A stretch of 35,585 nt of DNA from Thermomicrobiales bacterium. GTDB taxonomy: Bacteria > Chloroflexota > Chloroflexia > Thermomicrobiales > UBA6265. Of the stretch, positions 1-35,585 are shown piece after piece. The stretch lies in the NCBI GenBank assembly GCA_025928015.1, contig JAICKJ010000004.1:1-35585 (forward strand), written 5' to 3'. The position numbers were made by a program, and so were the translations under genes. The notes below the pieces were generated by a model. The model saw only the letters and a program-made list of their open reading frames with translations. It was not told the DNA's origin and did no database searches. Numbering within the stretch: position 1 is the first letter of the stretch; the number at the start of each line of letters is the position of its first letter.

Positions 1-125
1 CCCCCGCCGGCCCCGCCGGGCCCGGGGCGCGGGGGGCTGGTTCACTGGGCGGGGGGCCGCGTCGCGCCCATTTTTCCCCCTCCGTTTTGGGTCCCGGGTT
101 GGGGCGGGGGGGGGGTGGGCGGCCC
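1..125. other. Low-complexity, homopolymer-rich contig end (probable low-quality sequence)
   Basis: Runs such as ggggggctgg, gggcggggggcc, catttttccccctccgttttggg and ggcggggggggggtggg, unlike the rest of the window; coding sequence with normal codon usage begins only at ~146. Confidence 0.6.
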
Positions 126-145
126 CGGCCACCACCGGACGCGCG

Positions 146-1489
146 CTACTCACCCTTCCAGTCCGGGTGGGACTGCTTGAACTTGGTCACCTGGTCGGTC
201 ACGCCCTTCTCGAGGTCGGCCAGGGCCTGCTCCGGTGTCTTCTTCTTGTACGTCACCTCGTCGACTGTGGTCCCCAGGTTGGTCATGAAGTACGGCGTGA
301 TCGGCGAGGGGAACGGCGGCAGGACGTGGTTGGCGTTAAGCGCGTCGATCCACGGCTTCATCTTCGGTAGCGCCTTGAGGAATGCCGGATCGGTGGCGGC
401 GGCCTTGACGGGCGGGATGTTGGAGTTCGGGATGCACCAGGCGTTGACGCCCTTGGCGGAGGTCATGTACTGGATGAACTTGATCGCCTGCTCCGGGTGT
501 TTCGCTTTCGTCGGCAGCACGAAGGGATTGCCGCCGCCGACGACGGCGATCTCGGCCGGCACGCCTTCGGTCACTGGCATCGCGCCGATGTCGTAATTGA
601 GCTTCAGACTCTGCTTGACCAGCTCGGCCGGCAGATATTCGCCCTCCATGGCGAAGGCCAGCTTGCCGTACTGGAAGATGTCACCGTAGTTGGCCGGGAT
701 CGAGGAGATCAGCGCGTCGGCCTTGTCGCGGCCCCCGAACATGTCGACGTACTTGAGGTACCACTGGAGGAACTTCGCATTGGCCGGCGTGTTGATCGTC
801 CACTTCTCGTTCTGGAAGTCATAGAAGCTGCCGCCCCAGGCCGCGTTCCAGTCGAGGGTGCTGGAGATCCAGGGAATGATGCCGGCCTGGGTGAGCTTGC
901 CGCCCTCCAGCTTGGTGTACTCCTTGGCGAGGGTGTCGAGATCGTCGAACGTCTTGGGCGGAGCACCCTTGTGGATGTCCGTGTTCCACCAAAAGCGATT
1001 GAAGTCGAACTCCTGGAGAAATGCCCAGAAGTGCCCGTTGAAGTTCATCATCGACCAGGTGATCGGGAAGTAGTCCGCCTCCTTGACGCCGACCTGTTTG
1101 GCGATGTCGTCGAGTGACTTGATGAAGCCATTGGCCGCCCAGGAGGAGATCGGCTCGTAGGTGTAGGCCATGACGACGTCCGGCGAAGCGGAGGAGGTCA
1201 TCGCGGTGGTGTACTGGACGTAGTCGTCGGTGTTGGGCGGCGTCGGCTTGATCCGGGTGTTGACGTGGATGCCGTCCGTCTTGCCCTGGGTGTCGTTGTA
1301 CTCGTTGGCCAGCTTGGTGATGATGTCCTTGCCGACCGGGTCGTTCGCCGGGGTCCAGAACTCGAGGGTCGTCGTATCCGCGGCGAGGGCGGATGTGGCG
1401 CGGAGGAACGCCGGCGCCGAGGCGGCCACGGCCGCGCCGGCCGCGGTTCGCCGGATAAACGAACGCCGGTCAAGTCGCGTCGATCCCAC
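146..1489 (-). CDS. ABC transporter extracellular (sugar-type) solute-binding protein, Tat signal
   Basis: ORF 146..1639; GTG start at 1489 preceded by gaagagaggtgaaacc. N-terminus VGSTRLDRRSFIRRTAAGAAVAASAPAFL is a twin-arginine signal; the body reads as a family 1 solute-binding protein (LEFWTPANDPVGKDIITKLANEYN...). Confidence 0.88.
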   Translation of the reverse strand: MGSTRLDRRSFIRRTAAGAAVAASAPAFLRATSALAADTTTLEFWTPANDPVGKDIITKLANEYNDTQGKTDGIHVNTRIKPTPPNTDDYVQYTTAMTSSASPDVVMAYTYEPISSWAANGFIKSLDDIAKQVGVKEADYFPITWSMMNFNGHFWAFLQEFDFNRFWWNTDIHKGAPPKTFDDLDTLAKEYTKLEGGKLTQAGIIPWISSTLDWNAAWGGSFYDFQNEKWTINTPANAKFLQWYLKYVDMFGGRDKADALISSIPANYGDIFQYGKLAFAMEGEYLPAELVKQSLKLNYDIGAMPVTEGVPAEIAVVGGGNPFVLPTKAKHPEQAIKFIQYMTSAKGVNAWCIPNSNIPPVKAAATDPAFLKALPKMKPWIDALNANHVLPPFPSPITPYFMTNLGTTVDEVTYKKKTPEQALADLEKGVTDQVTKFKQSHPDWKGE

Positions 1490-1639
1490 GGTTTCACCTC
1501 TCTTCCGCCGGCGCCGGCTATCTGGCTCGTCGCCGGATCGGTATTGGGTTGTCGTCGACCGCCAATCGGTCCCTAACCTGTGATCGTCGGTATAAGTCCC
1601 TGGGAAAGACGTGTCAAGCGTTTGGGCCGGGAGACGCAA

Positions 1640-1759
1640 TCAGGCGACGGGTGTCCCAGTTGTAGCGCCGGCCCGGACCTTGATCACGCCTTCCGTCACC
1701 TCGGGCGGACCCTCGTGGAACGAGGCGACGTTGGCCGCCTGATCGCGAAAGATGTTGAC
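1640..1759 (-). pseudogene. Possible C-terminal gene remnant (VNIFRDQAANVASFHEGPPEVTEGVIKVRAGATTGTPVA*)
   Basis: Manual translation gives ~39 codons with high GC3 and natural protein composition, ending in TGA. No start codon, and a stop lies just upstream. Confidence 0.3.
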
Positions 1760-1969
1760 TGACGCCTGTCACCGGCGACGTCCGGCCCTGTTCGATGTCG
1801 TGAGTCCCGAGATATGGCGGCAGTCTAGTGGCGCCACCCGGGCGGGACAAGGGGGCGTTTCCCCTCACCGGGGTTGGCGGTAAGCTTGCCGGGTTGGGTC
1901 GAAGGACGGCGCGTTTCGCGTCCGGGAACGAACAGGCGTCATCCCCGACAGACGCCGAGCAACAGGGAG

Positions 1970-3358
1970 ATGCGCCGCGTGGCAAGGCAACAGCCCGATC
2001 TGGAACTCGCGGGCCGGTTCGAGCCGGATGAGCAGCAAACGTTCCGTCATGTTCCGTTCACCGTGCCGGAGGGCGTCGACCAGCTTCACCTGCACATCAC
2101 CTACAACGACCAGATCGATTCCAACCCGCTGCACTTCGGCGGCAACACGCTCGACGTCGGGCTCTTCGACCAGCGCGGCACGGCCGCCGGCGGGCCGGGC
2201 TTCCGCGGCTGGAGCGGCAGCAACAAGCTCGACCTGACGATTGGCCGTGACTGGTCGACGCCGCCTTATCGCGCCGGCGCGCCGGGGCGCGGCGAGTGGA
2301 ACGTGCTGCTGGGGGCGTACAAGGTCGGGCCGAACGGGCTGGAGTACCGGGTCGAGGTTCGCTTCAACCCCGGCATCCCGGCACCGTCGCAACCGCAGCC
2401 GAATGGACGGTTGGTGCGGGCGAAGGTGCCGCCGGCGGCCGAGCCGGGCTGGTACCGCGGCGACCTGCACAACCACACGATCTATTCGGACGGCGGCAGC
2501 ACGCCCGCCGCGCTTGCGGTCGCGGCGGCGGAGGAAGGGCTCGATTTCTACGGCATCACCGACCACAACCGGGCGCAATCGCCGGTCGGGCTGGTGCCCG
2601 AGGGGGATGGCTGGCCGGTGCTGGTGCCGGGGGTCGAGGTGACGACCTATGCCGGGCACTTCAACGTCTGGGGCACGGACGCCTGGTACGACTTCCGGGA
2701 GCCGACCGAGGCGGGCATCCAGCGGGCGATGGACGCCGGGCTGGCCGACGGTGGCTTCGTCAGCATCAACCACCCGAAGCCGTTCGGGCCGCCGTGGGAG
2801 TTCCCGCAGGTGACCGGCTTCATGGGGGTCGAGGTCTGGAACGGCTGGTGGGGGCGGATCAACAACGTCTCGCTCGCCTGGTGGGACGAGCGGCTGCGGC
2901 GCGGCGAGCGTCCTACTCCACTCGCCGGCAGCGACATGCACCGGCTCGGCATCGTCGGCGATCCGGACGATCCCCTGACGCCGGCGCGGCTCGGGCGCCC
3001 GGCGCTCTGGGTCCACGTGCCCGGCGAGCTGACGGCCGGCACGATCCTCGATGCGCTGCGCGCCGGCGAGTGCTTCATCAGCGAATCGCCCTCCGGGCCC
3101 CAGCTCTACGTCACACGCTCAGGGGATATGTTGCGTGTGCACGTCGCCGACGCGCGCGGCGACGCCCTCCTCCTCATCGGCGACCCGGGCTGCGTCGCCG
3201 CCCGGCCGATCACGGGCGACGACTGCACGCTGGCGATCGCGCTGAGCGAGCTGCCCGCGGACCTCACCTACGTCCGCGCCGAGCTCCACCACCCGACCGG
3301 CGCGATCCGGGCGCTGAGCAACGCGATCGCGCTGAACGGGTCCACTCACTCGCGTTAG
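1970..3358 (+). CDS. PHP-domain (CehA/McbA-like) metallohydrolase
   Basis: ORF 1874..3358, likely start MRRVARQQ at 1970. Motifs GDLHNHTIYSDGG, GITDHNRAQ, PGVEVTTYAGHFN, SINHPKP, GSDMHRLG. Confidence 0.85.
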   Translation: MRRVARQQPDLELAGRFEPDEQQTFRHVPFTVPEGVDQLHLHITYNDQIDSNPLHFGGNTLDVGLFDQRGTAAGGPGFRGWSGSNKLDLTIGRDWSTPPYRAGAPGRGEWNVLLGAYKVGPNGLEYRVEVRFNPGIPAPSQPQPNGRLVRAKVPPAAEPGWYRGDLHNHTIYSDGGSTPAALAVAAAEEGLDFYGITDHNRAQSPVGLVPEGDGWPVLVPGVEVTTYAGHFNVWGTDAWYDFREPTEAGIQRAMDAGLADGGFVSINHPKPFGPPWEFPQVTGFMGVEVWNGWWGRINNVSLAWWDERLRRGERPTPLAGSDMHRLGIVGDPDDPLTPARLGRPALWVHVPGELTAGTILDALRAGECFISESPSGPQLYVTRSGDMLRVHVADARGDALLLIGDPGCVAARPITGDDCTLAIALSELPADLTYVRAELHHPTGAIRALSNAIALNGSTHSR

Positions 3359-3431
3359 CGTCACGCTCACCCCGCACCGGGCGCGGCCCAACACCACGTT
3401 GCCAACACGAGGGACTTCGCATATCCTTGTT

Positions 3432-3494
3432 TTAGTCATAGCTAATTCTCTCCTCTCTATTGGTCGCGTGGAGAATTAGTGTTGCCTATATGCA
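3432..3494 (+). promoter_or_regulatory. AT-rich operator region upstream of metal ABC operon: inverted repeat CTAATTCTC(3442-3450)/GAGAATTAG(3471-3479) and two DtxR/MntR-like imperfect boxes
   Basis: TTTAGTCATAGCTAATTCTC and GAGAATTAGTGTTGCCTATA sit in a locally AT-rich island directly upstream of a metal-transport operon. Similarity to DtxR-family boxes (TTAGG...CCTAA) is partial. Confidence 0.45.
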
Positions 3495-3537
3495 CCAGGG
3501 TCATTCGGACCACGACGCCGCGAAAGGAACCTGTGTC

Positions 3538-4551
3538 TTGATTCGAAGAGCTTCGCTTACCCGCCGGCAGCTCATCGCGGCGGCGCCGCTCGCCGGTCTG
3601 GCGCTGGCTGGCGGGGCAACCTTGAACAGACCGGCCGCCGGCGCCAGGGCCGGCATCACCGTCGCGACGACCGTCGGCATGATCACGGACGTCGTCGAGC
3701 GCATCGGCGGCGAGCGGCTCAACGTCAAGGGGCTGATGGGCCCGGGCATCGACCCGCACCTCTACAAGCCGAGCGCCGGCGACATCAGGCTGCTGGGCGA
3801 CGCGGACGTCATCTTCTACGGCGGCCTGCATCTGGAGGGCCGGCTGGTCGACACGCTCGCGAAAATCCGGAAATCCGGCAAGGCGGCCATCCCAGTCTCG
3901 GAGAGCATCCCGGAGGACCGTCTGCACAAGGCGGACGGATTCGGCGGCGCGCACGATCCACACGTCTGGTTCGATGTATCGCTGTGGAGCATCGCGGCCG
4001 CCACCATTGGCACGACGCTCGCCGAGCTCTTCCCGGAGCACGCGGGGGCATTTGGCGCTGGCACCGAACGCTATCGCGCCGAGCTCGCCGCGCTCGACGC
4101 CTACGTCACCGAGCGGGCGCAGCGCCTGCCGGCGGCGCAACGCGTGCTCGTCACCGCGCACGATGCCTTCGGCTACTTCGCCAACCGCTACGGCTTCGAG
4201 GTGATGGGTCTGCAGGGGGTGAGCACGGCGACCGAAGCAGGCGCCGGCGACGTGCAGACACTCGCCAAATACATCACCGACCATCGCATTCGCGCGATCT
4301 TCGTCGAGTCGTCGGTGCCGCACGCGACGATCGAGGCGGTCCAGCAGGCCTGCCGGGCGAACGGGTGGGACGTCCGGATCGGGGGCGAGCTGTTCTCGGA
4401 CGCGCTCGGACAGCGCGGCACACCGGCCGGGACCTACATCGGCATGGTGCGCCACAACATCGACACCATCGTGACCGCGCTGAGCGGCGACCCGGCCACA
4501 CCGGCCACCCGCCGGACGGCGACCGGCCACGAACGGGGGAGCCGCGCATGA
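3538..4551 (+). CDS. troA: Metal (Mn/Zn/Fe) ABC transporter substrate-binding protein, TroA-like
   Basis: ORF 3460..4551; TTG at 3538 with upstream gaaagga is a better start than 3460/3490. Metal-ligand motifs [61 protein letters not shown]. Confidence 0.9.
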
Positions 4552-5366
4552 CCGCGACGCTCGCGCCAACACCCACGGCGCCGCTGGCCGCCGCCGTCTC
4601 TCGCCCGGATGAGCGGGCGGCCGCCGTCGCCGTGCGCGGACTGACGGTCGCCTACCGGGACACGCCGGTGCTCTGGAACATCGATCTCGACATTCCGGCC
4701 GGGACGCTGACCGCGATCATCGGTCCGAACGGCGCCGGCAAGAGCACGCTGCTCAAGGCGTTGCTCGGCCTGGTGCCGGTGGCGGCGGGCACGGCCGAGA
4801 TCCTGGGCGGGAGCCTCGCCGCGCGACGGCGGCGGATCGGCTATGTCCCGCAGCGTGGCAGTGTCGACTGGCAGTTCCCGACGAACGCGCTCGATGTCGT
4901 CACGATGGGCACCTACGGCCGGCTCGGGTGGATCAGACGACCGGGCAGGGCCGAACGGGCCCGTGCGCGCCAGAGTCTGGAGCAGGTGGGGCTGGCTGAC
5001 TTCGCGGACCGGCAGATCAGCCAACTGTCCGGCGGCCAGCAGCAGCGCGTCTTCCTGGCGCGCGCCCTGGCCCAGGATGCGGACCTCTACATCATGGACG
5101 AGCCGTTCGCCGGGGTGGACGCCCAAACCGAGCGCGCGATCATCGACCTCCTGCAGACCCTGCGAAACCAGGGGAAGACGGTGGTGTGCGTCCACCACGA
5201 CCTGGAGACGGCGCCCGCGTATTTCGACTGGCTGGTGCTGCTCAACGTCCGCGCGATCGCGGCCGGCCCCTTCGCCAGCACCTTCACCGCCGACCATCTG
5301 CGGGCGACCTACGGCGGCGCGCTGACGCTCCTGCGTCACCGGGTCGGCAGCGGAGCGTTGTCATGA
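4548..5366 (+). CDS. troB: Metal ABC transporter ATP-binding protein
   Basis: Walker [10 protein letters not shown], signature [15 protein letters not shown], Walker [14 protein letters not shown] overlap with the upstream gene. In-frame portion of ORF 3984..5366. Confidence 0.93.
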
Positions 5367-6283
5367 CCGTCCTCCACGATCTGATCTTCGACTACACCCT
5401 GCGGAACGTCGCGCTCGGCTCGATGCTGTTGGGCATCATCAGCGGCGTGCTGGGGTCCTACGCGATGCTCCGCCGCCAGGGGCTCCTCGGCGATACCCTC
5501 GCGCACGCGGCACTGCCCGGAATTTGCGTCGCCTTCATGCTCACTGGCTCTCGGGCGACCATCGTCCTGCTGCTCGGCGCCGGCATCGCCGGCTGGCTTG
5601 GCACGATGCTCCTGCTGCACACCGTGCGGGAAACCAAGCTGAGCGAGGACACGATGCTGGGGGTGGTGCTGAGCGTCTTTTTCGGCGTGGGCGTTTTGCT
5701 GCTGACGATGCTCCAGCATTGGGAGAACGCCAACCAGGCGGGGCTCGACCGCTACCTCTTCGGCCAGGCGGCCGCCCTGGTCGCCGCCGATGTGCGTCTG
5801 TTCGCCATCCTCGGCGCCGTCGCGCTGCTCGTGGTGGCGCTCTTCGCCAAGGAATTCAAGCTCCTCGCGTTCGATCCCGCGTTCGCCGGCAGCCTCGGAT
5901 GGCCGGTGCGCGGCTTCGACGTCCTGCTCACCTCGCTGCTGATCATCGCCGTCGTGATCGGGTTGCAAACGGTGGGGGTCGTGCTGATGGCGGCGATGGT
6001 CATCGGGCCGGGCGCCGCGGCGCGGCAGTGGACCGACCGCCTGCACGTCATGCTGCCCCTGGCCGGCGTGTTCGGCGGCGCCGCGGGCGTGATCGGCGCC
6101 GTCATCAGCGTCCAGGCCGCGCGTCTGCCGACCGGACCGATGATCATCCTGTCGCTCACCGCGATCGTCGTCGCTTCCCTGCTCCTGGCGCCGCGTCATG
6201 GATTGGTGCCGGAGGCGATCCGCCGCCGTGGCCATCACGCCAGGCTCGTCGCGCCCAGCCTGTCACGTGGTGACCCGGCATGA
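5363..6283 (+). CDS. troC: Metal ABC transporter permease (first)
   Basis: Start [53 protein letters not shown] at 5363 (ATGA overlap); ABC-3 family permease pattern. Confidence 0.92.
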
Positions 6284-7386
6284 CGCCGTCGATGGTCATC
6301 CTCCTGACAGGGGTACTCTGCGCGGTCGCCTGCTCGCTGCTGGGCACGTTTCTGATCTTGCGTCGCATGGCGATGATGACGGACGCGATCAGCCACGCCA
6401 TCCTTCCCGGCCTCGTCGCCGGCTATGTGATCGCCGGCGGCTCGAACCTGTTGGTCGGCGCGGCGGGCGCGGCCGGCGCGGCGATGCTGACCGTGACGCT
6501 GGTCGAGGCGTTGCGGCGCACCGGCCGGCTGGACGGCGGCGCCTCGATCGGCATTGTCTTTCCGGCGATGTTCGCGCTCGGCACCGTGCTCGTGACCCGG
6601 TACTTCGCCGGCGTCCACCTCGATACCGACGCGATCCTCTACGGCAACATCGAGTTCGCGTTCTTCGAGCGCCTGTACCTGGGCGGGCACGACCTGGGAC
6701 CGCAATCGCTGTGGGTGATGGGCGGGCTGGTCGCGGGCAATCTCACCTTCCTGCTCCTGTTCTTCAAGGAGCTGAAACTGACGAGCTTCGACGCGGGTCT
6801 GGCCGCGGCGATGGGATTTTCGCCCCTCGTCCTGCACTACACGCTGATGCTGGTGCTCTCGTTCACGACGGTCGGGGCATTCACGGCGGTCGGCGCGATC
6901 CTGGTTGTCGCGCTGGTCATCGTGGCCGCCGCCACCGCGTATCTGCTGACGGAACGATTGATCGCGATGGTGGCCGGATCGGCGGCGATCGGCGCGGGGT
7001 CCGCGATCAGCGGCTACTGGCTGGCAATCCGGATCGATGGCTCCGTCGCCGGCGCGATCGTCACGATGACCGGCGTCTGCTTCGGGCTGGCGTTGCTCTT
7101 CTCGCCGTCGTCCGGACTCGTGAGTCGGGCGCGGCAGCACCGCCAGAACCGGCGGCGATTCACGCTCGACCTGTTGATCGCCCACCTGGGGTCGCGCGAG
7201 CGCAGCGGACAGCCGGGTTCGGGCGCGACGGCGGCGCAGCTCGGCGCGGCGCTCCGCTGGCCAGCCAGCCAGGTCCGGAGCACGGTCGCGCGGGGCATCG
7301 CCGAGGGAATGCTGACGCAGGCGGAGCGCGGTGTGCGGCTGTCCCCCACGGGCCGCGCGGCGGTGGACGGGATGCGGCGAACCTGA
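6280..7386 (+). CDS. troD: Metal ABC transporter permease (second) with C-terminal winged-helix domain
   Basis: MVILLTGVLCAVACSLLGTFLILRRMAMMTDAISHAILPG (ABC-3 permease); C-terminal ~80 aa FTLDLLIAHLG...ATAAQLGAALRWPASQVRSTVARGIAEGMLTQAERGVRLSPTGRAAVDGM is wHTH-like. Confidence 0.9.
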   Translation: MTPSMVILLTGVLCAVACSLLGTFLILRRMAMMTDAISHAILPGLVAGYVIAGGSNLLVGAAGAAGAAMLTVTLVEALRRTGRLDGGASIGIVFPAMFALGTVLVTRYFAGVHLDTDAILYGNIEFAFFERLYLGGHDLGPQSLWVMGGLVAGNLTFLLLFFKELKLTSFDAGLAAAMGFSPLVLHYTLMLVLSFTTVGAFTAVGAILVVALVIVAAATAYLLTERLIAMVAGSAAIGAGSAISGYWLAIRIDGSVAGAIVTMTGVCFGLALLFSPSSGLVSRARQHRQNRRRFTLDLLIAHLGSRERSGQPGSGATAAQLGAALRWPASQVRSTVARGIAEGMLTQAERGVRLSPTGRAAVDGMRRT

Positions 7387-7480
7387 CCGGCGAATGCGGA
7401 CGCTTTTTGTCCGGTGGCGGCGGTAGGGTAAGTGTGGACGCCGGCGCGGCGCCGATGGGCTGAACGAGAGACGAGGATTC

Positions 7481-7858
7481 ATGACAACACAATGCCGCTT
7501 CGGATTCGTGCTGGAGTACGTGACCGACATTGAGGCCGTCAAATCGTTTTATGTCGATGTGCTCGGGCTGGAGATCGAGCGGGAGGCGCCGGTCTTCGTC
7601 CAGTTCAAGGACCGGGACGGCGGCAACCACTACGCGATCGCCAGCGACGAGCGGCTGAGCGAGGGCAAGGAGCCGGAGATCTACTGGACGATCGATGACG
7701 CCGAGGCCGCCTACACCGAGCTGTCGGGAAAGGGCGTGACCACATCCGAGGTGCGGGCGATGCCCTTCGGCAAGGTCTTCGGCGTCACCGATCCAGCCGG
7801 GCAGCAGAGCTTCCTGATCGAGTTCGCCGCGCAGCGGCCGAGCCAGCCGGTCTCCTGA
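7481..7858 (+). CDS. VOC (glyoxalase/bleomycin resistance) family protein
   Basis: FGFVLEYVTDIEAVKSFYVDVLGLEIEREAPVFVQFKD...GVTTSEVRAMPFGKVFGVTDPAGQQSFLIEF. Confidence 0.9.
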   Translation: MTTQCRFGFVLEYVTDIEAVKSFYVDVLGLEIEREAPVFVQFKDRDGGNHYAIASDERLSEGKEPEIYWTIDDAEAAYTELSGKGVTTSEVRAMPFGKVFGVTDPAGQQSFLIEFAAQRPSQPVS

Positions 7859-8147
7859 CCGCACGCTGGACAGACGTTCTTCGCGACCGGCATTCCGGGC
7901 ACCCGCTGCCTGGATGCCGGTCGCTTGCGTCCACGGTACATGACTTTCGGCATATGGATGCCATGCCTTCTTGCGCAGCGTAGTACAACGGGCGCGGGAT
8001 ACACACCGGATACGCATTGCCACCCGCCCCTCCGATGGCGATGCCGGCACGATGAGCGTGGCGCAGCTGTTCGTCGCGCGGTTTGTCGACCTCGCCGGGT
8101 GGGCGGACCCGCCGGCCCAGCGCGCGAACGCGAGGAGGAGATGATCC

Positions 8148-9381
8148 ATGGTCACGCGATTGGACGTTGACCCGGGTCACGAGCGGACACGAGCGAACCG
8201 CGGGCGGCTGACGGCGCGCGTGAACCGGCGGCAGGCGCTCGGCCTCTTCGGCGCAAGGGGTCTCGCGCTGCTTTGGGCCATGGAGGCGCGCGGGCTGGGC
8301 GCCAGAGCTGGCACCGCCGAGACTCCGACGACCGCCGCCAGCACGACCGGCGGTGCCGGACGCGCCCGGCAGTACATCATCGCCGCCGACGAGGTCAACT
8401 GGGACTACGCGCCGACCGGGCTCAACCAGATCACCGGCCAACCGTTCGATGAGGCGGCGGATACCTTCGTCGCGAACGGCCCGGACCGGATCGGCCATGT
8501 CTACCGCAAGGCGCACTACCGCGCCTACACCGACGAGACGTTCACCACCCTCGCGCCGGTCGATCCGCGCTGGCAGCACCTCGGCCTGCTCGGACCGGCC
8601 ATCCACGCCGAGGTCGGGGACACGATCGAGGTCGCCTTCAGGAACAACACGCAGTTCCCCCTCAGCCTCCATCCCCACGGGGTGCGGTACCACAAGGATT
8701 CCGAAGGCGCGCCCTACAACGACGGCACGTCGGGGAAGGACAAGCGGGACGACGCCGTGCCACCGAAGGGCAGCTACACCTATCACTGGGAGGTGCCCGA
8801 GCGGTCCGGACCGGGTCCGATGGATCCCAGCTGGGTCATCTGGATGTACCACTCCCACACCGACGAGATCGCGGACACGAACGCCGGGCTCGTCGGGCCG
8901 ATCATCGTGACCCGGCCTGGCGAAGCCGGATGGCTCGCCGCTGGATGTCGACCGCGAGTTCGTCGCCCTCTTCTCGGTCATCGACGAGAACGCGAGCCCC
9001 TATCTGACTGCCAACATCGCCAAATTCTGCGGCGACCCGAGCGAGGTGGAGCCGGACGACGAGAAGTTCCACGAGAGCAACCTGATGCACTCGATCAACG
9101 GCTACGTCTTCGGCAATCTCCCGGGACTCACGATGACGGTGGGCGAGCGCGTTCGCTGGTACGCGGTCGGGATCGGGACAGAGGTCGATCTCCACACGCC
9201 GCACTGGCACGGAGAGACGCTGGTCACGAACGGGATGCGGATGGACATGGTCGAGCTGCTGCCGATGAGCATGAAGACGCTCGACATGGTGCCCGACGAT
9301 CCCGGCACCTGACTGCTCCATTGCCACGTCAACGACCACATCGTCGCCGGGATGCAGGCCCGCTTCACGGTCACGACGTAG
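8148..9381 (+). pseudogene. Multicopper oxidase (Tat-exported), interrupted by a frameshift at ~8928 and an in-frame TGA at 9310-9312
   Basis: Copper motifs across frames: LHPHGVRY, WMYHSHTDE (frame of 8148), HTPHWHGET (frame of 9046), and, after TGA, LLHCHVNDHIVAGMQARFTVTT*. The sequence cccggcaccTGActgctccattgccacgtc fits an original PGTW-LLHCHV. Signal NRRQALGLFG. Confidence 0.85.
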
Positions 9382-9403
9382 GGCCGAGGCGACGCCGGGC
9401 GAT

Positions 9404-9790
9404 TCAGCGCCAGGGCTCGTCGCCAGGGACCTGGGGGCCGCCGAAATGGCCGCGCTCGTTGGCGTCGAAGCGGGCGAGCGCGACCATCTGATCGACGAAT
9501 CCGTCGAGCGTCACGTTCGGATCGTGGAAGCGGAAGCGGCCCAGCTCGATCAGCAAGCCGGCGCCGGGGTCGAACTGGTCGCCGCTGAACGCGAGGCGCC
9601 GGAGCTCCGTGAGGCGTGGATCGTCGGGCGGCAGGGAGCGGATGTAGGCGGCGAGCTCGTCGATGCCGGTGGCGCTGCGGAGATTGCGTGGGTCCTGGTC
9701 GGCCATCGTGCCGAGCCGGAAGCGCTCCCGCCGCCACCCGGCGATCGCCATCAGCCGCTCCCCGATCGCCGCTTGTGTGCCGTTGTCCAC
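9404..9790 (-). CDS. Hypothetical protein
   Basis: 128-aa ORF, good codon usage, fits the gap between neighbouring genes. Confidence 0.55.
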   Translation of the reverse strand: MDNGTQAAIGERLMAIAGWRRERFRLGTMADQDPRNLRSATGIDELAAYIRSLPPDDPRLTELRRLAFSGDQFDPGAGLLIELGRFRFHDPNVTLDGFVDQMVALARFDANERGHFGGPQVPGDEPWR

Positions 9791-9925
9791 GCGCCCTCAC
9801 TCCACTTCCCGACCGGCCATCTGGCCACGCCACGCCTCATCGTCCGGAGTGTACCGGCAGCGCGCGTTCTGGCCTAGAATGCGGCGACGACGTGCCGCGA
9901 CGAAGCCGGAAGGGACACCTCCAGG

Positions 9926-11314
9926 ATGCCGACGCCACCGAACCTGCTCTTCATCATGTCCGACGATCACGCCAGCCACGCGATCTCCGCCTACGGCAGC
10001 GCGATCAACCAGACGCCGCAGATCGACCGCATCGCCAGCGGCGGCGCGCGCTTCGACAACTGCTTCTGCACCAACTCGATCTGCGCGCCGAGCCGGGCGA
10101 CGATCCTGACCGGCCTCTACAGCCACAACAACGGCGTCAAGACGCTGCATGACCACCTCGATGGCCGCCAGCAGACCTACCCGCAACTGCTCCGCGCGGC
10201 CGGCTACCAGACGGCGATCGTCGGCAAGTGGCACCTCGGCCACGGTGGCGTCAACGACCCGACCGGGTTCGACTACTGGTGCATCCTGCCGGGGCACGGC
10301 GTCTACGACGACCCGAACATGTTCGAGCAGGGGGTGGACACCCACTTCACCGGCCACGTCTCCGACGTGATCACCGAGCGGTCGCTGACCTGGCTGCGGG
10401 CGCGCGACAAGAGCCGGCCCTTCGCGCTGATGGTCCACCACAAGGCGCCGCACCGGCCGTGGATCCCGGCCGAGCGGCACCAGCACCTGTATGACGACTG
10501 CGACGTGCCGACGCCGCCGACCTTCGACGACGATTACTCGTTCCGCTCGGAGGCGGCGAAGCGGGCGAAGATGCGGATCGACCGCGATCTGAACTTCACC
10601 GACCTGAAGGCCGATCCTCCTCCCGGTCTCTCCCCCGGGGAAGAGAAACACTGGAAGTACCAGCGCTACATCAAGGACTACCTGCGCTGCGTGGCCGGGA
10701 TCGAGGACAGCGTCGGGGCGCTGCTCGACGAGCTGGACGCGGAGGGGATCGCCGCCGACACGATCGTCATCTACACCTCCGATCAGGGATTCTTTCTTGG
10801 CGACCACGGTTGGTACGACAAGCGGTTCATGTACGAGGAATCGCTGCGGATGCCCTTCGTGATGCGTTACCCGCGCGAAATCCCGGCCGGCTCGGTCGTC
10901 ACGCCGATCGTGCTCAACAACGACTTCATGGCGACCTTCCTCGACTACGCCGGCCTCACCGCGCCGGAGCCGACGCAGGGGAGGAGCTTCCGGGCGGTGG
11001 CGCGGGGTGAGACGCCGGACGGGTGGCGGGACGCGCTCTACTACCGCTACTGGATGCACCTGGCCGACCACAACGTGGCGGCGCATTACGGCGTCCGGAC
11101 CGAGCGGTACAAGCTGATCTACTACTACGGCCGGGCACTCGGCACGACCGGCTCGATCGAGGAGCCGACGCCGCCCGAGTGGGAGCTCTTCGACCTGCGG
11201 AACGACCCGATGGAGCTGCACAGCGTCCACGACGATCCGGCGTATGCGCCGGTCGTCAAGGAGCTGACCGAGCGGCTGGTTGAGCTGAAGGCGGCGGCCG
11301 GCGACGAGGAGTAG
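9926..11314 (+). CDS. Sulfatase (arylsulfatase/alkaline phosphatase superfamily)
   Basis: NLLFIMSDDHASHAISAYG, FGly motif CAPSRATILTGLYSHNNG, GKWHLGHGG, YTSDQGFFLGDHGWYDKRFMYEESLRMPFVMRYP. Confidence 0.95.
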   Translation: MPTPPNLLFIMSDDHASHAISAYGSAINQTPQIDRIASGGARFDNCFCTNSICAPSRATILTGLYSHNNGVKTLHDHLDGRQQTYPQLLRAAGYQTAIVGKWHLGHGGVNDPTGFDYWCILPGHGVYDDPNMFEQGVDTHFTGHVSDVITERSLTWLRARDKSRPFALMVHHKAPHRPWIPAERHQHLYDDCDVPTPPTFDDDYSFRSEAAKRAKMRIDRDLNFTDLKADPPPGLSPGEEKHWKYQRYIKDYLRCVAGIEDSVGALLDELDAEGIAADTIVIYTSDQGFFLGDHGWYDKRFMYEESLRMPFVMRYPREIPAGSVVTPIVLNNDFMATFLDYAGLTAPEPTQGRSFRAVARGETPDGWRDALYYRYWMHLADHNVAAHYGVRTERYKLIYYYGRALGTTGSIEEPTPPEWELFDLRNDPMELHSVHDDPAYAPVVKELTERLVELKAAAGDEE

Positions 11315-11332
11315 TCGCCGGCCGCGCCGGTG

Positions 11333-12440
11333 TCATGTCTGCGACGCGCCGAGGTTGGCGAGACCGTCCGGCTCCTGGATCGGCGCGCAGGACGAGGTGG
11401 ACGTCATGCACGTCGCCTGGGCGGCCATCAGCGACTCGACGAGCTTGACCGGCACCGGCTGATAGGCTTCGATCCGCACGGAGATGGCGACATCGCCCCA
11501 GCGCGCCACGATCACCGTCGCGTAGATGGTGTCGCCGGGCGCGCCCTGGCCAGGTAGGTCTTCACCCATTTCGCCGCCCAGTAGCGGGAGGTGAACGTCG
11601 CAAAGCGGGCGCGGTAGGTCGGCGCGACGCCCCGATTCACCAGGTTCTGACCGGCCCAGTAGACCTCAGTCGCGTGCGGGTATATCTGGTCGAAGGTCGG
11701 ATCTCCGGCGGGCAACGTCGCGTAGCGCGACGGGCTGACGAGGTTCTTGCCGTCGAGGCGGAGGTAGTTGTCCATGATGCCGAGGTTGTCGCTGAGGCCG
11801 AAATGCAGGGCGGCCAGACTGAGGTCCGGCGCCTTGCGCTTGCCGGTCTGCACGTCCTTGATGCGCTCGGCGAATGCGTGCGCGAGCGCCTCCGCGTCGG
11901 TCGCGTCCGGCGACGTGCCGTCATACCGGTCGACGAACAACGTCGCGACGATGCGATCGACCCGGAACAGGAACGTGTAGCCATGGTCGGGCCGGTTCGA
12001 GTTCTCAGGGTCCTGGCCGGGATCATCGCGAAGCGCATGCGATTCGTCGCCAATCGTCTTCGCCTTGACCGGCTGCCCGGAGGAGTATTGCTCGGCCCGA
12101 TACCCGGCGTGCGCGCCCTTGGCGGACTTGAACAGGTCGATGGAGGTCATGACTTCCCAGGTCCAATCCTTCGGCGTCCCGGTCGCCTTCGGACCAAGGA
12201 GCTGATAGTTGCCGTGCATGAACCCGGCAGCCTTGACCGCGATCGCCTCCGGTCCGCTGAACTCACCGATGCCGTAGAGCCAGCCGTCGACCTGATCCGC
12301 GTCGCGATGGTGCGTCAGATCGGCGGGGGCGCGAAACATCGCGGGCAGGTCGAGCGGCCTGGCGGAGGCGGTGGTTGAGGCGCATGCGGCATCGCTCCTT
12401 CGTGAATGAGGCACGCGGAGCGACCCGGCAGGAGCCGGAA
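11333..12440 (-). pseudogene. Decayed tandem copy of the secreted hypothetical protein at 12591-13889 (lost signal peptide, 3' internal deletion and frameshift)
   Basis: Frame 1 (11512..12555) ...FTSRYWAAKWVKTYL aligns with the paralog's FTSNYWAAKYVKTYL; frame 2 (11333..11569) QGAPGDTIYATVIVARWGDVAISVRIEAYQPVPVKLVESLMAAQATCMTSTSSCAPI aligns with QGAPGPTIYGAAIVARSGATIVAIRVQGFKRVPVALVEGLVAAQMKCLTATARCAAL. About 35 residues between them are missing. Confidence 0.75.
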
Positions 12441-12550
12441 CGTTGGCGCATGGGCCAGCATCCCGACGGCTGGGCGGCCGGAAACGGCGCGCCTGTGTAC
12501 CGGCAGATGGCGCTCTGCCGTCCCGGAGCCAGTTTCTATGTCCCGAAACG

Positions 12551-12578
12551 ATCATAGCATTTCAGGATAGAAAGTAAA
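12551..12578 (-). promoter_or_regulatory. Promoter of decayed paralog: TTTACT-N16-TATGAT with extended -10 (TGCTATGAT)
   Basis: Minus strand reads gTTTACTttctatcctgaaatgcTATGATCg; the tgcTATGATC core is also found upstream of the intact paralog (13999-14004). Confidence 0.5.
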
Positions 12579-12590
12579 CCGGTGATGGGA

Positions 12591-13889
12591 TCACCGCGGA
12601 CGCGGGTCCACGGCGGGCTCGCTGGCGGGAAACGGGGAGCGCCATGCCAGGCGGTTGACGAGGGATGAGCTGTCGGCCAGGTGAAGATCGCCCATCCCGG
12701 CCGGCACCTTCAGAGCGGCACATCGCGCGGTGGCTGTGAGGCACTTCATCTGCGCCGCGACGAGGCCCTCGACCAGCGCAACCGGCACGCGCTTGAACCC
12801 CTGGACACGGATAGCCACGATGGTGGCGCCGCTCCGCGCGACGATCGCCGCGCCATAGATGGTCGGGCCGGGCGCGCCCTGGGCGGCCGGCAGCGTGAAC
12901 GTCGCGGTGTGCGACTGGTCGCCGAAGTCCTTGGCATCCTTGATCTCCTTGACGTGCTGCCAGCCAGCGGGGCCGCTGGCCGTCACGGTCAGGTAGGTCT
13001 TGACGTACTTGGCGGCCCAATAGTTCGAGGTGAAGCGCGCCAAGCGCGCGAAGTAGGTGGGACTGCTCGCGTCGCCGGTGTCATTCTGGCCCGCGAAGTA
13101 GACGTCGGTCGCGTGCGGGTAGGTTTCGTCGAAGGTCGGCGTCCCCTTCGGCTGATCGCCATAGAACGAGCCGAAGACGTCCTTGCCACCGAGGCGGAAG
13201 TCATTGTCCTGGAACGTGTTGAGCATCGGCACGGCCAGGCGCAGCGTCCGCGTACCCAGGCCCGGCCCGGCGGACTTATTGGCCAATCCGCGCTCGATCC
13301 GGCCGGCGACGATCTTCCCGAGGGATTCGGCTTCTGACGCCTTCGGCTTCTTGCCGGTGTATTCGTCGACGTAGATCGTGGCGACGATCCGGTTCACGCG
13401 GAAGACGAGCGTGTAGCCCTTGTCGGGCTTGCTCTCGTCATAGGGATCCTTGTCGTCGAACGAGGAGATGCCCGCCTGGTCGCCGATCGTCTGATCGGTG
13501 ATGACCGATGTGCCGGAGGCGAGCGCCGCGAAGCCAGCGGAACCGCCATCGGCCGACGCGAACTCGTCGAGGGCGACGGCGACCTGCCAGGTCCGGTCCT
13601 TGGCGGCGCCGGGGGTGGCGAGCCACGTCTCGTAGCCGCCAACGTGGCCGGCGGCCTTGACCTCGATCGCCTTCTGGCCGCTGTAGTCCGCGACGGTAAA
13701 GTGCGCGCCGGAGACAGTCGCGGCATCGGGCCGTCCCGTCAGATCGGCCGGGACGAGCACCAGCGCCGCGAGGTCGAGCGGCGCCCTGGCCGAAGGCTGG
13801 CGGGCGGGCACGGACGCGGCGAACGCCGGCTGGGCGCTCGCGCCCGCCAGCAACATCAGGACGACGCACGAGGAAATGATTCGTCGCAT
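12591..13889 (-). CDS. Secreted hypothetical protein (signal peptide MRRIISSCVVLMLLAGASAQPAFAA)
   Basis: 432-aa ORF with N-terminal signal peptide; homologous to the adjacent decayed copy. Confidence 0.8.
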   Translation of the reverse strand: MRRIISSCVVLMLLAGASAQPAFAASVPARQPSARAPLDLAALVLVPADLTGRPDAATVSGAHFTVADYSGQKAIEVKAAGHVGGYETWLATPGAAKDRTWQVAVALDEFASADGGSAGFAALASGTSVITDQTIGDQAGISSFDDKDPYDESKPDKGYTLVFRVNRIVATIYVDEYTGKKPKASEAESLGKIVAGRIERGLANKSAGPGLGTRTLRLAVPMLNTFQDNDFRLGGKDVFGSFYGDQPKGTPTFDETYPHATDVYFAGQNDTGDASSPTYFARLARFTSNYWAAKYVKTYLTVTASGPAGWQHVKEIKDAKDFGDQSHTATFTLPAAQGAPGPTIYGAAIVARSGATIVAIRVQGFKRVPVALVEGLVAAQMKCLTATARCAALKVPAGMGDLHLADSSSLVNRLAWRSPFPASEPAVDPRPR

Positions 13890-13999
13890 CGAGCATTGCT
13901 CCTCAAGCCTGATGCGGCACGCTCCTCGCGCACCGCGCCCCTCGTGGTTACTCGTTCATTGTTGCTGTCCCGGAGCCAGCATGCTGTGTCCTGGACGGA

Positions 14000-15148
14000 T
14001 CATAGCAGAACGGCGGGCGCCGTCTCGCGCTCGGCGCGGGTGGCGGGGTCGCGGACCCAGGCGATGAAGGCGCTGGCGAGGATGGAAGCGAGGCCCCAGC
14101 CGATCAGGACCCAGAGCGCCGTCGTCAGCCCCGCCGAGCCACGGCCGTCGAAGAACATCAGCGCGCGGAGGCCGTCGGTCAGGTAGCGCATCGGGATGAA
14201 GGTCGCCAGCACCTAGTAGAAATCCGGCACCATCGTCAGCGGGAAGACGCCGCCGGAGGAGGGCACGCCGAGGATGGTGGTGAAGAGGACGCCGAAGAGC
14301 AGACCGACCGTGCCGAAGGCGGTCAGGAGGAAGATCGTCAGGACCATCTTCGCCGCCCAGACCGTCAGCGGTCCGGCGCTGGTGTAGGGCGCGCCGCGGA
14401 TTTTGGCGATCGCGCCGCCGAGCGTGCCCTCGCCGGTCAGGAAATCGGTGCCGAGACTGACGATGTCGGCGCCGATGAAGCCGCCGAGGGTCAGGACGAC
14501 GGCGAAGTAGAGCGGGGCGAGGCCGTGGCCGTTGTGCGTGCCCAGGTCGACGACGGTGGTCGGCTGGTTCCGCACCGGGTTGGCGATGACCGGCGCGGCG
14601 GCCGCCGGCACCGGCTGGCCGGCCCGCGTCGCGGCGGCGAAGAACTGCTCGCGGGTCTGGTCATTGACGCGGTCGACGGCGGCCGCGGTGATCGTGTCGC
14701 TCTGGCTGGAGGCGAAGGTGCCGGAGGCGGGATTGGAGAGTGTCTCGATGGTGGCGGCTTGCGGCAGGGCCCGCCCCGGCGCGGTCAGCTCCGCCAGGTT
14801 CTGCGACAAGTCTTTGGGGATGACGATGCCGGCGTAGAAGTCATTGTCCCGCATCCGGTCGACCAGCGCGACCCGGCTGGGAAGCACGGTCCATTTGACC
14901 GTGTCGCCGAGCTGCGGATTGGGCGCGGTGACCGCCTTGGCCACATCGGCGCCCTTGTTGACCGTCTGGCCGGAGACGATGAGGCCGGCGTCCTCGTTGA
15001 CGATCGCCAGGGGCATGTTGTGGGCGTGCCCCTCCGGATCGAGGAACGCGCCCAGGTAGCTGGCGGTCATGGCCAGCGCCATGATGATCGCCACCGCGAG
15101 CAGGATCCAGCCGTAGGGCCGGTCCAGCGCGGCGCGCAGCATCTTCAT
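14000..15148 (-). pseudogene. YhgE/Pip or ABC-2-type (DUF3533-like) membrane protein, interrupted by in-frame TAG at 14213-14215
   Basis: Start MKMLRAALDRPYGWILLAVAIIMALAMTASYLG at 15148 with ggaggaggggtgag SD; ...GGVFPLTMVPDFY*VLATFIPMRYLTDGLRALMFFDGRGSAGLTTALWVLIGWGLASILASAFIAW continues in the same frame after the stop. Confidence 0.75.
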
Positions 15149-15165
15149 CTCACCCCTCCTCCGGC

Positions 15166-15225
15166 CGACCGGTCGATTCACCTGTGTCATCCGGTGGCCG
15201 ACCACGCTATTGACCAACCGTTCAA
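15166..15225. promoter_or_regulatory. Candidate TetR-type operators in divergent intergenic region
   Basis: Perfect 10-bp palindrome CGACCGGTCG (15166-15175) and TTGACCAACCGTTCAA (15210-15225), between a TetR gene and a divergently transcribed membrane protein. Confidence 0.35.
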
Positions 15226-15353
15226 CATCCGCCACCCTAGCATTTATTATCCCAACGATCAATAATGGCAGTGACACAAGGGCGGTCGCGGGGATGACAA
15301 TGACCGCGCGGCCGGGTCGCGATCGTGGCGACACTGTGTGCAGGAGCGATGTC

Positions 15354-16040
15354 ATGCCCGGACGCCGGGCCCCCGAGGCAGAACGACGCCAGCAACTGCT
15401 CGAATCCGCCTTTGCCGTCGCCGCCCGCGACGGGCTGGACGGACTGACGATCCGCGCGGTCGCCGCCGAGGCGGGACTCAGCCACGGGCTCGTCCTCTTC
15501 CACTTCGGCTCGAAGGACGGGCTGCTCCACGCGCTGCTGAACTGGGTGCTAGAGACGGTCATGATCCGGCCGGGGGAGGATCTGGACGCCATCCCGCCAT
15601 CGCGTCGCCTGGTGGCGGCAATGGAGCGGGAGACGGCCGAGCTGGCCGACCGGCAGGCCTGGACCAGCTTGCTCTTCGAGTTCTGGATCCGGGGCATGAC
15701 CGACGACCTGATCCGGGCGCGGATGCAGACGGCGATGGCCGCCTACCGGGCCGATCTGGCGCCGCTGGCGGCCGATCTCATCGCGGCGCGCCGATCCCAG
15801 CTCGGCGCTCTGGCGCCGATGGACCTCGCCACCGTCGCCGGCCAGGTCATTCTCGGTTTCGCCATCCAGCAACTGGTCGATCCGGACCCGGACCGCCAGG
15901 CTCACCTCCGGCGGACACTGGCGGCGCTCCTTGCCGCGATCGGGACGTCAGAGGACCGTGACGAGGACGATCACGATGATGATGAGCACGATGATGGCGA
16001 TGATGACCCAGAGCCAGGGCATGCCGGCGACGCCCGCTGA
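15354..16040 (+). CDS. TetR/AcrR family transcriptional regulator with Asp/His-rich C-terminal tail
   Basis: MPGRRAPEAERRQQLLESAFAVAARDGLDGLTIRAVAAEAGLSHGLVLFHFGSKDGLLHALL; ATG 15354 with caggagcg; tail DEDDHDDDEHDDGDDDPEPGH. Confidence 0.92.
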   Translation: MPGRRAPEAERRQQLLESAFAVAARDGLDGLTIRAVAAEAGLSHGLVLFHFGSKDGLLHALLNWVLETVMIRPGEDLDAIPPSRRLVAAMERETAELADRQAWTSLLFEFWIRGMTDDLIRARMQTAMAAYRADLAPLAADLIAARRSQLGALAPMDLATVAGQVILGFAIQQLVDPDPDRQAHLRRTLAALLAAIGTSEDRDEDDHDDDEHDDGDDDPEPGHAGDAR

Positions 16041-16415
16041 CGCGGCCATCCGGTTCGTGACCGGCAGATCCGCTGCCTGATACTCCCGCCAGGGCATGAG
16101 CTGACGCCGGCGGTCGCGCTCCGCCTCGAAGCCGAGAATGCGGCCGGCCAGCTCGTCGGGATCGGCCTCGGCCCAACCAAGATCGAAGTCACTCCACTTG
16201 CGATCGAGGTCGATCACCGACGAGAGCGAATCGTGCTCATCGGCCTCGGCGCCCTCCATCGCCAGGTTGTAGGCGCGCTGGTCGCGCGCGATCTCGGTGG
16301 CCAGCTCCTGGCGGACATCCGCGTACGTCCGGCCCTTGTAGGTCGGGTGCCACTGGAACCGGTCCCCCTCGCCGGCGAGCACCGGCGGCGCCTGTTCTCC
16401 TCCCTGATCCGCCAT
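15948..16415 (-). CDS. Hypothetical protein with C-terminal transmembrane anchor
   Basis: Start MADQGGEQAPP at 16415 with aggagggg SD; C-terminus MPWLWVIIAIIVLIIIVIVLVTVL. Confidence 0.75.
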   Translation of the reverse strand: MADQGGEQAPPVLAGEGDRFQWHPTYKGRTYADVRQELATEIARDQRAYNLAMEGAEADEHDSLSSVIDLDRKWSDFDLGWAEADPDELAGRILGFEAERDRRRQLMPWREYQAADLPVTNRMAASAGVAGMPWLWVIIAIIVLIIIVIVLVTVL

Positions 16416-16438
16416 CGTCCCCTCCTGTCCTGCGCCCA

Positions 16439-17614
16439 CTAGAAGCGATCCGGCGGGTAGATATACGGGAACCGTCGCGGAAAGAGTGCCACGAGGACGG
16501 ACGTGACGTCCGGCGGCAGGCCGAGGCGGGCCAGTTGGTCGGACGGTTGCAGGCCGCCGAAGACGAGGCGGGCCAGCTCACCCGGACTGATGGCGGCCCG
16601 CAATGCGGGCCCATCCTCGCTCCCCTCGACGACGCGCGCGCGGCCGGGACCGAGGCGCAGCCGCGCGCGGTCCTCGCCAGAATCGAAGACGAGATCGCCC
16701 TGGTAGGTGGATCCCGCCTGGGTCCAGACCCGTTCCAGCTCCGGCTGGATCGCCCGCATCAGCGCGGCGACGCCGGTGACGCGGCCCATGAACTCGCCGT
16801 CGCGGCTCGGACGCCGGATGAGGAGGGAGGTGCGGAGCTTGACGGCGAGTCCGAGTGGCCCCTCGTCGGGTATCCCGAGCTCGATCACGTCGGCCGCGCG
16901 TTCGGTCGCCCAGGCGGCGCAGAGCGCCAGCACGGCGTCGGCCCCGTCGGCTTCACGGGCGAATGCCTCCGCCAGCTTGAGGCCGCCGGGCATGTAATTC
17001 TCCCACTGGCGCAGCCACCAGAACGAGCTGCCGCGCCAGGCGTAGCCGCCAATCGCGCCGTCCGGATCGACCGCGACCCGGCATTCGTCGGCGCCGCGCT
17101 CGACCTGCCCACGCAAGGCCGCCCAGGCGCCGCGACCCGACGGCCGCACGACCGCCGCGGTCGCGGTGGCCGTCGCCGCCTCGTAGATCGCCCGGATGGC
17201 GCCGAGGTCGCCCCCGGCCGCGGGCCGCGCGCTCCAGCCCGTTGGCATCGCCGGGGCGTCGCCCAGCTCCAGCCGCAGCACGGTCTCCGGCCCGAGGGTC
17301 GCGTAGCCGTATTTCGGGTAGAAGTCCTGGATGCCGTAGAGCATCGTGACCGGGGCGTCGCCCTCGCGCATGCGCTGGACAGCGGCCTCCATCACCCGGC
17401 GCGAGTAGCCGCGGTGGCGCAGGTCCTCCGGCGTGGCGACGTCGCCGATGCCGTCCATCCGCAGCGTCGCGAGGCCGTAGCGCAGGGTGAAGGGCACGAT
17501 GAAGGCGCGGCTCGCCTCGCGGTCGCCGAGGTAGAGCGCGGTGCGGGTCGAGCCATCCGGCTCCGGGGTGAAGCGCAGCTCGGGGGCGACATCGGGCGCA
17601 TCGATGGTCGGCAT
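16439..17614 (-). CDS. GNAT family N-acetyltransferase (Eis-like, two GNAT domains plus C-terminal SCP-like domain)
   Basis: ATLRMDGIGDVATPEDLRHRGYSRRVMEAAVQRMREGDAPVTMLYGIQDFYPKYGYATLGPE matches the Eis-type pattern. Confidence 0.85.
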   Translation of the reverse strand: MPTIDAPDVAPELRFTPEPDGSTRTALYLGDREASRAFIVPFTLRYGLATLRMDGIGDVATPEDLRHRGYSRRVMEAAVQRMREGDAPVTMLYGIQDFYPKYGYATLGPETVLRLELGDAPAMPTGWSARPAAGGDLGAIRAIYEAATATATAAVVRPSGRGAWAALRGQVERGADECRVAVDPDGAIGGYAWRGSSFWWLRQWENYMPGGLKLAEAFAREADGADAVLALCAAWATERAADVIELGIPDEGPLGLAVKLRTSLLIRRPSRDGEFMGRVTGVAALMRAIQPELERVWTQAGSTYQGDLVFDSGEDRARLRLGPGRARVVEGSEDGPALRAAISPGELARLVFGGLQPSDQLARLGLPPDVTSVLVALFPRRFPYIYPPDRF

Positions 17615-17632
17615 CGCGGTCCTTTCACATCG

Positions 17633-20275
17633 TTACCAGGTCGAGGCGGTGGTGCCTTCGTAGACGATATCGCGGCAGCGGGCCTCGATCTCGTTCGGGT
17701 CGCAGGCGACCCGGGCCAGCCCGGTTTCGCAGGCCGCCTGGGCGACGGCGGCGGCGACCTTGCCGGCGACGCGCAGATCGAGGCTGTCCGGGATCAGGAA
17801 CTCGGGCGAGAGCTGATCGGGCGTCACCAGATCGGCGATGGCGTGGGCGGCGGCGGTTTTCATCTCGTCGTTGACGCCGGCCGCCTTGACGTCCAGCGCG
17901 CCCCGGAAGACGCCCGGGAAGGCGAGCGAATTGTTGATCTGGTTCGGGTAGTCGCTGCGGCCGGTCGCGATGGCCAGCGCGCCGGCCTTGCGCGCCTGCT
18001 CGGGCAGGATTTCCGGCATCGGGTTGGCGAGCGCGAAGACGATCGGCCGCGGTGCCATCGACGTGATCATCTCCATCGTGAAGGTGCCGGGCCCGGAGAG
18101 CCCGATCAGGACATCCACGCCGGCGACGACGTCGGCGAGGCTGCCTTCGACCGCGTCCCGGTTGGTCACCTCGGCGATGGCCTGTTTGGAAGCATCCATG
18201 TGCTCGGTCCGGCCGGCGTAGATCGCGCCGTGCCGGTCGCAGAGGATGACGTCGTCGACCCCGAGCGCGAGCAGCAGCTTGGCGACGGCGACGCCGGCCG
18301 AGCCGGCGCCATTGATGACGACCTTGAGCTCGCCCAGCTCGTTGCCGCGCAGCTTGGCGGCGTTGATCAGACCGGCCGCGACGACGATCGCCGTGCCGTG
18401 CTGGTCGTCGTGGAAGACCGGCATGTCGAGCGCGGCCCGCAGCTTCGTCTCGATCTCGAAGCAGCGCGGGGCGCTGATGTCCTCCAGGTTGATGCCGCCG
18501 AAGGACGGCGCGATGGCGCTGACGATGCGCACGATCTCGTCCGGGTCGCGGGCGGCGAGACAGATCGGGAAGGCCTCGACGCCGGCGAGCGACTGGAAGA
18601 GCACGGCCTTGCCCTCCATCACCGGCAGCGCCGCCTGTGGCCCGATATCACCCAGGCCGAGCACCGCCGAGCCGTCGGTGACGATGGCGACGAGGTTGCC
18701 CTTGGCGGTCAGCTCGGTGACCTTGGCGGGGTCGGCCTTGATGACCTGGGCGGGCAAGAGCGCCTTGGGTGGCAGGTGGAGTAGGTTGAGGATGTGGTGG
18801 TCGCGCACCGGGATCTTGCTGCGGATTTCGAGCACGCCGTGGTGTCGCCTGCGCAGGTCGATCGCCTCGTCGTGGAGGTTCTTCGCCGCCACGCGCACGC
18901 TCGGCTTGGCCGGCTCCAGCCGCCCCTCGTAGACGAAGCGGCGGGTGTTCTCGGCCACGGTCTCCGGCGAGACGTCCCGGCCGGCCTCGCCGGTCTCCAG
19001 CGCGCCGCGGACGACGGCGGCGGCGATGGCCGGGGCGACCCGGAAGTCGAAGATGCGGGGCACGATGTGGTCGGCGTGCAGCTCGTCGGGCTCGACCATG
19101 TCGGCGAGCGCGCGGGCGGCGTACAGCAACATGCGGAGGCGGATGTTGCGTGCCCGCGAGGCGAGCAGCCCGCGAAAGAAGCCCGGAAAGACGAGCGAGA
19201 CGTCCATCGTGTTCTGGTAGTCGGAGCGACCGGTGGCCACGACCCGGGCGCCGCCGGCCCGGGCGGCTTCGGGCGAGATCTCCGGCTGTGGCACGGCGAG
19301 CGCGAAGACGATCGGGTCGGGCGCCATCTCGCGGACCATGTCGTCGGTGACAATATCGCCGGTCGAGAGGCCGATGAAGACATCGGCGTGGCGCAACATC
19401 GCCTTGAGCGACCCCTTGCGCTGCTCGTGGTTCGTCTCCTTGGCGACGTAGGACTTGGCCCAGTTCATTCGCTCGGGCCGATAGCGGTAGATGGCGCCGG
19501 CGCGGTCGCAGACGACGAGCCGGCGGACGCCGGCGCGGGTCAGCAAGCGGGCGACGCCGATGCCGGCGATGCCGGCGCCGCTGATGACGACCGAGACGTC
19601 CTCCAGCCGCTTCTTCGTTACCTTCAGGGCGTTGTAGAGGGCGCCGAGGACGAGGATGGCGGTGCCGTGGTGCTGGTTCGAGAAGATCGGGACGTTACAG
19701 GCCTTCTCCAGCTCGTCGGCGATGGAGAAGGCGCGCGGGGTCGAGATGTCGTCGAGGCAGATGGCGCCGAAGGTCGGGGAGATGGCGAGGCCGGTCTCGA
19801 CGATCTCGCTCACCTCGGTCGTGGCGAGGCAGATCGGCATGGCGTCGATGCCGGCGAACGTCTTGAACATGACGCTCTTGCCCTCGGCGATCGGGATTTC
19901 CGCCTCGGGCGGCCCGCCCTCGCGGCCGAAGAGATCGGAGCCATCGGAGAGGATGGCGACGGTGTTGCCACGGCAGGTGAGATCGAACGATTCGAGCGGG
20001 TCTTCCTTGATCGCGAGGCAGGCCTCGGCGACGCCCGGCGTATAGACGAGCGAGAGGATGGCGCGGTCGCGGATCGGCACCTTGCTGCCGACGCCGATCA
20101 GGCCCTGATAGCGGCGGCGGTAGTCGAGCCCTTCATCTGAAAGGTCGAGCGCCGGCACGGCGGCGCCGTCGACTGCGGCCCGGGCGTCGTTCCGCCCGCC
20201 GTTGACTGCGCGGAGACGCACCGGCGAGGAGGCTGTGGCGGCGGTTGCCGCGCCCGATGGTTTGCCGTTGGTCAT
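17633..20275 (-). CDS. Tandem malic enzyme: two fused malic (malate oxidoreductase, decarboxylating) modules
   Basis: N module (~18925-20275): IPIRDRAILSLVYTPGVAEACLAI, EGKSVMFKTFAGIDAMPICL, CLDDISTPRAF, IFSNQHHGTAI, GAGIAGIGVARLL. C module (~17633-18900): IPVRDHHILNLLHLPPKALLPAQ, EGKAVLFQSLAGVEAFPICL, NLEDISAPRCF, VFHDDQHGTAI, GAGSAGVAVAKLL, ALANPMPEI, GRSDYPNQINNSLAFPGVFRGALD. Start MTNGKPSG at 20275. Confidence 0.92.
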   Translation of the reverse strand: MTNGKPSGAATAATASSPVRLRAVNGGRNDARAAVDGAAVPALDLSDEGLDYRRRYQGLIGVGSKVPIRDRAILSLVYTPGVAEACLAIKEDPLESFDLTCRGNTVAILSDGSDLFGREGGPPEAEIPIAEGKSVMFKTFAGIDAMPICLATTEVSEIVETGLAISPTFGAICLDDISTPRAFSIADELEKACNVPIFSNQHHGTAILVLGALYNALKVTKKRLEDVSVVISGAGIAGIGVARLLTRAGVRRLVVCDRAGAIYRYRPERMNWAKSYVAKETNHEQRKGSLKAMLRHADVFIGLSTGDIVTDDMVREMAPDPIVFALAVPQPEISPEAARAGGARVVATGRSDYQNTMDVSLVFPGFFRGLLASRARNIRLRMLLYAARALADMVEPDELHADHIVPRIFDFRVAPAIAAAVVRGALETGEAGRDVSPETVAENTRRFVYEGRLEPAKPSVRVAAKNLHDEAIDLRRRHHGVLEIRSKIPVRDHHILNLLHLPPKALLPAQVIKADPAKVTELTAKGNLVAIVTDGSAVLGLGDIGPQAALPVMEGKAVLFQSLAGVEAFPICLAARDPDEIVRIVSAIAPSFGGINLEDISAPRCFEIETKLRAALDMPVFHDDQHGTAIVVAAGLINAAKLRGNELGELKVVINGAGSAGVAVAKLLLALGVDDVILCDRHGAIYAGRTEHMDASKQAIAEVTNRDAVEGSLADVVAGVDVLIGLSGPGTFTMEMITSMAPRPIVFALANPMPEILPEQARKAGALAIATGRSDYPNQINNSLAFPGVFRGALDVKAAGVNDEMKTAAAHAIADLVTPDQLSPEFLIPDSLDLRVAGKVAAAVAQAACETGLARVACDPNEIEARCRDIVYEGTTASTW

Positions 20276-20453
20276 GATTGAAACAGCTCCGATGCGGTGG
20301 TTGCGTACAGCGGCTCCACCTGGGAACGAGCCACCGGCGAGAGCCAATGATGGGGACCGGCTCGCGTGGGGACGAGTCACTGTGTTCATTCTACGCCACG
20401 TTGGCGAGATGTCTTATGACGACTGGAGCGCCCGGGAGAGTGGAAACGCGAGA

Positions 20454-20480
20454 ACGCCGTGACCTTCTAGGTCACGGCGT
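20454..20480. terminator. Perfect 11-bp stem-loop (acgccgtgacc-ttcta-ggtcacggcgt)
   Basis: Direct inverted repeat in the intergenic region; role uncertain (no clear U-tract). Confidence 0.45.
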
Positions 20481-20546
20481 CGCCCAAACGCGCGGCCGGC
20501 GCAGGAGCCGTCTCCTCGCGGGTCGTCTGAGTCCGGAAGCATGCAC

Positions 20547-20578
20547 CCCGGACGGCGGAGCGGGCTCCGCCGTCCGGG
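20547..20578. terminator. Perfect 15-bp stem with minimal loop (cccggacggcggagc-gg-gctccgccgtccggg)
   Basis: Lies immediately 3' of the minus-strand lipoprotein gene ending at 20594; no canonical U-tract. Confidence 0.5.
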
Positions 20579-20593
20579 AAGGTCAGATGCGAC

Positions 20594-20938
20594 CTAGCTG
20601 GCCGGGGACGCCTGGGGGCTCGCCACCGGGGACGCGCCCGGGCTGGCGACCGGCGATGCCGCCGGCGAAGCCATCGGGCTCGCGCCCGCGACCGGGCTGG
20701 CACCCGCGACCGGGCTCGCGCCCGCCGCTGGCGAAGCCGCTGGGCTGGCCACTGCCGAGGCAGCCGGGCTCTGCGCCGCCGAGGTGGTCGCGGCGGTCGT
20801 CGCCTGCGGCGCCACCGTCGGGGTCTTGCTACCGCCGCCGCCACAACTGACGAGCAGCAATGCGCTCAGACCGACCCCGGCCACCGCGGCGGCGCCGCGG
20901 CGACCTTGCGAACGAAGCAATTGACGTGGCGTGATCAC
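20594..20938 (-). CDS. Small lipoprotein with ASPxA-repeat low-complexity tail
   Basis: Lipobox LSALLLVSCGGGG; remainder is PAASPAAGASPVAGASPVAGASPMASPAASPVASPGASPVASPQASPAS. Confidence 0.65.
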   Translation of the reverse strand: MITPRQLLRSQGRRGAAAVAGVGLSALLLVSCGGGGSKTPTVAPQATTAATTSAAQSPAASAVASPAASPAAGASPVAGASPVAGASPMASPAASPVASPGASPVASPQASPAS

Positions 20939-21393
20939 GTGACGTTACCCTCCCAAAAGCGATCTCGGACCCGGGAATGGCCGTGCGCACAAAAGGTGGC
21001 ATGCCCCGGCACCCTCTGAACCAATTCACACTAGCCGATATCTCGTACGCGAACAAGAGGAAAACGGACAAAGACTTGGCCGCGAGGCCATCGCCGCCTC
21101 ATTTTCGTTCCCTTGTTGACACGCGTCGATGCCGGTTTCTGGCCGGCGCGGGCCGCTGGCCCGGCGATTTCACTCACCCGACCGACCAATCCCGGCACCG
21201 TACTGCACGATGCGGGCCACATCGCCCACAACTGCCAAGGCTGGAGTCTACCAGATATTCAGGACACATCGCACACGCGACGGATGGCGCAGCGCCACAT
21301 GCGGGTCCGACGCACATCATCGATCGCCCCGCCGTATGCTTGACGGGCAATCGACCAGCCAGCCCGGGCCCGGGATTTGACGAGGAGCGACAC

Positions 21394-22362
21394 GTGTCCA
21401 TGGAACAGACCAGCCAGCCGGCCGCCAGCGCGCAGCGCCCGTTCGCGGCCGAACTCGACGTCGCGATCGCGACCGCCCGGGCCGCGGCGGAGGTGATTGC
21501 GGAGTACTACGACGCGCACACCGCCGCGACCTATGAGAAAGGCGACGGCACGCCGGTGACGGATGCCGATCTGGCCGCCGACCGGGTCATCCGCGACCGC
21601 CTGGCGGCCGCGTTTCCGAAGGATGCGTTGCTGACGGAGGAAGGGAGCGACGACCTGGCGCGGATGGCCGAGGAACGCTGCTGGATCGTCGATCCGCTCG
21701 ACGGCACGGCGCAGTTCGTCGCCGGTACCGGCAATTTCGACGTGATGATCGCGCTGGTGATCGACCGCCGGCCGGTCGTCGCCGTCACCTGCCATCCGCC
21801 GACGGGGGATTGCCTCGCCGCCGTCCGCGGACAGGGCGCGTTTCGCCTGGTGGGCACGGACCGTTCGCCGGTGCGCATCACGCCGCTGCCCCCGGATGCG
21901 CCGCCTCGGATCCGCGTCTCGCGCTGGTATGGCGCCCAGCAGTTCACCGGCCAGATCGCGGCGATCGGGCGCCAGCTCGGCGGCCTGGTGCCGCCGGTCG
22001 CCGACGTGGGGTTCGCGCCGCGCGACTTCTTCGCCGCGCCGACGCCGTTCGACATCTTCCTCGGCCTGACACCCGTGGACGCGAAGAAGGTGGCCCAGGA
22101 GTGGGACATCGCCGCGCCGGACCTGATCGTCCACGAGGCGGGCGGCGTCTTCACCGACCTCTGGGGCCGGCTGCCGCGCTACAACAAGCGGGACACGAGC
22201 ATCAGCGGCGGCCTGCTGGTCGCCTGCGACCCGGCGACCCACGTCCGGGCGCTGGCGGCCGTCCACGCCGCTCTGGACCTGCCGGCCACGCCGCCGCCGC
22301 TGGATTTGGCGGAGGCGGCCCCCTCCCCCGGCCTCTCTCCCAACGCTGGGAGAGGGGCGTGA
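21394..22362 (+). CDS. Inositol monophosphatase family protein (possible histidinol-phosphatase-type)
   Basis: GTG 21394 with cgaggagcgacac; DGTPVTDADLAADRVIRDRL, LLTEEGSDD, WIVDPLDGTAQFVAGTGNFDVMIAL. Confidence 0.88.
   Translation: MSMEQTSQPAASAQRPFAAELDVAIATARAAAEVIAEYYDAHTAATYEKGDGTPVTDADLAADRVIRDRLAAAFPKDALLTEEGSDDLARMAEERCWIVDPLDGTAQFVAGTGNFDVMIALVIDRRPVVAVTCHPPTGDCLAAVRGQGAFRLVGTDRSPVRITPLPPDAPPRIRVSRWYGAQQFTGQIAAIGRQLGGLVPPVADVGFAPRDFFAAPTPFDIFLGLTPVDAKKVAQEWDIAAPDLIVHEAGGVFTDLWGRLPRYNKRDTSISGGLLVACDPATHVRALAAVHAALDLPATPPPLDLAEAAPSPGLSPNAGRGA
22319..22360. repeat. Palindromic repeat overlapping the 3' end of the IMPase-family gene
   Basis: ccctcccccggcctctCTCCCAacgcTGGGAGaggggcg; encodes an out-of-character tail PSPGLSPNAGRGA*. 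Confidence 0.45.
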
Positions 22363-22372
22363 CGACCGTGCC

Positions 22373-23125
22373 CTATTTGCTCAGGTGGGAGGCGGCGGCC
22401 TGGTCGGCGATGATCTCCAGGCGGTCGCCGGCGCGGCGGAGCAGGGAGCCGGGGACGTCGGTCGTCTCCGGGCCCTCCAGGACCTTGTGCAAAATGTCCG
22501 CCTTGCGCTCGCCGCTGACGATCAGGACGATGCGGTCGGCGCCGAGGATGGTGCCGAGCCCCATGGTGATCGCCTGGTCCGGGATCTCCGCCTTGCCGTC
22601 GAAATAGGCCTCCGATTGGGCGATGGAGCGCGGGGTGAGGTCGAGGACGCGGGTCGGCGCGTCAGGGCCGGAACCGGGCTCGTTGAAGGCGATGTGCCCG
22701 TTCGGGCCGAGACCGACGACGGCCAGCTTCAGCCCGCCGAGCGCGGCGATATCGGCCTCATACTGCTGCGCCGCCGCCTGCGGATCGGGCGCCGCCGACG
22801 GGATGAAGTGAATGTGCTCCCGCGGGATGCCGGCCGGCTTCAGGAACGCCTGGATCAGCCAGTGGGTGAGACTCGCCTCGTCCTCGGGCGTCACGCCCAG
22901 ATACTCGTCGAGGCAGAAGATGTGGGTGTGGGAGACGTCGAGCGCGCCGGCCTGGATGCGCGCGACGAGGTCCTGGTACATGCCGAGCGGCGTCTCGCCG
23001 GTCGGCACGGTGATGGCGCCATCGGGCGCGGCGGTGACCACCGACGCGACGCGGTCCGCCGCCAACCGGCTCATCTCGTCATAGTCCGCGACGACGGTCA
23101 GCGTCAGTTGCCTCGCCCCTGCCAT
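22373..23125 (-). CDS. nagB: Glucosamine-6-phosphate deaminase
   Basis: VPTGETPLGMYQDLV, THIFCLDEYLGV, VGLGPNGHIAFNEPGSG, ITMGLGTILGADRIVLIVSGERKADIL. Confidence 0.93.
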   Translation of the reverse strand: MAGARQLTLTVVADYDEMSRLAADRVASVVTAAPDGAITVPTGETPLGMYQDLVARIQAGALDVSHTHIFCLDEYLGVTPEDEASLTHWLIQAFLKPAGIPREHIHFIPSAAPDPQAAAQQYEADIAALGGLKLAVVGLGPNGHIAFNEPGSGPDAPTRVLDLTPRSIAQSEAYFDGKAEIPDQAITMGLGTILGADRIVLIVSGERKADILHKVLEGPETTDVPGSLLRRAGDRLEIIADQAAASHLSK

Positions 23126-23242
23126 GCCCACCCCTCCGTGACTCAGGTCCACCATGCCTCGCCGGAGCCACCCACGCGGGCGATCCCGTTGAGAAGCATG
23201 GTACCCGAGGACGGGGAGCGCAACCGGGAATGGTGGGGACGC

Positions 23243-23806
23243 TCAGTCGCCCGAGGCGGCCGCGCGCGGCTGGCGGGTCGGCCCTGGGGGGCGGAGGACC
23301 CGGGGCCGCAGGCGGCGGGTGATCTCGGCGGTGAGCGTCGCGGCCGCCCGCAACCGGTCGACATCCTCGTAGGCGAGCACGGCGGCCATGAGGCCGGCCC
23401 GCGGCAGATGCCAGAAGCCGGGGGCCGCGGAGAGGTCGATCGCCGGCTCGCGGGCTGCCTCGGCGAAGGCCAGCCGCGCCGCCTCATAGTCACCGGTGTG
23501 GGCGTTGAAGAGCCCGCGCACGACCGCGGCGCGCGCCCGGCGCTCGCCGAGGCTGATGGTACCGTCCGCCTCGCGGCCCAGCAATTGGGGATGGCGTCGC
23601 CAGGGAAACGTGACCGGCGCCAGCGCGTCCTCGACCTCGCGCGCGACTGGCGCCACGTCGTCCGGCGGGACGATGCGCAAGGGCGGCGAGAAGGGCGCGG
23701 CGGCCTGGCGGCGCCCACGCATCCGATCCAGCAGCGCTCGCAGGAGCGCGCCGATCGGTTCGCCGCGCGTCTCCAGATCAACCATCGCGAGACTCGTGAG
23801 CAACAT
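23243..23806 (-). CDS. Hypothetical protein
   Basis: 187-aa ORF with SD-like gaggggtgacag upstream of ATG. Confidence 0.6.
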   Translation of the reverse strand: MLLTSLAMVDLETRGEPIGALLRALLDRMRGRRQAAAPFSPPLRIVPPDDVAPVAREVEDALAPVTFPWRRHPQLLGREADGTISLGERRARAAVVRGLFNAHTGDYEAARLAFAEAAREPAIDLSAAPGFWHLPRAGLMAAVLAYEDVDRLRAAATLTAEITRRLRPRVLRPPGPTRQPRAAASGD

Positions 23807-24094
23807 CTGTCACCCCTCCCCAACCAGGGCCTCACGCGGGCAACCGGCATCCCGGCCGGCATACGGCCCACGCTGTGGCGAATCCGGACGCAACGCCATG
23901 CTCCGGTGGGCGTCCCACCGCGCCCGGAGCAGCCGGAGGGGCCGAACGACGGGGCTCGTGCGGGGAGCTATCGGTGACCCGTTGGCAACGCTTACGTACG
24001 GCGATGCTACCACGTCCCGTGTCCGTACACAAGATGCGAACCGGCGGTCGATCCGGCGCTGCTGTATCATCGGCACGGTTCACAGGAGGAGCGA

Positions 24095-24946
24095 TTGGAC
24101 CGACGCGACATGAGTGATGAGCGGACGCGCAACCGGGCCGCGTTCCGCGAACTGGCGACGCTGCTGACGGGCAGCGCGCGGGTCGTGGCACTGACCGGCG
24201 CCGGTATCAGCACGGAGTCCGGCATCCCCGATTACCGGGGGCCGAACGGGGTCTGGGCGCAACGGCGCATCCCGCGGATCGAGGACGTACGGACCGATCC
24301 CGCGGCGCAGGCGGCCTACTGGCGCGAACGCCGGGAGCGCTTTCCCGAAATGCTGGCGCGGCAGCCGAACGCCGGGCACCTGGCGCTGGCGCGCCTGGAG
24401 CAACGCGGCAAGCTGCGGGCGGTGATCACCCAGAACATCGACGGACTGCACCAGAAGGCGGGAAACGATCCGGCGACGGTGTACGAGCTGCACGGCTCGA
24501 CGCTGCGCGTCCGCTGCCTGAATTGCGGACGGATTTACGAAAGTACGGATATGCAGCGCATACTGGAAGCCGATGAGGAGGTGCCGGTCTGCCCGGTCTG
24601 CGGCGGCCCGTTGCGCTCGGCGACGATCCTTTTCGGCGAGCCGCTACCGCGCAACGTGCTGACGGCCGCGGCGACCGCCGCCCGCCAGAGCGACCTGATG
24701 CTGGTGGTCGGAAGCTCGCTGGTCGTCAATCCGGCCGCGCAACTGCCGCGGCTCACCCGGGACGCCGGCGGCGCTGTCGCCATCATCAACCGGACGCCGA
24801 CGCCGCTCGACCGCGACGCCGACCTCGTGCTGCGGACGGGCGCCGGCGCGACGCTGGACGCGCTGACGCGCCGGGTGCTGGATGGGGAGAGCGGCCTGGA
24901 GCTGCCGGATGAGGCGCTGGTGACGCCGGAAGGAGCCGCGGGATGA
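24095..24946 (+). CDS. Sir2-family NAD-dependent protein deacylase
   Basis: [43 protein letters not shown]...CPVCGG zinc site, [14 protein letters not shown]; strong SD aggaggagcga before TTG 24095 (ATG 24110 possible). Confidence 0.95.
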
Positions 24947-25434
24947 GCGCGCTCGAACATCCGCCGGCGGCGCCGGTCAACGATGTCAACGACCACCATT
25001 GCTTCGGCTGCGGCACGCTCAACACCTGCGGGCTGCGGCTGACGATGTTTCCGAACGACGACGGCGATGGCGTCTGGACGGCGTTCATCCCGGCCGCGCG
25101 GTTCGAGGGGTACCCGGGCATGATCCACGGCGGCATCGTCTGCACCGTGCTGGACGAGGTGATGGCCTGGTCGCTCTACCGGGAGGAGATCTGGGCGGTG
25201 ACCGGGCAGCTCAACGTCCGCTACCGGCGGCCGGTGCCGGTCGGCGAGCGGTTGCGGGCGCTTGGCATGATCGCGCGCAACCGGGGACGGGTGATCGAGA
25301 CACGGGGCGAAATCCGGCGCGAGGCGGACGGCGCGCTGCTCGCCGAGGCGACGGCAACCTTCGTCCGCGTGCCGGCGGATCAGGCCGAGGCGTGGCGCGC
25401 GCGCTATCTCGGCGCGGGTGAGACGACGTCGTGA
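24943..25434 (+). CDS. PaaI-type hotdog thioesterase
   Basis: NDHHCFGCGTLNTCGLRLTMF...YPGMIHGGIVCTVLDEVMAWSLY; ATGA overlap with upstream sir2. Confidence 0.87.
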   Translation: MSALEHPPAAPVNDVNDHHCFGCGTLNTCGLRLTMFPNDDGDGVWTAFIPAARFEGYPGMIHGGIVCTVLDEVMAWSLYREEIWAVTGQLNVRYRRPVPVGERLRALGMIARNRGRVIETRGEIRREADGALLAEATATFVRVPADQAEAWRARYLGAGETTS

Positions 25435-25928
25435 AGATCTACCTGGGCGGGCCAATGTTCGTCGCCGCCGAGGTGCGCTACAACCTCTGGCTGGCCGGCC
25501 TGCTGCGGGAGCACGGCTTCGCGGTCTACTGCCCGAACGAGAGCGAGCCGGTCAACGACAAGACACGGACGGACATCACCGGCATCAAGGTCTACGCGGC
25601 TGACGTGGCGGCGCTGGAGGAGAGCAACGTCTACATCTGCCAGGTGAGTGAGGATTCCGGCACGAACTGGGAGGCCGGCTACATGGACTGCCTGAGCCGC
25701 CGCGTCGATCCATCGCGCTGGTACGGGGTGCTGGGCCTGGCGACCGACATCCGGCTCTGGAGCCCGCCGGACCCGGCCAGGCCCGGCGTCGACAACCAGG
25801 CGTTCCACATCAACCAGTTCGTCGTCGGCGGCCTGCAGCGCTCGCTCGGCATCGTCCACGACGAGGAGGCGCTGGTCGCGCGGCTGAAGGAGATTGAGGC
25901 GGCGCATGGAGGCACCGAACGCAGCTGA
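25431..25928 (+). CDS. Nucleoside 2-deoxyribosyltransferase-like protein
   Basis: KIYLGGPMFVAAEVRYNLWLAGLLREHGFAVYCP...DVAALEESNVYICQVSEDSGTNWEAGYMD; GTGA overlap with upstream gene. Confidence 0.75.
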   Translation: MKIYLGGPMFVAAEVRYNLWLAGLLREHGFAVYCPNESEPVNDKTRTDITGIKVYAADVAALEESNVYICQVSEDSGTNWEAGYMDCLSRRVDPSRWYGVLGLATDIRLWSPPDPARPGVDNQAFHINQFVVGGLQRSLGIVHDEEALVARLKEIEAAHGGTERS

Positions 25929-25963
25929 CATACCCACTCCCCGGCTTCTCAATCAGCTAGAGG

Positions 25964-26179
25964 TGTCATTCCGGGCGCATCGAGGAATCTCTTGGTAAGC
26001 GCAGCGAACGCCCGCCCCGCTGGACGACCGTAGCCCTGGTGGCAGCCCGTCCCGCCGTCATGCTTCGGGGCTTCGCCGCTCAGCATGACGGGCGGCGGGT
26101 GTGGCGGGAGGCGAACGGGGGTGGTCCCGCACGAGGACGCCGCGGCGGCGGGAGATTTCTCCCGTTGGTCGAAATGACA
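25964..26179. repeat. ~216-bp intergenic repeat with ~28-bp imperfect terminal inverted repeats and an internal palindrome
   Basis: Left end TGTCATTCCGGGCGCATCGAGGAATCTC (25964-25991); reverse complement of right end TGTCATTTCGACCAACGGGAGAAATCTC (26152-26179). Internal cccgccgtcatgct...agcatgacgggcgg (26051-26095). Confidence 0.65.
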
Positions 26180-26244
26180 GCGGAGGGGGTGGGACGAGCT
26201 GGCGTTCGGGATGCCGGTGGTGTCGCCGTGGCCCGGATTGACGC

Positions 26245-27108
26245 TCAGTCGTCCGGTTCGGTCTTGAGGCCGGATCGGGCGCGCTGCTCGGCGCCGGCGA
26301 CGAGGAGATTGAGCGCGCGCAGGAGGGCCGAGACGTTCTCGTCGTCGAGGACGTGCAGCGCCAGCGCCGTCTCCGCCGTGTTAAAGGCGATCAGGTCGTC
26401 GTCCGACGCGACATCGCTCTCCATCTTCGAGGCGGCGACGAGCGCGTTCAGCCAGGTCCTGGCCTCGTCGTTCGCTTCCTGCAAGAGGGCAAAGAGCCGG
26501 TCGGCGGCCTTGCTGCGGATGGCATCGTTGTCCGCCGCGGGAGGCTCCGGGGCGAGCGGCGCCCGGCGGGCCGGCGGCGGCGCCAGCGGCGCCTGGTCTC
26601 GCCGGCGTGGCCGCGCCGGCGCCGGGGCCTCTTCCGTCCGGTCCGGCACGGGCGGCTCCGGCGGGGGTGGCGTCGCCGCGACCTCTGGCTGCGAGCGCGT
26701 CAGCGCCCGGTAGGTGCCTGGCGTGGTCGCGAGGATGAAGCCGAAGTCATCGGTCTCGGCATTGGCGACCGCGCGCGGTCCGGGCGTATTCCGCGCGGAC
26801 GCGTCTTCCAGTGTTCGCACCCCGGCCTCGTACATCTCACGTCCGGACTTGCCGTCACCGCCGCGCGCGTCGAGGACGAAGGCGTAGACGAGGAAGGCCG
26901 CCGGGCCGACGGTGGAATCGAGCTGGATCGTGTAGATGGCGGCGTTCTGGTCGCGCTTGATCGCCGAGAGGTCGTTGCGCAGCTCGGCCAGCCCGTTGGA
27001 TGACGTCTCCAGACCGAGCACCTGGGCGAGGAAGGCGCCGGCGGCGCCGGTCAGCGCGTCGTCTGAACCGCCCGGGGAGGCGGGGGAGCGGTCATTGCGG
27101 GAGCTCAT
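26245..27108 (-). CDS. Hypothetical protein with Pro/Ala-rich linker
   Basis: Part of ORF 26245..27681; likely start MSSRNDRSPASPGG at 27108, because a longer ORF would overlap cdd antisense. Confidence 0.65.
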   Translation of the reverse strand: MSSRNDRSPASPGGSDDALTGAAGAFLAQVLGLETSSNGLAELRNDLSAIKRDQNAAIYTIQLDSTVGPAAFLVYAFVLDARGGDGKSGREMYEAGVRTLEDASARNTPGPRAVANAETDDFGFILATTPGTYRALTRSQPEVAATPPPPEPPVPDRTEEAPAPARPRRRDQAPLAPPPARRAPLAPEPPAADNDAIRSKAADRLFALLQEANDEARTWLNALVAASKMESDVASDDDLIAFNTAETALALHVLDDENVSALLRALNLLVAGAEQRARSGLKTEPDD

Positions 27109-27231
27109 GGGCATCCAATCAGCGAAGGCGGGCATCGGTGGCGGAAGCATGGCCGGATCATGCACAGAACCGTAGCATACCGAGTCACGGGGCGCGAAGA
27201 AAGCGACATGATTTGACACAAAGGAGGATCC

Positions 27232-27672
27232 ATGACCGCTCCCGATCTGACCCTGTCCGACGAGCAAACGACGGCGTTGCTGGCGACCGCGCGGACCGCG
27301 GCGACCCACGCCTACGTTCCCTATTCGCACTTCCCGGTCGGCGCGGCGGTGCTGACCGAGGACGGCGCGATCATCAGCGGCTGCAACATCGAAAACGCGA
27401 GCTATGGCCTGACCGTCTGCGCCGAGCGCGTCGCGATCTTCCAGGCCGTTGCGGCGGGGCACGACACGATCCGGGCGATCGCGGTCGTCGCGCCCAGGGC
27501 CCGCGGCACGACGCCGTGCGGGGCGTGCCGGCAGGTGATCAACGAGTTCAAGGCCCCCGACGGCCTGACGGTGATCCTGGAGGGATCGGACGGCCCGCTG
27601 ACGCTGCCATTTGATGCCATCCTGCCGCATGCATTCGGCCCCCGAGATCTGGAGCGGGACGATTCTGCGTAA
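27232..27672 (+). CDS. cdd: Cytidine deaminase
   Basis: YVPYSHFPVGAAVLTEDGAIISGCNIENASYGLTVCAERVAIF...TPCGACRQVINEF; aaaggaggatcc SD. Confidence 0.96.
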   Translation: MTAPDLTLSDEQTTALLATARTAATHAYVPYSHFPVGAAVLTEDGAIISGCNIENASYGLTVCAERVAIFQAVAAGHDTIRAIAVVAPRARGTTPCGACRQVINEFKAPDGLTVILEGSDGPLTLPFDAILPHAFGPRDLERDDSA

Positions 27673-27750
27673 GGTCACCAAGGGGGAACGGACGCAGGCA
27701 GGACGGCCCCCGCCGGGTGGATCAGGACGGTCAGAAGAAAGTCAGTGGCG

Positions 27751-27783
27751 GGACTAGACCAATAGTCCTATTTGGGGTAATAT
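27751..27783 (+). promoter_or_regulatory. Palindromic operator GGACTA-N6-TAGTCC followed by -10-like TAATAT
   Basis: ggactagaccaatagtcctatttggggTAATATgcg, ~220 nt upstream of the HTH gene at 28003. Confidence 0.4.
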
Positions 27784-28002
27784 GCGCATGTCATCATGAG
27801 GGGTGGGGTCGTAATTGACTTTCCGCTCATCGATCGCCATCCGCCGGGCGAATACGGTTGTCCGGGACCGGACCGAAGGCAGGGGAACGATGGTCCCCGG
27901 CGGGTACGAATGGAACCCCGGGGGCCGGGCAGTCGAACCGACCGCGGCGCGCGGCGTGACTGTCGATTATCACCTGCTGGCGCTTCGTTGGAGGTTCGAG
28001 AC

Positions 28003-28494
28003 ATGCGTGGTCGTCCGCTGGTCATTCAGTGGGAAGAATCGGAAGAGGAGTTGTACCGGTTGCTGCGGCGCGAGCGGAACGGGCATCGCCGGGCGCGCTA
28101 TCAGGCGCTCTGGATGCTCCGGCGCGGGCACAACATCGGCGAGGTCAGCCAGACGGTTGGCGTCGACTACCGGACGGTACAGCGCTGGGTCTCCTGGTAT
28201 CGCAAGGAAGGGCTCGACGCGGTCATCCGGCGCACGCCGGGCTATGCCGCGCCGGGCCAACCGTCGCGGCTGTCCCGCGAACAGATCGAGCAACTCACCG
28301 CGCGGGCGGACACTGGCGCCTTCCGCACGGTGCGCGACGCGATGACGTGGGTCGAGCGCGAGTTCGGTGTCACCTACACCTACACCGGCATGCACGCTCT
28401 GCTCAACCGGAGCCAGGGGCGGGAGCGGCAGGACGAGGAGAACCATCACTCGTCACGCAGACCGGGCCGCGAGCTCTTCGACCACTCTGTCTGA
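28003..28494 (+). CDS. IS630-type helix-turn-helix protein without DDE domain (orphan regulator or transposase N-terminal remnant)
   Basis: RRERNGHRRARYQALWMLRRGHNIGEVSQTVGVDYRTVQRWVSWYRKEGLDAVIRRTPGYAAPGQPSRLSREQIEQLTARADTG...; no DDE motifs downstream in any frame that I could read. Confidence 0.7.
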   Translation: MRGRPLVIQWEESEEELYRLLRRERNGHRRARYQALWMLRRGHNIGEVSQTVGVDYRTVQRWVSWYRKEGLDAVIRRTPGYAAPGQPSRLSREQIEQLTARADTGAFRTVRDAMTWVEREFGVTYTYTGMHALLNRSQGRERQDEENHHSSRRPGRELFDHSV

Positions 28495-28707
28495 GCCGCG
28501 GCGGCCAATGGCCGGTCAGCGCCCACTGCGCACCGTGCAGCGGGCTTATTTGGCGCCCCCGGCCGGCGCGTTCGCCGCCCGCGCCGGACGCGGTGCAGCG
28601 CGACCTGGATGCGCTCACCCCAACCCGTCTGCGCGTAATTGCCAGCCACGCCACATTGCCGGAAGATGCCACCTGATGTGGGCTTTCGGAGCGTGGAGGA
28701 GCATTTC

Positions 28708-31458
28708 GTGCCGCGTGCCAAACTGGATGAGCTGGAAGGGTACCTGACCACTTCGGCGGTCTCCCGGACGTTGGGCCTTTCCCCGTATCTGATCAAGGCG
28801 CGGATCGCCGACGGCGCGCTGCCGCCCCCCTCCCGGGTGAGCGACGCCGGGGTGCTGATGTTCGACGAGGCGTGGATGGCCGCCGCGCGCGAGGCGCTGG
28901 ACGCCGCGCCGCTTCGCCAGCGGCGGCCGCGGCATTCCGGCCGCGCGATGCTGCCCTCGCCGGAATCCGTGCTCGGCCACACCATGGGCGAGGCCGGCTG
29001 GCTGCCGGACTGGGCGGAGATCGTCCACTACTTCCACGTGCTGGCCGGCGCGTCGGACCGGGTCGAGGTCGAGGTCCTGGGGGAATCGACCAGCGGCAGG
29101 CCCTACATCGTCGTGGCCATTTCCGCGCCGGAGAACCTGACGCCGGCGGCGCGAGCGCGCGAACGGGAGCTGCTGGACCAGCTCTGGGACCCGCGTGGGC
29201 TGGACGATGCCGAACTGGAGCAGATCGTGCAGGAGGCGCGGTCGGTCGGGATCATCCTGGCAACGCAGCACGCGAACGAGATCGGCGCCGCGCTGATGAC
29301 GCTGGAGCTGGCCCACGACCTGGCCAGCGGCCGCGATGCCGACACCCAGGAGCTGCTGGCGAACACCCTCACCTTGCTTGTCCCGAGTCATAACCCCGAT
29401 GGCGTGCAGATGATCGCCGATTGGTACCGGCGCTGGCGCGGCACCGAGTACGACGGCAGCGACCTCCCCTGGCTGTATCACCCCTACGTGGGGCATGACA
29501 ACAACCGCGACTGGTTCATGCTGACGCAGGCGGAGACGCGCAATTATGTCGCGCTCCACAACCGGGAGCACCCGCAGGCGGTTTTCGACATGCATCAGAT
29601 GGGCCGGCTCGGGCCGCGCTTCATGGTGCCGCCCTTCATCGACCCGCTCGATCCGAATCAGGACCCGCTGATCCAGCAGGGGTTCGCCGCGCTGGGCACG
29701 CACATCGCCCAGCGGCTGACCGCGGCGAACAAGGCCGGCGTGGTCACGCAGGCGATCTTCGACAACTATTCGCCATCGCTCGCCTACGGCAACTACCACG
29801 GCAGCGTCGATCTGCTCAGCGAGGCGGCCAGCGCGAAGCTGGCGACGCCGGTGATGCTGAAAGAGGACGAGCTGAAGGAGGAGCACGGCGAGTTCGACCC
29901 CAAACAGCGCCGCTGGAACCAGCCGCAGCCGTGGAAGGGGGGCGAGTGGAGCCTGCGGGAGATCGTCGCGTACGACAAGATCGCCGCCCGCGCCTTCCTC
30001 GACCATCTCGCGCGCAACCGGGCGCAATGGCTGCGCGACTACGCGACGATCAATGCGCGGAGCGCGACGCGGACCGAGAAACCGTACGCATTTGTCTTTC
30101 CGCCGGCGCAACGGGACCCCTGGACGGCGAGCGAACTGCTCGCGACGCTGCACGACGGGCTGGTGGACGTCGAGGAGGCAACCGCGCCGTTCGTCGCCGG
30201 CGGCGTGACCTGGCCGGCGGGGAGCGCGCTGGTCCGGCTCGATCAACCCGCTGGCACCTTCGCCAAGACCTTGCTGGAGGTCCAGGCCTATCCCGACCAG
30301 CGCAAGTGGCCGGGCGGCCCGCCGGCGCCGCCCTATGACATCGCCGGCCACACGCTGCCGATCCAGATGGGCGTGCGGGCGGTCGCGGTCGAGCAGCCAC
30401 TGGCCGAGGATTTGCCGACACGCATCCTCGATGAGATCTCCTCTCCATCCGGATCGGTCAGCGGCACGGGCGAGGCCGGCTACGGCTTCGACGCGACGAC
30501 GAACCAGTGGGCGCGGGCGGTCAACGCGCTGCTGACCAGGGACACGCCGGTGTACCGCATCACGGAGGCCGCGCGCGGGTTGCAGCCGGGCGCGGTGATC
30601 GTGCCGGACAGGCCGGAGATGCGCGACCGGCTGAGCCGGCTGGCGGCGGAGACCGGGATCGAGATGCGGGCGCTGGAGGCAGGCGAGCCGCTCAACGGAC
30701 TACGACAGGGCCGCACCCGGCTCGGCGTTTACCAGCCGTGGACGGCCTGCATCGACGAGGGGTGGGCGCGCTGGGTACTGGAGCAGTACGGCTATCCGTA
30801 CGAGACGCTGCACAACGCCGACATCCGGCAGGGTGGATTGCGCGAGCGGTTCGACGCGGTCGTGATCCCGGAGATGACGGCCGCGGAGCTGACGGACGGC
30901 CGGGGTGAAAAGGGGCGGTACGGCGATCCCTATCCGCCCGAATACACCGGCGGGCTGGGCGAGCTGGGACTCGACGAGCTGAAGGCGTTCACCCGCGCGG
31001 GCGGCACGCTGATCGTGATCGACCGCGCGACGGCGGCGTTCATTGAGCACTTCGCGCTGCCGGTCCGACTGCCGCTGCGTGGCGTCAGCGAATCGGAGTT
31101 CTATTGCCCGGGATCGCTGCTGCGGGTCGTGATGGACTCGACCCATCCCCTCGGCTGGGGGTTGGCGCGGGAGACTGCCGTGCTCTTCATGCACAGCCTC
31201 GTCTTCGAGGCGACCGACCCGAGCGCGACAGTCGTGGCGCGGTACCCGCACGCCGATCCGAATCTGAGTGGTTGGATCCTGGGTGAAGAGAAGATCGAGG
31301 GCAAGGGCGCGCTGGTCGACGTCGCCTTCGGCGAGGGCCGGGTGGTGCTGGTCGGCTTCCGGCCCTATTTCCGGGCGCAGACCCGAGGCACCTACCGCGT
31401 GCTCTTCAACGCCATTGCCCGCGCCGGGTGCGAGGAAGCGCAGATTCGGTTGGAGTAG
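28708..31458 (+). CDS. M14-family zinc carboxypeptidase-like protein with N-terminal excisionase/MerR-like HTH
   Basis: GTG 28708 with ggaggagcatttc SD. N-term YLTTSAVSRTLGLSPYLIKARIADGALPPPSRVSDAGVLMFDEAWMAAAREAL. Peptidase motifs ILATQHANEIGAALMTLE, LLVPSHNPDGVQM, GHDNNRDWFM, FDMHQMG. Confidence 0.85.
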   Translation: MPRAKLDELEGYLTTSAVSRTLGLSPYLIKARIADGALPPPSRVSDAGVLMFDEAWMAAAREALDAAPLRQRRPRHSGRAMLPSPESVLGHTMGEAGWLPDWAEIVHYFHVLAGASDRVEVEVLGESTSGRPYIVVAISAPENLTPAARARERELLDQLWDPRGLDDAELEQIVQEARSVGIILATQHANEIGAALMTLELAHDLASGRDADTQELLANTLTLLVPSHNPDGVQMIADWYRRWRGTEYDGSDLPWLYHPYVGHDNNRDWFMLTQAETRNYVALHNREHPQAVFDMHQMGRLGPRFMVPPFIDPLDPNQDPLIQQGFAALGTHIAQRLTAANKAGVVTQAIFDNYSPSLAYGNYHGSVDLLSEAASAKLATPVMLKEDELKEEHGEFDPKQRRWNQPQPWKGGEWSLREIVAYDKIAARAFLDHLARNRAQWLRDYATINARSATRTEKPYAFVFPPAQRDPWTASELLATLHDGLVDVEEATAPFVAGGVTWPAGSALVRLDQPAGTFAKTLLEVQAYPDQRKWPGGPPAPPYDIAGHTLPIQMGVRAVAVEQPLAEDLPTRILDEISSPSGSVSGTGEAGYGFDATTNQWARAVNALLTRDTPVYRITEAARGLQPGAVIVPDRPEMRDRLSRLAAETGIEMRALEAGEPLNGLRQGRTRLGVYQPWTACIDEGWARWVLEQYGYPYETLHNADIRQGGLRERFDAVVIPEMTAAELTDGRGEKGRYGDPYPPEYTGGLGELGLDELKAFTRAGGTLIVIDRATAAFIEHFALPVRLPLRGVSESEFYCPGSLLRVVMDSTHPLGWGLARETAVLFMHSLVFEATDPSATVVARYPHADPNLSGWILGEEKIEGKGALVDVAFGEGRVVLVGFRPYFRAQTRGTYRVLFNAIARAGCEEAQIRLE

Positions 31459-31477
31459 CACTCAGACATCCGCGGCG

Positions 31478-31690
31478 ATGACGGCGGATGAACGAGACGG
31501 ATCGCAGCTGGAGGAGGCGATCCTCGTCGGCCCCGACGTGGGCGAGGTCGCCGGCGCGCATCGAGCCGGCATGGCGACAGTTGGCGTCAACGCGGATGCG
31601 AACGCCCGAGCGGACAGCTCAACGAGCAGTTTGCCGGAGTTGCTGACACGTTACGTTGCGCTACGTGGAATGAGCTTCCGCGTCCCGTAA
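31478..31690 (+). pseudogene. Possible C-terminal fragment of a HAD-superfamily hydrolase
   Basis: ILVGPDVGEVAGAHRAGMATVGVNADANARADSSTSSLPELLTRYVAL resembles the GDxxxDVxGAxxAGMxTVGV...ADxxxxSLxEL end of HAD phosphatases; no N-terminal half. Confidence 0.4.
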
Positions 31691-31996
31691 GAACGCCTGG
31701 ACGGCCTCGTCGTCGTGACATCTCATACGCAAGCTACCGGCCGGCGAGGTTGGGGGAAGTGCTCGTACATACGCAGGCCGATCTTGTTGGATGAGATGTT
31801 CAGCAGCACGCCGGTTCCTCTCCTCACCCTTCTGATCGCCCTCACGGTACAAGAAGACCGTTGCTCCGGCGGGCATCTCATCCCAAATGGATTCGTCCTG
31901 GATCAGGAGATCGACGAATTGGGACGTCAATTCGATGTCCTCATCCACACGCGTCTGCTGCTCAGCTGCTGATCGCGCAGTCATCGGCTTCTCCAT
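31661..31996 (-). CDS. Small protein, DUF5647-like
   Basis: VDEDIELTSQFVDLLIQDESIWDEMPAGATVFLYREGDQKGEERNRRAAEHLIQQDRPAYVRAL; overlaps the end of the upstream small gene. Confidence 0.55.
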   Translation of the reverse strand: MEKPMTARSAAEQQTRVDEDIELTSQFVDLLIQDESIWDEMPAGATVFLYREGDQKGEERNRRAAEHLIQQDRPAYVRALPPTSPAGSLRMRCHDDEAVQAFLRDAEAHST

Positions 31997-32324
31997 TGGA
32001 AGTCATCACGATATCGGCGCCAATTTTCACGAATGTCCTCGAGCGCCAGTTGCAACGCATCGTTCAAGGTGAGGTGATCGGGTAGCCACGTCTTCCGAAC
32101 TGTCCTTCCAGCCTCATCGAGCAGGTCGCGATGGGCCCGCCCATGGCTTCCATCATACATATCGCACCACCGCAACATAATCGTCCTCGGCATCAGATCG
32201 GCGCATCTCATACTGGACTACGAAATCGCTCAACGTCCCGCGCTCGACATTGAGTCATGCGGACGTAGTTGCGTCCCGGGTCAGATTCTTCCAAAGGGCG
32301 AATGATGTCGTCTCGCCAGGGCAT
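31981..32324 (-). pseudogene. Small DUF7718-like protein gene carrying two frameshifts
   Basis: Reconstructed: MPWRDDIIRPLEESDPGRNYVRM|LNVERGTLSDFVVQYEMRRSDAEDDYVAVVRY|DGSHGRAHRDLLDEAGRTVRKTWLPDHLTLNDALQLALEDIRENWRRYRDDFQWRSR; shifts near 32255 (1 nt) and 32156-32159 (4-nt gtat duplication on minus strand). Confidence 0.55.
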
Positions 32325-32334
32325 CAGGCCGTCC

Positions 32335-33159
32335 TCAGGGGAGGAAGTAGATCCACTCCGGGGTGCTGAAGCGGTCGGTGATGAGGCGCTTGGCTTCGGC
32401 GTATTCGCTGTCGGTGACCTGATCGTCGACGAGCCCGAAGCGGGCGCGGAAGTGGCCGATCAGGTGGTGGATGATGACGTCGCGGTCGAGATCGGTCTGC
32501 TGGCGCAGGGGGCCGACGCGCTTGTCGGCCGACTTGACGCCCTTGTCACTCAGCTTCTCCTTGCCGACGCGCAGGATCTTCGACATCAGCGACGTGTTCA
32601 TCTGGTAGGCCATCGTCGTGTGGTGGAGGACCGCGCCACCACGCCGCGCCTGGGCGGCGCCGCCGATCTTGCCGCCGGTCGAGGTGATGTCGTTCAGTGG
32701 CTGGTACCAGGCCTCAACGCCCAGCTCGCGCAGCGCGTCGATCACCCACGAGTCGAAGAAGGCGTAGGACTCCGGGAAGCTCATGCCGGCGACCATTTCC
32801 TCGGGCGCGAAGATCGAGTAGGTGATCGTGCCCTCCGGCTCGATGAACATGGCGCCGCCGCCGCTGATCCGGCGGACGAGCTGGACGTTGTGCTCCGCCA
32901 TCGCCCGCTCGTCGACCTCGTTGCGCACCGACTGGAAACGGCCGAGGACGACGCAGGAGCGATCCCAGCCCCAGATGCGCAGGGTCGGCGGCCGCTCGCC
33001 GCTGCCGACGCGGAGGGTGAGCACCTCGTCGAGGGCCATGTTGACCAGCGGCGGGGTCGGCTCGGGCGGGATCAGGTGCCAGCGATAGCGCTTCCAGCGC
33101 GCCTCGCGCTCCTCCGGCAGGCCGCCGGCGAGCTCATCCAGGAGGTTTCCTTCGGTCAC
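32335..33159 (-). CDS. lplA: Lipoate--protein ligase (LplA catalytic part)
   Basis: VNMALDEVLTLRVGSGERPPTLRIWGWDRSCVVLGRFQ, VQLVRRISGGGAMFIEPEGTITYSI, GGKIGGAAQARRGGAVLHHTTM. Confidence 0.9.
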   Translation of the reverse strand: MTEGNLLDELAGGLPEEREARWKRYRWHLIPPEPTPPLVNMALDEVLTLRVGSGERPPTLRIWGWDRSCVVLGRFQSVRNEVDERAMAEHNVQLVRRISGGGAMFIEPEGTITYSIFAPEEMVAGMSFPESYAFFDSWVIDALRELGVEAWYQPLNDITSTGGKIGGAAQARRGGAVLHHTTMAYQMNTSLMSKILRVGKEKLSDKGVKSADKRVGPLRQQTDLDRDVIIHHLIGHFRARFGLVDDQVTDSEYAEAKRLITDRFSTPEWIYFLP

Positions 33160-33455
33160 GTTCGTCCCTGCTCCTCGGAATCGACGAGTCCTCGCTCCAC
33201 CGCCGTGGCGATCGCCTCCGGCGAGGTGCCCAGCAGCTCGGCGCCGGGCGGAAAGCCGAGCCGGATCCGCTCGGCCAGCGCATCGCCGCCCAGCATACGG
33301 TCCACGCCCTCGAGCGCGCCGCTCAGGGCCGGCAGGGCGTCCTCCGGGTAGAGGAAAAAATCGCCGGAGATCATCACGTTGGTCAGCCGGCCGTCCTGGA
33401 CGTCGAAATCGACGACGACCAGCTTCCCACCCGGCGTCTTGAACTCACCGTGCAT
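33156..33455 (-). CDS. lplB: Lipoate--protein ligase small subunit (LplB, lipoate ligase C-terminal-type domain)
   Basis: MHGEFKTPGGKLVVVDFDVQDGRLTNVMISGDFFLYPEDALPALSGALEG; ATGA overlap with lplA. Confidence 0.85.
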   Translation of the reverse strand: MHGEFKTPGGKLVVVDFDVQDGRLTNVMISGDFFLYPEDALPALSGALEGVDRMLGGDALAERIRLGFPPGAELLGTSPEAIATAVERGLVDSEEQGRT

Positions 33456-33490
33456 CGTTGCTCCTCACCCCATTCTCCACCGCCTGCCAT

Positions 33491-34795
33491 TTACGCCGTG
33501 GCGGGCGGATTTGGCAAGGCGAGGCGCACCGCCCGGGCCGCCGCCTCGCCACTCAGCATCGCACCATTGATACTCGCGTCCACCGTTGCGTCCGATGCAA
33601 GGTAGAGGCGCGGCGTGCCGGTCACCACGTCGGGCAAGCGGCGGTGGATGCCGGGCGGCTGCGCATAGAGCGCGTGGGGCGTACGCACCGTCCGGAGCGC
33701 CGTCCATGCTCCGCCGGGCAGCATACGCGCGGCGTCGTCCTCCGCCCAGCCGGCGAGCGTGGCATCGTCCGCCCGCTGCGCCTGCTCGCCGAGCAACACG
33801 GCGGCGACCAGATGGCGGCCGGCCGGCGCGTAGGTTGGTTGCGTGGCGGAGAGCGGGACGATGTGATTGACACGACTTGCACCGGTGCCATCGACCACGA
33901 GCCGCGTGCCGATGCCGGCGTCGCGGTCGCTCGCCAAATAGACGGTCACACAGCCCACGAACTCGTCCGGCAGGGCGGCGATGCCCGTCAGCTTGCGCGC
34001 GGCGGCGGGATCGGCCGCGACGACGACCGCGGCGGCCCGATGCTCCACGTCGCCGGCGCGGACGCCGGTAACGCCCTCGTCATCGTACAGCAGGGCCGTG
34101 ACCCGCTGGCCGAATCGTATTCCGCCGGGCGGCAAACGTCCGGCGAGCGCCTCCGCCACGGCGCCCATGCCACCGGCCGGCAGCACCGGTGCGCCGCGGA
34201 CGAGCATCTTGAGCGTGAAGAGGAAGACGCCCTCGCTGCTGGCCAGGCGGCGGTCGAGCGTAATCCCGCCCCAGAAGCCGCGGGCCACGGCCTCGATGTA
34301 GTCGCCACTGAACCCCTCCGCCGCCAGCAGCGTCGCGATCGACCGGTCCTCGGCCTGCTCGTTGGCGGCGTCGGCGGCGCAGTCCCACCGGGCGCGGATC
34401 ACCCGCGCGGTCAGCGCGGCGAGATGCGCGGCATCGCCGGGATGGATAAAGGGCGCGCGGAGATCGGCGACGGCGCCGCCCGGGCGGCGCAGCGGATCGA
34501 CGAGCGAGACGAGACCGGCGCCAGTCCAGACGCTCATGCCGGCATCGAACGGTCTGGCGCCGAGCGCGGCGAGATCGAGGTGGCGCCGCACGGCGGGATA
34601 GGTCGGGAAAAGGGCCTGAAACCCGTGGTCGAGGAGGAAGCCATCGCCGGAGCGGTCCGTGCGGACCCGACCGCCGACCGTGTCCGCCCCTTCCAGGACC
34701 GTGACCGGCGCGCCCGCCGCGTGGAGCTGCGTCGCGCAGGTCAGCCCGGCCAGCCCGGCGCCGACGATAATGACCTCCGTCTCCGGATTCGCCAT
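33491..34795 (-). CDS. FAD-dependent oxidoreductase (amine oxidase/phytoene desaturase-like)
   Basis: EVIIVGAGLAGLTCATQLHAAGAPVTVLEGADTVGGRVRTDRSGDGFLLDHGFQALFPTYP; C-terminal LYLASDATVDASINGAMLSGEAAARAV. Confidence 0.93.
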   Translation of the reverse strand: MANPETEVIIVGAGLAGLTCATQLHAAGAPVTVLEGADTVGGRVRTDRSGDGFLLDHGFQALFPTYPAVRRHLDLAALGARPFDAGMSVWTGAGLVSLVDPLRRPGGAVADLRAPFIHPGDAAHLAALTARVIRARWDCAADAANEQAEDRSIATLLAAEGFSGDYIEAVARGFWGGITLDRRLASSEGVFLFTLKMLVRGAPVLPAGGMGAVAEALAGRLPPGGIRFGQRVTALLYDDEGVTGVRAGDVEHRAAAVVVAADPAAARKLTGIAALPDEFVGCVTVYLASDRDAGIGTRLVVDGTGASRVNHIVPLSATQPTYAPAGRHLVAAVLLGEQAQRADDATLAGWAEDDAARMLPGGAWTALRTVRTPHALYAQPPGIHRRLPDVVTGTPRLYLASDATVDASINGAMLSGEAAARAVRLALPNPPATA

Positions 34796-34947
34796 CCGGC
34801 ACCTTTCATCGCGGCGCGTTCGCCGGAGTGCGCCCCAGCCGGCCGAAACCTTTTGCCGGGGACGCGCGTTTCAATGAGTGAAGGGGCGACGGCGACCTCC
34901 GTAGTGTCGCCGGGCACTCAGTCGGGACACCAGCCAGTCTTGACTAC

Positions 34948-34976
34948 TTGTCACCATAGAACAGGTGTGCTACATT
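34948..34976 (+). promoter_or_regulatory. Sigma70-like promoter TTGTCA-N17-TACATT (extended TGC)
   Basis: ttgtcaccatagaacaggtgtgctacatt in an otherwise ORF-free intergenic region. Confidence 0.5.
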
Positions 34977-35050
34977 GTGTCTGCCACAATGAACGGACGC
35001 CTCCCCACAGGCGCCGGTGGCAGCACAACCCCCTCTTTCCCTCCCTCCCT

Positions 35051-35081
35051 GAGCCACTGGTCCCCCAAAGACCGGTGGCTC
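35051..35081. terminator. 12-bp stem-loop (gagccactggtc-ccccaaa-gaccggtggctc), one wobble pair
   Basis: Located between the + strand promoter at 34948 and the 3' end of the minus-strand DinB-like gene; could terminate either. Confidence 0.55.
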
Positions 35082-35138
35082 TCCCCTTTCGCCGGGCGAC
35101 GCCAGACACAGGGTTCGGCGCTACGGCGTGGTGGACGA

Positions 35139-35582
35139 TTATGTCGTGGCCTGGGAGCGGAACCGGTCGATCTGGGCCTCGTCCCAGGCGAGATGATCCT
35201 CGACCTCGTCGGCGAGCGACGTCTCCCCGGTCACCTGGTGGTTGACCGTCCGCTCCCACTCGGTCAGCGTGACGTTCATCAACAGGGCGACGAGCTCGCT
35301 GCGCTCGCCGCTGAACGCGCGCAGCGCCTCCTCCGGCGAGATCGAGGTGTCGGGCGGCTCGTTCAGCGCCGGCTCGCGATCGATCGCCCGCAGCTCGGCG
35401 TTCGGGGTGTGCAGCACCGTGCGGACGCGCACCAGCTCGACCGTCTCCCGGGCGAGCAGCGCCCGGAGGCCGTCGGCGACCGCCGGATCGATGTCGTCGG
35501 GCACCGGATCGCCCAGCAGCGCGCGCAGCTCGGTCGGCGCGTTGGTCAGCCCTTCGAGGAGCTCGCGGTAGCTGTCAAGCAT
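35139..35582 (-). CDS. DinB-like (DinB_2 type) family protein
   Basis: MLDSYRELLEGLTNAPTELRALL...SERSELVALLMNVTLTEWERTVNHQVTGETSLADEVEDHLAWDEAQIDRF; runs to the window edge. Confidence 0.7.
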   Translation of the reverse strand: MLDSYRELLEGLTNAPTELRALLGDPVPDDIDPAVADGLRALLARETVELVRVRTVLHTPNAELRAIDREPALNEPPDTSISPEEALRAFSGERSELVALLMNVTLTEWERTVNHQVTGETSLADEVEDHLAWDEAQIDRFRSQATT

Positions 35583-35585
35583 GCG

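Follow-up and report, generated by a model that had tools for sequence, protein, structure and literature searches.

A tandem malic enzyme of Thermomicrobiales predicted to build one composite active site from two diverged modules

Malic enzymes (MEs) carry out metal-assisted oxidation of malate, decarboxylation and a tyrosine-assisted tautomerisation of enolpyruvate. In the short enzyme EhME, the monomers swap their Tyr and Lys motifs: Tyr65′ acts at Lys120 and Asp193 of the other chain, with 2.8 Å between Lys120 NZ and Tyr65 OH across chains, the β1 strand pairs across the dimer, and the entangled interface is common to prokaryotic MEs (PMC11944484). The crossover region of MaeB gives Y52′ to the opposing active site (PMC7902834), and in the large metazoan MEs, which are not swapped, every monomer has a site of its own (PMC11944484). 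Here we describe a bacterial protein that very probably joins two short MEs in one chain as an intramolecular pseudo-dimer, with a single working composite site per chain in which the N module donates its Tyr to the C module.

The DNA analysed (the window) is a stretch of 35,585 nucleotides from a Thermomicrobiales genome. The tandem ME gene, identified by its ORF, translation, Pfam matches and orthologs, occupies 17633..20275 on the minus strand, where a single unbroken frame encodes 880 amino acids followed by a stop; an in-frame ATG lies upstream and would give 918 amino acids if the start were placed there. Pfam finds the malic and Malic_M domains twice each, forming two malic/Malic_M pairs, so that the PF00390-then-PF03949 order of short prokaryotic MEs is present twice. 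The preliminary description had reported one uninterrupted ORF with two full ME modules, which the 880-residue translation and the domain pairs bear out, and each of the motifs it quoted is found at the codons it gave. The N module (18911..20140, residues 46-455) and the C module (17651..18877, residues 467-875), both on the minus strand like every feature below, are joined by a linker (18878..18925, residues 451-466) that forms a loop of lower model confidence.

The matches of this protein in the PDB are short MEs (E 1e-81 to 1e-126), the closest being 5CEE, 2A9F, 1WW8, 1VL6 and the ME half of MaeB, and the PDB search found no solved chain with the tandem architecture. No NCBIfam model matched above its cut-off: PRK12861, a test for the hybrid MaeB type, gave 632 bits against a cut-off of 1178, and PRK13529, a test for the large eukaryotic type, also scored below its cut-off. 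A phosphotransacetylase (PTA) family was not among the Pfam matches. The neighbouring genes in the window encode a GNAT protein, an uncharacterised ORF of 163 amino acids, an inositol monophosphatase family protein and a glucosamine-6-phosphate isomerase family protein. The GNAT (Acetyltransf_9) ORF, at 16439-17614 on the minus strand, starts 18 bases past the ME stop on the same strand, and the two may form an operon.

Neither module holds the complete catalytic set (Tyr, Lys, Glu-Asp, Asp-Asp, Asn and Asn-Asn), which on sequence comparison is complete only across modules, as the N-module Tyr plus the remainder from the C module. In the N module, the predicted Tyr donor, YTPGV (20030..20044, residues 78-82, with Tyr78 at 20042-20044) is present in 52 of 52 aligned orthologs and is predicted to enter the C-module site. 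The metal/malate site of this module is itself degenerate. Metal motif 1, NLEDI in active MEs, reads CLDDI (19745..19759), and metal motif 2, FHDDQHGTA in active MEs, reads FSNQHHGTA (19658..19684); in the alignment, Val328 (19292..19294; ALAVP) replaces the malate-binding Asn of ALANP, and Asp-Val (19199..19204) replaces the Asn-Asn of QINN. Lys133 (19877..19879), at the base position of this predicted dead site, is Lys in 49 of 52 orthologs, with Arg, Val, Ala or Asn in some relatives.

The predicted working site takes its Lys and its metal-, malate- and nucleotide-binding residues from the C module: Lys556 (18608..18610), the predicted catalytic base that corresponds to Lys120 of EhME; NLEDI (18476..18490); FHDDQ (18401..18415), with both Asp residues; the malate-binding Asn751 of ALANP (18023..18025); and Asn781-Asn782 of QINN (17930..17935), each conserved in 52 of 52 orthologs. 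YTPG is replaced by HLPP (18767..18778, residues 500-503, with His500 at 18776-18778), which is predicted to face the dead N site. The Tyr of a short ME serves the partner chain, and for this reason the pattern reads as one site left untouched (N Tyr with the rest from C) and one dismantled (C Tyr with the rest from N). Novelty, which the preliminary description saw in the split of functions between modules, is therefore confined to the fusion with one site discarded; donation of the Tyr in trans is already normal in short MEs.

We examined the conservation of both sites in an alignment of 52 tandem ME proteins (A2). All nine residues of the composite site (Tyr78 of the N module and Lys556, Glu598, Asp599, Asp623, Asp624, Asn751, Asn781 and Asn782 of the C module) were identical in 52 of 52, a count that is not one of independent cases because the orthologs are related. 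At the opposite site (the C-module Tyr and eight N-module residues), all nine positions were variable or lost and the site was intact in 0 of 52: the first Asp of metal motif 2, which tunes the base, is replaced by Asn in 51 proteins and by Thr in one, and the malate Asn is kept in 2 of 52, the last Asn in 1 and the Lys in 49. A further 21 tandem proteins, 20 of them from genomes of the Desulfobacterota phylum and one from a distant Chloroflexota family, gave the same picture at the level of sequence rather than measured geometry, with the composite site intact in 21 of 21 and the N-module metal/malate/Lys set in 0 of 21; three of these are identical to A2 members and most of the others share ≤62% identity with A2. 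In one of the 21 (L160), the N module retains its Tyr but has other residues in place of the Lys, the malate Asn and both metal motifs.

Decay of the dead site is graded, with FHNDQ in Nitrospinota, Nitrospirota and some Proteobacteria, FNNHG in Desulfobacterales and FSNQH in Thermomicrobiales. Orthologs with a full catalytic set in both modules, which would have made the lesions private to this strain, were sought among the 52 aligned and the 21 further proteins and none was found. A two-site tandem ancestor was likewise sought among distant members (G151, G152, G347 and the Desulfobacterota set) and not found; even in the least decayed of these, the first Asp of metal motif 2 is replaced and the C module lacks YTPG. 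One Chloroflexi metagenome-assembled genome (MAG) carries two adjacent tandem MEs (L041:1-4729, G151 contig C80, the contig that also holds L128), the second of which, cut by the contig end, shows even greater degeneration of its N module (TALSCYPNQIVAE) and carries Phe at the C-module Tyr position.

AlphaFold2 modelling, suggested in the preliminary description, packs the two modules of the tandem protein (A2, 841 residues) together as one unit with a mean pLDDT of 93.4 and a pTM of 0.92, and with that pTM the relative placement of the modules is confident. The complete 387-residue chain of 5CEE, a swapped-dimer ME, superposes on the model at 1.6 Å (TM 0.96), compared with an r.m.s.d. of 5.4 Å or more for the large, non-swapped plant and human MEs; the tandem protein thus does not match the large eukaryotic type, with its non-swapped monomer fold and about 550 amino acids. 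A β1 strand is present in both modules (21-25 and 443-447, model numbering).

These observations lead us to propose that the gene product is a covalently linked pseudo-dimer of the entangled-dimer type of short ME, in which the Tyr-bearing helices α3-α5 of each module would pass into the other, as they do in two-chain short MEs. The N crossover segment would set Tyr78 beside Lys556 and the C-module residues for metal, malate and nucleotide, which are intact, giving one complete site predicted to catalyse the oxidative decarboxylation of malate to pyruvate; the mechanism is most likely ordinary ME chemistry, performed at a composite site. The reciprocal site, at which the C HLPP segment would meet Lys133 and the degenerate metal motifs of the N module, is predicted to be dead, leaving one working site per chain. 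The N module would then be retained as a scaffold that supplies the Tyr, and it may in addition be a regulatory half that binds a nucleotide. Against a fully dead second site, Tyr at the C position (47 of 52) and Lys at the N position (49 of 52) are kept more often than would be needed. We infer the contact between Tyr78 and Lys556, the ME activity, the single site per chain and the pairing within the chain from these combined lines of evidence.

Two tandem chains could instead intertwine as a homodimer, so that the composite site would combine the N module of the first with the C module of the second. Ordinary short MEs form dimers or tetramers (PMC11944484), the same chemistry and conservation would be expected under either arrangement, and pTM does not discriminate between pairing within a chain and pairing of two tandem chains. 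However, AlphaFold2 packs both modules of a single chain as a unit at the pTM of 0.92 given above, and the linker is about 16 residues long; we therefore regard pairing between chains as unlikely.

If the crossover helices of one module serve the other, then constraint on them should track the state of the partner, and we compared near-invariant columns in the 47-residue crossover segment with those in the remaining 322 columns of each module. The crossover was over-conserved in the N module (17/47 versus 46/322, odds 3.4, p = 6e-4), under-conserved in the C module (7/47 versus 97/322, odds 0.41, p = 0.036) and neutral in 39 single MEs (9/47 versus 63/322, odds 0.97, p = 1), and the N and C modules differed from each other (z = 3.9, p = 1e-4), with all p-values serving as guides because columns drawn from related sequences lack full independence. 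In a model of the C module alone, the β1 strand was absent and the crossover had a pLDDT of 40-64, versus about 90 in the tandem; residues 20-42 fell below 50 and the core exceeded 90. In these models, the loss of order in the C crossover without the N module is what would be expected of a segment that needs that module. The intramolecular pseudo-dimer put forward in the preliminary description, with donation of Tyr by the N module to the C metal/malate site, is thus supported by the structures of short MEs, by the invariance of the composite site (52 + 21 orthologs) against the decay of the other site, by the reciprocal conservation of the crossovers and by AlphaFold2.

The same data bear on whether the C module might be self-sufficient, in cis or as a C:C homodimer, with His500 or the Tyr of YLPP as a substitute and the N module as a dead regulatory domain and nothing else. 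The C-module Tyr position (A2 column 461) is Tyr in 47 of the 52 aligned orthologs, His in 3, Cys in 1 and Phe in 1, so a C:C pair would usually have a Tyr side chain, and dead fused domains are known to turn into regulators. We nevertheless consider this improbable: the C position accepts four different residues and the TPG that follows is lost in every ortholog, whereas the N YTPGV is invariant in 52 of 52; the over-conserved part of the N module is its crossover segment; and the crossover is disordered in the model of the isolated C module. His500 was rejected as a conserved substitute for Tyr, and an earlier suggestion that His replaces Tyr in the C module does not hold across the family; judged from the alignment, the change to His is a local oddity rather than a conserved feature. 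Retention of the C-module Tyr in most orthologs, despite the loss of TPG and the predicted dead partner site, may reflect a structural role.

Under the proposed pseudo-dimer, the N module could have a second function. In its Rossmann motif (residues about 230-257), the GxG and the acidic residue after β2 are invariant in 52 of 52 orthologs, a signature that suggests that nucleotide binding may have been kept without catalysis. Because the dead site retains this dinucleotide-binding signature and usually the Lys, it is possible, though we propose it tentatively, that the N module has become a built-in allosteric sensor of NAD(P) or of some metabolite, shifting the donated Tyr into or out of the single working site.

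To assess how widespread the architecture is, we investigated its phylogenetic distribution. The tandem ME, of ~840 amino acids, is not private to the window genome but occurs throughout Thermomicrobiales: 53 of 61 genomes of the order had a match, and the matches listed were all the tandem protein or fragments of it, except for a second ME of the window genome itself. Two more families of the class have it (G151 and G152); the other matching families have single MEs. At E ≤ 1e-220, it was found in 27 of 199 sampled genomes of the Desulfobacterota-type phylum of G506, in 14 of 399 Chloroflexota, and in 3 of 151, 1 of 150, 6 of 96 and 6 of 78 genomes in the phyla of G521, G519, G517 and G515, respectively. 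An N-module profile matched proteins in MAGs labelled Methylomirabilota/NC10, Thermodesulfobacteriota, Nitrospinota, Nitrospirota, Gemmatimonadota, Anaerolineae and Pseudomonadota, as well as in isolates such as Thermalbibacter longus and Thermomicrobium sp. CFH 73360. Of the 20 carrier genomes tested, 19 showed no ME of this family other than the tandem protein (E ≤ 1e-60).

The second ME of the window genome (L002:1483-2916, minus strand, contig C1) is an ordinary single-module enzyme of 477 amino acids with an ACT-like N-terminal extension. Such a single-module ME is absent from the other sampled genomes of the order, and that of the window genome may be horizontally acquired or a contaminant of MAG binning. 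In L029 (G030 contig C9), the tandem ORF is split over three frames; the breaks may be genuine or may come from frameshifts introduced in sequencing or assembly.

In a module tree (n = 101), a quick search in which the single MEs were all from Chloroflexota, the N modules grouped together (SH-aLRT 99), as did the C modules (99), and both stood apart from single MEs (96). This topology fits a single event of duplication and fusion, with later spread; a recent local duplication was rejected, since the N and C modules form two well-supported groups, each with all sampled phyla. Two adjacent single MEs in G409 (L159), considered as an unfused pair, were also rejected, as both cluster with ordinary single MEs. 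The dN/dS values were 0.01-0.12 for the N module and 0.03-0.12 for the C module, plus 0.24 for the latter in the pair formed by the window and L079; the N module is under purifying selection, as is the C module. Conservation of both architecture and lesions in orthologs, together with low dN/dS, rules out a chance or damaged gene, including a private pseudogene produced by frameshift or decay. That the tandem protein no longer decarboxylates malate, having been diverted to another reaction or to binding or regulation, is the least probable reading of all, for although the N module differs greatly from every active ME and the activity of the tandem protein is only predicted, the C module keeps all eight catalytic residues other than Tyr without variation, nearly all carriers tested show no further ME of this family and both modules are under purifying selection.

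The tandem ME appears to be a natural, obligate single-site form of an enzyme that is known elsewhere as an entangled homodimer with two sites. It offers a handle on whether the sites of short MEs must cooperate (half-of-sites behaviour), on the folding of an interlocked dimer whose halves are covalently joined, and on the retention of a pseudo-enzyme half as a residue donor. It also carries a warning for annotation: tandem proteins resemble ordinary MEs in motif searches, and single-module constructs should be inactive. Nothing relevant emerged from the literature on tandem, duplicated or pseudo-enzyme MEs, in which subscription journals were covered in part, and a fused single-site pseudo-dimer of ME is apparently undescribed.

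Among known systems, the plant α/β NAD-malic enzyme heteromers are likewise two diverged ME paralogues that cooperate after duplication; unlike the tandem ME, they are encoded by separate genes, are of the large eukaryotic type and have two subunits that are both described as catalysing (PMC7573226). The MaeB hybrid MEs (6ZN4, 6ZNG and 8JZO; PMC7902834) have a multi-domain chain of similar length to the tandem protein and resemble its predicted arrangement in their swapped ME dimer, with Tyr (Y52′) donated to the opposing site, but their second half is a phosphotransacetylase-like acetyl-CoA sensor and both ME sites are intact, whereas the second half of the tandem protein is another ME module. 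The 477-residue single-module ME of the window genome is a short ME like the tandem modules but has all motifs in one chain, and presumably forms two equivalent sites per homodimer. Closest are EhME (3NV9; PMC11944484), the Phytoplasma AYWB ME (5CEE), Thermotoga TM0542 (1VL6) and Pyrococcus PH1275 (1WW8), which have the same fold, the same catalytic motifs and the crossover donation of Tyr to the partner site that is predicted for the tandem protein. Those short MEs are homo-oligomers of ~390-490-residue chains with equivalent sites, whereas in the tandem ME the modules are fused and one of the two sites has, on our reading, been abolished.
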